DNA of 64,000 bases, from the NCBI GenBank assembly GCA_014763665.1, contig JACXUY010000003.1, positions 1 through 64,000 of the forward strand, read 5' to 3'. The DNA comes from Gammaproteobacteria bacterium (lineage in GTDB: Bacteria > Pseudomonadota > Gammaproteobacteria > Thiomicrospirales > Thiomicrospiraceae). A model generated the notes under the pieces. That model was not told the origin of the DNA. It saw nothing but the letters and a program-made list of their open reading frames with translations, and made no database searches. The position numbers and the translations under genes are program-made. Position 1 is the stretch's first letter. Every line of letters begins with the position of its first letter. Shown here piece after piece: positions 1 through 64,000 of the stretch.

Positions 1-492
1 CCCAAAAACGAACTCGATGGCAAAATGATTGAAAACGGTACGCGTGAAGGTTTCCATACCGCCATGGAAGTGAGCGTGTATAGCTTAACCGCTTTAACCA
101 AAGCGGCTTATCCCTTAATGAAAGGTCGCCAAGCCAGCATTATTAACCTATCTTATTTGGGTGCTGTACGTGCTGTTCCTAACTACAACACCATGGGCAT
201 TGCCAAAGCGGCACTCGAAGCAACGACACGTTATTTAGCCGTCGATTTAGGTAAAGAAGGCATTCGTGTCAACAGTATTTCAGCCGGTCCCATTCGCACC
301 CTTGCCGCAAGTGGCATTAAAGATTTCCGTACCATGCTCGACAATGTGGCTGAGATGACACCTACAGGTAAAAACGTCACCATTGAAGAAGTGGGCAACA
401 CCGCTGCATTCCTAGCCTCTGACTTGTCTAGCGGTATTACTGGCCATGTTATTTATGTCGATGGTGGATTTAATATTGTGGCTGCGGCTTAA
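1..492 (+). CDS. fabI: Enoyl-ACP reductase FabI, 3' part only
   Basis: The gene is cut by the left edge of the window; the frame is open from base 1 and the first methionine at 25 is internal. FabI reduces trans-2-enoyl-ACP with NAD(P)H in the last step of each fatty-acid elongation cycle, in the cytoplasm. The visible part begins with the family motif PKNELDG, carries the SDR-type Tyr-x6-Lys pair (YNTMGIAK), the cofactor-proximal [10 protein letters not shown] segment, and ends in the usual [12 protein letters not shown]. It has the normal C-terminal length and no disruption. A hairpin terminator follows the stop codon. Confidence 0.95.
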
Positions 493-516
493 TACAAGGC
501 TCAACAGTTCACTCAC

Positions 517-546
517 AAAGCCTCAGTTCACACTGGGGCTTTTTTG
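517..546 (+). terminator. Rho-independent terminator after fabI
   Basis: An AAGCCTCAG/CTGGGGCTT stem with a six-base loop and one G-U pair is followed by a run of T. It lies 25 bases after the fabI stop codon. Confidence 0.85.
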
Positions 547-600
547 TTATCAGCACCTCAAGCATCAAATTACCTAATCTTCAAATTCAAATAGAATTGA

Positions 601-629
601 TTGACAGGCTATCCTACAGTCGTTAAATT
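601..629 (+). promoter_or_regulatory. Putative sigma-70 promoter of the hydrolase gene
   Basis: A perfect -35 hexamer TTGACA (601-606) is followed after 17 bases by TAAATT (624-629), which matches 4 of 6 consensus -10 bases. The next gene starts 47 bases downstream. The call is from sequence alone. Confidence 0.5.
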
Positions 630-675
630 TAAGTGGTAAACACTAGCCACGCCCACAACAGAAAAAGAGAAGACC

Positions 676-1563
676 ATGAAAAAACTATCTGCATTATTAT
701 TTGCCAGTCTACTCAGTGTTTCAGGCTTAGCATCAGCAGAAGATGTGAAACAGACTTATCAAGGTAAAACATTAAACGCGAACTTGGTTTATGCCGACGG
801 TAAAAACTATGGTGACAAGGTGGTATTACTGTTGCACGGTACCCTAACGCATAATGGTCGCTCTACCTACGCTGACTTGCAAAACAATTTAGCCAAAGAA
901 GGCATTACCAGCTTGTCGATGAACCTCTCGCTGGGACTCAATGATCGTCATGGCGAGTACGATTGTGCAACACCTCATACCCATAAACATACCGATGCCA
1001 TTGCCGAAGTCGCTGTCTGGATGGATTGGCTTAAACAACATGGTGTAAAGAAAGTATCGGTCATGGGACATTCACGCGGCGGTAACCAAATCGCTTGGTA
1101 TGTGAGCGAAAAAGATAGCGATGCCATCAATAAAGTCATCTTATTGGCTCCTGCTACGGGTGAGCAACAGTCTGGCAAAAAATACCAAGAAAGATATGGT
1201 AAGCCTTTAAATTCGGTATTGAAAACCGCTAAAGACATGGTTAAAGCGGGCAAAGGCAAAGAGCTGATGAAAGATACCGACTTTATCTATTGCGAGAAAT
1301 CTCAGGTAACGGCAGAAGCTTTTGTCGATTACTATGACGTTAAGCCGAAATTTGATACGCCAACGGTGCTTAAGTCGATCAAAAAACCAACATTGGTTAT
1401 TGTCGGTTCTGAAGACACCGTTGTACCTGAACTACCAAAACGCTTAGAAGCGATTAAAGGTCAGAAAAATGTGACCATCACCACTATTGATGGTGGCGAC
1501 CACTTCTTTGTCGATTTAGCCAATGAAGACGTTGCTGCTGCTGTGGCTAACTTTTTGAAGTAA
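676..1563 (+). CDS. Secreted alpha/beta hydrolase
   Basis: This 295-residue protein starts with a Sec signal peptide that ends near ALA-S-A (residues 1-21), so it should be periplasmic. It has an oxyanion-type LLLHGTLTHNG strand (about residues 51-61), a nucleophile elbow GHSRGG with Ser133, an acidic residue Asp247 in GSEDTVV, and a late His276 in GGDHFF. This is a complete alpha/beta-hydrolase triad. The substrate is unknown; an esterase or lipase-like role is likely. The gene is monocistronic, with a strong -35 element upstream, an AAAAGAGAAG ribosome site and a terminator directly after it. Confidence 0.85.
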   Translation: MKKLSALLFASLLSVSGLASAEDVKQTYQGKTLNANLVYADGKNYGDKVVLLLHGTLTHNGRSTYADLQNNLAKEGITSLSMNLSLGLNDRHGEYDCATPHTHKHTDAIAEVAVWMDWLKQHGVKKVSVMGHSRGGNQIAWYVSEKDSDAINKVILLAPATGEQQSGKKYQERYGKPLNSVLKTAKDMVKAGKGKELMKDTDFIYCEKSQVTAEAFVDYYDVKPKFDTPTVLKSIKKPTLVIVGSEDTVVPELPKRLEAIKGQKNVTITTIDGGDHFFVDLANEDVAAAVANFLK

Positions 1564-1581
1564 AAAACAATAGCCTTAATA

Positions 1582-1612
1582 AAAGCCCTTAATAATTTTG
1601 AGGGCTTTTTGC
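1582..1612 (+). terminator. Rho-independent terminator after the hydrolase
   Basis: The stem AAAGCCCT/AGGGCTTT with an 11-base loop runs into a T tract. It separates the hydrolase from the efflux operon. Confidence 0.85.
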
Positions 1613-1618
1613 CTGCGC

Positions 1619-1646
1619 TTGATAACAACTCTGTTTTCGATATAAT
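1619..1646 (+). promoter_or_regulatory. Strong sigma-70 promoter of the efflux operon
   Basis: TTGATA (1619-1624), a 16-base spacer and a perfect TATAAT (1641-1646) lie about 30 bases before the first start codon of the operon. The -35 hexamer overlaps the end of the preceding terminator region. Confidence 0.65.
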
Positions 1647-1674
1647 CAACACTATCACATTTTGGAGAGTGACG

Positions 1675-2025
1675 TTGAACAAACGTTTTGTTGTCTGGTT
1701 ATTGTTAGGAATATTGCCTTGGTTAAGCTTGCAAACTCAAGCCAGCATTAATTTAGCTGCACAAAATCTAGAGCACCAACTAGCACACATCGGTCATCTG
1801 GCACACCACCATAAATTGAATGGTGATGTTCACTTTGATTTATCGCATGAATCAACTCAACATTTAGCCGAACACGATGCATGTGCCCATCAACTGAGTT
1901 TAATACCCGAATTTGTTCACCTCAAACTACCATCTGTACACACGCAAAAATACTCTACCAACCTTTCTCATTTCCTTGCGAATCCTAATCTGCATCAATT
2001 GCAAAAACCGCCAAAGTTACATTAG
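1675..2025 (+). CDS. Small His-rich secreted protein, first gene of RND efflux operon
   Basis: I place the start at TTG 1675, because GGAGAGTGACG precedes it and it opens directly into a signal peptide (KRFVVWLLLGILPWLSL, cleavage near TQA-S); an in-frame ATG at 1609 would fall in the terminator and promoter region. The mature part of about 94 residues has 16 histidines, including an HHH run, and one cysteine. It resembles in layout the small periplasmic proteins found ahead of metal-efflux RND genes. Metal binding is an inference from composition and position. The adaptor gene starts 70 bases downstream. Confidence 0.65.
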   Translation: MNKRFVVWLLLGILPWLSLQTQASINLAAQNLEHQLAHIGHLAHHHKLNGDVHFDLSHESTQHLAEHDACAHQLSLIPEFVHLKLPSVHTQKYSTNLSHFLANPNLHQLQKPPKLH

Positions 2026-2095
2026 CTTCAATTTCTATCTCGTTTGCACAATCACTGTCTGTGCTCTACTTTTGCAATCGTTTTTGAGAATAAAT

Positions 2096-3190
2096 ATGCG
2101 TCTAATACAGCTTTGTGCCGCACTCTTGTCGCTTAACCACCCTTTTTTATCGGCAGCAACACTCCCCATCATTACCCCTGATCAGCAGCAAGCTCTGGGA
2201 ATTCACACCACACCACCTGTTGCTGATGATGTCGCTATTCGCACTACTGCCATTGGTGTCGTGCAACAAGCACCAAATTCAAGATGGACAGTTGCTAAGC
2301 CCTATGCACTGCAAGTAAAGCAATTGCATGTTAAGGTGGGAGACTCGGTTAAACAAGGTCAAGTACTGGCCGAAATTTTTGTACCAGAGTTACAAAAACT
2401 CGAACATCTGTATCACAATGCACTCAGCAGCGCACACTTAGCGCAACAAAAAATACAACGCGAGGCGCAATTACTTAAAGAAGGCATCATTGCCCCCAAA
2501 CAATATGAAGTGACACAAACAGAATACCAACAGGCACAGGAAAATGCCCTTGCCATTTTCACACAAATAGCACGTATGGAATTAACTGAATCAGAACTTG
2601 CTTTACTAAAAGACCCCAAGAATCGTCATTTAGAGGGTCACATCACGCTCAACGCGCCAGCCGACGGCAAGATACAACAGATTGCACTGACTGTAGGAGA
2701 TAGTTTTGATGCCAATCAAACACTGATGAACCTACTTACCAGTGATGCGCTAACGCTGGAAGTGGCATTGACACTAGATCAACTAGGCCAATTACAAATT
2801 GGTGATAAACTGAGGTTAGTGGATGGGTCAACAGCTAAGATTATCAATATTCAAAACCGGCTTTCAGATGCACAAAAGGTCATAGTCACTGCCAACTTTC
2901 AACATCCTAACTTACGCGCTGGGCAACGTGTTTACGTTCAAGTGAGCCAAAACAGCATAACTGAATTACCCAATTGGCGTTTGCCTCGTCAGGCTATTGT
3001 TTATGTAAACAATTTGCCTCATATTTTCGTATTAGCCGAGCAACAACTGAGTGCCATGAGAGTTGAACTGGTGCGGGCAACACGAGAAGGTTGGGTCGTA
3101 AAAGCTAATGAGTTGAGTGCGAAGTCCGCAGTGATTATCAGTGGTACAGCCGCTGCTAAAGCCATCTACACAGAAAGCGTCGCGCCATGA
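2096..3190 (+). CDS. RND efflux periplasmic adaptor (membrane fusion protein)
   Basis: This 364-residue protein links an inner-membrane RND pump to an outer-membrane channel. The start at ATG 2096 gives a signal peptide (MRLIQLCAALLSLN...SAA) followed by the CzcB/CusB-like opening TPDQQQALGI. A lipoyl-like half (VKQLHVKVGDSVKQGQVLAEI), a helical hairpin (about residues 110-170), and the second lipoyl half (APADGKIQQIALTVGDSF) follow in order. The frame is open upstream to 1913, but that part has no secretion signal and overlaps the previous gene. It overlaps the pump gene by 4 bases. No TolC/CzcC-type gene is adjacent. Confidence 0.85.
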   Translation: MRLIQLCAALLSLNHPFLSAATLPIITPDQQQALGIHTTPPVADDVAIRTTAIGVVQQAPNSRWTVAKPYALQVKQLHVKVGDSVKQGQVLAEIFVPELQKLEHLYHNALSSAHLAQQKIQREAQLLKEGIIAPKQYEVTQTEYQQAQENALAIFTQIARMELTESELALLKDPKNRHLEGHITLNAPADGKIQQIALTVGDSFDANQTLMNLLTSDALTLEVALTLDQLGQLQIGDKLRLVDGSTAKIINIQNRLSDAQKVIVTANFQHPNLRAGQRVYVQVSQNSITELPNWRLPRQAIVYVNNLPHIFVLAEQQLSAMRVELVRATREGWVVKANELSAKSAVIISGTAAAKAIYTESVAP

Positions 3191-6100
3191 TGAATCGTTG
3201 GATAGATATTGCACTAACGCAACGCTTATTCGTTTGGCTAATACTACTCGTTTTACTGTCATTGGGTACATTTGCGTGGTTAAAAACCCCGATTGATGCT
3301 TTCCCCAATGTCACCAGTCCGCAGGTCAAAGTGATTTTGAAAGCCCCTGGCATGACGCCTGAAGAAATCGAAAGTCGCATTACCGCTTTGGTTGAAACAG
3401 AAATGCTGGGCATCGCCAAACAAAAAACACTTCGCTCGATGACCAAGTATGCTCTCACCGATATTACCGTGACCTTTGAAGATGGCACGGACATTTATTG
3501 GGCGCGTCAGCAAGTAGCCGAGCGCTTAAATGGACTGCGTGACAAACTACCATCTGGACTAGAGGGTGGCATCGCCCCTCCAACAACGCCATTAAGTGAT
3601 ATTTTGATGTTCACTTTAGATAGCCCCACACTTTCCCTTGCAGAACGACGTCAACTGCTCGACTGGGTCATCCGGCCAACACTACGTACCATCGCGGGTG
3701 TTGCCGACGTCAACGCCTTGGGAGGTGAAGTGCGTAGCTACGAAGTTGAACCCGATCCGCAACGCATGGTGGCTCATGGCATCACCTTTGCGCAGCTTCA
3801 GAGTACATTGCTAGAAAATAACCAAAATGATGGCGCTGGGCGTTTAGTTGAAGGCGAAGAGGTATTAATTGTGCGTAGCCTAGGCTCACTCACCAGCACC
3901 CAAGCCATTGCCGCTTTACGCATTAACACGGCCAATCATCAAGCCATCACGGTTGGTGATGTGGCTAGGGTACGCATGGGCAGTCTCACACGTTATGGTG
4001 GCGTCACACGCAATGGCGAAGGAGAAACCGTTCAGGGTATTGTGTTGGCAACGACTGGAGTAGACACCAAAGCCGTACTGAATGAAGTCGAAAAAAAACT
4101 AATCAGCTTAACTCCTTCTCTACCTGATAGCCTAAGCATCAACATTTTCTATCATCGTGGTCAACTGATTGATCGCGCTATTAAAACGATCAGTAAAGCA
4201 CTGCTGGAAGCGATTGCGCTTGTTTTGTTATTGCTTATTGTGTTTTTAGGCAATTGGCGTGCAGCCTTAACAGTTGCTACCCTGTTACCTATGGCATTAA
4301 TCATTAGTTTTATTTGGCTTTATGCATTAGGTATTTCTGCCAACTTAATGAGTTTGGGCGGCTTGGTCATCGCCTTAGGACTTATTGTCGATAACGGGGT
4401 GGTTGTGGTTGAAAACATTGTCCATCGACTGCAAAAGTCTCCACAACATCGATTGCCTAAACTTCACCTTATCGCTTGTGCCGTTAAGGAAATGGCGATA
4501 CCCGTTGGCGTGGGCATGACCATTATTGTACTGATTTTTCTCCCCTTACTCAGCCTTGAAGATATTGAGGGAAAGCTCTTTAAACCTGTCGCACTGAGTA
4601 TTATATTTACGCTCATTTCTGCATTGCTGCTGGCTTTATTAGTCATACCGACCATTGCCGCTCAACTCATAAAGCATCACCACCCTAGTCAACTGAATTG
4701 GTTAGATCGGTTAGAGTGCGCTTATGAACGAGGACTGATACGCTGGCAAGCCCACACACTCACGCTACTCGGATTTGCTAGTGTCGCCTTAGTGGGTGCC
4801 ACGTTTCTATTCGGACAAATCGGTAAAATTTTTCTACCAACAATGGATGAGGGTGATTTGATTGTGCAGTTGGAGAAAACGCCATCCATTAACCTAATCG
4901 ACTCCTTAGCCTTAGATAGTCGTGTGCAACAAGCATTGTTAAGCCAAGTACCCGAAATCAAAGCGATTATCGCTCGTGCAGGCTCAGATGAAATTGGGCT
5001 TGACCCAATGGGATTAAACGATACTGACACTTTTGTTAGTTTACATCCTGCCCATAGCTGGCGCACGCCTTACGATAAAGAAGCTGTGAAACAAGCGATT
5101 CAAAGGGTATTAGAACAGTTTCCGGGCATTAATACCACCCTCACACAACCGATTGAAATGCGTGTTTCTGAAATGCTGACGGGTACTCGTGGTGATATTG
5201 CCATCAAAATTTATGGTAATGATAGTCATCAACTCACCCAACTTGCCAGTTATGTTTATGAACGACTGCAGGGCATGGAAGGTGTCAGCGAGGTATTCAC
5301 GCCGACCAATGATGGTTTGCAATATCTCAACTTTACGTTAGATCATGAAAAAATCCGCCACTTTTCACTCACTGTCGATGAACTACAAAGCTACTTGCGC
5401 AGTCAATTGGAGGGTGTTCCTGCAGGCACTGTCTATGAAGCTAATCGACGTACTCCCATTGTGCTTCGAGGCTCTGGGGTATTAGATGAGTCACTCAATG
5501 ATCTGAGTCTACTACCCATCCCTAATAGTACTGCCTCTGGTCTTCTATTGAGTGATTTGGCAACGGCTCAACGGAGCGAGTCGGCTGTTTCGATCAGTCG
5601 AGAACAAGGACAGCGTTTTGCGGTAGTGCTGGTTAATGTGGCCGAGCGTGATTTGAGTAGTGTCGTGGTTGATGCTCAACACAGATTAGCTGATTTACAC
5701 TTACCCGAGGGCTATCATCTAGTATTTGGCGGTCAGTTTGAAAATCAACAACGGGTAAATCAACGACTGAGCTGGATCATTTCTTTGGGCGTTCTATTTA
5801 TTGTCTTACTTCTGGTCGTCACGTTAAAACGTTGGTCAATGACCCTGCTGGCACTGTCAACCATCCCCTTTGCCCTGATTGGCGGTATCGTATCACTTTA
5901 CTTAAGTGGAGAATACCTTTCTTTACCTGCCTCAATTGGTTTCATTGCCTTACTCGGTATTGCCACTCTCAACGGTGTAGTCATGTTAGATACCTTTAAT
6001 CGACTTGAGCAACAAGGTATCAGCCCTAACCAAATTTTTGTGCAAGGTGCTAAACGTCGCTTACGCCCCGTGCTCATGACCGCCAGTATTGCTGCTTTAG

Positions 6101-6270
6101 GGTTGGTTCCGCTATTGTTTGCTACAGGTCCAGGCTCAGAGATTCAACGCCCACTTGCCATTGTTATTATTGGTGGATTAGTTACTTCAACACTGATCAC
6201 TTTGGTTTTACTTCCCCTGCTATATCAACGATTTGTGAGTAAAAAACATGACAACACAACAACGATTTGA
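3187..6270 (+). CDS. RND efflux permease, heavy-metal efflux type
   Basis: The protein has 1027 residues, the normal length, with the N-terminal membrane helix and the signature DAFPNVTSPQV near residue 37. A proton-relay helix reads GLIVDNGVVVVEN, keeping the Asp and Glu found in CzcA/CusA; the extra Asp six residues before it in CzcA is Ala here. This is more like CusA-type or unclassified HME pumps than zinc/cobalt CzcA. A second membrane block (about residues 850-1015) contains the duplicated helices. Substrate is not determinable from sequence; metal export is the likeliest role. It overlaps the adaptor by ATGA and the next gene by 23 bases. Confidence 0.87.
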   Translation: MMNRWIDIALTQRLFVWLILLVLLSLGTFAWLKTPIDAFPNVTSPQVKVILKAPGMTPEEIESRITALVETEMLGIAKQKTLRSMTKYALTDITVTFEDGTDIYWARQQVAERLNGLRDKLPSGLEGGIAPPTTPLSDILMFTLDSPTLSLAERRQLLDWVIRPTLRTIAGVADVNALGGEVRSYEVEPDPQRMVAHGITFAQLQSTLLENNQNDGAGRLVEGEEVLIVRSLGSLTSTQAIAALRINTANHQAITVGDVARVRMGSLTRYGGVTRNGEGETVQGIVLATTGVDTKAVLNEVEKKLISLTPSLPDSLSINIFYHRGQLIDRAIKTISKALLEAIALVLLLLIVFLGNWRAALTVATLLPMALIISFIWLYALGISANLMSLGGLVIALGLIVDNGVVVVENIVHRLQKSPQHRLPKLHLIACAVKEMAIPVGVGMTIIVLIFLPLLSLEDIEGKLFKPVALSIIFTLISALLLALLVIPTIAAQLIKHHHPSQLNWLDRLECAYERGLIRWQAHTLTLLGFASVALVGATFLFGQIGKIFLPTMDEGDLIVQLEKTPSINLIDSLALDSRVQQALLSQVPEIKAIIARAGSDEIGLDPMGLNDTDTFVSLHPAHSWRTPYDKEAVKQAIQRVLEQFPGINTTLTQPIEMRVSEMLTGTRGDIAIKIYGNDSHQLTQLASYVYERLQGMEGVSEVFTPTNDGLQYLNFTLDHEKIRHFSLTVDELQSYLRSQLEGVPAGTVYEANRRTPIVLRGSGVLDESLNDLSLLPIPNSTASGLLLSDLATAQRSESAVSISREQGQRFAVVLVNVAERDLSSVVVDAQHRLADLHLPEGYHLVFGGQFENQQRVNQRLSWIISLGVLFIVLLLVVTLKRWSMTLLALSTIPFALIGGIVSLYLSGEYLSLPASIGFIALLGIATLNGVVMLDTFNRLEQQGISPNQIFVQGAKRRLRPVLMTASIAALGLVPLLFATGPGSEIQRPLAIVIIGGLVTSTLITLVLLPLLYQRFVSKKHDNTTTI

Positions 6271-6529
6271 ACTCACCTGCGACTCGGCAGATTACGATTT
6301 TTGGTTAAATTGGTTGCTAAATAAACATAATGGTTCAATTGACGTTGTGCCGATAAGACGCTACGGCCTAAATCAAACACAATTAAGCCGAAGTGAGCAA
6401 GTGCAAGGTTTCGCTGATTATTACCGATTCAGTCTAACACTTGCAGCCGAAGACGCAATGAAACTTAATCAATTGGTGAGTCAACAAGCACATACTGCAG
6501 AAGTGAGCTTGTTGAGTTTGCAAGGTTAG
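6248..6529 (+). CDS. DUF3240-like small protein of RND operon
   Basis: The 93-residue protein lacks a signal peptide or membrane helix and starts inside the end of the pump gene, so it is translationally coupled. The pattern Leu-Ser-x2-Glu-Gln-Val-x-Gly followed by a Phe-Ser-Leu-Thr-Leu strand resembles the small DUF3240 proteins found after Czc-type pumps. I recognise this by pattern only. The family has a ferredoxin-like or PII-like length, so a regulatory role for the pump is possible. The operon ends here, before a hairpin shared with the convergent operon. Confidence 0.6.
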   Translation: MTTQQRFELTCDSADYDFWLNWLLNKHNGSIDVVPIRRYGLNQTQLSRSEQVQGFADYYRFSLTLAAEDAMKLNQLVSQQAHTAEVSLLSLQG

Positions 6530-6577
6530 TTTGAGATTTTGAGATCCTGTGCATCTCTAAAACCTAAATTGTTGAGA

Positions 6578-6612
6578 GGCTAAAAACTGGAGTGAAGCGA
6601 TATTTTTTAGCC
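6578..6612. terminator. Bidirectional terminator between convergent operons
   Basis: GGCTAAAAA (6578-6586) pairs perfectly with TTTTTAGCC (6604-6612) across a 17-base loop. It sits between the stop codons of the RND operon (plus) and the M14-like pair (minus), and the A/T-rich stem offers a T run in both directions. Confidence 0.6.
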
Positions 6613-6618
6613 GTTTTC

Positions 6619-7563
6619 TTAGCCAATCGAAATCATACGATAAGCAATGGTATTCTGATAAATCAGAGGATAATGATAGTGACAAGTCACCAGCCCATCG
6701 ACAGGGGCGTAAATTTTCTCTTTTAATGAACCGTCCAACGCATCGAAAACCTTACCCAGTAAGTCTCCTTTTTGCACGAAGCTACCAACGATTTGTATGG
6801 GTTCAAACACACCGGCATGTTGCGCCGGTATGAGTGTAATGGCTTCTTGCGTAACAATATTCGTATCATAACCGGCGAAAATTTGCGTACGAATTGCCCC
6901 CACCTTGGCTAGAAAGCGAATTAAGGCATCTAATAGCTGATGGGTACTATCCCGATGAATTTGTTGTTTATTCCCAAACACTAATCCATAACTTTTGGTT
7001 TCCCATACCGACCAATTATATTGCAGACTACCCGCATCACTGGGCACAAAATCACGGTAATGGGCAAATTGTAAGCCAAAATATTTGGCTGCTTGCGCGT
7101 CTTCAAAACCCGATTTGATCATACGCACATAGGGAATACAATCATATTGGTCACGTCGGTCTTCTAATTCGACACCCCACTCAAAGCCTTTCACCTGCTT
7201 GAATAATTGATGTGCGATTCGCTGAGTCGTTTCACCCGCATCATAACCTGGAAACATGGCATTGATATCTGTTTTGTCTAATGGCCAATGACGCTCGCCC
7301 ATGTTAAAGCCGAAGCTATTGACCGCTGGAACAACCAAAATGTCACCCGTAATAAAACTCGGATCAGCTTCCTGACGAACCTTCAAAAAGTTCACTAGCT
7401 GAGCAGCAACGTGCATTTGTGCCAACTCATGACCGTTTAAACCAGAAACAATAGCAACCGAGGTTTGAGAGTCCTTTTTATCCTGTGTTTGAAAACGAAA
7501 CCCATCAACTCGATAAGCGTCTCGACTAGGTGAAGCCAAATGAACTAATGGCTGTCGAATCAT
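6619..7563 (-). CDS. AstE/AspA-family protein with degenerate zinc site
   Basis: This 314-residue protein belongs to the succinylglutamate desuccinylase/aspartoacylase branch of the M14 zinc-carboxypeptidase fold. The start at ATG 7563 forms an ATGA overlap with the upstream paralogue; TTG 7569 is possible. Fold landmarks remain (TGDILVVPAVNSFGFN, a C-terminal beta-domain). The usual G-x-HGDE zinc motif reads GLNGHE, with Asn43 replacing the His and Glu46 kept. The DIHA motif reads ELED, so the third ligand His is also lost. Family members cleave amide bonds of acyl amino acids; this copy may be inactive, or bind metal differently, and could act as a partner subunit of the intact paralogue. 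Confidence 0.8.
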   Translation of the reverse strand: MIRQPLVHLASPSRDAYRVDGFRFQTQDKKDSQTSVAIVSGLNGHELAQMHVAAQLVNFLKVRQEADPSFITGDILVVPAVNSFGFNMGERHWPLDKTDINAMFPGYDAGETTQRIAHQLFKQVKGFEWGVELEDRRDQYDCIPYVRMIKSGFEDAQAAKYFGLQFAHYRDFVPSDAGSLQYNWSVWETKSYGLVFGNKQQIHRDSTHQLLDALIRFLAKVGAIRTQIFAGYDTNIVTQEAITLIPAQHAGVFEPIQIVGSFVQKGDLLGKVFDALDGSLKEKIYAPVDGLVTCHYHYPLIYQNTIAYRMISIG

Positions 7564-8510
7564 ACGCAAACCCCTTTTTGATCATCAAAAATACGCGCCA
7601 GCAAAGAGCCTTCATACACAATCGGATATTCCCGTAGGGTAAAGAGAACACCCGCTCCCGGCGTATAACAAGGAACTGGAGACTCCACCCCATAAGGATC
7701 ATGAATGTGTCCGATGAGTTGATCTTTCACCACCATTTGGCAATGATCCATCGCTGGTACGAACAAGCCTGCAGCAGGCGAGTTCACATAATAAACTTCG
7801 CCCTGATCCGAATAAAATGGCACGCGCACGCTTCTGGGCGCAATAGCCAGAATACCCTGCTCGGCCATCAAATTGAACAGCCCGTCTAATAATTGCTCTC
7901 CGTAGGTAGGGGTTAACCTCATACCTACACCATATTCCACCACTAAGGTATGTGTACCCAACTGGTTTAAGCTATGTGCCAGCGTTGCCTCGAGCACCGT
8001 GATGGCATCATGTACCCAGATAAAATCCATATTCAGCTGTTTTGCTAATGGCACCAAACTGTCCCGGTAAGTGCTGGCAATACGAACCTGTGGTAGCTCA
8101 CGCAGAAAAATGTTACTGGCATGAATATCAATAGCAATATCACTACCCTGAATCGCTTCAACAATCCCAGCGGCAATTTGATTGGGAAAAGTATCTTTTG
8201 CCGTACCCGGAAAAATACGATTCAAATCGGTTTGATAAAAAGGCACGGTTCGAGTAATCGAATCAATACCCAAAGAGTTCAGCGAAGGGTATAAATCAAT
8301 GGTACCCGTAATCAGACTGGGATTCGCTTTAAGCCATTCAGCCAATAACGAAATAACATAAATGCCCTCTAACTCATCACCATGTGTGCCTGAAATAATA
8401 CTAATGCGCTTTCCATTATCTGCACTCACATCAACTGGGGTGAACCGATGACGTTTGAGATAATAATGCTCCCCAACCGGCAACTCAATACTCACCAAGG
8501 TTTCTAACAT
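7560..8510 (-). CDS. Succinylglutamate desuccinylase/aspartoacylase family protein, intact zinc site
   Basis: The 316-residue protein has the full family active site: GTHGDE with His43 and Glu46, DIHAS with His130, and a likely catalytic Glu192 in VVEYGVG. The Asn-Arg motif TDLNRIFPG (about residues 94-102), which binds the substrate carboxylate, is also present. It should hydrolyse an N-acyl amino acid or acyl-peptide bond in the cytoplasm. AstE and AspA themselves act on succinylglutamate or acetylaspartate, but no arginine-succinyltransferase genes are here, so the substrate is open. It precedes and overlaps its degenerate paralogue. A GAGAG ribosome site precedes the start. Confidence 0.82.
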   Translation of the reverse strand: MLETLVSIELPVGEHYYLKRHRFTPVDVSADNGKRISIISGTHGDELEGIYVISLLAEWLKANPSLITGTIDLYPSLNSLGIDSITRTVPFYQTDLNRIFPGTAKDTFPNQIAAGIVEAIQGSDIAIDIHASNIFLRELPQVRIASTYRDSLVPLAKQLNMDFIWVHDAITVLEATLAHSLNQLGTHTLVVEYGVGMRLTPTYGEQLLDGLFNLMAEQGILAIAPRSVRVPFYSDQGEVYYVNSPAAGLFVPAMDHCQMVVKDQLIGHIHDPYGVESPVPCYTPGAGVLFTLREYPIVYEGSLLARIFDDQKGVCV

Positions 8511-8558
8511 GCTTTCATTCTCTCAATATTAATTAAGAAATCTCTGAACAATACAAAA

Positions 8559-8576
8559 GGGATGGGGGTGTGGGGG
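8559..8576 (+). other. G-rich tract upstream of the M14-like pair
   Basis: Three G runs of 3, 5 and 5 bases are separated by two or three bases on the plus strand. The tract lies about 50 bases upstream of the minus-strand start at 8510, within its probable promoter or leader region. A quadruplex is possible only if one run is split. Function is unknown. Confidence 0.35.
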
Positions 8577-8644
8577 AAGCACTGCATTTTAGTAACAGGT
8601 AAGCACCTGATTTAATGTCCTTCCACCAAGCAAAAAATGAGAAT

Positions 8645-8688
8645 GGGAAGTCTGAATGAGAAGAGAAGCGCATTATTCAGACCTTCCC
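8645..8688 (-). terminator. Terminator of the ATP-grasp/alpha-E/transglutaminase operon
   Basis: GGGAAG-TCTGAAT (8645-8657) pairs with ATTCAGAC-CTTCCC (8675-8688), leaving a single bulged base and a loop of 17. On the minus strand the stem is followed by ATTCTCATTTTTTG. It begins at the stop codon of the transglutaminase gene and splits the cluster into two transcription units. Confidence 0.65.
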
Positions 8689-9458
8689 TAAATAGCAACT
8701 AATTGTGTCTGCACTATTAGAACTTGATTCGCTTGACCAACAAATTGACCCATATTCAGCGGACAGTCAGCCGCATCTCGACCCACTGCAAGGGGAATAT
8801 AGGCATCTTGGTAACTGACCATGCAATTGTGTGTCGGATCAAACCCTTGCCACCAACCATCAATCCAGGCTTCAACCCAAGCATGACTTTCACCTTCACC
8901 ATGAGCCACGCCTGCAACATACCGAGCCGGTATGCCAGCATAACGCAATAGCGCAATCATGACATGGGCATAATCCTGACACACCCCAGTAGGTTGCTGC
9001 AGCACACGATCAACCCCATGCCAAACCTGCGTTGCACCTTTAAGGTAAGTCATACGACTAAAAACCTGATGCATAATGTGCATCGCAAGCTCAAACTTGG
9101 TCAGGGGAATTGTCTCGTCCATCCATAGCACTAGCTGGTTGTGATCTGCCTTGGTTAATTGGCTGGGTGATGAAAACCAATCAACGGGCAAGTCACTGTA
9201 AAAAACCAACTCTCGACTAACAACTGCTTGATAACTAGCCTCAAAGTATCCGTGATATGCCGCATGGTTACCATAGATCAGTTGGTTGGCAAAGCCGTCA
9301 CGTAACTCGCCCTGATCGTGACGACCAGTAATGCTCAGTTGCTGCTGATGCACACGAACCCCACTGGCTAATCGAGGTAGCAAGCGCAGCGCATATTGAT
9401 GTTGACTTACCGGTTGAGAAAACTGGATTGACAACTGATAACTGAATTGAAAATTCAT
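8688..9458 (-). CDS. Transglutaminase-like cysteine protein
   Basis: The 256-residue protein has an N-terminal beta domain typical of bacterial transglutaminase-like proteins and a C-terminal papain-like core. Catalytic residues are visible as Cys160 in TGVCQDYAH, His192 in ESHAW and Asp207 in GFDPTHN. There is no signal peptide, so it is cytoplasmic. The family cleaves or forms amide bonds to glutamine or glutamate side chains or acts as a peptidase. It follows the alpha-E gene by 12 bases, and this three-gene set (CP-ATP-grasp, alpha-E, transglutaminase) is a widespread conserved neighbourhood whose product is not established. Confidence 0.88.
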   Translation of the reverse strand: MNFQFSYQLSIQFSQPVSQHQYALRLLPRLASGVRVHQQQLSITGRHDQGELRDGFANQLIYGNHAAYHGYFEASYQAVVSRELVFYSDLPVDWFSSPSQLTKADHNQLVLWMDETIPLTKFELAMHIMHQVFSRMTYLKGATQVWHGVDRVLQQPTGVCQDYAHVMIALLRYAGIPARYVAGVAHGEGESHAWVEAWIDGWWQGFDPTHNCMVSYQDAYIPLAVGRDAADCPLNMGQFVGQANQVLIVQTQLVAI

Positions 9459-9470
9459 ACAAGCAGTTTG

Positions 9471-10142
9471 CTAATGGTTTGCATAACGAATCACTTGAGC
9501 ACTCACGCCTGCGAGTGTCTGCATATTTTGTGCTAAGGAATAATTTAGTGGTTGAAAGACTTGCCAATCATCTGACAATTGTGAGCCGAGTAAATTAAGT
9601 TGTTTGGCATCTTCCAACAAGGTATCGACTTCACCATAAAGCCTCAGCTTCAAATCAATCATCTCAATGCGTTGCCCCAACAAAATAAACTGTGCAGCTC
9701 GACTTTTTACCAGACGCGTACTCAATCGTCCCCAAAAATACTCAATTTCATCTAACAGTTGCTCTAACTCATAAGCGTCTAAGTTATTGTCGGCTTGATG
9801 ATGCTTTAAGGCTGCATGCACACCATTAACACTACCAAACAGCCTATCGGATAACAAATCTCGTGCCGTGATGGCGTTTTCACGCGCTTGGGCGCTAATC
9901 CAATACAAGCTGGCGTCGTGTTCACCATAACAGGCATTTTTTAAAAAGTCAGTAGCACAAGTGTAAGATAAGCCAACACCCAGTTTCTCGAATAATTTTC
10001 GTCCAGCGTGCAAATCTCTATCTATAACGATATCAAACTGAACCAGGGTTTCTTTACCCAAGGTTTCTAACCGCTGTTGATAACGCCCCAACCACAACAA
10101 AGCATCCGCCATGCGGGGACTTAAATATAATGACGCTGCCAT
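9471..10142 (-). CDS. Alpha-E domain protein
   Basis: This 223-residue, all-helical protein is of the alpha-E family, recognised by the opening PRMADALLWLGRYQQR and the Arg-Glu-Asn-Ala motif in SAQARENAITARDLLSD. Family proteins occur with, or fused to, circularly permuted ATP-grasp enzymes and are thought to assist peptide-bond formation; no biochemical role is assigned. I choose the ATG at 10142, two bases after the ATP-grasp stop and behind GGGAG, rather than the upstream ATG at 10163, which would overlap the previous gene. Confidence 0.85.
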   Translation of the reverse strand: MAASLYLSPRMADALLWLGRYQQRLETLGKETLVQFDIVIDRDLHAGRKLFEKLGVGLSYTCATDFLKNACYGEHDASLYWISAQARENAITARDLLSDRLFGSVNGVHAALKHHQADNNLDAYELEQLLDEIEYFWGRLSTRLVKSRAAQFILLGQRIEMIDLKLRLYGEVDTLLEDAKQLNLLGSQLSDDWQVFQPLNYSLAQNMQTLAGVSAQVIRYANH

Positions 10143-10144
10143 GA

Positions 10145-11506
10145 TTAGGCTCCCAATACCCAAGTGTCTTTAAAACCACCGCCTTGCGATGAATTTACCA
10201 AGTAGTTCCCCTCCTCACGAGCAAATCGCGTCAGACCACCCGCCCAAACATTGATGTCCTCTCCATGCACAATGTACATGCGTAAGTCGGATTTGCGCGG
10301 TTCCACTTTGCCATTAATGAAAGTGGGAATGTCGTAGAACTCAATGCGTTCTTGAGCGATAAATCGTCTTGGTTCAGCATTGATATGTGCTGCTAAATCA
10401 CTCAATTGCTGCTGACTTAACTTATCACCAAACAAGACACCATAACCACCCGCCTCAGCCACATCTTTAATGACCAATCTGTGCAGATTTTCAATCACAT
10501 AGCGTCTATCGCTTTCGAACCAAGGTAAAAAAGTTGGTGCATTCGACATTAAGGGCGCTTCACCTAAATAGTACCCAATCATTTTAGGCACAAAATAATA
10601 AATACCCTTGTCATCGGCAATGCCGTTTCCGACGGCATTCAACAAGGCCACATTACCTGCACGATAGACGCTCATCAGATTTGGCACACCAATCATGCTA
10701 TCATTGCGGAAAGACAAGGGATCTAGAAAATCATCGTCTAAACGGCGATAAACCACACCAACGCGCACGCGTTTACCATTGAAGCTTCTGAGATAAAGCA
10801 TCTTGTTTTCAACAAACAAGTCTTCATTTGTTACTAATCGTGCACCACTAATACGCGCTAAATAACTATGCTCATAAAAAGCGGAATTAAATCGCCCTGG
10901 ACTCAGCACCACACTAATACCACCAGGATTGACATGATCGTACATGGCACTCAGGCGATCACCATAATGATCACTGGGTATAATCGACATTTGTTCAAAC
11001 AACTGAGGAAACAATTGGCGATAAGCTCGACGGATACTAAGCGGGTAACTGGCACCCGATGGCACGCGCAGGTTGTCTTCTAAAATCAACCACTCATTGG
11101 TTGCCGAATCTTTCACCAAATCCAAACCACTAATGTGTGTTCTGATCTGCTTAGTGACAGCGCAACCGTGAAAGCTGGGGAGATAAGCCTTGCTGCCAAA
11201 AACAAAATCGGGCGGAATGATACCGTCTTTAATGATTTTTTGCTCACCGTAAATGTCATTCAAAAACGCATTTAAGGCCGCAACACGCTGCGCTAAGCCT
11301 TTTGAAAGACGTGCAAACTCATCGGCAGGAATAATGCGTGGAATAGCATCGAAAGGAAATGTCTGCTCTACAAACTGATTGTTTTTGTAGAGATTAAATG
11401 TCACACCCTGACGTTGCATAAAATCATCAAATCCCGATAAGCGAGTGTGATTTTGTTGTTGAAATAGCGCAAAAAAGCGTTTATAACTATCATTGTTTTC
11501 GAGCAT
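10145..11506 (-). CDS. Circularly permuted ATP-grasp protein
   Basis: The 453-residue protein matches the circularly permuted ATP-grasp family (formerly DUF404/DUF407), with YGEQKIIKDGIIPPD near residue 85, EDNLRVPSGASYPL, VVLSPGRFNSAFYEHSYLA, and the C-terminal ERIEFYD and QGGGFKDTWVL segments. Such enzymes use ATP to join a carboxylate to an amine. It is the first gene of the operon with the alpha-E and transglutaminase genes, suggesting synthesis and trimming of a peptide or peptide tag. The exact product is unknown. Its start lies 160 bases from the divergent SulP gene. Confidence 0.87.
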   Translation of the reverse strand: MLENNDSYKRFFALFQQQNHTRLSGFDDFMQRQGVTFNLYKNNQFVEQTFPFDAIPRIIPADEFARLSKGLAQRVAALNAFLNDIYGEQKIIKDGIIPPDFVFGSKAYLPSFHGCAVTKQIRTHISGLDLVKDSATNEWLILEDNLRVPSGASYPLSIRRAYRQLFPQLFEQMSIIPSDHYGDRLSAMYDHVNPGGISVVLSPGRFNSAFYEHSYLARISGARLVTNEDLFVENKMLYLRSFNGKRVRVGVVYRRLDDDFLDPLSFRNDSMIGVPNLMSVYRAGNVALLNAVGNGIADDKGIYYFVPKMIGYYLGEAPLMSNAPTFLPWFESDRRYVIENLHRLVIKDVAEAGGYGVLFGDKLSQQQLSDLAAHINAEPRRFIAQERIEFYDIPTFINGKVEPRKSDLRMYIVHGEDINVWAGGLTRFAREEGNYLVNSSQGGGFKDTWVLGA

Positions 11507-11669
11507 AGAGCACCGTGAAGATTAATAATCAATCTCTGTTAACCCGGTGTTATTTTTAGGGCATTTGTCACTTCTATTTTATTTCAGTGTATCAGGGTTG
11601 TTTTAATCGCGCTAGTGGGGTTAAGCTAATCACACCACTATTCGTAACTAACCATCTCGCCCTAATATC

Positions 11670-13352
11670 ATGCACTACCCAAAACAATTGATTGGTGCCT
11701 TTGTTTCGGCACTCATTGCACTGCCTCTTGGACTCGCTTTTGGTGTTGCTTCTGGGTTGGGAGCCGAAGCCGGTGTATTGAGTGCCGTTATTGCCGGATT
11801 CGTTTCCGCACTCTGGAGTGGTACTGCTGGGCAACACTCTGGTCCAACGGGTACTGTCTCAGTTCTTTTGGCCTTATCAGTTGCCCACTTTACGCAAGCC
11901 ATTCCGAACAATCCAGAGGCAGCCATTATGCTTACCTTGGCCGTAGTGGTATTGGCTGGTGCCATTCAAATGCTGTTCGGTTGGTTAAAGTGGGGAAGAT
12001 ATGTTGAGTATCTCCCTCATTCCGTCATTTCTGGACTGCTTAGTGCTATCGGCATTATGCTCATATTAGAACAGCTTCCTGCCATCCTTGGTGGTGAAAA
12101 CTGGGTCTATCCTTTAGAAGTGATTATGGCCTTACCCAGTATGCTTTCAGCACCCTCATGGCCTGAATTGATACTAGGCTGTGCGACCATTTTATTTATG
12201 ATGATTTGGCCAAAACATTTCCCCCGACTCAATCGCTATTTTCCTGCGCCAGTTATGGTGCTCATTATGGGAGTTATCATCGTCAGCCTTTTATCTCATC
12301 AGCACTTATTGGCAGTAAACGGCATATGGTGGATGGGTGACTTTCGCGTCATTGGTGAATTAAGTTTTCATATGCCAAGCATACATTTACCTTCGTTGGA
12401 GGTCTGGCAATTGCCTTATCTGGTACAAACTGCTTTTACGTTAGCGGTGGTTGCGAGTTTGGTTTCTCTGTTGGGCTCTGTCGTTACGGAAAAAATGACT
12501 CGTCAAACCCATGATCCTGACAAAGAGTTGATGGGACAAGGGTTGAGTAACATAGCCAGTGGGCTATTTGGGGGTATGGCCAGTACGGGAGCACCTATGC
12601 GCACCACAGTCGCTATGTCTTATGGTTCGCGATCCAGTTGGGCGGCGGCGGTACATGCCCTTTTGGTTGGTTTACTTGCAGTTGGCGTGCAAGACTTTTT
12701 TGCCCATGTCCCCCTAGCTGTTTTAGGCGGTTTACTGATTAAAGTGGGCTTAGATCAAATTGATTGGTCTTACCTCAAACGCTGGCGCACCATTCCCCGA
12801 GCGGGTAAGACCATGATGCTAGCGGTTTTAACAACCGCCATTCTGCTTGATTTGGTCAGCGCTGTGGTCGTTGGTTTGGCCATGGCGAGTTTCGTGCTTT
12901 TCGGTAGAATGACGCAACTACAACTGAATGCATTACACTTGGGTCGGAATCCCAACGAGCTACCTTCTATTTGGTTTAACGAGCAAGAAACTAAGCTGTT
13001 AACTCAGGCAAACAATCAATGTGTGTTTGCCTACTTAGACGTCCCAATGAGTTTTGGTGCGGCGCGTGGACTATCGCGACGGGTATTGGAGATGCCAGGA
13101 AAGGCTTATGTGCTCGATTTTCGTTCAGTTCCTTATATTGATTTTAGTTCTGCCATGGTACTGGATGATCTCATCTATCGCTTACACAGTCGTGGTGCGA
13201 GAGTGTGGTTGTTGTTGGCAATTGGTGACGCTCAAGACCAACTCACTCGTCAAGGTGTATTGACTAAATTAGAGGGTAGAACGGGGTTTGATCGGAAAGC
13301 TGCGCTACAGCAGGCACTTGAATTCATTGAACACTCAGTCCGCACAGCCTAG
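11670..13352 (+). CDS. SulP-family anion transporter with STAS domain
   Basis: The 560-residue protein opens with the SulP helix pattern (GAFVSALIALPLGLAFGVASG) and QHSGPTGTVSVL, has about 10-12 membrane helices to residue 420, and ends in a cytoplasmic STAS domain (about residues 445-550) with the conserved strand YVLDFRSVPYIDFSSA. SulP proteins carry sulfate, bicarbonate or other anions, usually with Na+ or H+. Bicarbonate (BicA-like) and sulfate are both possible. The frame is closed by a stop seven codons upstream, so ATG 11670 is the only start; no clear ribosome site precedes it. Confidence 0.85.
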   Translation: MHYPKQLIGAFVSALIALPLGLAFGVASGLGAEAGVLSAVIAGFVSALWSGTAGQHSGPTGTVSVLLALSVAHFTQAIPNNPEAAIMLTLAVVVLAGAIQMLFGWLKWGRYVEYLPHSVISGLLSAIGIMLILEQLPAILGGENWVYPLEVIMALPSMLSAPSWPELILGCATILFMMIWPKHFPRLNRYFPAPVMVLIMGVIIVSLLSHQHLLAVNGIWWMGDFRVIGELSFHMPSIHLPSLEVWQLPYLVQTAFTLAVVASLVSLLGSVVTEKMTRQTHDPDKELMGQGLSNIASGLFGGMASTGAPMRTTVAMSYGSRSSWAAAVHALLVGLLAVGVQDFFAHVPLAVLGGLLIKVGLDQIDWSYLKRWRTIPRAGKTMMLAVLTTAILLDLVSAVVVGLAMASFVLFGRMTQLQLNALHLGRNPNELPSIWFNEQETKLLTQANNQCVFAYLDVPMSFGAARGLSRRVLEMPGKAYVLDFRSVPYIDFSSAMVLDDLIYRLHSRGARVWLLLAIGDAQDQLTRQGVLTKLEGRTGFDRKAALQQALEFIEHSVRTA

Positions 13353-13379
13353 TTTCATCCATGTCAAAATGTTCAACTT

Positions 13380-13394
13380 TGGCACATTAACTGC
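13380..13394 (+). promoter_or_regulatory. Sigma-54 type promoter of the Cache-CheW gene
   Basis: TGGCACATTAACTGC keeps the invariant GG and GC separated by 10 bases and matches the sigma-54 consensus at all but two of its non-N positions. It starts 28 bases after the SulP stop and about 90 bases before the Cache-CheW start. This suggests co-regulation with the sigma-54 flagellar units on the right of the window. Confidence 0.65.
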
Positions 13395-13420
13395 TCAATT
13401 CTTATGAAAATTAAGATTAG

Positions 13421-13473
13421 CAGCACCAAAAACACTTTATTGAACCAAAATAAAACAAAAACAGCACCAAAAA
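13421..13473 (+). repeat. Direct repeat in the leader of the Cache-CheW gene
   Basis: The 12-mer CAGCACCAAAAA occurs at 13421-13432 and again at 13462-13473, 41 bases apart. The second copy runs into the Shine-Dalgarno sequence (AAGGGA) of the following gene. Both lie downstream of the sigma-54 element, so within the mRNA leader. Confidence 0.5.
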
Positions 13474-13482
13474 GGGAATATC

Positions 13483-15960
13483 ATGGAGTATAAAGGGCTA
13501 AAACTGGACGAACGTCTCGCTCACCTAATCCGTTACATGCCCGATGTTGATGATCTAAGGGAAACGATTGGCCGCTACCAAGCAGTATGGGACAATCTCG
13601 CTTTGCTAGGTCAACTCTCAGGCGTAGGCAATGAAATGGGTAGTACGAGGGAGTCATTTTTTAAACTCAGTGAGTCCCTTGTAAACCACCTTGGTAATGA
13701 ATATTGGCAAGAGCTCAATCAGCGTTTATCGATGAAGGCCAGTGTTGCAACCGACATGATGCAACGCAACCTGTTTGAACGAACTGCAGATATTGGCTTT
13801 TTAGCCACTGATCAAACCATCATTAATTTTCTCAAACAACCAGATAGCTTTTCCACCACCACGTTGAGCGAGCACCTAGAATCTTACCGAGCTAATTACA
13901 GTGTCTACCATGACATCATTTTGTTAGACTGCACTGGTAACGTGTTGTTTCGACTCCATCCCAACGCTGTTGAAAGCAGTCAGGATGAGCTCATCAAAAC
14001 GGCACTGAACACCAATGAACCCTATGTTGAAGTATTCCGCAAATGTGATTTACTGCCGCAATTAACGAACGCGCACATCTATGCTTACCGAGTTCAAGAT
14101 AGCATGGGAAGCGTCTTGGGTGTACTCTGTCTGTGTTTTAACTTCCAAGATGAATGCCAGCGCATTTTTAAAGAGCTTAATGATGGTGATTGGTCTATCA
14201 TCAGCTTAACCGACACCTCAGGTAAAGTGATTGCCAGCAGTGATGAGCAACAACTCCCTATTGGCACTCAAGTAACCCATCATACCAAAGCAATGAAGAT
14301 TGAGCGGTTAGCAGGCCGAAAATATCTTGTCAGCAGTCGAGAAGGAAAGGGTTATCAAGGTTATACCGGACAAAGTTGGTTGGGTCATGTAATGATCCCC
14401 ATCGACTTTGCTTTTGAACGTAACAAACAACCTAGTCTTGAACTTAACAATCTGCAAGGATTGGACATTTTTTCGCCCGAATTAATGAGCATTCCCACAC
14501 AAGCCGATCGCATCCAGGTGAACTTAAATCGTTCTGTTTGGAATGGCAGTCTGCACCAACACCTCGGACAAGGTGAAACCCTGTTTTCGCGCGCTTTGTT
14601 GTGGGAAATCAGTCAAACGGGACTAAAAACCAAAGCCTTATTGGCTGATGCTATCGAGAACTTGTATCAAACGGTCATTGGCGCCACACTCGCCAATAAC
14701 CGCTTCTTGGCCTCTCTGGCTGTTAATATCAAAGATCGGAATTTATACGAACGCGCCAACGATTGTCGCTGGTGGTCACTCACCGCATGTTTTAGAGAAG
14801 CACTAGCCCAAAGCTCAATCAGTGCTGAAGTGGTTCAAGAGCTAAACGCGACTTTGGCTTATATTAATCGACTTTACACGGTTTATACCGGCATTATGCT
14901 TTACGATAAATCAGGCATAGTGGTCGCGGTGTCGCAAGCCCACTTAACGGAATGGATTGACAAACCGATCAATGAGTCGTGGGTCAGCAAAAGCCTAGCG
15001 CTGAGATCCAGTCATGAATATGTAATTTCAGACTTTAGCGCTACCCCACTTTACGATAATCGACCCACCTACATCTATGCAGCAGCGGTGATGCATCCGA
15101 CACAAACACAGCAGGTCGTTGGTGGTATTGCACTCATCTTTGACAGCTTGCCTCAATTCACCAATATGTTACAAGAGGCGCAACCAACGAATGAACAATT
15201 TAACAGTTTTTCCGTCTTTTTTGATGAACAAAATAATGTGATTGCCAGCACTCACCGTCATTTTCAATCCGCTAAACCTCTACCTGTTGACCTAAGTAAT
15301 TTGTTAGAACAAGGCTATGGGATTGTAGATTGCAATGATGGACGTTATGCAGTGGGTATCGCTAAGGCATCAGGCTATCGTGAATACCCTGCAACTACCA
15401 ATGGTAAATCGACCTACACTGCCCTGTTCACTCGCATTGGCGATAATCTCTCTAATCAACAGTTGACTCAACCCAAAGTCTTCTCAAGTCGCCCCATACC
15501 AAAACAGACCATTACCGATGCTAATCCCATCAGCATCGCTACTTTTTTCATTGCTGATCAACATTATGGTTTGCCTGTCGATGCCATTATTGAGGCAGTA
15601 GATGTGTCCTTAATGCGCCAGGGTATTCCAAGTGAAGATGCATCCTTTATCGGATTTGTTTCTCATCAACAGCGTGTTATTCCAGTAATATCACCAGTGC
15701 GTTGGCTGGGAAGAGACGTAGATATGACGCAAGCGCAACTGCTTATAATCCAGCATGATTTCATTCGATTTGCCTTGATGGTGGATCAACTTGGCCACAT
15801 TCAGCATTTAACAGCGGAGCAAATCATGCCCTCGCCCAGTAACATTGGTCAAGGTTTGATCCAAGGCTTAATCAATATTGGTAAAGATGATGATGATGTT
15901 ATTTTGCTGTTATCAATCGATGTCATGGTTCAGAGTTTAACCGCTAAACCTACTTACTGA
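13483..15960 (+). CDS. Soluble tandem sensor (Cache-like) protein with C-terminal CheW domain
   Basis: This 825-residue protein has no signal peptide or membrane helix. Two alpha/beta sensor regions, about residues 65-320 and 385-610, each contain Cache/PAS-like strands (IILLDCTGNVLFRLHP, IMLYDKSGIVVAVSQ, VVGGIALIFDS). The C-terminal 140 residues form a CheW fold (FFIADQHYGLPVDAIIEAVD, GFVSHQQRVIPVISPVRWLG). There is no methyl-accepting signalling hairpin. It could bind CheA directly through the CheW domain and bring cytoplasmic ligand or redox state into the chemotaxis array. The start has AAGGGA eight bases upstream. The 3' end overlaps the convergent lipoprotein gene by seven bases. Confidence 0.75.
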   Translation: MEYKGLKLDERLAHLIRYMPDVDDLRETIGRYQAVWDNLALLGQLSGVGNEMGSTRESFFKLSESLVNHLGNEYWQELNQRLSMKASVATDMMQRNLFERTADIGFLATDQTIINFLKQPDSFSTTTLSEHLESYRANYSVYHDIILLDCTGNVLFRLHPNAVESSQDELIKTALNTNEPYVEVFRKCDLLPQLTNAHIYAYRVQDSMGSVLGVLCLCFNFQDECQRIFKELNDGDWSIISLTDTSGKVIASSDEQQLPIGTQVTHHTKAMKIERLAGRKYLVSSREGKGYQGYTGQSWLGHVMIPIDFAFERNKQPSLELNNLQGLDIFSPELMSIPTQADRIQVNLNRSVWNGSLHQHLGQGETLFSRALLWEISQTGLKTKALLADAIENLYQTVIGATLANNRFLASLAVNIKDRNLYERANDCRWWSLTACFREALAQSSISAEVVQELNATLAYINRLYTVYTGIMLYDKSGIVVAVSQAHLTEWIDKPINESWVSKSLALRSSHEYVISDFSATPLYDNRPTYIYAAAVMHPTQTQQVVGGIALIFDSLPQFTNMLQEAQPTNEQFNSFSVFFDEQNNVIASTHRHFQSAKPLPVDLSNLLEQGYGIVDCNDGRYAVGIAKASGYREYPATTNGKSTYTALFTRIGDNLSNQQLTQPKVFSSRPIPKQTITDANPISIATFFIADQHYGLPVDAIIEAVDVSLMRQGIPSEDASFIGFVSHQQRVIPVISPVRWLGRDVDMTQAQLLIIQHDFIRFALMVDQLGHIQHLTAEQIMPSPSNIGQGLIQGLINIGKDDDDVILLLSIDVMVQSLTAKPTY

Positions 15961-16163
15961 CGACAGCCATAATCGTGACAATCCTCCCCCACACAACGAT
16001 AACGTTTGGTCGAAACATAGTCTGGTGCGTCGCGCTGGGTAACCTGTTCACAGCTTTTCGTTTTATTCATACGCTGTTCGACATTGGTCAGCTGTCTATC
16101 AGCCCAGCTACAAGCGCTTATTTGCAAGAAAAGAATTATCAATATCATTGTGTTAAGCAACAT
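15954..16163 (-). CDS. Small putative lipoprotein
   Basis: The 69-residue product has a short hydrophobic signal (MLLNTMILIILFL) and a lipobox Ile-Ser-Ala-Cys, so it is probably a lipoprotein of the cell envelope. The mature part is small and has five further cysteines (KSCEQV, RCVGEDCHDYGC), suggesting disulfides. ATG 16163 has AGGGGG five bases upstream, so I prefer it to TTG 16181. The last seven bases overlap the convergent Cache-CheW gene. No family recognised. Confidence 0.55.
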   Translation of the reverse strand: MLLNTMILIILFLQISACSWADRQLTNVEQRMNKTKSCEQVTQRDAPDYVSTKRYRCVGEDCHDYGCRQ

Positions 16164-16250
16164 CCACCCCCTAGTATGCAATGACTTACGATTAATTATG
16201 CGTTACATTTATTGATTTTTGGTTAACTATAACAGAACTGTGAAATAGAT

Positions 16251-17456
16251 ATGGAAAACAATTCGCTACCCGTTCAAGACGTTTTATTCTTACTAATCGG
16301 CGCTGTCATGGTACTGGCCATGCATGCAGGATTTGCCTTTTTAGAAGTAGGCACGGTTCGTCAAAAAAACCAAGTGAACGCTTTGGTTAAAATTTTGGCT
16401 GATTTAGCTGTCTCGACACTCGCCTACTTTTTTATCGGTTATACGCTCGCTTATGGTTCTCATTTTTTAATGAATGATCAGGCACTATCTGTTGACGCTG
16501 GTTATGCCTTAGTGAAATTTTTCTTTCTCATGACCTTTGCTGCTGCCATTCCAGCAATTGTTTCGGGCGGGATTGCTGAACGGGCCAAGTTTAATCCTCA
16601 ATTAGCAGCAACCTTCGCTATAGTCGGTTTTGTCTATCCCTTTTTTGAAGGTATTGCTTGGAATGGTAATTTTGGTATTCAAGCTTGGTTGGTCACCACT
16701 TTTGGTGCTCAATTTCACGACTTTGCCGGTTCAGTTGTAGTTCATGCCGTGGGTGGCTGGATTGCTCTCGCCGCTGTACTCCACCTTGGCGCACGTCGCG
16801 GACGCTACACCAAAGAAGGTCTAGTATCAGCTCATCCGCCATCAAATATTCCCTTTTTAGCACTCGGCTCGTGGATTTTAATTGTTGGCTGGTTCGGCTT
16901 TAACGTCATGTCGGCGCAGAAACTCGAAGCCATTAGCGGATTGGTTGCCTTAAACTCACTCATGGCAATGGTCGGAGGCAGCTTAGCAGCATTGATTGTT
17001 GGAAAAAACGACCCCGGCTTTGCTTATAACGGACCACTTGCCGGTCTGGTAGCCATTTGTGCAGGTTCAGATATTGTCCACCCAATGGGTGCGCTCGCTA
17101 TAGGCACCATAGCTGGCGCTATGTTTGTCACTCTGTTCACCTTAACGCAAAATAAATGGAAAATCGATGACGTGCTAGGCGTATGGCCACTACACGGACT
17201 TTGTGGAGCTTTTGGCGCACTGGCAGCAGGCATTTTTGGGCTTGAAAGCTTAGGTGGCATGGGTGGTGTGTCGCTCATTTCACAAATCATCGGTACGTTA
17301 ATCGGTATTAGTATTGCGTTTACAGGTGGATACTTAGTCTATGGTTTGCTAAAGTTAGTGGTCGGCATTCGCTTAAGCGATGAAGAAGAATATGATGGTG
17401 CTGATATGACCATTCACCGAATCACGGCCACTCCCGATCGTGAAACACGTTGGTAA
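16251..17456 (+). CDS. amt: Ammonium transporter Amt
   Basis: The 401-residue protein has 11 predicted membrane helices and the Amt/Rh signature, including FLEVGTVRQKN, the channel histidine pair His165 (VVVHAVGG) and His315 (PLHGLCGA), and the phenylalanine gate region FPFFEGIAW-like (YPFFEGIAW). It conducts ammonium into the cytoplasm. There is no N-terminal signal peptide and no glnK gene beside it, and I see no sigma-54 site upstream, so nitrogen control is not evident from local sequence. Confidence 0.93.
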   Translation: MENNSLPVQDVLFLLIGAVMVLAMHAGFAFLEVGTVRQKNQVNALVKILADLAVSTLAYFFIGYTLAYGSHFLMNDQALSVDAGYALVKFFFLMTFAAAIPAIVSGGIAERAKFNPQLAATFAIVGFVYPFFEGIAWNGNFGIQAWLVTTFGAQFHDFAGSVVVHAVGGWIALAAVLHLGARRGRYTKEGLVSAHPPSNIPFLALGSWILIVGWFGFNVMSAQKLEAISGLVALNSLMAMVGGSLAALIVGKNDPGFAYNGPLAGLVAICAGSDIVHPMGALAIGTIAGAMFVTLFTLTQNKWKIDDVLGVWPLHGLCGAFGALAAGIFGLESLGGMGGVSLISQIIGTLIGISIAFTGGYLVYGLLKLVVGIRLSDEEEYDGADMTIHRITATPDRETRW

Positions 17457-17489
17457 GCCAAAACGAATAGTTGAAGGAAACTTGCTTTT

Positions 17490-18677
17490 ATGATGACTCC
17501 CGACATTAAAACAAACGCTTATACTGATGCTCGCCAGCATAGCCATCCTGCTGTTGCTTTAACAGGCGAATTGGTGTCGAGAGACTCTGTTACCCCTGAA
17601 GATAAAGGATGCCAAGAGGTGTTAAGAACACAGCTCGAAGCGCTTAGTTTTCGTTGTGAAACGCTCATTTTCGATGACGTCACCAACCTGTGGGCACGCA
17701 AGGGGTCACAAGCACCGCTCTTTATCTTTGCCGGTCATACCGATGTCGTCCCTGCTGGCAATAAAGATAAATGGACGTTTGATCCTTTTCTTCCCGCTAT
17801 TGTTGATGGGCAACTCTATGGGCGCGGCAGTGCCGACATGAAAGGTGGCGTCGCCGCTTTCATGGCGGCACTTACCGAGTTTTTAGCGCAACATCCTGAC
17901 CATGATGGCAGTATTGGCGTGCTAATCACCTCCGATGAAGAGGGAGCAGCCATTAACGGCACAGTTAAAGTGATTGAAACGCTAATGGCACGCGGTGAAC
18001 AAATCGACTACTGTGTACTTGGCGAACCGACGGCAGAACAGCAGCTTGGCGATATGATTAAAATCGGTCGTCGCGGCTCTTTGTCAGGTCGATTAGTTAT
18101 TCAGGGTAAACAAGGTCATATTGCCTATCCACATCTTGCCGACAATCCCATTCACAAAGCCATGCCCGTTTTGGCAGAGCTGATGCAAATTGAATGGGAT
18201 AAAGGCAATGATGCTTTCCCAGCAACCAGTTTTCAAATTTCTAATATTCGCAGCGGGTTGGGGGTGAGCAATGTTATTCCGCCCGATATTACCATCGACT
18301 TTAATTTTCGTTTCTCTACTGAGCAAACAGCTGACACAATTAAAAAACGCGTACATGCCCTGCTTGATAGCAAATCGCTCAGCTATGATCTCAACTGGAA
18401 TCTCTCTGGTACCCCTTGGCTAACGAAACAATCGGCACTGGTAGCCGCAGCAGATCAAGCCATATTGGCGGTTACTGGTTTAACACCAGTCCATTCAACG
18501 GGTGGCGGTATTTCTGATGGTCGGTTTATTGCCCCCTCAGGTGCAGAGGTTATTGAGCTAGGTCCGTTGAACGAAAGCATTCATAAAATCGATGAGCATG
18601 TGGGTGTAAATGACTTAATTCAGTTGACAGAAATTTACCGACAGATCATGATTAGCCTGTTAACCCAATCAAAATAA
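17490..18677 (+). CDS. dapE: Succinyl-diaminopimelate desuccinylase DapE
   Basis: DapE removes succinate from N-succinyl-LL-diaminopimelate in the lysine and peptidoglycan pathway. The 395-residue M20-family protein shows zinc ligands His83 (AGHTDVVP) and Asp116 (GRGSADMKGG), the catalytic Glu pair in TSDEEGAA, the dimerisation domain RRGSLSGRLVIQGKQGHIAYP, and the late STGGGISDGRFI. The N-terminus is about 15 residues longer than usual; ATG 17490 and 17493 are adjacent and AAGGA lies upstream. It begins 33 bases after amt and may start the six-gene run to 22704. Confidence 0.93.
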   Translation: MMTPDIKTNAYTDARQHSHPAVALTGELVSRDSVTPEDKGCQEVLRTQLEALSFRCETLIFDDVTNLWARKGSQAPLFIFAGHTDVVPAGNKDKWTFDPFLPAIVDGQLYGRGSADMKGGVAAFMAALTEFLAQHPDHDGSIGVLITSDEEGAAINGTVKVIETLMARGEQIDYCVLGEPTAEQQLGDMIKIGRRGSLSGRLVIQGKQGHIAYPHLADNPIHKAMPVLAELMQIEWDKGNDAFPATSFQISNIRSGLGVSNVIPPDITIDFNFRFSTEQTADTIKKRVHALLDSKSLSYDLNWNLSGTPWLTKQSALVAAADQAILAVTGLTPVHSTGGGISDGRFIAPSGAEVIELGPLNESIHKIDEHVGVNDLIQLTEIYRQIMISLLTQSK

Positions 18678-18696
18678 ATTCTAGAGAAAAATTTTC

Positions 18697-19182
18697 ATGA
18701 GTAATATGGACTGCCAAAAAATTCTTAATTCATCACTCGGACGCGATCTAACCTTGGATGACTGCGGGGTTTTATTAAGCATCGTTGAGTTTAAAAAACT
18801 TACCGATGAAGAGATTTTATTTAAAGCTGGCGAAAAAACAGACTGCTTATACGTCATTGTTAGTGGCAAAATCAATGTGACAAAAGATAAAATCCTACCT
18901 GACTTCATGGTGCTACACACTCTCCAACCTGGAGACATGGCCGGTGAAATGGGGTTTGTTGACGGTAATACTCACAGTCTCACATTACGCGCTCATGGCG
19001 ATTGTGAACTCATGACCATTCAACGTGAGGCATTTGAACAGCTATTGTTAACCAATCCGCACCTTGTGTATCATGTTATGCGCGCTATTACCCGTTCTAT
19101 CCATGCCACCGTTAAACGCATGAACGATCAATTCATTGAGTTAAATCGTTTCATTAACAACGAGTACATGCAGGCCTACTAA
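18697..19182 (+). CDS. Cyclic nucleotide-binding domain protein
   Basis: The 161-residue cytoplasmic protein is a single CNB domain: EEILFKAGEKTDCLYVIVSGKINV (beta roll, residues 30-55), then the phosphate-binding cassette region GDMAGEMGFVDGNTHSLTLRA, and a helix after ELMTIQREAFEQLL. The cassette has Gly-Glu-Met but the usual Arg-(S/T)-Ala is His-Ser-Leu, so nucleotide binding may be weak. No DNA-binding or enzymatic domain follows. It lies between dapE and a lipid-transport operon with short gaps, so it may sense a nucleotide for that operon. Confidence 0.8.
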   Translation: MSNMDCQKILNSSLGRDLTLDDCGVLLSIVEFKKLTDEEILFKAGEKTDCLYVIVSGKINVTKDKILPDFMVLHTLQPGDMAGEMGFVDGNTHSLTLRAHGDCELMTIQREAFEQLLLTNPHLVYHVMRAITRSIHATVKRMNDQFIELNRFINNEYMQAY

Positions 19183-19197
19183 TCTGAGCGACATCAA

Positions 19198-20349
19198 GTG
19201 TCCTCTATGGTGCAACCTAGCCTCACTATTTCTACGGTAGGAAGTGGTCAACTCACCTTCGCTGGTGACTGGACACTTGAGTTTTTTCATCAAGTAAAGC
19301 AGCAACTTACGCCTTTAATTGAGCACGAAAATCTTATCTCAGCAGACACCGAAATTGATTTAACTGGGCTAACGCGTCTGGATACCGTTGGCTGTCAATT
19401 GCTCATAGACCATATTGGTGAAGATCACTGGCAAGCTTGGCTGGCTCAACCTAACGATCGTATTACAGAAGTACGACGTCAATTATTGCTAACCGTTATG
19501 TCAGCCTTAAGAGAAAATGGTTTGGTAGCAACACCTCGCCAGTCTCGTTTATTGAGCGATGGCCTAGCTAGTGTGGGAAAAAAAATCAGCGAGCTGAGTG
19601 CTCATAGCATAAAACTCATGGCTTTTATTGGGCTGACTCTGAGTGTGCTATTAAGGGTTTTCTATCAACCCAAACGCTGGCGCATAACGTCTTTTTTTGC
19701 ACACCTCGAACAAGCTGGGTTCAATGCACTTCCTATTGTTGCCTTACTGACTTTTTTGGTTGGCGCAGTGGTTGCCTTTATGGGAGCTACGCTACTCACA
19801 AAATTTGGGGCCAATATTTACACCGTCCACTTGGTGTCTTTCTCGTTCCTGCGCGAATTTGGTCCTTTGTTAGCGGCTATTATTATTGCTGGTCGTACTG
19901 CCAGTGCTTTTACCGCTCAAATCGGTTCCATGCGCTCTCATGAAGAAATCGATGCCATTCGCGTGCTGGGCTTAGATGCCATTGAACTTTTGGTGATTCC
20001 ACGCCTGTTAGCATTGTTAGTGGCCTTACCCATACTCACTTTTGTTGCCATGATGTCAGGTATTCTTGGGGGTATCCTGGTTGCCCAAGCGACTTTGGAT
20101 ATTTCAAGCACCATGTTTTTATCGGTGTTACAACAAAACGTAGGGCTGCATCATTTTTGGGTAGGTATGGCTAAAGCGCCTTTTTTTGCTTTTATCATTG
20201 TCATGATTAGCTGTTTAGAAGGCTTCAAAGTATCGGGTAGCGCTCAATCTGTCGGCGAACATACCACCGCCTCTGTTGTGCAATCCATTTTTATGGTGAT
20301 TGTCATTGATGCTATTTTTGCGGTTGTTTGTATGGAGATGGGCTGGTGA
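19198..20349 (+). CDS. mlaE: MlaE-type permease with N-terminal STAS (MlaB-like) domain
   Basis: The 383-residue protein fuses a STAS-like domain (about residues 8-95; strand TEIDLTGLTRLDTVGCQLL) to an MlaE/YrbE permease (about 130-380) with GAVVAFMGATLLTKFGA, FLREFGPLLAAIIIAGR and the MRSHEEIDAIRVLGLD loop. In Mla systems the permease moves phospholipid between the inner membrane and a periplasmic MCE ring, and MlaB is a separate gene; here it is fused. The start is GTG 19198 (ATG 19207 possible). Fifteen bases separate it from the CNB gene. Confidence 0.88.
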   Translation: MSSMVQPSLTISTVGSGQLTFAGDWTLEFFHQVKQQLTPLIEHENLISADTEIDLTGLTRLDTVGCQLLIDHIGEDHWQAWLAQPNDRITEVRRQLLLTVMSALRENGLVATPRQSRLLSDGLASVGKKISELSAHSIKLMAFIGLTLSVLLRVFYQPKRWRITSFFAHLEQAGFNALPIVALLTFLVGAVVAFMGATLLTKFGANIYTVHLVSFSFLREFGPLLAAIIIAGRTASAFTAQIGSMRSHEEIDAIRVLGLDAIELLVIPRLLALLVALPILTFVAMMSGILGGILVAQATLDISSTMFLSVLQQNVGLHHFWVGMAKAPFFAFIIVMISCLEGFKVSGSAQSVGEHTTASVVQSIFMVIVIDAIFAVVCMEMGW

Positions 20350-21134
20350 ATTCCATCATTGAAGTGCGCCAACTACACAATCAATTTGGCAGACAAGTTG
20401 TACATCATCAGCTTGATTTGGATGTGTTGGAAGGTGAAATTCTCAGTGTTGTTGGCGGCTCAGGTACCGGCAAATCGGTACTCCTGCGTAGCATTGTTGG
20501 ACTCAACCAACCTAAATCAGGAAAAATACGTATTCTAGGGCAGATGCTACAACCATTGCCCTCCTCAGAACGGAGTGCGCTTAAACAGCAACTTGGTGTA
20601 TTGTTTCAACAAGGTGCGTTATTTTCATCGCTTACAGTTGCCGAGAACGTTGCCTTACCCCTTTTAGAGCATCGAGGTCTGACAAGAAAAGAAGCGCATC
20701 AAGTCGCCTTAATGAAACTTGGCTTGGTCGGTTTACCCAAGGATGCTGCACAAAAGTTCCCTGCTAACCTCTCAGGTGGTATGATTAAGCGCGCGGCTTT
20801 AGCGCGTGCCCTAGCATTGGATCCACGAATTTTATTTTTAGATGAACCAACTGCTGGCCTTGATCCGATTAGTGCGGCTGAATTTGACCAACTGATTTTA
20901 ACCTTACGTAATGCCTTAGGACTAACCGTTTTTATGGTAACCCACGATTTAGATACCATTTATACCATCAGTGATCGTATTGCCGTTATTTCGCAGCAGC
21001 GCGTTTTAGTTAACGATCGTATCGATTTGGTTGCAGCTCATCCAGATCCTTGGATTCAAGCCTATTTTCATGGACCAAGAGGAAGAGCGGCACAACAGAC
21101 ACAAAGCGCCCTATCTTCAGGAGCTGATATGTAG
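20346..21134 (+). CDS. mlaF: MlaF-type ABC ATPase
   Basis: This ATP-binding subunit powers MlaE. The 262-residue protein has Walker A GGSGTGKS, Q-loop FQQGALFSSLT, an ABC signature LSGGM, Walker B ILFLDEP and the H-loop VTHDL. I choose GTG 20346, which forms a GTGA overlap with mlaE and has GGAGATGG eight bases upstream; ATG 20328 lies within mlaE. It is followed by mlaD with a 1-base overlap. Confidence 0.9.
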   Translation: MNSIIEVRQLHNQFGRQVVHHQLDLDVLEGEILSVVGGSGTGKSVLLRSIVGLNQPKSGKIRILGQMLQPLPSSERSALKQQLGVLFQQGALFSSLTVAENVALPLLEHRGLTRKEAHQVALMKLGLVGLPKDAAQKFPANLSGGMIKRAALARALALDPRILFLDEPTAGLDPISAAEFDQLILTLRNALGLTVFMVTHDLDTIYTISDRIAVISQQRVLVNDRIDLVAAHPDPWIQAYFHGPRGRAAQQTQSALSSGADM

Positions 21135-22093
21135 TGGAAACGCGTGCGCATCATGTATTAATCGGCACGCTTACGCTGCTGATCCTAGCCGCTGCTATTG
21201 GTTTCACACTATGGCTGAGCAAGAACAGTTATGACAAGGAATATGATCTCTATGATATTGTTTTTGAAGAAGCCGTTTCTGGTTTGAATAAGGGTGGCAT
21301 TGTCGAGTTTAATGGTATTAGAATTGGTGAGGTGATTTCATTGCGCTTCGACCAAGCTGACGCTAAAAAAGTCATCGCTCGCGTGCGTGTTGATCACGAC
21401 GCTCCCATCCGAAGCGATACCGAAGCCAAACTCATGTCTTCAGGCATAACGGGTCTTTCAGTAATCCGTTTGAGTAGTGGTAGTAACACCAACAGTGTTC
21501 TTCTAAATGATGATGACACCATCCCTGTAATCATTGCTTCACCATCGCCATTGACCAAACTCTTATCGAGCGGTGAAGATATGCTGACCACAGTCAATGG
21601 CATTTTAGTGCAAACACGCAGCCTACTCTCCGAAGACAATCTCAATCATGTGAAACAAACCTTAGCAAATGTTGAAAAATCAACAGCCATCATTGCCCAA
21701 AAGGAGCAACAGATCCATCAACTGATAGAGCGTCTCACTCAAGCCAGCGAACAGGCGAACCAAACCTTAATGGCAGCAACACAACTGCTTAAAAACTCAG
21801 ATCAACTGGTACAACAGCAAGGTAAACCCCTGTTGACACAATCTCATGCTACCCTAGCACAAGTTCAGCAAAGTATGGCGGTTGCTGAGCAAACCTTAAC
21901 CAAGCTCAACCAAACACTGAGCGATAATCAGAACAGTATCTCGGTTGGCTTAACAGGTATGACAGAATTGGGCCCTGCCCTAGTTGAGCTGAAAACGACA
22001 TTAGCTTCCATTCGACAGATCAGCCAACAATTAGAAAATAATCCCAGTAATTATTTGTTTCAAACTGGCAAGGTAAAGGAGTTTCAACCATGA
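21134..22093 (+). CDS. mlaD: MlaD-type MCE-domain protein
   Basis: The 319-residue protein is anchored by one N-terminal helix (residues 8-28) and has a single MCE domain (about 36-120; YDIVFEEAVSGLNKGGIVEFNGIRIGEV). A long, Gln-rich coiled-coil tail of about 170 residues follows, making it longer than E. coli MlaD (183 residues) and more like extended MCE proteins. It should form the periplasmic hexameric lipid-binding ring or barrel. The GTG start overlaps the mlaF stop by one base, and its end overlaps the lipoprotein gene by 4 bases. Confidence 0.88.
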   Translation: METRAHHVLIGTLTLLILAAAIGFTLWLSKNSYDKEYDLYDIVFEEAVSGLNKGGIVEFNGIRIGEVISLRFDQADAKKVIARVRVDHDAPIRSDTEAKLMSSGITGLSVIRLSSGSNTNSVLLNDDDTIPVIIASPSPLTKLLSSGEDMLTTVNGILVQTRSLLSEDNLNHVKQTLANVEKSTAIIAQKEQQIHQLIERLTQASEQANQTLMAATQLLKNSDQLVQQQGKPLLTQSHATLAQVQQSMAVAEQTLTKLNQTLSDNQNSISVGLTGMTELGPALVELKTTLASIRQISQQLENNPSNYLFQTGKVKEFQP

Positions 22094-22704
22094 GCACTCG
22101 ACTCCTTCTACTATTACCGCTACTATCGCTGGCCGCTTGTAGCTTAGCTCCGACACCTGAACCCATGACGACTTATCGACTCGCCGTCGAAACACCTGTC
22201 ATTCAAAGCGCTGTTTCGTCACCTTTGCAGCTTTCGCTGCGAATTAATAAACCCAATGCTTCTGGTTACTTGGCGACATCTCGTATTCTGGTCATCTCAG
22301 AAAACAATCAGTTAAGTGTTTACAAAGGTGCGCAATGGCAAGAAACAACGCCACTCATGGTGCGAAACCATTTATTAGATAGCTTTAGACAACCTCAACT
22401 GTTTCAGTTTGTCAGTAGTGATGATAAACAGCTAACGGCACAAATAGAATTGGACACCGACTTACGCGCTTTTCAAACAGAATATCGACAAGGTCAAGCC
22501 GAGATTAACCTAACCTTAGTAGCACGTCTCGTAAACCCCAAGCAAAAGCAGATACTGGCCAGCCAAACCTTTACACAACAGGTAATGGCCAAGTCAGAGC
22601 GACTATCCGATGTGGTTGAAGCTTTTGTTCAAGCTCAGAATCGACTTTCGCAATCCGTTGTTAATTGGACCTATCAAACGCTCAATAACACCCCCAATTT
22701 TTAG
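22090..22704 (+). CDS. PqiC-like ABC-transport auxiliary lipoprotein
   Basis: The 204-residue protein has a signal peptide with a clear lipobox (LSLAAC, Cys17) and belongs to the ABC-transport auxiliary (DUF330/PqiC) type, which works in the periplasm with MCE proteins. Family features include an N-terminal beta region with TYRLAVE and an IELDTDLRAFQTEY strand typical of the family's LRVDVQRFE block. It is the last gene of the MCE operon (ATGA overlap with mlaD). No MlaC-type carrier is present nearby, so this resembles the Pqi/Let layout rather than classical Mla. Confidence 0.8.
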   Translation: MSTRLLLLLPLLSLAACSLAPTPEPMTTYRLAVETPVIQSAVSSPLQLSLRINKPNASGYLATSRILVISENNQLSVYKGAQWQETTPLMVRNHLLDSFRQPQLFQFVSSDDKQLTAQIELDTDLRAFQTEYRQGQAEINLTLVARLVNPKQKQILASQTFTQQVMAKSERLSDVVEAFVQAQNRLSQSVVNWTYQTLNNTPNF

Positions 22705-22811
22705 AAACTCAGGTTAAACACCACTATTTTGAGCGATCACTATGATCAGGCTGGTTCACTAGCGTACAATATGGCAACTTAAACTTTTCTTAACCTACTT
22801 GGATGAGCCCA

Positions 22812-23384
22812 GTGAAAGCCTTTATCGATTTTATACCCGTTATTCTATTTTTTATTGCCTATAAGTTTTACGACATTTATATCGCGACTGCAGTAGTCAT
22901 CGTCGCTTCGATACTGCAAGCGGCCTATGTTTATATCACCGAAAAACGTATTCCAGGCATGTTGCTGGCCAGCACTGGTCTGATTGTGCTACTGGGTGTT
23001 GCCACCTTAATTTTACAAGATGATAACTTCATTAAATGGAAGCCTACCGTGGTAAATTGGCTGTTTGCCGCTGTGTTCATTGCCAGTTTGTACATAGGTT
23101 CCAAACCCTTACTACAACGCATGATGGAAGGCGCTTTTGAACATATTCCCTTAACCGTTTGGCAACGCATGAGTTGGGTATGGGCGTTATTTTTCATCAG
23201 TGTCGGCATGATCAATTTATGGGTTGCCTATAACTTCGATACCGATACATGGGTTAACTTTAAGCTGTTTGGTTTGTTATCCATTACCTTTGTTTTTATT
23301 ATTGCTCAATCTTTGTACTTAATGAAAATCCATCAAGAATACATTCCAGACACAGAAGAAGACCAACATCAGGAGAAACAATAA
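22812..23384 (+). CDS. yciB: Inner membrane protein YciB (septation protein A)
   Basis: The 190-residue protein has five to six membrane helices and family motifs [41 protein letters not shown] and KPLLQRMM. YciB is an inner-membrane protein involved in envelope integrity and division. I prefer GTG 22812 because GGATGAG lies four bases upstream and the family starts with MK-x-FxDF; ATG 22803 would add three residues with no ribosome site. The YciI-like gene follows after one base. Confidence 0.9.
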
Positions 23385-23385
23385 C

Positions 23386-23682
23386 ATGTTATATGCAATT
23401 ATGGCTACCGACATTGAAAATTCACTCAGCCTACGTCAACAAGCACGACCCGCTCATCTGGCGCGCTTGCAACAACTGCGTGACGAAGGACGCTTAATCA
23501 TCGCTGGTCCCTTCCCAGCCGTCGATAACGATGACCCTTCTGTCGCCGGATTTACGGGTAGTTTGATTGTGGCTGAATTTGCTGATTTTAGCAGTGCGCA
23601 ACGATGGGCTGATGCCGACCCCTATGTTGAAGCGGGGGTTTATGCAAACGTGATTATTAAACCATTTAAACAAGTGTTTTAA
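23386..23682 (+). CDS. YciI-like protein
   Basis: The 98-residue cytoplasmic protein has the YciI fold pattern: a first strand [33 protein letters not shown] with the conserved His, and [20 protein letters not shown] with the conserved Asp-Pro-Tyr. YciI-family proteins have a ferredoxin-like fold and a putative His-Asp active site; no reaction is firmly known. It is coupled to yciB, as in many gammaproteobacteria. Confidence 0.88.
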
Positions 23683-23683
23683 G

Positions 23684-24166
23684 ATGTTAATTATTGGGAC
23701 TGGAGGCACGTTTGATAAGGATTATGAGCTAACAGACGGCTCCCTAGTGTTTACTCATTCTTGTATCCCTAACCTGTTACGAGAAGCCAGAATCACCACG
23801 CAACATCGATTTGTTTCCTTGCTGAAAAAAGACAGCTTAGAACTGACAGTCGCCGATCGTTTGCAACTGCTTGAAGCCTGTCGCTCCGCTCATGAAACCG
23901 AAATTGTCATTGTGCATGGGACAGATACCATGACAGAAACGGCTAAGTTCATACAACAGAGTGATCTAAACAAAACAATTGTCCTCACAGGTGCCATGCG
24001 CCCACATGCTTTTGGTCACAGTGATGCTGGTTTTAACCTAGGTTATGCCATTGCCTGTGCACAACATCTCGCACACGGTGTCTACATCGCCATTCAAGGC
24101 GAATGCTTCCCAGCTGGTCATGTGCTGAAAGACAAACAACGCGCACTATTTGTTAGAGTTGACTAA
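23684..24166 (+). CDS. Single-domain asparaginase-like protein
   Basis: The 160-residue protein matches only the N-terminal half of L-asparaginases. It keeps the first threonine motif TGGTFDK, the substrate-binding KKDS, and the second catalytic motif HGTDTM, plus VLTGAMRP. The C-terminal domain, which completes the active site across the dimer interface, is absent, and the gene ends cleanly without a downstream remnant. Short forms like this are known as asparaginase-domain proteins. Whether it is active is not determined from sequence. It starts one base after the YciI stop. Confidence 0.8.
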   Translation: MLIIGTGGTFDKDYELTDGSLVFTHSCIPNLLREARITTQHRFVSLLKKDSLELTVADRLQLLEACRSAHETEIVIVHGTDTMTETAKFIQQSDLNKTIVLTGAMRPHAFGHSDAGFNLGYAIACAQHLAHGVYIAIQGECFPAGHVLKDKQRALFVRVD

Positions 24167-25063
24167 ATGCTAACTACTATCAGCCCAACGAATTGGGCTG
24201 TTTTTGCGGGTGTTGTCTTTATTTGGTCAACAACGCCCCTCGCGATTGTCTTTAGTAGTGTGGGCATAGACCCTTATCTTAATTTAACCTTGCGCATGGG
24301 TTTATCTGCTCTATTATTGGGGTTTTGGTTTGCTTACCAGCAACGCAGTCTTCCTTTTTACCGAGCCGCCATGCCAACACATCTTTCAGTTGGTGGCATA
24401 GGCATTGGCCTATCCATGTCGCTGGTTTACTATGCCGCGCAGACACTGCCATCAAGCTGGATTGCCTTAATTTTTGGGCTGGCTCCGTTATTCACCGCTA
24501 TGTTAGAAGGGTTGTTATTTCGAAGTTTACGGTTAACCTTGATACATTGGCTGGGAATATTACTGGCTACAGCAGGTTTATGGCTCATCTTTCACGATCC
24601 AGACCATCACTTGAGTGAGCACATGACACTCGCTCTGATCACAATGCTTGCCTCTACCTTTTTTCACGCTCTCAGTGCAAGCTTGGTTAAACGGCTGAAA
24701 CACAAGCTTGCTCCAGTGGATACGGTTATGGGCGGATTAATCATTGCCATTCCTATTAGTTTTGCTTTTTGGTTAATGAACGGTGCTAGCCTACCCGAAA
24801 GCCTAACGCCCAGCGTGCAAGCCTCGATACTTTATTTAGCCGTTGCGGGATCATTGGCAGGATTTTTGCTTTATTACCAAGTGTTAGCCGTCTTTTCGGC
24901 CACCATGAGTAGCTTTATTACGCTCATAGCACCTAGTCTGGCTCTGATTTGGGGGGCATTGCTCAATGAAGAACCTATTACGTTCGCTTTACTCATTGGT
25001 GCCAGCCTAATTTTGCTGGGATTAACTATATTTATTGTCAAGCCTGCCGATAAACCAAGGTAG
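24167..25063 (+). CDS. DMT/EamA-family exporter
   Basis: The 298-residue protein has ten predicted membrane helices in two EamA repeats (about residues 9-143 and 156-293), with the N-terminal FIWSTTPLAIVFS and the second-half GSLAGFLLYYQVLAVFSATMSSFITLIAPSLALIWG. Such proteins export metabolites or amino acids. Its start codon directly follows the asparaginase-like stop. Substrate not predictable. Confidence 0.85.
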   Translation: MLTTISPTNWAVFAGVVFIWSTTPLAIVFSSVGIDPYLNLTLRMGLSALLLGFWFAYQQRSLPFYRAAMPTHLSVGGIGIGLSMSLVYYAAQTLPSSWIALIFGLAPLFTAMLEGLLFRSLRLTLIHWLGILLATAGLWLIFHDPDHHLSEHMTLALITMLASTFFHALSASLVKRLKHKLAPVDTVMGGLIIAIPISFAFWLMNGASLPESLTPSVQASILYLAVAGSLAGFLLYYQVLAVFSATMSSFITLIAPSLALIWGALLNEEPITFALLIGASLILLGLTIFIVKPADKPR

Positions 25064-25084
25064 TCTGTTGAAGGAGTAATTAGT

Positions 25085-25966
25085 ATGTCGAACGAAAACC
25101 TAGATCAAGATGCTTTGGCGACAGAAGCAATGTTAAAGATGTTTGAAGGAATCGAAGTTAAGGATTCCCCTTCTGATGTTGAAAGCAATGAGGTCGATGA
25201 ATTACTGAATGATTTATCAGTGGATGATGACGGCATGGAAACCAAAGATGATGCTCCTGCTAAAGAGGATCATCTAGAAGCACTACCGGCCATGAACTTG
25301 ATGGATAATTTAGATACAGAATTACTAGAAATTGCCGACAATGATGAAACAACTCCACTCCCTGAAGAATTAGATAGCCAAGAGGAAGGGGATGAGCTGG
25401 CAGGTTTAAGTTTCGATGAGTCAGACAATGCTGATTTCACACAAAGCAGTGATGAGGAATTCCCCGCTGCTGAATTAACAGATCTAAATAGTATTAGCGA
25501 AGCAGATGCGCTGGAAGTAGATGATTTGGCTTTAAATGAAGCGCATGCTGATGAGATGTTGGCTAATACAACCGCCTCAACAACGCCAAGTATTTCATTA
25601 AATGGTGCAACACCTATTGCTGAACATTTACAAGCTGTGGTCGCCAATGCGATTCAAGCATTGCAAGATTGGATGCAATTACGTCAAGAAGGCGAACACA
25701 AAGGTCCACAGCAGAGTTTGGCTCAACTGGATGTGTTGCTGGATACGGTTATCAGTCAGCAACAGCAACTTGCCGAGCAGTTGGCGAATAGCCCGCAAAA
25801 ACAATTAACTCAGATTTCATCTGCCTTAGGCGTGACCTTAGCAACACCCCAAACACTGGGCTGGACAGATGATGACTGGCGCGTTAAAGCACAGCAAGTA
25901 GCTGATAAAACTGACGATATCAGCCAACGGAATGCCAAAATTCGTCAAGAATTAGCGCGTCTTTAA
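25085..25966 (+). CDS. Acidic hypothetical protein
   Basis: I do not recognise this 293-residue protein. Residues 1-165 are highly acidic, rich in Asp, Glu, Leu and Ser, and probably disordered (many LxxDL- and DELLNDLSVDDD-like segments). Residues 175-293 look helical and Gln-rich, with QQQQLAEQLANS and ending in RNAKIRQELARL. No signal peptide or membrane segment. AAGGAG lies upstream. It is followed after 29 bases by a membrane coiled-coil gene, and I infer that the two work together, perhaps at the inner face of the membrane. Confidence 0.65.
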   Translation: MSNENLDQDALATEAMLKMFEGIEVKDSPSDVESNEVDELLNDLSVDDDGMETKDDAPAKEDHLEALPAMNLMDNLDTELLEIADNDETTPLPEELDSQEEGDELAGLSFDESDNADFTQSSDEEFPAAELTDLNSISEADALEVDDLALNEAHADEMLANTTASTTPSISLNGATPIAEHLQAVVANAIQALQDWMQLRQEGEHKGPQQSLAQLDVLLDTVISQQQQLAEQLANSPQKQLTQISSALGVTLATPQTLGWTDDDWRVKAQQVADKTDDISQRNAKIRQELARL

Positions 25967-25995
25967 GGCTAAGCGAATAAAGAGGAGGACACCCT

Positions 25996-27267
25996 TTGTC
26001 CACAAATAATTATTTGGATGATTTAGACAATCTCTTAGATGATCCTAAATCGGATTTAACTTCAGCTACGACAGCTAAATCACATCAACAAAAAGCATCT
26101 GATGTCGAATTATCCTCTACCGCTGAAACAGCATCAACGCAAGCTGCTCGCCCCGCTGAAGAAGCGCGTCTTGCTTCTCATACTTGGGCAGAAGTGATTG
26201 AAGCGGCAAGTCGTGCCCTGCATGAAGGGACGCAGCTTAGCCAAGAAGCAACCCGCAAAAACATAGAGCTGGCTAAAGAGCAACAAGAAAGCATTAAAGA
26301 ACTCAGCGACGCAGCCAGTGGCTGGCGTCATGCAACGCGCCAAGCAGTACAAGAAGTCAGCACGACCAAAAAAAATATTATTATTCTTACGGTGATCAGT
26401 GCATTAATCGCGATAGCTGGATTTGGAACAACGATTGGTGTTATGCTTCAAAGTCGAGCCAGTTTCGTCAATATGTCTAATGCAATCTTAGAGAATGTTG
26501 ACGAACATCAAACAATTGTCAGCAAAACCTTAACACTTAAGATGGATGAACTGGCCAGCACCATTGAACAAATGCAAGCCAGCATTGATCAACTCAATAC
26601 CAATAGAACCAACGTGGCAAGTACTCCCACGCCACTTACGCCTGCCGATGATAACGAAAGCGTGAAGATCGTTGTTGAAGAGCCTAAGCTCCCTAACAAT
26701 GAAATGACGACCCTAATTCAACCTGAGGCCGTCAAAACACCGATCACAGAAACAACAATACAACCATCAATCACAACCCTAGCAGCTAGCCAAGCAGCGC
26801 CCACGTCAACAACGATCAGCGCAGCACCAACGCCTACCCCAAGCCATACCATGGCAACTTCTGCTACACCTACAGCAGAAGCATGGCAACAATTGCTCAC
26901 GCAAGTCGATCATCTTCAACAGCAATTACAACAAATTGAGCAAAACTCTCTAAAACAATCGCAAGAGCAGAACAAGCAATGGCAACAGCTGGTGACACAA
27001 GTCGATGAAAAACTTACCGCTCGTTTAGCCAAACTGCCCACAACAGCTAATGATACCAGTAAAACACCCACCAGCGTTACAGCCGTTGTCGATACCAAAC
27101 CGATTATGGATCAGTTAACGCGCTTGCGTCAGGAAATGGCTGAATTACGCCTATTGCAACAGAGTTTGAAAGAACAAATGAGTCAAGTAAAGCAAAGTGT
27201 GACGGAATCTATGAACAAACCTTATCAATACCGCTTGCCGCAAGATAGAGAAGGCTATCCACGTTAA
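25996..27267 (+). CDS. Membrane coiled-coil hypothetical protein
   Basis: The 423-residue protein has an acidic N-terminus (YLDDLDNLLDD), an amphipathic helix (60-120), a single membrane helix (about 127-150) and a long Thr/Pro/Gln-rich region ending in coiled coils (about 290-410). Topology is probably cytoplasmic N-terminus with a periplasmic tail. The start is TTG 25996, preceded by a near-perfect AGGAGG seven bases upstream, so a weak codon is paired with a strong ribosome site. I know no family for it. It pairs with the acidic protein upstream and a terminator follows. Confidence 0.65.
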   Translation: MSTNNYLDDLDNLLDDPKSDLTSATTAKSHQQKASDVELSSTAETASTQAARPAEEARLASHTWAEVIEAASRALHEGTQLSQEATRKNIELAKEQQESIKELSDAASGWRHATRQAVQEVSTTKKNIIILTVISALIAIAGFGTTIGVMLQSRASFVNMSNAILENVDEHQTIVSKTLTLKMDELASTIEQMQASIDQLNTNRTNVASTPTPLTPADDNESVKIVVEEPKLPNNEMTTLIQPEAVKTPITETTIQPSITTLAASQAAPTSTTISAAPTPTPSHTMATSATPTAEAWQQLLTQVDHLQQQLQQIEQNSLKQSQEQNKQWQQLVTQVDEKLTARLAKLPTTANDTSKTPTSVTAVVDTKPIMDQLTRLRQEMAELRLLQQSLKEQMSQVKQSVTESMNKPYQYRLPQDREGYPR

Positions 27268-27310
27268 CCTGTTTCTTTTACAGGCTGATGAAACATCAAC
27301 GCATAAAAAA

Positions 27311-27336
27311 TCCCCAGAAGTTTCTGGGGACTTTTC
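27311..27336 (+). terminator. Rho-independent terminator after the coiled-coil gene
   Basis: TCCCCAGAA and TTCTGGGGA form a perfect 9-pair stem with a two-base loop, followed by CTTTT. It lies 44 bases after the stop codon of the coiled-coil gene. Confidence 0.85.
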
Positions 27337-27385
27337 TGCTTAGCTGTTGGGACGCAACTGATTGTTTTATAAAAAACCTAAACAA

Positions 27386-27601
27386 TCAGTCTATTCCCGA
27401 CACCAAGCCATCACATTCCATTTTGTCTTTTAGAACCTTCCAAGCCAGTTCAAAGGTGTATTCAAGGCGTTGAATAATGTCTTCTTTTTATAATTGACTT
27501 AGCGAATCGGCTGGGCGTTCTATCGCTTCATGCAAGAACCCAAACACCCGACTGAAATTTTGTAATCGCTGTTGCCAGCGGATGTCTTGCTGAGGGTGCA
27601 C
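27386..27601 (-). pseudogene. Remnant of HI0074-type nucleotidyltransferase substrate-binding (HEPN) gene
   Basis: Read on the minus strand from GTG 27601 to TGA 27386, this 72-codon frame gives QDIRWQQRLQNFSRV, LHEAIERP and then an in-frame TAA, followed by KEDIIQRLEYTFELAWKVLKD and MECDGLVSG. These match the N-terminal half of the HI0074 family (partner of minimal nucleotidyltransferases in MNT-HEPN modules). The in-frame stop and missing C-terminal half show decay. No nucleotidyltransferase partner is visible. It lies in the 338-base interval between the terminator and sucD, which holds nothing else I can support. Confidence 0.65.
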
Positions 27602-27604
27602 AAG

Positions 27605-28477
27605 CTAGGCTTCAAACGCCTCTTTCATCGCTTCGCCCATATGCGACGGGGTACGCACCACCGACACACCTGCAGCTGACAGTGCCGCAAACTTAGCATC
27701 GGCTGTGCCTTTACCGCCAGACACAATCGCGCCAGCATGCCCCATGCGACGACCAGCAGGAGCAGTCACACCCGCGATGTAAGAAACTACTGGTTTTTTG
27801 ACATATGCTTTGATGTATTCGGCAGCATCTTCTTCCGCCGTACCACCAATTTCACCGACCATAATAATACCTTGCGTGGCATCATCAGCATTGAATAACT
27901 CCAATACTTCAGTAAAACTCATGCCACTAATCGGGTCACCACCAATACCGACACAGGTGGTTTGACCTAAGCCTACGCGTGTCGTTTGCCACACTGCTTC
28001 ATAGGTTAAGGTGCCTGATCTCGACACGATACCGATTTTACCAGGTTGGTGAATAAAGCCGGGCATAATGCCCATTTTGCAGCTACCCGGGGTAATTAAC
28101 CCAGGGCAGTTAGGGCCAATTAAACGCGACTGTGAACCGACTAACGCCGCACGCACTTTGAGCATATCGCGCACGGGAATGCCTTCGGTGATACAGGTAA
28201 TGACAGGAATTTCCGCTTCAATGGCTTCGATAATCGAATCGGCGGCAAAGGCAGGCGGCACATAAATCATACTGGCATTGGCACCTGCCAAATCCACCGC
28301 TTCGCGTACGGTGTTAAACACAGGACGATCCAAATGCGTCTGACCGCCTTTATTGGGCGTGACACCACCAACTAAGTTTGTGCCATAAGCAATGGCTTGT
28401 TCCGAGTGGAATGTCCCTTGCTTACCAGTAAAGCCTTGGCAGATAACCTTGCTGTTTGCGTCAACCAAAATACTCAT
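27605..28477 (-). CDS. sucD: Succinate-CoA ligase alpha subunit
   Basis: SucD carries the phosphohistidine and CoA-binding site of succinyl-CoA synthetase, which makes ATP or GTP from succinyl-CoA in the TCA cycle. The 290-residue protein has the CoA-binding [15 protein letters not shown], the Gly-rich [11 protein letters not shown], and the phosphohistidine segment [11 protein letters not shown] (His about 247). It overlaps sucC by 4 bases (ATGA). The pair is separate from any sucAB genes. Malate-CoA ligase is a less likely alternative. Confidence 0.93.
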
Positions 28478-29646
28478 ACTGCACCTCCCGCCAAGCGAAC
28501 CACTGTTTTGGTGGCGGTTTCCAAATCATTTTCTGCGACGATATTTAAGCCAGAAGCGGCTAACATTTCACGCCCCTTATCGGCATTGGTGCCTTCTAAG
28601 CGCACGATCAACGGCAAGGTTAGCCCGACTTCTTTCACCGCTTGCAAAATACCATCGGCAATTAAATCGCAACGGACAATACCACCAAAGATATTAACCA
28701 AAATCGCCTTCACTTCTGATGACGACAAAATCAGCTTAAAAGCTGCTGCCACGCGCTCTGGTGTGGTGCCACCACCCACGTCTAAGAAGTTAGCGGGTTT
28801 ACCACCGTGCAACTGAATCAAGTCCATGGTTGCCATCGCCAAGCCAGCACCATTGACCATACAGCCAATATCGCCATCGAGTGCGATATAGTTCAATGCC
28901 CACTGAGCGGCTTCAACTTCGCGCGCATCTTCTTGCGCCCAGTCTCGTTCATCAGCAAGGGCTTTTTGACGGTAAAGCGCATTGTCATCAATTTGAATTT
29001 TGCAATCCAACGCCAGCCATTGACCGTCTTTCGTCCACACCAGGGGGTTGATTTCGAGCATCAAGGCATCGCAGCTGTGCGCCATCTCGTATAAACGCTT
29101 AACCAACTCAGCAAAGCCTTTCATTTGTTCTGGCGACAACTTCATGCCAAAAGCGAGCGTCCGTGCGACAAACGGCTGTAAACCGGCACCAAAAGGCACA
29201 AACACGCTAATGACGCGCTCCGGATGGTGTTCGGCGACTTCTTCGATATCCATGCCGCCATCAGCAGAACCAACAAAAGCAAAGCCTTTGCGTGCCCTGT
29301 CTAACGTCAGGCTTAAATAAAACTCTTGCGCAATGGCACAGCCAGATTCAATCAATACCGAGGTAACAGGCAAACCCGCTGGTCCAGTCTGAATGGTAAC
29401 CAACTGGCTACCCAGCAGGCGTTCTGTTTCTGCACGCGCTTCATCGACGCTATGAACCAGCTTAACCCCACCTGCTTTTCCACGCGCACCCGAATGTACC
29501 TGTGCTTTGACAACCCAAGGCGCATCACCCAAGACTTCTAACATTTCTTCATGCACCCCAATCGCATCGTACAACAACACGCCATTGGCGACGGGAACGC
29601 CCGCATTTCTTAGTAGCTCTTTGGCTTGATATTCATGTAAATTCAT
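28474..29646 (-). CDS. sucC: Succinate-CoA ligase beta subunit
   Basis: SucC is the nucleotide- and succinate-binding subunit. The 390-residue protein opens with the canonical [12 protein letters not shown], has an ATP-grasp domain ([26 protein letters not shown]), and the C-terminal ligase domain [48 protein letters not shown]. Length and motifs are normal. It is the first gene of the sucCD pair; the leader upstream contains a long inverted repeat. Confidence 0.94.
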
Positions 29647-29675
29647 GACGACACCTTGTTTAAGTTTTCATAACC

Positions 29676-29753
29676 ACGAAGGAGACCTTCATTTTGCTTG
29701 CATTTCCTTCGCCACGCTCAGCTGGTCAGCGCAAAAATAAACATCTCCTTCGT
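29676..29753. repeat. Inverted repeat in the sucC leader
   Basis: ACGAAGGAGA (29676-29685) is a perfect inverted match to TCTCCTTCGT (29744-29753). Inside, ATTTTGC and GCAAAAAT form a second nested pair, and another TTCCTTCG copy occurs at 29704-29711. The element lies 30-107 bases upstream of the sucC start, in its leader or promoter. It could be an RNA hairpin, an operator, or a degenerate small repeat element. Confidence 0.5.
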
Positions 29754-29770
29754 TTAGAGAGTAGATAAAA

Positions 29771-30166
29771 CTAATCTACCCGCTTCACTTCTAAAATTAA
29801 TTCCTGTCCTGCCAACGGATGACTAAAATCGCATTGCACCCGATCCGACTCTACCACTAACACTCGCGCCGCAACCGCATCACCATTGGGTAAGTTGAAC
29901 TCGACAATATCATTCACCATCGGCTCAATGTCACCCAAATCGGCTCTATCTAACCAATGCACTTGGCTGGGATCGGGATAGCCAAAAGCATCTTCTGGCG
30001 ATAGCAAAAATTGCATTGTTTCACCCATAGGTACAGACAAGACACACTTTTCCAGTGCCGGAAACCATTGACCATCACCCGGCTCAAAGTCCATTACTTC
30101 ACCCGCTTCTGTTTTATCCACCAGCGTACCGTCGCTTAAACAGAGTGTAAATTCTACTTTCATCAT
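29771..30166 (-). CDS. slpA: SlpA-type FKBP peptidyl-prolyl isomerase
   Basis: The 131-residue cytoplasmic protein is of the FKBP SlpA/SlyD class, which isomerises prolyl bonds and has chaperone activity. It shows the split FKBP strands (FTLCLSDGTLVDKT), the GDGQWFPALEKCVLSVPMGE hydrophobic core and SPEDAFGYPDP, followed by the IF domain and the return strand HPLAGQELILEVKRV. It lacks the His-rich tail of SlyD. It starts at ATG 30166 or the adjacent codon 30163. Confidence 0.85.
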   Translation of the reverse strand: MMKVEFTLCLSDGTLVDKTEAGEVMDFEPGDGQWFPALEKCVLSVPMGETMQFLLSPEDAFGYPDPSQVHWLDRADLGDIEPMVNDIVEFNLPNGDAVAARVLVVESDRVQCDFSHPLAGQELILEVKRVD

Positions 30167-30186
30167 TATTAATTAACCCAATCACC

Positions 30187-30477
30187 CTATTGAATGAGTT
30201 GAGAAGCAGCAACAAAATGAGGCACTTCTGCAATCGGTTCAGGAATGAGAATATAAAACTGACTCAAAATAATCGCCAACTCACTTGGCTTGCGATAAGG
30301 ATCAGACAACTCAGCGCCGTTAATGCCCTGACTCATCGCTTGGCTCACCAAATCATGTAATAAATCGACTTGTTCGCCCAACAATTGACCCGAATCGGGA
30401 TTCCAATAAACAAGTAATTCAGGATAGTTAGCCGTTGGTAAAGGCACACACTCCATTTTGATCCAGTTGGTAGCCAT
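30187..30477 (-). CDS. Hypothetical protein
   Basis: The 96-residue product has no recognised family, signal or membrane helix. It begins with MATNWIKMECVPLP and has a helical middle (LGEQVDLLHDLVSQAMSQG). It lies 20 bases upstream of the FKBP gene on the same strand, so they are probably cotranscribed, and is divergent from mnmA, 89 bases away. Confidence 0.6.
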   Translation of the reverse strand: MATNWIKMECVPLPTANYPELLVYWNPDSGQLLGEQVDLLHDLVSQAMSQGINGAELSDPYRKPSELAIILSQFYILIPEPIAEVPHFVAASQLIQ

Positions 30478-30566
30478 AAGTGCCTCAATCGTTTTGCAAA
30501 AAATAGAGTCATTATAAGGCTAAAGGCTATGCCCTGTCAGGAGGCTAATTTGTTAGAATATCCAGC

Positions 30567-31685
30567 ATGAATACAAATACTCAATTTCGCCAGTTACAAC
30601 CTGGTGCTAAAATTATGGTCGGCATGTCAGGAGGAGTAGACTCTTCTGTAACTGCCTACCTGTTACAACAACAAGGCTATCAGATCGAAGGCCTGTTTAT
30701 GAAGAACTGGGAAGGCGACGACACCATCGACTACTGCCCAGCCCGACAAGATATGCTCGACGCGCAGCAAGTCTGCGATAAGCTCGGCATTCCTTTGCAC
30801 ATTCGCAATTTTTCACAACAATATTGGGATGGTGTTTTTGCCCATTTTCTCGCCGAATATCAAGCGGGTCGCACTCCCAACCCCGATATTCTGTGCAACA
30901 AAGAAATTAAATTCAAAACCTTTTTAGATGAAGCCCTTGCCTTAGGTGCCGATGGCATCGCCACAGGCCACTACGCACGTATCGGCTTCCACAATGGTCA
31001 CTTTCAATTACTGACCGGTCTTGATAAAAACAAAGACCAAAGCTATTTTTTATACACACTCAAACAACGACAACTGGCACACGCCCTATTTCCTGTCGGC
31101 GAGTTAGAAAAACCGGCGGTTCGTGCTATTGCCGAACAGCAAGGTTTTATTACCCACGATAAAAAAGACAGTACCGGTATTTGCTTTATTGGTGAACGTA
31201 AATTCAAAGACTTTTTACAAAGCTACCTCGACCAGCAACAGGCTGGCGACATGGTAACTCCCGAAGGCAAGGTTGTTGGCCAACATTCAGGACTGGCTTT
31301 CTACACACTGGGACAGCGTAAAGGATTAGGCATTGGTGGCGGGCATGGCAATGAAGGTGACGCTTGGTTTGTCGCCGACAAAAACATGACTCTTAACCGC
31401 CTGATTGTCGTGCAAGGTCATAACCACCCTGCCATGATCAAAAGTCGCCTAGTGGCAACCCGACTCGACTGGTGCGATCAGGCACCACCCACGCATCAGC
31501 CACTCAGTGCCAAAATTCGTTACCGTCAACCCGCTCAAGCCTGTCAGCTCACCTATGCAGACGATCAACGCATCGAGCTGACCTTTGAACAACCCCAACG
31601 CGCTATTACGCCCGGTCAGTCTGTCGTTATTTATAATGGCGAAGTCTGCCTAGGTGGTGCGATTATTACGGAAGCCATCTATTAA
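30567..31685 (+). CDS. mnmA: tRNA-specific 2-thiouridylase MnmA
   Basis: MnmA thiolates U34 of tRNA-Lys, -Glu and -Gln. The 372-residue protein has the PP-loop [10 protein letters not shown], the [12 protein letters not shown] motif with the first catalytic cysteine, and [13 protein letters not shown] with the second. The C-terminal beta domain contains [12 protein letters not shown]. The only in-frame start is ATG 30567; an AGGAGG lies over 20 bases upstream, too far for a normal ribosome site, while TAGAAT ends seven bases before the ATG. It is followed after two bases by hflD, the standard arrangement. Confidence 0.95.
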
Positions 31686-31687
31686 GT

Positions 31688-32356
31688 ATGTCGAACTATC
31701 AAGATCAAGACCGCATGCTCGCCTTTGCCGGTATTTATCAAGCCGCTGCATTGGTTCACCAACTGGCCACTCAGGGAAAATCCGATACAGATGCCCTAAC
31801 GGCGACATTGAATAGCTTATTCGTTGAAAACCCCGAAACCACTGAAGCCGTTTTTGGTGGTTTTGCAGGGTTAACGCTGGGCATGCGTACTTTAAAAACA
31901 CAGATGAACGGTTCAGCACCCAATGAACAGCGCAATATGCAACTGACACAATATGTCATTGGCATGATTGCACTAGAAAACAAGCTGAGTAAACAACCTG
32001 AATTGGTTGATCGTCTGTTCAAAAAACTGTCTGTACCAGAAAGTCAACGTAAGCACTTTGGTTTATTACACGACAATACGCTAGCGGGTATTGCCCTCGT
32101 TTATACGGATATTGTTTCTCAAATGCACCCTAAAATCATGGTGCGCGGTTCGCATGGCTATTTGTCGCAACCAGCGATTGCCAATCGCATTAGAGCCGTA
32201 CTTTTAGCAGGAATCCGATCCGCTTTCTTGTGGAAACAGGTTGGTGGCTCACGCTGGCAGCTACTTTTCAAACGCGGTAGCTATTTGCGTGCTGCAGATC
32301 ATTGCTTAGCCAGCATTCGTGCCGAAGATAGAGACAATCACCAGCTAACAGAATAA
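31688..32356 (+). CDS. hflD: HflD (high-frequency lysogenisation protein) homologue
   Basis: The 222-residue protein matches the HflD/DUF489 family, which in E. coli affects lambda lysogeny; its normal cellular role is not well defined. Family motifs [28 protein letters not shown] and the C-terminal [26 protein letters not shown] are clear. It is coupled to mnmA, as in most gammaproteobacteria. A strong terminator begins at its stop codon. Confidence 0.93.
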   Translation: [222 protein letters not shown]

Positions 32357-32383
32357 AACAACAGGGCAATTGCCCTGTTGTTT
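32356..32383. terminator. Bidirectional terminator between hflD and the chemoreceptor gene
   Basis: AAACAACAGGGCA and TGCCCTGTTGTTT form a perfect 13-pair stem around a two-base AT centre, with A and T runs at the ends. It serves both the mnmA-hflD operon and the convergent chemoreceptor gene. Confidence 0.85.
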
Positions 32384-32403
32384 ATGCTCGATAAGCAGGG
32401 GGA

Positions 32404-33627
32404 TTAGAATAGATCCACATCTCCCGCATCCATCGAAGCAGCCTTGACTCGCGACATACGCGTCGCTTCAATTCGATCACGCTCTTCATGAATTTTAAGA
32501 CGCAACTCATCCATACGCTGAGCGTAATCATGCGAAGAAGTCACCGGAGTCTGCATCATCTCGATCGTAGCTGCATTAGTAGTGCTCGCCATACTGTTCA
32601 AGTTATCCAAATGGTTTTGTACCTGATCAACCAGCTGACGCGTAATATCCTCAAACTGTAATGAACGAATGGCATTAGAAACATTGTACTCAATATCGCT
32701 AATGATGCCAGACACATCACCTAAACGTTCTGTGATCGATGTATTCATACTATTCAAGGCTTCCATCATGCGATCAGCGCGTGCTTTCGAATCCTCAGCT
32801 TCACGCATGTCTTTATGTGCAGAATCGCCAACAATATCGCGCACTTCATCAACCGTTAAACGAGCTTGTTCGGCTTTATTGCGAATCTGTTCATTCAACC
32901 TATTCGAATTCAACGACAATTTGCGTACTTCATCAGCAACAACAGCAAAACCACGACCTGACTCACCAGCACGCGCCGCTTCAATGGCAGCATTTAAGGC
33001 CAATAAGTTGGTTTGATCGGCAATGGTTTTAACATCTTCCAACAAGGTAAAAATCGCATTAATCTGGCTGACCATATCATCAATTTTCAGTACGGTCTCT
33101 CGACTGCGATGACTAACGCTCATGATGAGCTCAATAAGGTAATTCATGATATCACGCGTTTCTTGAGTGAACTTCTCAATGGTCATACCACCATTGCCGC
33201 CACCCATATTCGCCAACAATCCCAATACCAGCTCACCCTCTCGTTGGGAAGCATTATTCAGGTTGGTGAAACTGTTGTTCAATGTCTCGACTGCTTCGGC
33301 GATCAAATCTTTAACCTGCAGTAGTTCGCCACGAACAATCTGCACTTCTTGGTCAATAACGGCGTCAATGTCCGAAATAATGACTTGCACAACCTCGCCT
33401 GAAGCCTGAGCTTCCAAAGCCGTTGTTCCCTTGTGTGTAAAAGCACGAGGCGCAACAGTAGATGCTTCTGCAGAAGAGGATGAACAAACCGCAAGCAACA
33501 AGCCTGTCCAAACTACCGCCGATGCTAAAACCGCAACAAGAATCCACCACTGACCAGACAAACCAACACCCAGTGCAACCAAGACACTCAGCGTCCAACC
33601 GATAGCCACACCTATTTTCTTTTGCAT
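32404..33627 (-). CDS. Methyl-accepting chemotaxis-type protein
   Basis: The 407-residue protein has two membrane helices at residues 5-24 and 28-48 with almost no periplasmic loop, then a cytoplasmic signalling region. The conserved hairpin tip is present ([31 protein letters not shown], near 215-245). There is no periplasmic ligand domain, so any signal would come from membrane or cytoplasm. The C-terminus ends with Gly-Asp-Val-Asp-Leu-Phe, similar to the CheW end in this window. It follows cheR and cheB, 92 bases after cheB. Confidence 0.85.
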
Positions 33628-33719
33628 ACTTTACTACTCCGAACCCATGCTTTGACTCGGTCCGTTTTTACAACCGACACTGGGTTAACGCACTGTTCTG
33701 AAAAAACTTTAATACGAAT

Positions 33720-34838
33720 TTACATACTTAACACAAGCAATTTAGATGCCACTTCAGATAAAGGCAATACAAGATCAGCAGCTCCCAGCTTAACTGCTTC
33801 TCCTGGCATGCCCCAAACAACACTTGTCTTTTCATCTTGCGCAATGGTTTTTGCCGACACATCTTGCAACTCCTTCAAACCTCGCGCACCGTCATCGCCC
33901 ATACCGGTTAAGAGCACACCGATAGCATTGTTACCACACACTTTAGCGACAGAGCGGAACATCACATCAACAGACGGCTTATGTCGGTTCACAGGCGGAC
34001 CATCATGCAATCGGCAAATGAGCTTACCGCCAACCGATTCAATCAATAAATGCTGACTACCAGGGGCAATGTAAACATGACCCGGTAAAATCAACTGCCT
34101 CTCTTCAGCTTCATGCACTGATAGCGCAGATATACTATCCATACGTTTCGCAAAAGGACCACTAAAAGCAGCAGGAATATGCTGCGTAATGACGATTGGC
34201 GGCATATTCTCAGGCAGCGCTGTTAGCACTTCTCGAATGGCCTCTGTCCCTCCTGTTGAGGCACCAATAGCAATAATGCGTTGACAAGACTTTTCTTTAA
34301 CAGAAGCATGTTGACTGAGAATCGCATCAGCACTCAACTTAGCCGGAATCATCGTTGCAGGCGTTGGATGCACAGGATTTTCAGTGATTTTTACCGGTGA
34401 TTGGAGCACATTTAGCTCTACTCGACTGACGGTTACCTTAGCAGCCATCTTAATCTTTTCAATAATTTCTTCTTTGTAATCGGTTAAGGAGCCACCCACA
34501 TTCACCCTAGGCTTGGTAACAAAATCAATTGCACCCAGTTCCAAGGCTGCCAAAGTAACATCGGCTCCTTCTTCCGTTAACGATGACACCATAACCACTG
34601 GCAAAGGGTGCAGTCGCATTAAATTGCGCAAGAAAGTCACCCCATCCATCTTTGGCATCTCGATGTCTAAGGTAATCACATCGGGATTGAGTGCTTTAAT
34701 TTTTTCTCGCGCATCAAAGGGGTCTTCCGCCGTGCCAACGACCTCAATACTCGCATCACTACTGAGCATTTCTGTCAACATGCGCCTGACCAGCGCAGAG
34801 TCATCGACAATCAGTACTTTAATTTTTTTCGTTAACAT
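33720..34838 (-). CDS. cheB: Chemotaxis response regulator methylesterase CheB
   Basis: CheB demethylates and deamidates chemoreceptor glutamates. The 372-residue protein has an N-terminal receiver (VDDSALVRRML; phospho-Asp in DVITLDIEMPKMDG) and a C-terminal esterase domain with Ser in IGASTGGTEA, His in ITQHIPAAF and Asp in GMGDDGARGL. I choose the ATG at 34838, 17 bases after the cheR stop, since a longer frame to 34901 would overlap cheR and precede the receiver by 21 extra residues. It follows cheR on the same strand. Confidence 0.95.
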   Translation of the reverse strand: MLTKKIKVLIVDDSALVRRMLTEMLSSDASIEVVGTAEDPFDAREKIKALNPDVITLDIEMPKMDGVTFLRNLMRLHPLPVVMVSSLTEEGADVTLAALELGAIDFVTKPRVNVGGSLTDYKEEIIEKIKMAAKVTVSRVELNVLQSPVKITENPVHPTPATMIPAKLSADAILSQHASVKEKSCQRIIAIGASTGGTEAIREVLTALPENMPPIVITQHIPAAFSGPFAKRMDSISALSVHEAEERQLILPGHVYIAPGSQHLLIESVGGKLICRLHDGPPVNRHKPSVDVMFRSVAKVCGNNAIGVLLTGMGDDGARGLKELQDVSAKTIAQDEKTSVVWGMPGEAVKLGAADLVLPLSEVASKLLVLSM

Positions 34839-34854
34839 AACTGCTTCAAAGCCC

Positions 34855-35685
34855 CTAAATTTTTTGATAAATGGTTTTGCCAAGCAACTTAAATTGTTCA
34901 CTTACCTTGTACAAAGATTCGGAATGACCAATAAATAAATACCCTTGGTCACTCAATAATTCATGGTAACGCATGAACAGTTTTTGCTGGGTAGGTTTAT
35001 CAAAATAAATCACCACATTACGACAAAAAATAATGTCAAACCGCTCTTTCCATGGCCAATCACGCATCAGATTAACCTGTTGAAAATGAATCAGCGTTTG
35101 CAACTCTGGTTTCACCTTAACCATGCCCTCATTATTGCCGCTCCCTTTGAGAAACCAACGCTTTACCCGCTCAGCAGAAACGCCTTTTAAAGATTCAATC
35201 TGATAAACACCAGCTTTAGCAGTATTAATCACATTGGTATCCAAATCGCTGGCATGGACCTGTACGTCCCAATCGGGCGGGAAAGCCTCTTTTGCCACAA
35301 TCGCAATTGAGTAAGGCTCTTCTCCCGTTGAACAACCTGCCGACCATATACGTACTTTTTTACTCTGTGCATTAGATTTAAGCAGAGCTGGAAACAGTGT
35401 TTCAGACAAATAATCGAAGTGATGCATTTCACGAAAAAAGAAAGTCAGGTTAGTGGTCACCGCATTTATCAAATGCGTAAACTCCTGATCATAACCTTCA
35501 CCTTCAACATAAGTTAGATAATGGTTAAAATCATAAAAATTCAAACTACGCAAACGGCGAGAGAGTCGATTGTAAATCAGGTTTTGCTTACTATCCGACA
35601 AAGCAATACCGGCATGATCATAAACAATACGACGCACTCGATCAAAATCTGCTTTCGTAAACGCGAATTCTTGCTGTACAGACAT
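34855..35685 (-). CDS. cheR: Chemotaxis methyltransferase CheR
   Basis: CheR methylates glutamates on chemoreceptors with S-adenosylmethionine. The 276-residue protein has the alpha-helical N-domain, the SAM-binding segment IWSAGCSTGEEPYSIAI, DLDTNVINTAKAGVY, and FDIIFCRNVVIYFDKP. It is the first gene of the cheR-cheB-chemoreceptor unit. A TTAACA/TGTAAT promoter pair lies just upstream. The only che methyltransferase in the window. Confidence 0.95.
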   Translation of the reverse strand: MSVQQEFAFTKADFDRVRRIVYDHAGIALSDSKQNLIYNRLSRRLRSLNFYDFNHYLTYVEGEGYDQEFTHLINAVTTNLTFFFREMHHFDYLSETLFPALLKSNAQSKKVRIWSAGCSTGEEPYSIAIVAKEAFPPDWDVQVHASDLDTNVINTAKAGVYQIESLKGVSAERVKRWFLKGSGNNEGMVKVKPELQTLIHFQQVNLMRDWPWKERFDIIFCRNVVIYFDKPTQQKLFMRYHELLSDQGYLFIGHSESLYKVSEQFKLLGKTIYQKI

Positions 35686-35710
35686 AGGGTTAGCACTTTC
35701 TCATTTTAAG

Positions 35711-35740
35711 ATTACAGACGCCACTGGGGGTTTTTGTTAA
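35711..35740 (-). promoter_or_regulatory. Putative sigma-70 promoter of cheR
   Basis: On the minus strand TTAACA (35740-35735) and TGTAAT (35716-35711) are 18 bases apart; each matches consensus at 5 of 6 positions. The cheR start is 25 bases downstream. Confidence 0.4.
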
Positions 35741-35775
35741 ACTGCATTCCTATTGACCGTGAAGGAGTTCCAGTT

Positions 35776-36939
35776 ATGATGCCATTATCCGCACCTGAAG
35801 CGCAAGTCATCAAGCTGATTAGCACACCAAAACTACCAGAATCTTTATTTCAGAACGCTCAACCTGTTACTGTCAAAGTGCTCGCCAGCGAAGGCAATCA
35901 GGCTAGCATTTTACTGGCAGGGCGTCAGTTAGCTACTCAAACCAACGTCCCACTCAATCCGGGACAAACGCTCAGCGCACAACCCATGCTGGTCAACGGA
36001 CAGTTGCAACTCAAAATTTTAACACCGCCTCCAGCGCCAGCCGGCCCTCAGTCGCCCACTAGCACTGGCTCCTCTCATGTTACCACGCCAGTCAATCTGC
36101 CCACCATAACTCAGGATGCTGCCAATGCCAAAACAGCCTCTACACCAAACTCAGCTGCAAACGCACTACCAAACTGGACGCAATCCCTACCCAATACGAC
36201 CAAAGAAACCTTGGCTGCGCTCAAAAACAGCCTACCTAATCAATCACCGTTACAGCAACTGCTAACGATGGTTAACGACCAGATTCAACAAGCCAATCAA
36301 GGGCAAAAGTCACTCAACCCAGCTTGGCAAAGCCTACTCAATCAAGCACTCAACCTACAGACCCCGGTAACTGCAGAAAAAGTCCAGCAAAGCATGCAGG
36401 CATTTAATGATAAGTATGCCAATCAATCAACAGCTGAATGGAAACAAGGCTTAGTCAATTTGATTAACAACCCAGATGCGAACGCAGAGGAAAAAATCAT
36501 TGCTCAACAACTGCTTAACCGCTCTGAACTGACACAGCAACTGCAAAACTTACAACACAATACGGGTAATGCCGTTTGGTTACAAGAAATTCCTTTTCAA
36601 GACCAAAAGCTACTGGATAATTTCACCCTGGAAATTGACTTACCTAAAACAGAACAGCCTGAGAATGAACAACATTGGAAAATTTTTGTTCAACTCAACT
36701 TACCAGAAGGAGATTTCACTAGTCGCATTCAAATGGATAAGGAATTAAACTTACGCGTACAATTATGGGGCAGTAATGCTGAATTAACCCAACTAATCCA
36801 ACAACAAGCACAAACGCTTAAGCAAGCGCTGACAGACCAAGGTTTGGTTGTAGAAAGTTTGGTGATAGTGCAAGGCAAGCCAGAGCCTCGAACCGAAAAA
36901 CCCTTATGGCATCAACCACTCGTTGATTGCCACGGATAA
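35776..36939 (+). CDS. Second FliK-like hook-length-control protein
   Basis: The 387-residue protein starts at ATG 35776 behind GAAGGAG. It has a Pro/Gln/Thr-rich middle and a C-terminal Flg_hook-type domain (about residues 265-375; LQEIPFQDQKLL, IFVQLNLPEGDFTSRIQM, LRVQLWGSNAELTQLIQQQAQTL) like that of FliK. A canonical fliK lies in the fli operon at 54209. This copy is paired with a free FlhB C-terminal domain next to it. Together they look like the two partners of the export substrate-specificity switch. Its precise role is an inference. Confidence 0.75.
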   Translation: MMPLSAPEAQVIKLISTPKLPESLFQNAQPVTVKVLASEGNQASILLAGRQLATQTNVPLNPGQTLSAQPMLVNGQLQLKILTPPPAPAGPQSPTSTGSSHVTTPVNLPTITQDAANAKTASTPNSAANALPNWTQSLPNTTKETLAALKNSLPNQSPLQQLLTMVNDQIQQANQGQKSLNPAWQSLLNQALNLQTPVTAEKVQQSMQAFNDKYANQSTAEWKQGLVNLINNPDANAEEKIIAQQLLNRSELTQQLQNLQHNTGNAVWLQEIPFQDQKLLDNFTLEIDLPKTEQPENEQHWKIFVQLNLPEGDFTSRIQMDKELNLRVQLWGSNAELTQLIQQQAQTLKQALTDQGLVVESLVIVQGKPEPRTEKPLWHQPLVDCHG

Positions 36940-36946
36940 TAAACGC

Positions 36947-37234
36947 ATGAATAACGCAGAAGACAAAGAACCCACCTCAGCTGTTGCCTTGGTTTATAAA
37001 CAAGATGATCTACCGCGCGTAGTCGCTAAAGGAAAAGGCGCTATTGCAGATAAAATTTTAGCAATGGCCAAAACAGCCGAAATCCCCATCCATCAGGATG
37101 CGCAACTCAACAAAGCCCTATCTGCACTGGAACTGAATCAACCTATTCCGCGCGAACTCTTCGCGGCGGTTGCTCAGGTGTTGGTGTTTGCTTACAACTT
37201 AAGCGGCAAATCACCGCCCAATCAACATCAATAA
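36947..37234 (+). CDS. Free-standing FlhB C-terminal domain (FhlB-like)
   Basis: The 95-residue protein aligns with the FlhB segment just after its autocleavage site: SAVALVYKQDDLPRVVAKGKG, a helix, and IPIHQDAQLNKALSALELNQPIPRELFAAVAQVL, matching the FlhB end encoded at 45774. It has no NPTH motif and no membrane part. In bacteria with such genes, the protein can substitute for the FlhB cytoplasmic fragment in export. I choose ATG 36947; TTG 36923 would overlap the FliK-like gene more deeply. Convergent with cheW, only 3 bases apart. Confidence 0.82.
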   Translation: MNNAEDKEPTSAVALVYKQDDLPRVVAKGKGAIADKILAMAKTAEIPIHQDAQLNKALSALELNQPIPRELFAAVAQVLVFAYNLSGKSPPNQHQ

Positions 37235-37237
37235 GCC

Positions 37238-37777
37238 TTAGAATAAATCATCATCTCCACCCGCACCAACTGAGGGCGAAGCCATAAAACCACCGCTCGG
37301 CTGACTATCAAAAAACTTCATCGAGTCAATAATGATAATCACCCCTTCATCAACAGAATGACTGACACCTTGAATCATACGATTACTCGAATCATCACCA
37401 ACACTGCTGATGGCATCAATTCTCCCTTCTTGTATGTCTCGAACCTCTTTGACCTCATCGACCAACAAACCCAAGACCTGCCCTTGCTGTTCGACAATGA
37501 TAATTCGGGACAAATCCGTTAATGATGAGCTAGACAATTTAAAATATTGTCGGGTATCGAGCACGGAGACAATTACCCCACGTACATTAATAACACCCAA
37601 CACATCATAAGGAGCGCCGGGAACCGGACGAATTTCCCCGACCCGAAGTACCTCACGCACATTTTGCACATTAACACCGTAACTTTCGGTATCGAGTCGG
37701 AACAAGACACAACGCACATAGCTGCCTTCATATTCTTGATCGTCCATATTGGTGATTGACATATCAAACTCTTTCAT
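37238..37777 (-). CDS. cheW: Chemotaxis adaptor CheW
   Basis: CheW couples chemoreceptors to CheA. The 179-residue protein has the CheW fold (CVLFRLDTESYGVNVQNVREVL, RPVPGAPYDVLGVINVRGVIVSVLD, LGLLVDEVKEV). The C-terminal 25 residues are a flexible extension ending in GGDDDLF. A start at ATG 37777 or 37762 is possible; the second has AAAGAG six bases upstream. It is five bases from cheA, so cotranscribed. Confidence 0.95.
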   Translation of the reverse strand: MKEFDMSITNMDDQEYEGSYVRCVLFRLDTESYGVNVQNVREVLRVGEIRPVPGAPYDVLGVINVRGVIVSVLDTRQYFKLSSSSLTDLSRIIIVEQQGQVLGLLVDEVKEVRDIQEGRIDAISSVGDDSSNRMIQGVSHSVDEGVIIIIDSMKFFDSQPSGGFMASPSVGAGGDDDLF

Positions 37778-37782
37778 AATGC

Positions 37783-39765
37783 TTAAAACCTGTTCATCAT
37801 ACCGGGCAAATCGAGAATGAGGGCAATGCGACCATCCCCTGTGATGGTGGCACCTGCATAACCTTGCACTCCTTGTAATTTAGCACCTAGCGGTTTAATC
37901 ACCACTTCTTCCTGACCACGAACTTGATCTACAATCAATCCCACCATGACTGTACCAATATTTACAATCACCACTTTGGCATGATCTAAAGGCTCATGAC
38001 TGGTATGAGAGGACAACCAATCTCTCATAAAATACAATGGGATACTGCGTGAACGTAAACGCACCATCATGCGTCCGTCAATACGATTGCTCTGAATAGG
38101 ATCGTAGTCAAAAATTTCCTGCACCGCTGTGAGTGGAATAGCATAATTAAACTCACCCACTCCCACCATCAGCGTCGGTAAAATAGCCAAGGTTAACGGA
38201 ACACGAATATTAAAAATCGTACCCTCACCCAACACAGAATGAATATCAATGCTACCATTCAGCTTGTTGATGGTGCTCTTCACCACATCCATACCAACAC
38301 CACGCCCCGAAACATCGGAAATTTCAGTTTTGGTAGAGAATCCAGGTAACAAAATTAACTCGAATGCGGCTTTATCATCCAGCTGTGCCGCTGTCATTTC
38401 GTCAATCAAGCCCTTTTCAACGGCCTTTTGCCGTAACACGTCCGCATTCATACCCTTACCATCATCGGTAATGGTTAAGAGAATATGATCTCCCTCTTGT
38501 TGCGCAGACAGGATGAGCTTACCCACACGCGGCTTACCCTGACTTTCACGGGTTTGAGGGTCTTCCACACCATGGTCAACCGCATTGCGTACCAAATGCA
38601 CCAACGGATCAGCCAAGGCTTCGACGAGATTCTTATCTAAATCGGTATCTTCACCCTCAAGCTCCAGCTCAATTTCTTTGCCAAGCTTGCGAGCCAAATC
38701 ACGAACCACTCGCGGAAAACGGCTAAACACCTTTTTAACGGGTTGCATACGCGTCTTCATCACCGACGCTTGCAAATCCATAGTGACATGATCTAGGTTA
38801 GCAACAACTGCAGACACTTCCTCGTTTTGCAGTAAGGTGCGCAAATTCAGCAAGCGATTACGTACCAACACCAACTCACCAACCAGATTCATAATCTCAT
38901 CGAGTCGCTTGGTATCCACACGCACAGTCGATTCAGCCTCTTCACTGGCTTTGGCCACAACAGCCGTTTTATTAGTCGGTTTCGCTGCGGGTACTGGCGC
39001 CGACTTCACAGGTTCAGTGACTACCGGTGGAGCAGTAACTGGGGGAGCTGGTGGCGAATCGACTAAAACGCCTACCGCTTTGGCGGCATCTAAAGCAGCT
39101 TCTTGCGCAGATTTGCCCGACTGCAAACCAGCCAACATGGCCTCAAATTCTTCGTCTGTAATTTCGCCATCGGGATCTAAACCAGCAACAAAAGGCGATT
39201 CAGGAGCTGTTGTTGGTGCCGTTACTTGTGCCGATTTTGCCAGCATGTCGCGCTGATTGAGTAACGCTTCAAATTCTTCATCAGAAATCTCACCATCAGG
39301 GTCCACGCCTTCTGGTAAAGTCAGTTTAATGGCAGGAGCGGTGACAACTTCAACAGGCGCATCCATTTCAACTGATGAGCTCATTTCACCTTTCACGGCA
39401 GCATCCAACTCAGCTAACAAACGGGCATCGGCAGCTTCAAGCTCACGCTCACCCGCTTGTAATGCTTGAATCATGCGACCGATCACATCATAGGCTTGCA
39501 GAACCACATCAACGTTGCCGCCCGCATACTCGCGTTCGCCATTACGAATTTTATCGAACAAGTTTTCGGCACGGTGACACAATTCAACTAATGGGGTGAC
39601 ACCAATGAAACCCGCACCCCCTTTGATGGTATGAAAACCACGAAAAATAGCATTCAACAAATCGGTATTATGTGGATCGCGCTCCAGCTCTACCAGCTGT
39701 TCATTTAGGTTTTCGTAAAGCTCACCCGCTTCTACCAAAAAGTCTTGTAAAATTTCCTCGTCCAC
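37783..39765 (-). CDS. cheA: Chemotaxis histidine kinase CheA
   Basis: CheA phosphorylates CheY and CheB. The 660-residue protein has an Hpt domain with His45 (GFHTIKGGAGF), a long linker (about 125-285), dimerisation domain (RLDEIMNLVGELVLVRNRL), the kinase core (N box LVRNAVDHGVED, ITDDGKGMN, GVGMDVV) and a CheW-like P5 domain. The linker carries two copies of the acidic motif DPDGEI-S/T-DEEFEA about 45 residues apart; no clear P2 domain is seen. Start is GTG 39765 with AGGAG eight bases upstream. A sigma-54 element lies upstream at 39856. Confidence 0.95.
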   Translation of the reverse strand: MDEEILQDFLVEAGELYENLNEQLVELERDPHNTDLLNAIFRGFHTIKGGAGFIGVTPLVELCHRAENLFDKIRNGEREYAGGNVDVVLQAYDVIGRMIQALQAGERELEAADARLLAELDAAVKGEMSSSVEMDAPVEVVTAPAIKLTLPEGVDPDGEISDEEFEALLNQRDMLAKSAQVTAPTTAPESPFVAGLDPDGEITDEEFEAMLAGLQSGKSAQEAALDAAKAVGVLVDSPPAPPVTAPPVVTEPVKSAPVPAAKPTNKTAVVAKASEEAESTVRVDTKRLDEIMNLVGELVLVRNRLLNLRTLLQNEEVSAVVANLDHVTMDLQASVMKTRMQPVKKVFSRFPRVVRDLARKLGKEIELELEGEDTDLDKNLVEALADPLVHLVRNAVDHGVEDPQTRESQGKPRVGKLILSAQQEGDHILLTITDDGKGMNADVLRQKAVEKGLIDEMTAAQLDDKAAFELILLPGFSTKTEISDVSGRGVGMDVVKSTINKLNGSIDIHSVLGEGTIFNIRVPLTLAILPTLMVGVGEFNYAIPLTAVQEIFDYDPIQSNRIDGRMMVRLRSRSIPLYFMRDWLSSHTSHEPLDHAKVVIVNIGTVMVGLIVDQVRGQEEVVIKPLGAKLQGVQGYAGATITGDGRIALILDLPGMMNRF

Positions 39766-39855
39766 GACGTGACTCCTGTTTCATGGTCAAGCCGTCATGG
39801 CTTGCCTATAGTAAGGGAATTCAATAGGATTTCCCGATCTTGATGACTACTACAA

Positions 39856-39870
39856 GCAAATTGCGTACCA
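39856..39870 (-). promoter_or_regulatory. Sigma-54 type promoter of cheA-cheW
   Basis: On the minus strand TGGTACGCAATTTGC matches the -24/-12 consensus with one mismatch and exact GG-N10-GC spacing. It begins just after the cheZ stop codon (39872). The start of cheA lies 91 bases downstream, leaving a leader that includes a CAAGCC/GGCTTG hairpin at 39788-39804. Confidence 0.7.
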
Positions 39871-39871
39871 A

Positions 39872-40327
39872 CTACAAACCCATTTCGGCAAGCAGATCAT
39901 CCACATCTTGTTGTCCTTTGGCCCGACCCTGTTGTTCATCCGCTAATACAGCTGGACCAAAACCTGCACTAGCAGGCTTATCGGCATTAGCCTCATTAAG
40001 TTGAGCATGGCGATCTAATCGTTGCAAATCTTGCAGTACTTGCTGTAATACTTGCCCAGTAAGGTCTTGGTAACTTTGCACCATCAGCATTTCAGTTAAA
40101 CGATGTTGAACCGACTCAATTGCCTGCGTAATCTGTTGTAATAGCTTGGCATTGACTTCATCATTGCTCAGTAGATTGGTTTGCATTTGCAAGACAATTT
40201 TCAAATTATCCAGTGTCGATAAAGATTCTTCCGCCAGTACTAAGGTTTGCTGCACTGCTGACTCTTTAGTGGACATGACGTAGTTAATACGCTCGCTGAT
40301 TTCATCGATATGTTGGCCTGTCGTCAT
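39872..40327 (-). CDS. cheZ: Chemotaxis phosphatase CheZ
   Basis: CheZ dephosphorylates CheY-P. The 151-residue protein has the active-site region SYQDLTGQV with Asp and Gln four residues apart and ends in a CheY-binding tail (DVDDLLAEMGL). Start ATG 40327 has a GGGAGAG ribosome site; an upstream in-frame ATG at 40363 lies inside a terminator hairpin. At 151 residues it is shorter than E. coli CheZ (214), with much of the N-terminal helix missing. It follows cheY after a terminator. Confidence 0.9.
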   Translation of the reverse strand: MTTGQHIDEISERINYVMSTKESAVQQTLVLAEESLSTLDNLKIVLQMQTNLLSNDEVNAKLLQQITQAIESVQHRLTEMLMVQSYQDLTGQVLQQVLQDLQRLDRHAQLNEANADKPASAGFGPAVLADEQQGRAKGQQDVDDLLAEMGL

Positions 40328-40347
40328 TTTCTCTCTCCCGAAGGCAT

Positions 40348-40371
40348 AAAAAAGCCCGCTCATAGGCGGGC
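40348..40371 (-). terminator. Intrinsic terminator between cheY and cheZ
   Basis: On the minus strand GCCCGC and GCGGGC pair with a short loop and are followed by TTTTTTA. It lies 17 bases downstream of the cheY stop codon, so transcripts from upstream are expected to be reduced before cheZ. Confidence 0.8.
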
Positions 40372-40387
40372 ACTTATCATGGCGTAC

Positions 40388-40780
40388 TTAACCAATACGC
40401 TCAAAAATTTTCTGGATTTTTTCGTTTAAGGTCGCTGCAGTGAAAGGCTTAACAATATAACCATTAACACCTGCTTCAGCGGCTTCAAAAATTTGGCTGC
40501 GTTTTGCTTCCGCGGTAATTAACAAGAAAGGCGTATCTTTAAAACGGGCATCGGCTCGAATTTTGCGTAAAAAATCAATCCCCGTCATGTTCGGCATATT
40601 CCAATCTGAAACGATGAAATCGAAGCCGCCCGCTGCTTCGACTGCACCCCATGCTTGCACACCATCTTCCGCTTCTGTAAAGTTACTGAAACCCAATTCT
40701 TTCAATAGGTTTTTGACAATGCGTCGCATGGTTGAAAAATCGTCAACAACTAAAATACGCATATCACGATTGATGGCCAT
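40388..40780 (-). CDS. cheY: Chemotaxis response regulator CheY
   Basis: The 130-residue single receiver domain binds FliM when phosphorylated to switch flagellar rotation. Acidic pocket VVDDF, phospho-acceptor Asp in [13 protein letters not shown] (about 59), Thr in LLITAEAK and Lys in YIVKPFTAA are all seen. It is 28 bases downstream of fliA and starts the che genes. A strong hairpin terminator follows it. Confidence 0.96.
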
Positions 40781-40808
40781 GGTGGATGATATCTCCTCTT
40801 AATTTCGA

Positions 40809-41549
40809 CTATTCAGCCCATTCTTTTAAACGCGAACGGATGCGCAACAGTGCTTGACCGTGAATCTGACAAACGCGCGACTCACTGACATTGAGCACTT
40901 CCCCAATTTCTTTCAAATTCAATTCTTCATCATAGTACAAAGACATAACCAACTGCTCACGCTCTGGCAAACTGGCAATCGCCTCAGCTAGCTGCCCCTG
41001 AAACTGAGACTGCATTAGCTCTTGCATGGGTTCAGCCATATCTGAAGCATGATTGAGTGTCAGCTGGTCTTCTGATAATTCATCGTGATCAGGCATGTCA
41101 ATTGACAGCACTTGTGTCGTCACCGAATCTTGCAATATCTGATGATATTCCGACATAGACATACCCAAAAGTTTAGCAACTTCTTCGTCTTTGGCTTCTC
41201 GTCCAGCCGTTGCCTCAATGGACCTGATGGCCTCAGAAACTTCGCGTGACTTACGATGCACAGAACGGGGCGTCCAGTCCCCCTTGCGAATTTCATCTAG
41301 CATCGCGCCACGAATACGAATACCAGCATAGGTTTCAAAGCTGGCACCCTGACTGGCATCATACTTTTGTACCGCCTCAATCAGCCCTATCATACCCGAC
41401 TGCACTAAATCATCAACCTGTACGCTAGAAGGCAAACGCCCCTTCAAGTGATAAGCAATCCGCTTCACTAAATCAGTGTGCGCCTCAATTTGCTCGCTCA
41501 ATGAGGTTTGCTGCTTTTGCATTTGCGCATAGGCTTTAACGGGCGTCAT
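40809..41549 (-). CDS. fliA: Flagellar sigma factor FliA (sigma-28)
   Basis: FliA transcribes late flagellar and chemotaxis genes. The 246-residue protein has region 2 (VDDLVQSGMIGLIEAVQKYD, FETYAGIRIRGAMLDEIRKGDWTPRSV) and region 4 (LNLKEIGEVLNVSESRVCQIHGQALLRIR). It follows flhG by three bases and precedes cheY. No FliA-type promoter was found with confidence in the intergenic regions here. Confidence 0.96.
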   Translation of the reverse strand: MTPVKAYAQMQKQQTSLSEQIEAHTDLVKRIAYHLKGRLPSSVQVDDLVQSGMIGLIEAVQKYDASQGASFETYAGIRIRGAMLDEIRKGDWTPRSVHRKSREVSEAIRSIEATAGREAKDEEVAKLLGMSMSEYHQILQDSVTTQVLSIDMPDHDELSEDQLTLNHASDMAEPMQELMQSQFQGQLAEAIASLPEREQLVMSLYYDEELNLKEIGEVLNVSESRVCQIHGQALLRIRSRLKEWAE

Positions 41550-41552
41550 AAC

Positions 41553-42407
41553 TTATCGGATACCTGACTGTACTAATCGTTCGACAAAAAACTGCAAATA
41601 ACCACTTGGCCCCATCGGCACAGGCCAGCGCATCACCTCACGCGCCAACAAAGAAAAAGCCTTACCCGAAGGGCTAAATGGCTTAGACAATACCACCGCT
41701 GTTTGCTGTTGGATCGCCACACGCAAACTCGGATCAAAGGGTACAGGTCCAGCGTAACTGACCTGCACATCCAAAAAACGTTCACAAACACTGGCAATCT
41801 TATCAAATAGCGCTGTTGCATGGCTAGGTGATTGCGCCATATTCGCCACAATTCTTACTTTTGACACGCCATATTCACGATTTAGCACCTTAATTAGTGC
41901 ATAGGCATCGGTAATGGATGCTGGTTCATCGCAAACAACCACCAATACCTCCATCGCAGCGCGACAGAAACTGAGCACACTGTCCGAAATACCCGCTGCC
42001 GTGTCGATTAGTAACACATCAATGTCGTCAGCTAATTCAGAAAACGCCTGAATTAACCCCGCATTTTCCACACTAGACAGATTGGCCATGCGCCTGACCC
42101 CCGAAGAACCCGGAATAATTTTTAACCCACCTGGTCCTTCAATCATCACCTCTTTAAGGCCATGAGTACCATCAAGCACATGCGAAAGATTGAAAGGCGC
42201 TCTCAATCCCAAAAGCACATCTACGTTGGCCATACTCATGTCAGCGTCGAGCAGGCACACTCTCTCGCCCATTTTGGACAAGGCGACCCCTAAATTAACC
42301 GATACACTGGTTTTACCCACACCGCCCTTGCCACCGGTGATGGCAATGGTTCTAACAGGGCGTTGCTGCCCCGCTGATCTTAGCCCCGCAGCCTGATCTT
42401 CAAACAT
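41553..42407 (-). CDS. flhG: Flagellar number regulator FlhG (FleN)
   Basis: This MinD-like ATPase limits the number of polar flagella, working with FlhF. The 284-residue protein has the deviant Walker A GGKGGVGKTSVSVNLG, DADMSMANVDVLLGL and DTAAGISDSV. It overlaps flhF by 8 bases and precedes fliA. FleN also restrains the flagellar master regulator in relatives; the FleQ gene itself is not in this window. Confidence 0.95.
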   Translation of the reverse strand: MFEDQAAGLRSAGQQRPVRTIAITGGKGGVGKTSVSVNLGVALSKMGERVCLLDADMSMANVDVLLGLRAPFNLSHVLDGTHGLKEVMIEGPGGLKIIPGSSGVRRMANLSSVENAGLIQAFSELADDIDVLLIDTAAGISDSVLSFCRAAMEVLVVVCDEPASITDAYALIKVLNREYGVSKVRIVANMAQSPSHATALFDKIASVCERFLDVQVSYAGPVPFDPSLRVAIQQQTAVVLSKPFSPSGKAFSLLAREVMRWPVPMGPSGYLQFFVERLVQSGIR

Positions 42408-43593
42408 CCGTTATCTCCCGACCGAGTCCATAATGAACGCCATCTAAAGCCGTCGCTTCACGTGTGCGCCCCATTGCAATAGCTTGATCAAGCAAGTCTC
42501 GTGCCGTTATCGGCATCAAATCCTCTGGCACCCGCTGTCCGTTAGTACAATAAGCCAATGCCAAGCGGTTTTGCGCTAATAAGGTCACTGCAGGACCCAA
42601 CAAGGTCGCCTCATCCAATTTCGTTAAAATACAGCCAATCGGCTTGAGCTTGCCAAAAGCGAGCATAATCTCTTGCATCACACTAAGCTGAGTCGCTGCC
42701 GACAACACCAAAAGGGGTTTAATATCGCCCGTGCCATCGTCCAAACTCTGTGCTAAATAGTCATGAAGCCGTGCATCGCGCTGACTGAGTCCAGCCGTAT
42801 CGACCAATAGCAAACGACGCTGCGCTAACCTGTCTAACAACCGGAAAAACTCAGTCGGCGTACTCGCTGTGTATAAAGGCACACCAATTAGGTCGGCAAA
42901 TATTTTCAACTGCTCTTGTGCGCCGATTTTATAGGTATCCAGCGTGATCACAGCACATTCGGCCGTACCGTATCGCAACGCGTAACGCGCAGCCAATTTG
43001 GCAATGGTCGTTGTTTTACCCACGCCAGTAGGCCCGACCAAGGCAATGACGCCGCCCTGATCCAACAAACCATCAGCTAAGGCTGGCATATTATGCAACA
43101 GACTTGCCTGAATTTGTCGCCAATCCGCCTCGACATCCCCTGACAACACCAGCTGCTCTACCAAATTTTGGCATAGCTCCCAACCAATACCCATGGCTGA
43201 AAGACGCTTGAGCAAGATGACTTTATCGGGATGCTGCACCCTTGTTTGCTGCCATGCAAAACCAGATAGCTGCTGCTCCAACAAAGCACGCATCTGCTTT
43301 AATTCCTGATGCATAATAGCCAAGTCCGGCTGAGGTGCAGACTGGGTACGATAACCAGTCGAAGCCGAAGCACCAACCAAGGGTTCTCGCATTTGAGTGT
43401 TAGCAAAACCATCATGAATTTGTGGCTTAACCTTGGTGGATGATGAAACCATGTCAGGATCAATGCCTGCCGTCACTTCAACACTGTCATCTAATTGACG
43501 TGTTGACATAAGGACAGCTTGGTCACCTAACTCTTCTTTCACCATATTCATGGCTTGACGCATGTTGCTGGCGACAAAACGCTTTATACGCAT
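42400..43593 (-). CDS. flhF: Flagellar biosynthesis GTPase FlhF
   Basis: FlhF, an SRP-type GTPase, places the flagellum at the cell pole. The 397-residue protein has a family N-terminus (MRIKRFVASNMRQAMNMVKEELG), a variable linker and the NG domain (GPTGVGKTTTIAKLAARYAL, DTYKIGAQEQL, DTAGLSQRD, LTKLDEATLLG). Placed between flhA and flhG, as in other polar flagellates. Confidence 0.96.
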   Translation of the reverse strand: MRIKRFVASNMRQAMNMVKEELGDQAVLMSTRQLDDSVEVTAGIDPDMVSSSTKVKPQIHDGFANTQMREPLVGASASTGYRTQSAPQPDLAIMHQELKQMRALLEQQLSGFAWQQTRVQHPDKVILLKRLSAMGIGWELCQNLVEQLVLSGDVEADWRQIQASLLHNMPALADGLLDQGGVIALVGPTGVGKTTTIAKLAARYALRYGTAECAVITLDTYKIGAQEQLKIFADLIGVPLYTASTPTEFFRLLDRLAQRRLLLVDTAGLSQRDARLHDYLAQSLDDGTGDIKPLLVLSAATQLSVMQEIMLAFGKLKPIGCILTKLDEATLLGPAVTLLAQNRLALAYCTNGQRVPEDLMPITARDLLDQAIAMGRTREATALDGVHYGLGREITDV

Positions 43594-43603
43594 CTAACCC
43601 ACC

Positions 43604-45682
43604 TTAACCAATCGAAGCAAAAACATTGATTTGTCTACTTTCAGGAATTTCACTATAGGATAGCACCACCAAACTGGGGATTGAGTAACGGAAAAGTCTA
43701 GCCAATGGAGCACGCACAAAAGGATTAACCAACAAAATGGCTGGCTTGCCAAGCATCTCTCGTTGTTGTACCTGCTCGTTTAAGCGCTGGCTGACACGTT
43801 CAGCCAAACTCGGCTCTATGGCTAGTTGACCTTCTGGCGCACCTTGCATGGATTTCAGCAATACCTGCTCCAAATTTGGATCGAGTGTCATCACTTCTAC
43901 TACGTCGCCCACACCAGGAATGTTTTGCAGTATAAACTTACCCAAAGCCGTACGAACATGCACCGTTAACTGCGCCAAATCTTTTGTTTGTCCAACGCGC
44001 TCTATCAATGCCTCTAAAATGGTACGCATATCTCTAACTGGTATGCGTTCACGCAATAAGTTTTGCAATATTTGTACCAACAAAGCCAAAGGCACTTCTT
44101 TTGTAGCCTCTTCCACCAGTTTTTCAGATGTCTGTTTAACGCGGTTCAGAATTTGTTGCACCTCTTCCAAGCCCAACAACTCATCAGCATTGTCCTGTAG
44201 AATCTGACTGAGGTGAGTCGCAATGACCGTACCCGAATCGACAACGGTGTAGCCGAGTGTTTGTGCTTGATCACGATCCTGTTTACTAATCCAAACTGCA
44301 TCCAACCCAAACGTTGGGTCTTTGGTGGCAATACCGTTCAGCTGCCCATAAACTTGGCCAGAGTTAATGGCCAGATCGCGGTCATGATAAATTTCACCGG
44401 AACCCAAGGTGACTCCCATCATACTAATGCGATACTGATTCGGAGATAACTCCAAGTTATCGCGAATATGAACCGACGGAATCAAAAAACCCAGCTCTTG
44501 CGACAATTTACGTCGAACACCTTTAATACGCTCCAATAACTGGCCATCTTGAGCGGTATCTACCATGGGAATGAGACGATAACCAATTTCTAACCCCAGT
44601 GTATCCACTTGTTGTACGTCATCCCAACCCAACTCAGGCGGCTTACCAACGGCATCATCCGCTGGTTCTGTTGGCAAGCTAGCCGTTTGCGCCGTTTGTT
44701 TCTGTTTATTAACCAGCCACCAAGCTCCGGCACCAGTTATGGCAGCTAAACTTAAAAAGGCAACGTTTGGCATACCTGGAATAATACCCATTAAAAACAA
44801 TACGCCCGCTGACAATATTAAGGGTTTCGGATTGGTTAAGAGTTGGTCATTCATTTGCTGTGAAATTTCAACGTCTTCGCCAGAACGTGTCACCATGAGT
44901 GCAGCAGCGACAGACAATAACAAAGCAGGAATTTGAGCAACTAAACCATCACCGATGGTTAATAAGGTATAAATCTGCACCGACTCACCAAAAGGAAGCC
45001 CGTGCTGCGCCATACCAATAACAAAGCCGCCAATAATGTTAATAAATAAAATAATGATGCCTGCAATGGCATCACCACGCACAAACTTACTCGCACCGTC
45101 CATCGAACCATAAAATTCAGATTCGGCTGCAACTTCTCGTCGGCGGGCCTGCGCCTGTTCTTGGTTAATTAATCCTGCATTCAAGTCGGCATCAATCGCC
45201 ATCTGCTTACCGGGCATCGAATCCAAAGCAAAACGGGCGCTCACTTCCGCCACACGTCCAGCACCTTTAGTGACCACCACAAAATTAATGACGATTAAAA
45301 TAGCGAAAACCACCAAGCCAACAGCAAAATTACCACCGATGACAAAATTACCAAAGGCTTCAATAACATGACCCGCCGCATCACCACCATTATGCCCTTC
45401 CATCAAAATGATACGGGTAGAAGCAATATTAAGTGCTAAGCGTAACAAGGTTGCCACCAGCAAAATGGTGGGAAAGACTGCGAAATCTAGGGGTTTTTTG
45501 GCATAGACTGTTACCATTAAGATCATCAATGATAAGGCGATATTGAAAGTAAACAACATATCGAGCAAGATTGCTGGCAATGGCAATACCATCATCGCTA
45601 AAAGCGCGATGACTAATAATGGCGTCCCCAACCCTTTGGGCAGGGCGTTTTGTACCTGTTGTGCGAGTTGACGCCAATTCAT
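43604..45682 (-). CDS. flhA: Flagellar export gate protein FlhA
   Basis: FlhA forms the export gate ring. The 692-residue protein has about eight membrane helices (residues 20-310), the conserved cytoplasmic FHIPEP-type loop (VARFALDSMPGKQMAIDADLNAGL), and the large cytoplasmic domain (to IPVRDMRTILEALIERV). Normal length. It lies 91 bases downstream of flhB, and that gap has a TATAAT sequence on the minus strand (45735-45730) that may give flhA its own promoter. Confidence 0.96.
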   Translation of the reverse strand: MNWRQLAQQVQNALPKGLGTPLLVIALLAMMVLPLPAILLDMLFTFNIALSLMILMVTVYAKKPLDFAVFPTILLVATLLRLALNIASTRIILMEGHNGGDAAGHVIEAFGNFVIGGNFAVGLVVFAILIVINFVVVTKGAGRVAEVSARFALDSMPGKQMAIDADLNAGLINQEQAQARRREVAAESEFYGSMDGASKFVRGDAIAGIIILFINIIGGFVIGMAQHGLPFGESVQIYTLLTIGDGLVAQIPALLLSVAAALMVTRSGEDVEISQQMNDQLLTNPKPLILSAGVLFLMGIIPGMPNVAFLSLAAITGAGAWWLVNKQKQTAQTASLPTEPADDAVGKPPELGWDDVQQVDTLGLEIGYRLIPMVDTAQDGQLLERIKGVRRKLSQELGFLIPSVHIRDNLELSPNQYRISMMGVTLGSGEIYHDRDLAINSGQVYGQLNGIATKDPTFGLDAVWISKQDRDQAQTLGYTVVDSGTVIATHLSQILQDNADELLGLEEVQQILNRVKQTSEKLVEEATKEVPLALLVQILQNLLRERIPVRDMRTILEALIERVGQTKDLAQLTVHVRTALGKFILQNIPGVGDVVEVMTLDPNLEQVLLKSMQGAPEGQLAIEPSLAERVSQRLNEQVQQREMLGKPAILLVNPFVRAPLARLFRYSIPSLVVLSYSEIPESRQINVFASIG

Positions 45683-45729
45683 AATTTAATAAGTGCCTAA
45701 ACCCATATGTGTTTCATGTTAAGAAAATC

Positions 45730-45735
45730 ATTATA
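45730..45735 (-). promoter_or_regulatory. Possible -10 element upstream of flhA
   Basis: A perfect TATAAT lies in the flhB-flhA gap, 48 bases before the flhA start. A good -35 hexamer is not visible, so this is a weak call. Confidence 0.3.
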
Positions 45736-45773
45736 GTAGGTTTTGATGCTTAGAGCATGATTCGGATGGGAAT

Positions 45774-46901
45774 TTAGGGCGATTGTTTTAAGTCAGCAGG
45801 AACGACCACATCATCGAAAGTCGGCAACTGAGTAATCTTGCGTTCTTTTAATTGGAAAACCATCGCTAAAATTTGCGCTACCGCCATAAACAATTGACGC
45901 GGAATCACCTGACCCACTTCACTATTGTAGTAGAGCGCTCGCGCCAAAGCGGGCGAACGAACAATTTCGATCTTATTTTGCGTCGCAATCGCTCTGATTT
46001 GAGCCGCCATAAAATCCACACCCATTGCCAAAACAATAGGTGCATTCATCTTGTCCCCATCATATTTTAAAGCAACTGCGTAGTGCTCTGGGTTGGTGAT
46101 AATGACATCTGCAGTTGGCACATCTTGCATCATACGTCGCATTGCCATTTCCTGTTGCATCCGACGAATACGACCTTTGATCTCTGGATTGCCTTCTGTT
46201 TGTTTGAATTCATCTTTCACTTCCTGCAAGGTCATTTTCATGTCTTCATTATGCTTCCAAAGCATGTAGGGCACATCAATCAGCGCGATCACGATTAAGC
46301 CCAACGACATCACCACTAACGCCATCGCCAGAATTTCACCTGCACTCGCCAAACCCGGCTCGACTTCAATCAAACCCAAGTGATAAACTTCGCGTAGGGT
46401 AGAGTAAATGAACAAAACGGCGAGCACGCTCATTAAGAAAAATTTAAGTAATGCCTTAATCAGTTCGACTAAAGCATGTAGAGAAAACATGCGCTTGATG
46501 CCAGCAATGGGATTCAACTTAGAAAACTTGGGTGCCATTACCTCGGTGCTAAATAACCAACCACCAACAAGTATATTGGCCACAATCGCCATCACCATCA
46601 TGCCCATGACAAAGGGGAATATTAACCACAAGGCGGCTTCAAACTGAGCAAAAATGAGGTCAGCCGCCCGCTTCATATCAAACGCATGATCACGCTCAAT
46701 ACTAAAGCCCATAATCATCATTCTCTCGAAGTCGACCATCATTTGCGGGCCAAGCCACAACAACCATAATGAGGCGATCATCATAATCAGCATGGTAGCT
46801 AATTCTTTAGATCGAGCTACTTGCCCCTTTTTCCGAGCGTCCTCGAGCTTTTTTGAGGTGGGTTCTTCGCTCTTTTCTTGACCGTCTGCGTTTTCAGCCA
46901 T
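45774..46901 (-). CDS. flhB: Flagellar export switch protein FlhB
   Basis: FlhB, with FliK, switches export from rod/hook to filament substrates. The 375-residue protein has four membrane helices and the cytoplasmic domain; the autocleavage motif reads NPEH (ITNPEHYAVALKYD, near residue 270) in place of the usual NPTH. The Asn-Pro bond and the His are retained. Cleavage is expected but the Thr-to-Glu change is notable. It begins two bases from the fliR stop. Confidence 0.95.
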   Translation of the reverse strand: MAENADGQEKSEEPTSKKLEDARKKGQVARSKELATMLIMMIASLWLLWLGPQMMVDFERMMIMGFSIERDHAFDMKRAADLIFAQFEAALWLIFPFVMGMMVMAIVANILVGGWLFSTEVMAPKFSKLNPIAGIKRMFSLHALVELIKALLKFFLMSVLAVLFIYSTLREVYHLGLIEVEPGLASAGEILAMALVVMSLGLIVIALIDVPYMLWKHNEDMKMTLQEVKDEFKQTEGNPEIKGRIRRMQQEMAMRRMMQDVPTADVIITNPEHYAVALKYDGDKMNAPIVLAMGVDFMAAQIRAIATQNKIEIVRSPALARALYYNSEVGQVIPRQLFMAVAQILAMVFQLKERKITQLPTFDDVVVPADLKQSP

Positions 46902-46902
46902 G

Positions 46903-47694
46903 TTATTCGCTCAACTTAAACTGATGCACAAAATCAAAAGACTGATTCATAAACCATTGAAACTGCACAACAACCTGAGGAAGCAACCACCAAAGCAAAA
47001 ACAAACCACCAATGATGGTAATTACAAAGCCAATTGAGAAGACATTTAATGTTGGAGCTGCCCGACTAATTAACCCTAAGGCCATATTAGCTAACAACAA
47101 GGCAGTTACCGCCGGCAGGGAAATAATCATTGCCCAACTAAATAGATTAGTGCCCCAATCCACCAAAGCTTTAATCGTAAAAGTCGATAAAAAATGACCA
47201 TTCAGTGGCATTTGCACGAAGCTGTCAATCAGCATTTGCACCACCATTAAATGCCCGTTCAGCGAAACAAATAACAATGAAATGACAATCGTGTAAAGCT
47301 GCGCAATCACCGGAGAGTTCATGCCTGTACCAGGGTCAACCATCGAAGCAAAACCCAGCCCCATGGCGTTGGCAACCATTTGCCCTGCTAGCGTAAACGC
47401 CTGAAAGACCACGACAAACACCAATCCCATGGCTAGCCCAATAACGGCTTGTTCAACAGCCATCCACACGCCTTCATTAGTGAAGGGATCTATTGGCTTG
47501 GTTAATTCGACACTAGGAGCGATAGCCGCGGTTAGCATCAATGTAACAATCAACTTAAACCGCATAGAAACCGTTTTAGCCGACAATACGGGCATAATAA
47601 ACATCAGCGCGCCTATGCGCACCAGAGGCCAAAAAAAGTTACCCCACCACTGCAAGAAAGCTTCATAGGTAAAACTGCCATCCATTGGCATCAA
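46903..47694 (-). CDS. fliR: Flagellar export protein FliR
   Basis: FliR is part of the export gate core with FliP and FliQ. The 263-residue protein has about six membrane helices, PVLSAKTVSMRFKL and the GLGFASMVDPGTGMNSPVIAQL segment. The start overlaps the fliQ stop (ATGA). Normal length. Confidence 0.95.
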   Translation of the reverse strand: MMPMDGSFTYEAFLQWWGNFFWPLVRIGALMFIMPVLSAKTVSMRFKLIVTLMLTAAIAPSVELTKPIDPFTNEGVWMAVEQAVIGLAMGLVFVVVFQAFTLAGQMVANAMGLGFASMVDPGTGMNSPVIAQLYTIVISLLFVSLNGHLMVVQMLIDSFVQMPLNGHFLSTFTIKALVDWGTNLFSWAMIISLPAVTALLLANMALGLISRAAPTLNVFSIGFVITIIGGLFLLWWLLPQVVVQFQWFMNQSFDFVHQFKLSE

Positions 47695-47960
47695 CCAATG
47701 TATTCAGGAATCGATAAAATGAGTTCGCGCGAGAAATCCACCAGCAGGTTAAGTAACCAAGGACCAAAAAACACCAAAACAACCACAATCGCGACTAATT
47801 TAGGAATAAAACTCAGTGTCATTTCGTTAATTTGTGTTGCTGCTTGAAACATACCCACTAACAGGCCGATGATGAGTGTGGGAAGCAATAAAGGGATGGA
47901 TAGTAAGACCACCACTTCCAGCATTTTTTGTCCAATCGTTAAAATGGTTTCTGAAGTCAC
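47691..47960 (-). CDS. fliQ: Flagellar export protein FliQ
   Basis: The 89-residue protein has two membrane helices with the conserved loop LLVGMFQAATQINEMTLSFIPK. FliQ surrounds FliP and FliR in the export gate. Position between fliP and fliR is standard; it starts 12 bases after fliP. Confidence 0.96.
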   Translation of the reverse strand: MTSETILTIGQKMLEVVVLLSIPLLLPTLIIGLLVGMFQAATQINEMTLSFIPKLVAIVVVLVFFGPWLLNLLVDFSRELILSIPEYIG

Positions 47961-47972
47961 AGCAACACCTCA

Positions 47973-48725
47973 CTAAACCCCACCAGGAACGACAAAACTA
48001 TTCGCTAGGGTACCCATAATCAATGCCCAGCCATCAATCAAGACAAACAGCATTAGTTTAAACGGCATGGAAATAATCATCGGAGAGAGCATCATCATAC
48101 CCATCGACATCAGCAATGAGGCTACCACCAAATCAATGATTAAGAAGGGAATAAATAACAAAAATCCAATTTGAAAGGCCGTTTTCAACTCACTGGTGAT
48201 AAAAGAAGGAATAAGCACTCGAAAAGGTACAGAATCAGGCTCATCAAGCTTTACGTTAGCCATTTCAGCAAACATGGCCAAATCATCTTCTCGCGTTTGT
48301 TGCAACATGAATTGTCGCATCGGATCCGAACCAGCTTCTATGGCTTGCATCACATTAAGCTGCTCACTGAGATAAGGCTCAATGGCATTTTCGTTAATTT
48401 TGTCGAAAGTAGGTGCCATTATGAATAATGTCATAAATAACGCCAAACCAATCAGCACCTGATTAGAAGGCGTCTGCATCGTACCCAATGCCTGTCGAAG
48501 AATGGATAACACAATCACAATGCGCAGAAAAGAGGTCATGGTCATTAATGCGGCAGGTAATAGAGTCAGCCCAGTCATTAACAACAGAATTTGCAGAGTC
48601 AATGTATACTCTTGCTGCCCTTCTGCATTGGTTTGCACTGAAAATGCTGGAATACCTGGTTCTGCTATGGCATATAGAGGTAGCACAACACCCAACACTA
48701 AGCACAGAATCTGTAGCGGCTTCAT
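47973..48725 (-). CDS. fliP: Flagellar export protein FliP
   Basis: The 250-residue protein has a cleavable signal peptide (ending near AIA-E), four membrane helices and family motifs [37 protein letters not shown] and the late [24 protein letters not shown]. FliP forms the pore core of the export gate. The ATG overlaps the fliO stop by 4 bases. Confidence 0.96.
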
Positions 48726-49183
48726 GGTGTTGTATCCTTAGATTGACGTCTGCTCATGGCTTGATTCAACTTTTGTGCGAAGCTTTCGCCCAAAGCAGAC
48801 GATGGGTTTTGACTAAGATTACCAGCCACGTCTATCGGCTGTGATAACAAGTGTAATAAGCTGATTTCGTTCGCCGTTACCCCCACCAATAGTTGCTCTT
48901 GTCCCGCTTGGATCAATACAACTTTTTCACGCTGACCGACAGAAACTGCCCCCAGCACCGCCAGCTGCCCATTCAGTGCTCCCTGATGAACACCAGTCCG
49001 CTTCAATACCCACGCCAATCCCACCAGTAGGGCAATAACCAGCAATAACACAGCAACCATTTGGCCAAGCATGGTGCCAAAACCTGTCGTCACGGCTACC
49101 GTTTTTTCACCCGCTTCGCTTGCGTGTGCTAAACATGGCAAAGATGCTAGCCAGAGAGTAAACAGCAATACTAGCGAACGCAC
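48722..49183 (-). CDS. fliO: Flagellar protein FliO
   Basis: FliO assists stable FliP assembly. The 153-residue protein has a signal-like N-terminus, one membrane helix (about residues 36-58) and a cytoplasmic domain ([44 protein letters not shown]) typical of the family. The start is GTG 49183, nine bases after the fliN stop codon region. Confidence 0.9.
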
Positions 49184-49192
49184 GCAACTGTC

Positions 49193-49633
49193 CTAGCGCA
49201 ATTTTTTGATGCGTTCGATAGGACTAACCACATCCGTTAAACGAACACCAAACTTGTCGTTTACAACGACGACTTCACCATGCGCGATCAAAGTACCGTT
49301 GACCAAAACATCAAGCGGCTCGCCTGCCAAACGCTCTAACTCAATCACTGAACCCTGTGTGTAGGACAATAAATTACGAATGGTCACCGAGGCACGTCCA
49401 ATTTCAAGAGCTAGGGTGACTGGAACGTCCATCACAACATCCAAATCAACCTTATCTTTTTTCTCTAAATAAGTAGACGACATGACTTCAGCAGGCGTAA
49501 CCGATTGTGCTTCGGCCGATGCCTGCTCGTTTAGCGCTGCTGCCCAAGGGTCTTCTTCATCCGCCGAGCCTTCAGACGCTTCAGCCTGTTCCGCTAAGGC
49601 TGCCGCCCAGGGATCTTCTTCAATCTCACTCAT
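49193..49633 (-). CDS. fliN: Flagellar switch protein FliN
   Basis: FliN forms the lower C-ring. The 146-residue protein has a C-terminal SpoA domain (VMDVPVTLALEIGRASVTIRNLLSYTQGSVIELERLAGEPLDVLVNG). The N-terminus has two copies of the motif EEDPWAAAL-A/N-EQA, 22 residues apart; single-copy DPWAAAL is common in relatives. It is directly adjacent to fliM with no gap. Confidence 0.95.
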   Translation of the reverse strand: MSEIEEDPWAAALAEQAEASEGSADEEDPWAAALNEQASAEAQSVTPAEVMSSTYLEKKDKVDLDVVMDVPVTLALEIGRASVTIRNLLSYTQGSVIELERLAGEPLDVLVNGTLIAHGEVVVVNDKFGVRLTDVVSPIERIKKLR

Positions 49634-50659
49634 TTACCACTCCAATGGAATTTCACGATCACGATAAGCGGGGTGTTTAGTAAAGTTCATCAGCTGCACG
49701 GCCTTTTTACCTTCAAAATCACCCAATCGTCCGTGACCGATCACGATATTTTCTGCCTTAACTGGCACTAAAGCGGGCATTTCAATTGGAATGACATCCC
49801 CAACCTGCATGGCCAACATATCTTCAACCGTCATGTGTACTTGAGCCAACTCAGCCGACAAAGTTACGGGAATAGCTTTAGCCTCATCACGCAGGGTTTT
49901 ATTCCACTTTTTATCACCCTCGCCCTGCAATGAACGCATACCCTCTTCCAGCACATCACGAATAGGCTCTAACATGGAATAAGGCATCACAATATCAATG
50001 CGCCCTTCCTGATTCTCGAAGCGCACATAAACGGGAGAAATCACCACCATTTCGATAGGGTCAACAATTGAGGCAAACTTTGGATTCATTTCACTGTGCA
50101 GCACTTCGATTTCAATAGGTATTACTGGTTGCCAAGAAGCAGTCAAACAGCTAATGCACTCTGAAACCAAATTACGAATCAAACCCATCTCAACCGTGGT
50201 ATATTCACGACCTTCAATTTTAAAGTGAATCTGACCATTACCACCATAATAAAGCTCAATAACACTAAAAATGAGCTTAGAATCAATAGTAATTAGTGCA
50301 ATACCGCCTAAGGCATCGATTTTGATTATATTGAGGCTGGTAGGAAAGAAGAGATTGCGTAGGTATTCATTCATCTTGATGATTTTGACTTCACCAGCAA
50401 CTACCTCAATACTAGCCTGTACCATATCGACGATGGTGCGCTGAAAGCAGCGCGAAAAACGCTCCGTAATAACATCAAGCGCTGGGAAGCGACCACGAAC
50501 AATTCGCTCTTGGTTGGTGAAGTCAAAAGGCTTGATGTCAGCTTGACTGCCAGAGTCGTCTGTTTCGGTTTCAATATCACCACCACCCATACCCTTGAGC
50601 AAGGCGTCAATCTCGTCCTGGTCAAGAATATCTTCTTTTGGTCCCATGACCCCCAGCAT
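49634..50659 (-). CDS. fliM: Flagellar switch protein FliM
   Basis: FliM binds CheY-P and links the MS-ring protein FliG to FliN. The 341-residue protein has the N-terminal CheY-binding motif DILDQDEIDALLKG, the middle domain (FLRNLFFPTSLNIIKI-like; ITIDSKLIFSVIELYYGG) and a SpoA domain at the C-terminus. Start ATG 50659 has AAGGGG upstream. It follows fliL by 24 bases. Confidence 0.96.
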   Translation of the reverse strand: MLGVMGPKEDILDQDEIDALLKGMGGGDIETETDDSGSQADIKPFDFTNQERIVRGRFPALDVITERFSRCFQRTIVDMVQASIEVVAGEVKIIKMNEYLRNLFFPTSLNIIKIDALGGIALITIDSKLIFSVIELYYGGNGQIHFKIEGREYTTVEMGLIRNLVSECISCLTASWQPVIPIEIEVLHSEMNPKFASIVDPIEMVVISPVYVRFENQEGRIDIVMPYSMLEPIRDVLEEGMRSLQGEGDKKWNKTLRDEAKAIPVTLSAELAQVHMTVEDMLAMQVGDVIPIEMPALVPVKAENIVIGHGRLGDFEGKKAVQLMNFTKHPAYRDREIPLEW

Positions 50660-50683
50660 TATGTGTTACCCCTTATGCTGAAA

Positions 50684-51268
50684 TCACTGCATAACAAAGC
50701 GTTCGATCAACACTTTATCCAATAGATCGGGATAGACTTTTTCTTCTTCCAGAGCAGCTCGTGAAATTTTCAATATTTCATCAGCCAACAACTCTTGCGC
50801 ATCATCTGCACTCATTTCAGTGTAGGTTTTTTTTCGCAATGCAGCTGTAATATTATTGATCAAAATAGGTTTAATGTTTGTTAACTCAGTGATTACTTCT
50901 GGGTAAGCCGTTTTCATCTTAACCTTAACCGCCAAATGTTTTGCCTTACCCTCTCCTTTGAAACCAACCACCATTTGCTCTAGGTCGAAATACTGAGCAG
51001 GCGCCCCAGGAGCTGGAGATGGAAACTGTTTAAAGTTAGGTGAATAGGCTTTGGCTTTATCTTCGGGCTTATATGGTTCAACTGCAGCTGGCTCAGCATG
51101 CTCAGCCGACTTTTCGCCATGACTTTGGTTCATTATCATAAAGGCCAAAAACCCAACCGCCCCAATTAACAAGACAACAAGAACAATTAGTATAATAATC
51201 AACAAATTACCACTTTTTTTTGGTTTTTCTTCTGCTATTTCTTCAACCGCTGCTGGTTTTGCAGACAT
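50684..51268 (-). CDS. fliL: Flagellar basal body-associated protein FliL
   Basis: FliL supports the stators. The 194-residue protein has a cytoplasmic N-terminus, one membrane helix (about residues 21-46) and a periplasmic stomatin-like domain ending in VLIERFVMQ. I choose ATG 51268 with GGGAG six bases upstream; the frame is open to 51319, inside motB. It lies directly after motB, consistent with a stator function. Confidence 0.93.
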   Translation of the reverse strand: MSAKPAAVEEIAEEKPKKSGNLLIIILIVLVVLLIGAVGFLAFMIMNQSHGEKSAEHAEPAAVEPYKPEDKAKAYSPNFKQFPSPAPGAPAQYFDLEQMVVGFKGEGKAKHLAVKVKMKTAYPEVITELTNIKPILINNITAALRKKTYTEMSADDAQELLADEILKISRAALEEEKVYPDLLDKVLIERFVMQ

Positions 51269-51287
51269 AATTAACTCCCTTTTTTGA

Positions 51288-52175
51288 TTATTTCGCTTTA
51301 ATGTCGTTAGCAAGCTCATTCATGCTTGCTGGTGTTTTAGCATCAGCTAAGCTTTGCAAGCTTCGTTCTGCTTCCTTGGTTAGTACAATAATACTAATAC
51401 GACGATTACGTGGATTATAGGGGTTTTCCTTGTCATAGGGAATAGTATCAGACAAACCAACCACCTGAGCAACCTTATTTTCGTTAACACCACCATTAAT
51501 TAATTCTCGACGCGCAGCATTGGCTCGATCCGCCGAAAGTTCCCAGTTCGTGTAATCATCTACCCCTTTGTATTTGAGCGAATCAGTATGACCAGCAATA
51601 CTAATCTTGTTATCGGCTGATTTGAGAATGGAGCCCATCTCTTTGAGAATCGTTGCGGCATAATCTTTGGGTATGTCCACCCCGGCATCAAACATGGGAC
51701 GTTTACGATCATCCAACACCTGTACACGAAGTCCGCTGGGCGTGACATCTATTTGTAGCTGTTCTTTAAATTTAGACAACTCTGGATTAGAGTCAATTTT
51801 TTCTTCTAATTTAGATTTTAACTCTTCGAGTTTCTCTTTCTCTTTTTCTTTGTCTTCAGGCGACTCACCCTCGGTTGATTTAGGCGCATCCATCATACCG
51901 CCCATATCAATTAAGGAATTGGTTTGGCCGGCTTTTTCTTTAGCTGGTATCAGCACATCGGCACTGGCTTCAATCACACTGGGATCTCGGAAGAAAGCGG
52001 CAATTTCCTTTTTCTCTTCATCGTTCGTTCCCCCCAATACCCACAACATCAAGAAGAATGCCATGGTCGCGGTCATCAAGTCAGCGAAGGCAATCTTCCA
52101 TGCACCACCGTGAGCACCGTGTGGGCACTTTTTGATGCGTTTAATGATAATGGATTGTTCACCGCCTTCGGCCAT
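51288..52175 (-). CDS. motB: Stator protein MotB
   Basis: MotB anchors the proton-driven stator to peptidoglycan. The 295-residue protein has one helix with the proton-accepting Asp in FADLMTATMAFFLMLWVLGG (about Asp32), a charged Glu/Lys linker and an OmpA-like domain (ISIAGHTDSLKYKGVDDYTNWELSADRANAARREL). The helix sequence is of proton type (PomB-type sodium stators differ). It is 72 bases from motA, with a possible sigma-54 element between them. Confidence 0.95.
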   Translation of the reverse strand: MAEGGEQSIIIKRIKKCPHGAHGGAWKIAFADLMTATMAFFLMLWVLGGTNDEEKKEIAAFFRDPSVIEASADVLIPAKEKAGQTNSLIDMGGMMDAPKSTEGESPEDKEKEKEKLEELKSKLEEKIDSNPELSKFKEQLQIDVTPSGLRVQVLDDRKRPMFDAGVDIPKDYAATILKEMGSILKSADNKISIAGHTDSLKYKGVDDYTNWELSADRANAARRELINGGVNENKVAQVVGLSDTIPYDKENPYNPRNRRISIIVLTKEAERSLQSLADAKTPASMNELANDIKAK

Positions 52176-52221
52176 ACTACTTTTTCCTACTATTGCTGCT
52201 CTATCGACTTTTAGTGTTTAA

Positions 52222-52236
52222 GCACAATCTATGCCG
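52222..52236 (-). promoter_or_regulatory. Possible sigma-54 element between motA and motB
   Basis: On the minus strand CGGCATAGATTGTGC has the correct GG-N10-GC spacing but four mismatches to consensus (T to C, C to T, G to A, T to G). It resembles the fliE element and lies 47 bases before motB. Confidence 0.35.
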
Positions 52237-52247
52237 TTTTAACCCCA

Positions 52248-53099
52248 TCATTTGATGGATTGTAAATATTCATCAAGCTCTTTAAACGACGGACGAAACT
52301 CTGAAGGAATAGACTTGCGACCAAACTCGACCGCGACTGGGGGAGCATATCCATTTAGATTCGCCAGGATACAGGTTTTAATGGTGACATAATAAGCGGA
52401 TTCTTGCTCAAGTTTAGCGTTCATAGCACCTGCAATCGGGTTAACAAAACCATAGGCAGCCAAAATACCCAAAAAGGTTCCCACAAGCGCAACTGACATG
52501 TGATGGGCAATTTCAAGAGGACCAGCATCCAAGTAGGACATGGTTATAATAATACCCAACACTGCTGCCACAATACCCATTGCTGGCAAAGCCTGAGCCG
52601 ACTCAGCAATGGCTGCAGCAGGCACATGACCTTCGTGGTGGTGGGCATCCATTTCTACGTTAATTAAATCTTCGATTTGATAAGGGTTAGTGGCACCCGA
52701 AATCATCATACGTAAATAGTCGGCAATAAAATCACTCACATGATGGTCAGAAATGACTTTAGGGAATTCACTAAATAACGCCGAAGCATGCGGATCCTCA
52801 ACGTCAGCTTCAATTGACATGAGGCCTTCGCGTCTTGCTTTATTGAATATCTTAAACATTAACCCCAGCAGTTGTTGAAACGCCTCTTTATCGAAGGGTG
52901 AAGGTTTCATGATCCCCAAGGCTCCCGAAAGCCCTTTTTTGATAGCCCACCCTGGTGTTGCGATCACCCACGCACCAATAGTAGCGCCCATAATGATCAG
53001 TACTTCTAGCGGCTGAAACAAAATGCCGATGCTACCATGGGGCAAATACCCACCCAATATGCAGCCTATTACAATGACTGTACCAATAATTGCTTTCAT
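52248..53099 (-). CDS. motA: Stator protein MotA
   Basis: The 283-residue protein has four membrane helices and the family's cytoplasmic charged loop; motif AIAESAQALPAMGIVAAVLGIIITM near residue 165 is conserved, as is the GTFLGILAAYGFVNPIAGAM helix. It conducts ions with MotB. It lies between the short chemoreceptor and motB, inside the fli operon. A TATAAT at 53134-53129 may be its promoter. Confidence 0.95.
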   Translation of the reverse strand: MKAIIGTVIVIGCILGGYLPHGSIGILFQPLEVLIIMGATIGAWVIATPGWAIKKGLSGALGIMKPSPFDKEAFQQLLGLMFKIFNKARREGLMSIEADVEDPHASALFSEFPKVISDHHVSDFIADYLRMMISGATNPYQIEDLINVEMDAHHHEGHVPAAAIAESAQALPAMGIVAAVLGIIITMSYLDAGPLEIAHHMSVALVGTFLGILAAYGFVNPIAGAMNAKLEQESAYYVTIKTCILANLNGYAPPVAVEFGRKSIPSEFRPSFKELDEYLQSIK

Positions 53100-53128
53100 T
53101 TTATTTTTTCTCTACGTAGTGATGGTAG

Positions 53129-53134
53129 ATTATA
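53129..53134 (-). promoter_or_regulatory. Possible -10 element upstream of motA
   Basis: A perfect TATAAT lies 30 bases before motA on the minus strand. No clear -35 hexamer is present, so the call is weak. Confidence 0.3.
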
Positions 53135-53149
53135 CGCAATTAACTCCGA

Positions 53150-54160
53150 TCATGCCTGATCTAATAAACGTTCCTGCTGATGCACATAATCCGCCAAATC
53201 CGCTTGCGAGGTCTGCAATAATTGCAGACTTTCAGATATGTGAGTCAACATTTCGGTCGCTTCGCTGGCATCATTCTGCGTTGAGCCCACACGATCACGA
53301 CTATTATGCATTACTTTAACAGCAGTTCGTGCTTGTTGTTGTAACTCTTCGATAATGGTTTGAATTTCTTTGGTTGCTTGTTGTGTTTTTTGCGCCAGAA
53401 TACGCACTTCATCAGCAACGACAGCAAAACCGCGTCCGTGCTCACCGGCGCGCGCTGCTTCAATGGCCGCGTTGAGAGCTAACAAATTGGTTTGTTCCGC
53501 AATGTCGCGAATCAAAACTAGGACAGTACCAATGTTTTCACTGTCTTTCTCTAATTGACGAATGACACTGGCAGCATGCGTAACTTCGTCACTAAGCGTA
53601 TTGATACCAGAGAGCACATTTGCCAGCAAACGGTTCGTCTGGGTTGATTGACCATTAACCTCATTGAGATGACTTTTTAACAAACTAGCAGAGGCTTTAA
53701 TTCCATCTAGTGCTTGTTTTGCTTGCGCAAACATCGCACTTTGAGCCAAATCAGATGAAGACTGCGTTGTTTGATTCATCATAGACTGCTGACATTGCAA
53801 CAAAGCCTCTTCTGCTTGAGCTGATTTCATTTTTTCCATTTGCAGGCTATAAGAAATCACGTCAAAAAGACTATTCAATTTGTCCGTTAACGGTTGGTCA
53901 ACCGCACCATGAGCCCTAAGGTGAGTCAATTCCTCAGCAGAAAGTTGATCCATCTGATGCATCAAATCATCTAGCCACAGATTCGACTCAGACTCAAGCT
54001 GTTTAGCGTGACTTAACTTGGTCAGCAACAATGCAACCACCAGCAGCAGAATAACGATCAGCACACCCGAACCCACCATCAAAGGCATATTATCAGCCGC
54101 CCATGCCATGCTGGGAACTAAACCCAACCCTATGATTGTCAATAAAGATTTCTGAATCAT
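53150..54160 (-). CDS. Short chemoreceptor-like protein in the flagellar operon
   Basis: The 336-residue protein has an N-terminal signal-like segment ending AWA-A, one membrane helix (about 27-48) and a cytoplasmic methyl-accepting-type region with the conserved tip ([40 protein letters not shown]). It has no ligand-binding domain. The return helix after the tip is short (about 90 residues). It sits between fliK and motA, so it may sense the motor or stator state, but this is inference. AGGAAG precedes the start. Confidence 0.8.
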
Positions 54161-54208
54161 TATATTTCTTCCTAAGACTTCACTTTAAAAAACAGATGAC
54201 GACGAACA

Positions 54209-55753
54209 TTACGCAAACTGATCCACAAGATGCTCATTCGAAGCGACTAGTTTCATACTGACTGCTTGGTTAACGGCATCCTCAGCCAAGTCTGAAGCAG
54301 ACTGTTGAAAACTTTGTCCACCACCTTGACCGCTTCCAGTTTGGCTTTCGCCTGAGTTGACCATCGCTGATGCCAACTCAACACCCTCTTGAGCCAACAT
54401 CTCTTTCAAGCGCGGCAATGCATTCTCTAGCATATCGCGAGTTACACCATGCTGTGCCGAAAGCGTTACATGTGCTTTCTGTTGCTCGTCTAATTTTAAA
54501 CCAATCTTCATTGGTCCGAGCCCCAAAGGATCCAAACGAACATCTAACTCATTCATCGACTGATTGATCATAATTTGCACTCGTTGCGCTACATCTTGAG
54601 CCCACTGCGGTTGACGTAAATTTAGTGGGGCTGACAGAATAGGCGAAGAAGTTGTTTGACTTAACGGAGTGGTCGACACCAAAGAAAACTGATCAGCGCC
54701 AAGCTCAATATCACCAGTGGATGGCGCCTCTTCCTGTAACGAAATTAAGTGATCACTCTGTGAAGATTCTTGACGTTGTTCCTGTTGTGTTGATCCACTA
54801 CTACTGCCAGCTGGATTTGCAATAATGGCCGACGCCGAGGTCAAAGAATTTACCACCTGTGATGTGGAAGGCGTTTCAACACCACTGGAAGCGGCTTGCA
54901 TGACGCCATTGCTCGCCACAGAAATAGAGGAAGCAGAGGCAAAAACAACCGACTTATTATCACCTAATAAGCGTGCTGATGTCGGCGAGTCAGCACCCTC
55001 TGTCAGTTGTGAAACCATCGAGTTTTCAGTTGCAGTCGTAGGCATGGATGTGGTTACAACTGCCGACGCAGCAGCATACTGATTTGGCGTGGATAACTTG
55101 GTTTCAACCGCTTGCAAATGGCCTGAGGTCAACACCTGAAGCTGACTATCCGGAACTGAACGAAGATTAACATTTAGCGTCTCTGTTTCGCTTCCGTTAG
55201 AAGTGGTTGTCAATCCAGTGTTTGAATTTGTCGGCATGGGCGCAACACTGGAAAATGCTTGCTGATTGTTAACCATAACCGAGGGATTATCGGTAATGAG
55301 TGTACCATTACCTTGCAGACTAGGCGATGTCTTTTCAATCGGTGATGACGCTAATGGATCAGACACAGCTTCAAATTGAACTTGGGAAGTGATATTGTTG
55401 CTTCCTTGATTCAATACCGGCATGGTTTGCTCATCAGTCAATGGTTGATTATCCGGTATCACCATGGGAATCTGTGGTGTTTGTAATGCCAGCTGGGCCC
55501 CCTGTTCCAGTGTTACCAATAAGCCTTCTGGCGTTGTGTTTGTTTTGGCTTGGTTTAAGGGTGCTAACGAAACACCATTTGATACAGTCAGAGCTGGCGT
55601 TGACAATGCCGTTATGCTGCTGCCTTGATTGAAATTACCCAACAGCTGATCAAATTCGGCAAGTTCTGCCGATGTTGGTTCCATAAGCGGAAACAATGCT
55701 CCAGCGCTGCTGGCACTAGCACTAACCGATGGGGTAACACTGGCTGGAATCAT
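54209..55753 (-). CDS. fliK: Flagellar hook-length control protein FliK
   Basis: FliK measures hook length and triggers the FlhB switch. The 514-residue protein is Ser/Thr-rich through about residue 370, then has the Flg_hook domain (LRQPQWAQDVAQRVQIMINQSMNELDVRLDPLGLGPMKIGLKL). It is behind a sigma-54 element, 62 bases after fliJ, and starts the long run through fliL to flhB. A second FliK-like protein occurs at 35776. Confidence 0.9.
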   Translation of the reverse strand: MIPASVTPSVSASASSAGALFPLMEPTSAELAEFDQLLGNFNQGSSITALSTPALTVSNGVSLAPLNQAKTNTTPEGLLVTLEQGAQLALQTPQIPMVIPDNQPLTDEQTMPVLNQGSNNITSQVQFEAVSDPLASSPIEKTSPSLQGNGTLITDNPSVMVNNQQAFSSVAPMPTNSNTGLTTTSNGSETETLNVNLRSVPDSQLQVLTSGHLQAVETKLSTPNQYAAASAVVTTSMPTTATENSMVSQLTEGADSPTSARLLGDNKSVVFASASSISVASNGVMQAASSGVETPSTSQVVNSLTSASAIIANPAGSSSGSTQQEQRQESSQSDHLISLQEEAPSTGDIELGADQFSLVSTTPLSQTTSSPILSAPLNLRQPQWAQDVAQRVQIMINQSMNELDVRLDPLGLGPMKIGLKLDEQQKAHVTLSAQHGVTRDMLENALPRLKEMLAQEGVELASAMVNSGESQTGSGQGGGQSFQQSASDLAEDAVNQAVSMKLVASNEHLVDQFA

Positions 55754-55794
55754 GATGAGCCTCGAGCTAAATTAAGTAGTTGCTAGCATAAAAA

Positions 55795-55809
55795 GCAATT
55801 AGTGCGCCA
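55795..55809 (-). promoter_or_regulatory. Sigma-54 type promoter of fliK
   Basis: On the minus strand TGGCGCACTAATTGC has exact GG-N10-GC spacing and keeps TGGC and TTGC. It lies six bases after the fliJ stop and 41 bases before the fliK start. Confidence 0.65.
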
Positions 55810-55815
55810 AAACCT

Positions 55816-56250
55816 CTAATCTCGCTGACCGACAGCAAATTTGACTTGATTCAGTGCATCTGCTGCCTGTTGCTCTCGTTTTTCGATCAGCTGACGCTTA
55901 GCATTGGTTCGCTCTTCGATCAGCTTTTCAATCGCTTTTGCTTGCCGATGCGCCTCCGCCCAAACACTTTTAGCATCAATTACCTGTTGTTCCGCTTGCG
56001 CAATTTTTTCGTACTGTTCCATTACCGCAGCTTGTACTTGGCTCAAATAAGCAACTAAAAGCTTTCGCTGCTGAATACCGATTATCCCTTCCAAGGCCAA
56101 CTGCTTCTGATAATCTAACGCATAATCTTCCAACGCCGTGGCTTGCTGTTTTAACGTTTGTAATTGCTGTTCAACTTGTTGTAGGCGTTGACTCGCTTTA
56201 TCAACGGCTTGTTGCCGCAATTGCAAGACCAGTTCCAGTTGTTCTGCCAT
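55816..56250 (-). CDS. fliJ: Flagellar chaperone FliJ
   Basis: The 144-residue protein is a long coiled coil rich in Gln, Ala and Leu, as in FliJ, which joins the FliI ATPase to FlhA. It has the N-terminal LELVLQLRQQAVDKASQRLQQ and follows fliI after 15 bases; position and coiled-coil nature are the main evidence. Confidence 0.88.
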   Translation of the reverse strand: MAEQLELVLQLRQQAVDKASQRLQQVEQQLQTLKQQATALEDYALDYQKQLALEGIIGIQQRKLLVAYLSQVQAAVMEQYEKIAQAEQQVIDAKSVWAEAHRQAKAIEKLIEERTNAKRQLIEKREQQAADALNQVKFAVGQRD

Positions 56251-56265
56251 CTTAGGTCGTTAATC

Positions 56266-57615
56266 TCAACGTTTGAAAACTTGAATCATGTCCATCAAAC
56301 TCTGTTCCATAGCAACGGATTCGTGCGGTTTTTGCGACAAAAATTGATGTAAAGCAGGTTGCAACTGAATTGCTTCATCAATTTGCGCATTCGTACCGCG
56401 TGTGTAAGCGCCCACATTAATCAGATCTTGATTTTGTTGATAAAGTGCCATGATGCGCTTAATGCGTAACGCCAAATCCATTTGCTCATTCGAAACAATT
56501 TCTTTCATAACACGACTGATGGAAGCTTCAATGTCAATTGCCGGGTAACGACCCGATTCGGCAATACGACGCGACAAAACGATGTGACCGTCCAACACGC
56601 CACGAGCCGAATCGGCGACTGGATCATTCTGATCATCGCCCTCTGTCAATACCGTATAAAATGCGGTGATGGAACCTTTACCGGGTTCACCATTACCCGC
56701 TCGCTCAATCAGTTGTGGAATACGCGCAAACACTGACGGTGGATAACCCTTACTCGCAGGAGGCTCCCCGACTGCTAAAGCAATTTCACGCTGTGCCTGC
56801 GCATAACGCGTTAACGAATCCATCAACAAGAGCACATTCAAACCCTGATCACGGAAAAACTCCGCAATGGCTGTTGCTCTCAAAGCACCATGTAACCTTC
56901 TTAAGGGGGGATCATCAGCTGGAGCCGCAACGACCACAGAACGAGCCAAGCCTTCATCGCCTAAAATTTGACGAATAAACTCATTCACTTCTCGGCCGCG
57001 CTCACCCACTAAGCCAACAACAACAACATCTGCTTTGGTATATTTGGCCATCATACCTAATAAGACAGACTTACCCACACCCGTACCTGCAAACAAGCCT
57101 AATCGTTGCCCACGCCCAACGGTTAATAAACTATTAATCGCACGAACACCGACATCAAGCGAAACAGCAATCGGATCACGATTAAGCGGATTAATACGAC
57201 GGCCATGAAGTGGAACGGAATGAGCTAAGGTAGGCAAAAGTTTTGAATCTAGGGGCTGACCCGCTCCATCTATAACCCGACCCAGTAATTCAAAACCCAC
57301 TTCAACCTGTGCTTCATGCTGTAAAGGTGTGACTCTTGCATTGGGTGCTAGACCATGAATTTCAGCAACCGGCATCAAATAGAGCTTATCACGATGAAAT
57401 CCCACTACCTCAGCCTCACTGTGCTGACGACCTTGCGTAATACGACAACGTGATCCCAATGAAGCAAATAGTCCTTCCGCTTCTAGCGTCAACCCAACCA
57501 TACGGGTTAATCGTCCCGATACAGGTAAAGGAATGTCATGTGGAAGATGTGATGCAATCTGTTGCATCTGCTGATGCCAACGTTTGAGGCGATATGCTGG
57601 GTGTAAACAACTCAT
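56266..57615 (-). CDS. fliI: Flagellar export ATPase FliI
   Basis: FliI energises flagellar protein export. The 449-residue protein has Walker A GLFAGTGVGKSVLLGMMA, GERGREVNEF, Walker B LLLMDSLTRYAQAQREIALAVGEPPASKGYPPSVFA, and DGHIVLSRRIAESGRYPAID. It overlaps fliH by 4 bases. Length is normal. Confidence 0.97.
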   Translation of the reverse strand: MSCLHPAYRLKRWHQQMQQIASHLPHDIPLPVSGRLTRMVGLTLEAEGLFASLGSRCRITQGRQHSEAEVVGFHRDKLYLMPVAEIHGLAPNARVTPLQHEAQVEVGFELLGRVIDGAGQPLDSKLLPTLAHSVPLHGRRINPLNRDPIAVSLDVGVRAINSLLTVGRGQRLGLFAGTGVGKSVLLGMMAKYTKADVVVVGLVGERGREVNEFIRQILGDEGLARSVVVAAPADDPPLRRLHGALRATAIAEFFRDQGLNVLLLMDSLTRYAQAQREIALAVGEPPASKGYPPSVFARIPQLIERAGNGEPGKGSITAFYTVLTEGDDQNDPVADSARGVLDGHIVLSRRIAESGRYPAIDIEASISRVMKEIVSNEQMDLALRIKRIMALYQQNQDLINVGAYTRGTNAQIDEAIQLQPALHQFLSQKPHESVAMEQSLMDMIQVFKR

Positions 57616-58427
57616 GGCTCAGAAATAGTCGCTACATCAATACTGGTATTGAATAACTCATGTACGGCCAAATCCAATACTTTCTCGGTTTGTGTCTTCC
57701 AGTTGAAAGATAATTCGCTATGACCTGAGCGTAGCACACACTCACCCATCAATAGCTGATCATCCGCATGTACCTCCACGCGACCATCACGAGCCAGTAA
57801 TACTCGGTCTAATCGAGCTACGTCATCAGGATGAACACGAATATGAAGTGGATAAACAAGTTGTGGTAACTGAGCAATCGCCCGCTCAACCAAGCGCTGA
57901 ACTCGATCGGGTTGAATGTTCAGCGCATCCATGGCAACACGCTGAGCGAGTTGACTCGTCAGCCACAGGATATCCTGCATTAGACTGTCTTCGACATCAG
58001 ACAGCGATTGCGTAACACCCACTAACAAAGACTCGGTTTTTTGTTGCGTCTCACTCAACCAAGTAGCCTTTACTTGCTCAAAAGCTTCTTTCTCGCTCAA
58101 GGCCTCCGCCTCGGCAACGGCTCGCGCTTCAGCGTATCCCTGCTCATAGCCCTTTTCATAGCCTGCTGTTCTACCCTCGGCAAAACCTGCCTCACGCGCC
58201 GCTTTAAATTCAGCTTCCTTCATCAACGCTAATGCCTCAGCCACCTCGGCCTTCGCGCTAGCTAGAGCCATTTCAAAGGCTCGACGCGACTCTTGTAACA
58301 TAGCAGCTTGTAAATCAGGTGCTGCCCACGCCTCACCCTGAGTAGCGAGTTGATTAGCTCTGATTAAAGGGGTAATTTTAACGGCTGATTGTGCGCCGTT
58401 ATCAGCACGAAATTGAGCGTCAGACAT
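57612..58427 (-). CDS. fliH: Flagellar assembly protein FliH
   Basis: FliH is the FliI regulator/stator. The 271-residue protein has an Ala/Glu-rich coiled-coil middle with a repeated G-x3-G pattern (AGFAEGRTAGYEKGYEQGYAE, about residues 80-100), then the conserved C-terminal domain (VHPDDVARLDRVL; VLRSGHSELSFNWKTQTEKV). It lies six bases from fliG and overlaps fliI. Confidence 0.93.
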   Translation of the reverse strand: MSDAQFRADNGAQSAVKITPLIRANQLATQGEAWAAPDLQAAMLQESRRAFEMALASAKAEVAEALALMKEAEFKAAREAGFAEGRTAGYEKGYEQGYAEARAVAEAEALSEKEAFEQVKATWLSETQQKTESLLVGVTQSLSDVEDSLMQDILWLTSQLAQRVAMDALNIQPDRVQRLVERAIAQLPQLVYPLHIRVHPDDVARLDRVLLARDGRVEVHADDQLLMGECVLRSGHSELSFNWKTQTEKVLDLAVHELFNTSIDVATISEP

Positions 58428-58433
58428 ACGGCA

Positions 58434-59465
58434 TTAACCCACCATGTCTTCACCGCCGCCCGGCATCACCAACTTACCTTCATTAGCTAAACGACGTACC
58501 GTAGTAATAATCTGCCGCTGCGCCCCTTCAACATCACTGAGTTTAACGGGGCCTGAAGTCGCTAAGTCATCCTGCAAAATAGCAGCCTGACGTTTCGACA
58601 TATTGTCCAAGAAATGATTTTGCATTTTTTTCTCAGCGCCTTTCAGAGCCAACAACAATACATCAGCCGGGATTTCTGCCAGTACCGCTTGAATGCCGCG
58701 ACCATCGATATCAATAATGTTATCGAATGTAAACATATTGTCTTGAATCGCTTGGCTAATATCGGTATGTTCAATGGCAATTTCATCCAGAATTTTGCCA
58801 TCACTACCACCGCCAACCAAGTTAAGGATTTCAGCTGCCCGTTTAACACCGCCGATCGTCGCCATTTTACCGCCACTGGAATCAGAAGCTTGATTTTCAA
58901 AAATGCTATTCAAGTCAAACAGCGCTTGAGGCTGAATGGTATTTAGTGTCGCAATGCGATAAATCACTTCAGAGCGAAAACGCTCTGGGATACCCTGTAG
59001 CACTATGGCAGCCTGATCAGGATCGAAATAAGAAAGCACAATCGCCATTACCTGCGGATGCTCATTCTTTAGCATATTGGCCACAGCACCAGGATGCATC
59101 CACTTTAACGTTTCTAACCCTTTAAGTTGATCCGACAGCATTGAAACATCAAGCACATGACTGCTGTTACTACCCAGTGCATCCATCAACAAGCCTTGCG
59201 CATAACTTGTTGGATCGACACCCAATGCGTCTTTACCAAACTCACGCGCGTACAGCTTTAAAATGGCATCGACTTGCTGACGATTAACGTGCGGCAAGCT
59301 GGTCATGGCACTACCAATGGCTTGAATTTCACGGGGATTGAGCTGTTGTAACAGCTTTGAGGCACTCTCTTTTCCCAAGGCCATCATCAACACTGCCACC
59401 CGCTGTGTCTGATTTAATTCAGACAAATCAACGCCACTCAGATCATCGTCAATTTCTGCTGCCAT
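58434..59465 (-). CDS. fliG: Flagellar motor switch protein FliG
   Basis: FliG is the torque-generating rotor protein. The 343-residue protein has the N-terminal domain (SELNQTQRVAVLMMALGKESASKLLQQL), the middle EHPQ motif (MLKNEHPQVMAIVLSYFDP) and the C-terminal charged torque helix. I choose ATG 59465, seven bases after the fliF stop, with GGATAA upstream; a 33-residue longer frame overlaps fliF. Confidence 0.96.
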   Translation of the reverse strand: MAAEIDDDLSGVDLSELNQTQRVAVLMMALGKESASKLLQQLNPREIQAIGSAMTSLPHVNRQQVDAILKLYAREFGKDALGVDPTSYAQGLLMDALGSNSSHVLDVSMLSDQLKGLETLKWMHPGAVANMLKNEHPQVMAIVLSYFDPDQAAIVLQGIPERFRSEVIYRIATLNTIQPQALFDLNSIFENQASDSSGGKMATIGGVKRAAEILNLVGGGSDGKILDEIAIEHTDISQAIQDNMFTFDNIIDIDGRGIQAVLAEIPADVLLLALKGAEKKMQNHFLDNMSKRQAAILQDDLATSGPVKLSDVEGAQRQIITTVRRLANEGKLVMPGGGEDMVG

Positions 59466-59472
59466 TAGCCAG

Positions 59473-61185
59473 TTATCCTTTATCCGCAATCCACTCGCGC
59501 AGCACTTTCGCTGCCACTTTAGGGTCAGCGTCAATTTGCGTTCGAATTCGGGCAACCAAATCAATATCTTCTTTTTCTAACTCAGTCAGTTGTTCCTGTT
59601 GCTGTTCATCCATTGCATTCAATGTTCCGGCGATAGAAGCATCCCCCCCCGCAAGACTGGTGTTTTGATTAGCTTGTTGTGCCGCTAATTGTGTAGCCTC
59701 CTCTTCATCTTCATCAGGTAGATCTTCTGCTAGTTTCTCACGTTCTTTCACGCCGGTTAAGTCACGTAGTAAGGGCCGCAGCACGCCAAAAATAATCAGC
59801 AACACAGCCAAACCACCAGCGACCTGCTTCATGACATCCCAAAACCAAGCTTGTTGCCAAATAGGTAGGCCAATTTCTTCCTCAGCTTCGTTTTGGAAAG
59901 AAATGTTCACTAAACTCAGAGTATCACCACGCGCTTCGTCCACACCAACGGCGTCTCGCACCAGATTCTTAAAGCGTGCCAATTCTTCATCAGTTAGGGG
60001 GGTACGTTGCAAAGCACCTTCCTCGTTGGCTTTGACTCGATCGTCTACAACAACAGCGACCGAAAGGCGTTTTAATGTACCTACTTGCGATTGTAGATGC
60101 GTAATCGTACGATCAATCTCATAGTTTTTGGTGATTTTTTCGCTTTGTAAGTCTTTCCCCAAGCCACCATTATTGACCTTACCTGGGTAATTTTCTTCTG
60201 GTGCAATACCCGCTTGGGGTGGTTGATTAGTCAAGGCACCAGGAATACCCTCTGGACCTGCTGCTTTATTACGCTCGCGTATTTCCTGAGAACTGCGCAC
60301 CGCTTCTGGATCAGGATTGAAATTTTCGCGCGTCTGTTCCTGCTTCGTGAAATCAACTTCAGCCGTTACCTGAGCCCTAACGCCTTTACTACCAACTAAA
60401 GGAGACAGTAAATCCTGAATACGTGCCGCGAGTGTTTGCTCAATATTGCGTGTGTATTCAAGTTGTTTGAGACTCATATTCATGCCCAAATTGGGCGATT
60501 GTTGTGACAACAGATTACCGCTTTGATCGATCACCGATACGTTAGCCGCTTTCATATTCGGTACACTTGAAGCCACCAGATGCATAATGGCATTCACTTG
60601 TGCTTCCGAAAGACTACCATGCAGATTCACAACGACTGAAGCCGTTGTTTCCTGCTCTTTTCGGACGAAAACAGTACGTTTGGGAATGGCTAAGTGAACT
60701 CGTGCCGATTTAACCGCAGCAATGGCGGCGATCGATTGCGCTAACTCACCTTCTAAGGCACGAATATATTGCACATTTTCTTTGAACTGACTAACACCAA
60801 AGCCTTGGTCTTTGTCTAGAATCTGATAACCCGTATCTGCTGACTTAGGCAAACCCTCTGCTGCTAATTTGAGCCGCAATTCGTGAACGCGAGCCGCTGG
60901 GACAGTTAATGAACCCGTATTGGTATCATACTGGTAAGGAACAGCCTGAGCATCTAATGCTTTGACGATATCTGCCGCTTGACGACTATCCAATCCTCCG
61001 AAGAGTAAAGCGTAACTGGGCGCTTGCGACCAAAGCACCAACGCAACACCAATGGCAATCGTTGCCGCGAGCGCAATAATCAAACTGACCTGTTTGATCA
61101 CTGGCATGGCACTCAGGTTTTGATACAACATGGACGCTCCGGTTGGAGGTGTCGTTGCATTGGCGGTGGGTTGTAGTTCAGCCAT
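59473..61185 (-). CDS. fliF: Flagellar MS-ring protein FliF
   Basis: The 570-residue protein has two membrane helices (about residues 33-52 and 450-470), the periplasmic ring-building domains (APSYALLFGGLDSRQAADIV; VRVHLAIPKRTVFVRKEQ-like) and a cytoplasmic FliG-binding tail ending in VLREWIADKG. It starts the fliF-fliJ run. FliE is encoded 113 bases upstream in a separate step. Confidence 0.96.
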   Translation of the reverse strand: MAELQPTANATTPPTGASMLYQNLSAMPVIKQVSLIIALAATIAIGVALVLWSQAPSYALLFGGLDSRQAADIVKALDAQAVPYQYDTNTGSLTVPAARVHELRLKLAAEGLPKSADTGYQILDKDQGFGVSQFKENVQYIRALEGELAQSIAAIAAVKSARVHLAIPKRTVFVRKEQETTASVVVNLHGSLSEAQVNAIMHLVASSVPNMKAANVSVIDQSGNLLSQQSPNLGMNMSLKQLEYTRNIEQTLAARIQDLLSPLVGSKGVRAQVTAEVDFTKQEQTRENFNPDPEAVRSSQEIRERNKAAGPEGIPGALTNQPPQAGIAPEENYPGKVNNGGLGKDLQSEKITKNYEIDRTITHLQSQVGTLKRLSVAVVVDDRVKANEEGALQRTPLTDEELARFKNLVRDAVGVDEARGDTLSLVNISFQNEAEEEIGLPIWQQAWFWDVMKQVAGGLAVLLIIFGVLRPLLRDLTGVKEREKLAEDLPDEDEEEATQLAAQQANQNTSLAGGDASIAGTLNAMDEQQQEQLTELEKEDIDLVARIRTQIDADPKVAAKVLREWIADKG

Positions 61186-61298
61186 AATTCTCTAACGTGT
61201 GATTACACTGCACGGTTAATAAGCCCGATAAACCCAGATTGTACCAATTTTAGCGCTATAAAGTGGCAAGGTTTGCCAAGAACTTATGAAAATAACCA

Positions 61299-61664
61299 TC
61301 AAATCGGCATACTCATTACATCTTTATAAGCTTCAACTAATTTATTGCGCACCTGCGTCATCGCTTGAAAGGCTAAAGAAGCTTTCTGAGCCTGAATCAT
61401 CACTTCGGAAAGCTCAACATTGGGATCACCCATTTCCATACGCTCTTTAAGCTGATTGGAGGTTTGTCCTTGCTCATTAACCTTATCAATCGCCTGACGC
61501 ATCAAGCCTGCAAAATCGGTACTCGCACCAGAAGCATCGACTAAACCATCTGTGCCAGCAATATCTAGTGCCGGTTGAATTCCAGCATTACCACCCAGTT
61601 GTGCTTGTTGTGCGACGTCTCGCATTTCCATCAACAACCGCTGTGTGTCTATTGCACTCATCAT
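61299..61664 (-). CDS. fliE: Flagellar MS-ring/rod junction protein FliE
   Basis: The 121-residue protein has the family C-terminus (NVELSEVMIQAQKASLAFQAMTQVRNKLVEAYKDVMSMPI). FliE connects the MS-ring and the rod and is an early export substrate. ATG 61664 or 61661 can start it. A sigma-54 promoter is 31 bases upstream, after flrC. Confidence 0.95.
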   Translation of the reverse strand: MMSAIDTQRLLMEMRDVAQQAQLGGNAGIQPALDIAGTDGLVDASGASTDFAGLMRQAIDKVNEQGQTSNQLKERMEMGDPNVELSEVMIQAQKASLAFQAMTQVRNKLVEAYKDVMSMPI

Positions 61665-61694
61665 CTCGCCCTCTCATTCACTAGTAAGGAAAAA

Positions 61695-61709
61695 GCAAAG
61701 TTTATGCCG
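61695..61709 (-). promoter_or_regulatory. Sigma-54 type promoter of fliE
   Basis: On the minus strand CGGCATAAACTTTGC has the exact GG-N10-GC spacing, GGCA and TTGC. It begins directly after the flrC stop codon, 31 bases before the fliE start, so flrC and fliE can be transcribed as separate units, and FlrC is the likely activator. Confidence 0.7.
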
Positions 61710-63068
61710 TTAATCGACATCATAACCAGCATCACGTAATTTAGCCAGCTTATATCTTAACGTACGTGGACTCATTTGCAACACCTCTGCTGTGCGCGCC
61801 CGATTACCCGCCTGAAGCTTCAGAGTTGACAGGATTAACTTGATCTCTTGTTCCTTCAAATCTTGCATCACCACTGGCTCGCTTAAACCACCTTCAACAA
61901 TTACATCGGTCGATGTTTCGCTTTCCTTAACATCTAGCCACAAGCTACGTGCATCTAGCAAAATATCCTCTGCTGTAATCCATTCTCCCGCTTGCAAAAC
62001 CATGGCACGTTGCAAAACATTATCCAACTCACGAATATTACCTTGCCAATGATAACTTATCAGACGCTCTTTCGCTTCATCCGTTAAGCTTGGTATAACC
62101 TGAGTACCAGCGTAATGACGCGCTATTAATCGCTCAGCAATGGGAATAATATCCAGCGGTCTTTCTCGCAATGGCGCTAAATGTAACGGAAATACATTCA
62201 AACGATAGTAAAGATCTTCACGAAACTTATGCGTTTTAATCGCTTGCTCAAAGTTAATATTGGTCGCTGATAACACCCTTACATCTAAGGCAATCGGTTT
62301 GTCGCTACCTAAACGCTCTACTTCTCTTTCTTGCAGCACACGCAATAATTTACTCTGCAAGTCAATGTTCATTTCACCAATTTCATCCAGAAACAAGGTT
62401 CCTTTCTGCGCTTGTTCGAATTTACCTGGCATAGATTTAACTGCCCCCGTAAAAGCTCCTTTTTCATAACCAAACAGGGTCGCTTCTAACATGGTTTCTG
62501 GAATCGCTGCGCAGTTAATGGCAATAAAAGGACCCTGAGCTCGCCCCGATTGTTGGTGCAAATAGCGCGCTAATACTTCTTTTCCCGTACCACTTTCGCC
62601 GGTAATCATGACACTGGCATCAGATGCCGCAACTTTTTGTGCTAATCGTTTAATTTTTTGTGTTTGCGCGTCTACGGCGACAAAATCATCTTCACTTGAG
62701 GCATCGAAATTAAGATAACGTTGCGCTTTTTCCAGCAGTAAACTGGCCTCAAAAGGCTTAACAATGTAATCAACAGCACCGTCTTTCATGGCAGACACAG
62801 CCTGCTCAATGGTGCCATAAGCGGTCATTAACACAACAGGCAAATGCGGTTTCAGCGCACGCAAGCGTTGCAATAAAGCATAGCCATCCATACCATCCAT
62901 ACGAATATCGCTAAATACCAAGCTGATTTCTTCTTCACCTAGCACTGCTAAGGCACTTAAGCCATTATCAACCGACAAAACCTCAAAATCACCCAGCTGC
63001 AAGGTGTCAACAATGGCTTCTCGTAAAGCGCTGTCGTCTTCGACCACCAAAATTCGACCCAAACTCAT
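61710..63068 (-). CDS. flrC: Sigma-54-dependent flagellar response regulator FlrC (FleR)
   Basis: FlrC activates sigma-54 promoters of flagellar genes after phosphorylation by FlrB. The 452-residue protein has a receiver (VVEDDSALREA, phospho-Asp in VFSDIRMDGMDG), an AAA+ domain with Walker A GESGTGKEVLARY, the sigma-54-contact loop GAFTGA, Walker B FLDEIGEM, and a Fis-type helix-turn-helix (NRARTAEVLQMSPRTLRYKL). ATG 63068 overlaps flrB by 4 bases and has GGAGGAAG upstream; a longer frame to 63101 is unlikely. Confidence 0.95.
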   Translation of the reverse strand: MSLGRILVVEDDSALREAIVDTLQLGDFEVLSVDNGLSALAVLGEEEISLVFSDIRMDGMDGYALLQRLRALKPHLPVVLMTAYGTIEQAVSAMKDGAVDYIVKPFEASLLLEKAQRYLNFDASSEDDFVAVDAQTQKIKRLAQKVAASDASVMITGESGTGKEVLARYLHQQSGRAQGPFIAINCAAIPETMLEATLFGYEKGAFTGAVKSMPGKFEQAQKGTLFLDEIGEMNIDLQSKLLRVLQEREVERLGSDKPIALDVRVLSATNINFEQAIKTHKFREDLYYRLNVFPLHLAPLRERPLDIIPIAERLIARHYAGTQVIPSLTDEAKERLISYHWQGNIRELDNVLQRAMVLQAGEWITAEDILLDARSLWLDVKESETSTDVIVEGGLSEPVVMQDLKEQEIKLILSTLKLQAGNRARTAEVLQMSPRTLRYKLAKLRDAGYDVD

Positions 63069-64000
63069 TCTACTTCCTCCCATTTGGGTAACCAAATACA
63101 AAATTCTGCTCCTTGACCCAACTGCGAGTTCACAGTTACCCGCCCATGATGCGCTTGTACAACAGCACGCGTAACCGCCAAGCCTAAACCCGTACCTTGA
63201 GCGCGACTGGTATAAAAAGGTTCAAAAATTTTTTCATGTAACCCGCTGTCAATCCCTGGACCTTCATCGCGCACACAAACCTTAATCCAATCTCCTTGAA
63301 TCTGCGCATAAAGATGAATGCGTGCATTCGTTTTGACCACATCAATCGCGTTCATGACCAAACTCTGCACTGCCGTTATTAAGGCGTCAATATCGCCTTG
63401 CACGGCTTGACCCTCTAGCCAGGACTCAACATGCAACTGGCTATGACTGGATTGCAAAGCCGCTTCACAAACTTGGATAACCTGTTGCAACCAATCATTG
63501 ACCAAAATACGACTACTGCCACCCTGCCCACCCTTCGCATATTGCAACATATCCGTCACTAGGTGTTCTAAGTGTCGCAAACGCGCCAAGATTTTGTCAC
63601 TCATTTGTACCCGTTTATCTTCACTGATATTCGGCAAAGATAATTGTGACGCATAGAGTAACGCTGCAGCCAAAGGGGTTCGAATTTGATGCGCTAAAGA
63701 GGCAGCCATTTCCCCCATACTACGCAGCCGTTGATGTTGACTTAACTGGCTGGCTAGCGTGCGTTGTTCGGTCACATCCATCAAGAGTACGATTTTGCCC
63801 AATGCCTTGTCTAATGGGGTTTCCGACACATTTAAGATACGCTGATCGGGTAATAGCCAATCTCCAGCGACCTCGCTGCGCACGCCGACAGATGACAAAA
63901 CCTGTTGCCAATATTGACCTTGCAAAGGTACTGACAACCACTGTTGCGCCGTCGCATTGACTTCGGTAATTTTACCCATTTGATCTAAGACTAAAACCGC
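63065..64000 (-). CDS. flrB: Flagellar sensor histidine kinase FlrB (FleS), 5' end outside window
   Basis: The frame is open to the right edge (AVLVLDQMGKITEVN), so the start lies beyond 64000. Visible are a PAS-like domain (about the first 90 residues shown), a HisKA box (MGEMAASLAHQIRTPLAAALLYASQL, with the phospho-His) and an ATPase domain (MNAIDVVKT; VRDEGPGID; FEPFYTSRAQGTGLGLAV). There is no membrane helix in the visible part, matching soluble FlrB/FleS. It partners the adjacent flrC through an ATGA overlap. Confidence 0.92.
   Translation of the reverse strand, partial: AVLVLDQMGKITEVNATAQQWLSVPLQGQYWQQVLSSVGVRSEVAGDWLLPDQRILNVSETPLDKALGKIVLLMDVTEQRTLASQLSQHQRLRSMGEMAASLAHQIRTPLAAALLYASQLSLPNISEDKRVQMSDKILARLRHLEHLVTDMLQYAKGGQGGSSRILVNDWLQQVIQVCEAALQSSHSQLHVESWLEGQAVQGDIDALITAVQSLVMNAIDVVKTNARIHLYAQIQGDWIKVCVRDEGPGIDSGLHEKIFEPFYTSRAQGTGLGLAVTRAVVQAHHGRVTVNSQLGQGAEFCIWLPKWEEVE

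Follow-up and report, generated by a model that had tools for sequence, protein, structure and literature searches.

A soluble twin-dCache protein with its own CheW-like domain, a candidate receptor-free input to the chemotaxis array of a gammaproteobacterium

A gammaproteobacterium of the Thiomicrospiraceae encodes a soluble protein of 825 aa in which two dCache sensor domains are followed by a C-terminal CheW-like domain. We propose, with a probability of roughly 0.55, that this protein provides a receptor-free, direct input to the chemosensory array, a cytoplasmic twin-dCache sensor being docked there by its own CheW-like domain. As a soluble twin sensor that carries a CheW domain and has a conserved sigma-54 promoter, it may inform the chemotaxis machinery about conditions inside the cell without an ordinary receptor. 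The sensor would be co-expressed with flagellar and chemotaxis genes, its CheW-like domain would occupy a CheW-type position beside CheA-P5 or CheW, and a ligand in the dCache domains would alter kinase activity directly, so that the input would need no receptor hairpin. That this input is “metabolic,” as an earlier note on this DNA suggested, is a guess. The gene lies in the window, by which we mean the whole stretch of 64,000 nucleotides that was analyzed (contig JACXUY010000003.1); its features are as follows.

13379..13395, + strand: sigma-54 (-24/-12) element TTGGCACATTAACTGCT, with correct GG-N10-GC spacing, 104 bp before the ATG
13483..15960, + strand: whole gene of the soluble tandem-dCache-CheW protein (825-aa ORF; Pfam; relatives)
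13483..13731, + strand: N-terminal helical segment, residues 1-83, in the hairpin position of unit 1 (the relatives' unit 1/unit 2 alignment takes it in; helices in a low-confidence model)
13732..14436, + strand: predicted dCache domain 1, residues 84-318 (PF02743, AlphaFold2 model, Foldseek dCache matches)
14455..14700, + strand: inter-unit segment, residues 325-406, with an xVWNGx motif (aligned to the MCP tip in single-unit proteins and to LNG[KQ]I in CheW-less ones)
14701..15447, + strand: predicted dCache domain 2, residues 407-655 (homologous to unit 1 as well as single-unit dCache proteins; weak Cache_WalK match)
15541..15936, + strand: CheW-like domain, residues 687-818 (PF01584; PDB CheW matches; SHQQ instead of NLRG)
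37786-39765: CheA

Pfam places CheW at residues 687-818 with 59.4 bits (cut-off, 23.5), dCache_1 at residues 106-284 with 45.6 bits, barely above the cut-off of 45, and a weak Cache match at residues 468-549. The protein has no membrane helix, its highest hydropathy over 19 residues being 1.32, and no Pfam match to the MCP signaling domain (PF00015) was obtained at E values up to 10. Unit 1 was modeled with AlphaFold2 (pLDDT 71.6; pTM 0.68) from an alignment of six rows, to which three proteins contributed two units each, and the model displays the long N-terminal helix and the two PAS-like modules of the dCache fold. When this model was compared with solved dCache domains using Foldseek, it matched PctA (E 1.6e-9) and DctB (TM up to 0.69), the PDB dCache matches having TM scores of 0.6-0.69. 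Unit 2 is homologous to unit 1 and to single-unit relatives, and on the strength of this homology and of the unit 1 model, both Cache/PAS-like regions are most likely complete dCache domains. The two regions, the lack of a membrane helix, and the C-terminal CheW domain had been read correctly in the earlier note. Structure prediction of the N-terminal part, which had been suggested as a check, yielded a dCache sensor fold for unit 1, whereas a whole-protein AlphaFold2 model built from three sequences reached a pLDDT of 35 and was set aside. The fold of unit 1 argues for array input. Cache domains are mostly extracellular (78% extracytoplasmic [PMC4822843]), a location that is usual, though not universal, for dCache and that a protein devoid of membrane helices does not share; two Cache domains within one soluble protein are unusual. 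No ligand motif was identified, which we count against array input.

Relatives of the sensor are present in about two-thirds of the sampled genomes of the window's taxonomic family, whose nearest named records are Thiotrichales MAGs. In all but two genera of this family, the relative is about 670 aa long and ends after dCache 2 with a conserved tail; CheW fusion is confined to two genera there, that of the window and one other. When the search was widened to the class, it yielded three more CheW-less proteins and one more fused protein; at the level of the phylum, five further fused proteins appeared, one of which belongs to another class. In all, the CheW-fused set comprises 10 proteins, which represent five families and two classes. 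No relatives were found in phages. CheW scores above the Pfam cut-off in four of the five phylum-wide fused proteins, and that of the fifth (G783) is too diverged. The latter counts against array input, for which the CheW domain of the window protein, also retained in fused proteins of four further families and above the cut-off in all but one, otherwise speaks. A branch with support of 98/92 separates the ten fused proteins from all others in a 41-protein tree, a further point in favor of array input; by this tree, the CheW-fused form is one lineage. The occurrence of CheW in 45 of the 46 sampled genomes of the family (the window's genome excluded) likewise fits array input; the sole genome without CheW also lacks the sensor.

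In the CheW-less proteins, a 278-column alignment relates unit 1 to unit 2 (E 1.3e-13). Each of the two units also matches soluble single-unit proteins about 340-400 aa long (E 6.6e-21 and 8.5e-26). In a tree of the separate units, the first units form one group and the second units another, each with support of 100/99; therefore, one duplication or fusion predates the split between fused and CheW-less proteins. As judged from sequence, the family goes back to a duplicated [hairpin + dCache] unit. Neither the 41-protein tree nor the tree of separate units gives a direction for CheW gain versus CheW loss. The soluble receptors of about 340-400 aa (L041, L062-L065, and L096-L109) have an N-terminal MCP tip and a C-terminal dCache domain, which is the reverse of the usual order, and several of them are unannotated in plasmid records. 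The 670-aa soluble tandem-dCache proteins (L042-L060), found in most genomes of the family, have no output domain.

A receptor signaling hairpin is absent from the present sequence, as the earlier note claimed, but the inter-unit segment sits where relatives have an MCP-tip-like hairpin. In the alignment with the MCP tip, the stretch preceding unit 2 places LNG[KQ]I of the CheW-less proteins opposite LNAxIE; in the fused form, this stretch has diverged, and its motif is VWNG. With rich profiles, none of 50 tip shuffles matched the real inter-unit segment, whether the CheW-less set or all members pooled were used. The fused set by itself gave 18 of 50 shuffles as good as the real segment, making its tip likeness nonsignificant, and with a poorer profile, the shuffle test was not significant. 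Hairpin regions alone gave no signal with the organism's own MCPs, and their profile comparison was not significant. Because of the shuffle outcomes, we consider the segment of the CheW-less form a probable MCP tip relic and infer the same for the fused form. It is conceivable that the segment is still a working hairpin, in which case the fused protein would be a receptor with a tethered CheW, like a covalent receptor-CheW complex. Such an arrangement would accord with the tip-like segment retained by the CheW-less relatives and with the same register in which the fused form aligns, but the shuffle result for the fused form alone and the missing MCPsignal match render it quite improbable. Input to the array through the CheW-like domain is, in turn, consistent with descent from soluble receptors that have a true MCP tip.

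Canonical CheW has a conserved Arg62/Gly63 pair within the motif NLRG. This pair is absent from all nine fused CheW domains that were aligned (the window protein has SHQQ for NLRG); therefore, they are not ordinary CheWs, and the loss counts against array input. The Glu38 equivalent is retained in six of the nine, including the window protein (E in IIEAV, residue 704). The interface-2 positions of Escherichia coli CheW, R117 and F122 (PMC5181776), vary among the organism's own CheWs too. In E. coli, CheW substitutions near Arg62 weaken CheA binding, and R62A leaves the affinity for both partners intact and impairs chemotaxis (PMC3828127). Given the Arg62/Gly63 loss, the Glu38 retention, and the E. 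coli mutants, docking of the fused CheW-like domain in the array appears plausible, and ordinary coupling by it appears doubtful. The domain might dock without signaling and dilute or break CheA-CheW rings, thereby tuning the size or sensitivity of the array; a domain lacking Arg62/Gly63, as all nine aligned ones do, could resemble R62A in this respect. We consider this role unlikely, as every fused member has two dCache domains, which suggests sensing. Sensory input to the array also has a precedent in CheWS of Treponema (PMC10653840).

The sigma-54 element TTGGCACATTAACTGCT has the highest score of the 64-kb window, both strands included, with a position weight matrix whose weights approximate the published consensus and were made for this analysis; 0.2 such scores are expected by chance. 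It differs from TGGCAC-N5-TTGC by one mismatch. Upstream sigma-54 elements of at least 11 bits were found for 20 of 40 relatives and, once near-copies were removed, for 15 of 26 members; among 104 control genes whose upstream regions are intergenic, 2 had such an element (p 5e-11). In the window's genome, elements of this kind lie upstream of cheA, three small soluble MCP genes, a FliK gene, and a FliE-sized gene, and most membrane MCP genes have none. The genome encodes rpoN (sigma-54), and an NtrC/FlbD-like activator, presumably FlrC, is encoded at 61713-63101, adjoining flagellar fliF and fliG, about 46-48 kb from the sensor gene. The family-wide elements, their co-occurrence before cheA, FliK, and MCP genes, the activator, and rpoN together support the assignment of the sensor gene to a sigma-54 flagellar/chemotaxis regulon. 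The strong sigma-54 element of the earlier note is borne out, its distance of 48 kb from flrC fits the presumed FlrC gene, and the flagellar regulon suggested there is supported; the elements shared with cheA, fliK, the FliE-sized gene, and the soluble MCPs are in line with array input.

CheW-type domains number 11 in this genome; they are spread over several clusters and include those of a triple-CheW protein, and the sensor could conceivably feed a non-flagellar chemosensory pathway, e.g., a type IV pilus or alternative-function pathway. Such a destination seems improbable, since the sigma-54 element is common to the window's cheA and flagellar genes and the NtrC/FlbD-like activator is located within the flagellar cluster. 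The gene for the triple-CheW protein (about 532 aa; L120 700-2298) has a sigma-54-like element 57 bp upstream.

Around the sensor genes, no conserved che-gene neighborhood was found, a point against array input, and no conserved operon partner was found among the relatives. EAL/GGDEF and MCP genes recur irregularly near sensor genes; EAL or GGDEF-EAL genes lie beside or near the sensor in L045, L048, L050, L052, L060, and L061, the window's genus included. In the window, amtB is located directly downstream (16251-17456), and in an unrelated fused locus of G753, amtB (L126 9932-11248) is three genes away from the sensor; this proximity in two unrelated fused loci was not counted as evidence. 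A GGDEF domain is fused to an ammonium transporter in L052 (1306-3153). The fused gene of G276 is adjoined by soxX-, soxA-, soxZ-, and soxY-like genes (L131 7569-9875), as judged by eye.

Tentatively, and at less than even odds, these data can be extended to a second route to the array: soluble minimal receptors would have been duplicated into one chain, one lineage would have swapped the hairpin for an altered CheW, and intracellular dCache ligands would act on CheA via the coupling protein. The family hints at how a minimal soluble receptor could evolve into a receptor-free input. Being conserved in proteobacteria, with two intracellular dCache domains, a chemotaxis-type promoter, and CheW-fused as well as CheW-less forms, it would allow a direct test of whether a ligand can act on CheA by way of CheW when no receptor is involved.

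The first CheW-fused sensor to be characterized, according to its authors, and the only characterized one named in the literature consulted, is CheWS of the spirochete Treponema denticola, which reportedly binds CheA and is anchored within the array; its authors list further uncharacterized CheW architectures, including PAS and CZB fusions (PMC10653840). CheWS and the 825-aa protein share the fusion of CheW to a sensor domain without a receptor, and the latter likewise combines sensor and CheW in one soluble chain. CheWS has a C-terminal CheR-like SAM-binding domain, whereas the 825-aa protein has two dCache domains and then a C-terminal CheW; no CheR match indicative of such a sensor was obtained with Pfam or NCBIfam, and there is no evidence of common descent of the two proteins outside the CheW domain. 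CheV, too, is a CheW fused to another domain, but that domain is a receiver, which Pfam did not find beside CheW in the 825-aa protein. The chemoreceptors PctA, Mlp24, and TlpC have the dCache fold in common with it, but there the domain is extracytoplasmic, on membrane receptors with a signaling hairpin. The single-unit soluble receptors of Methylobacterium, Caballeronia, and others share with the 825-aa protein the same dCache (motif RNLYER..D..WWATD), solubility, and the hairpin-then-dCache order, and differ by having one unit, a genuine MCP tip, and no CheW. The CheW-less 670-aa proteins have two units and the same kind of sigma-54 promoter, but possess the conserved tail GDGYxNDVIALVxTGI after dCache 2 and LNG[KQ]I in place of VWNG. 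The twin-dCache-CheW architecture may have been listed earlier without study, for example by Vass et al. 2023, reportedly a census of CheW-like domains. The 825-aa protein is a CheW-fused sensor, a known kind; what sets it apart is the use of two dCache domains as the sensor.
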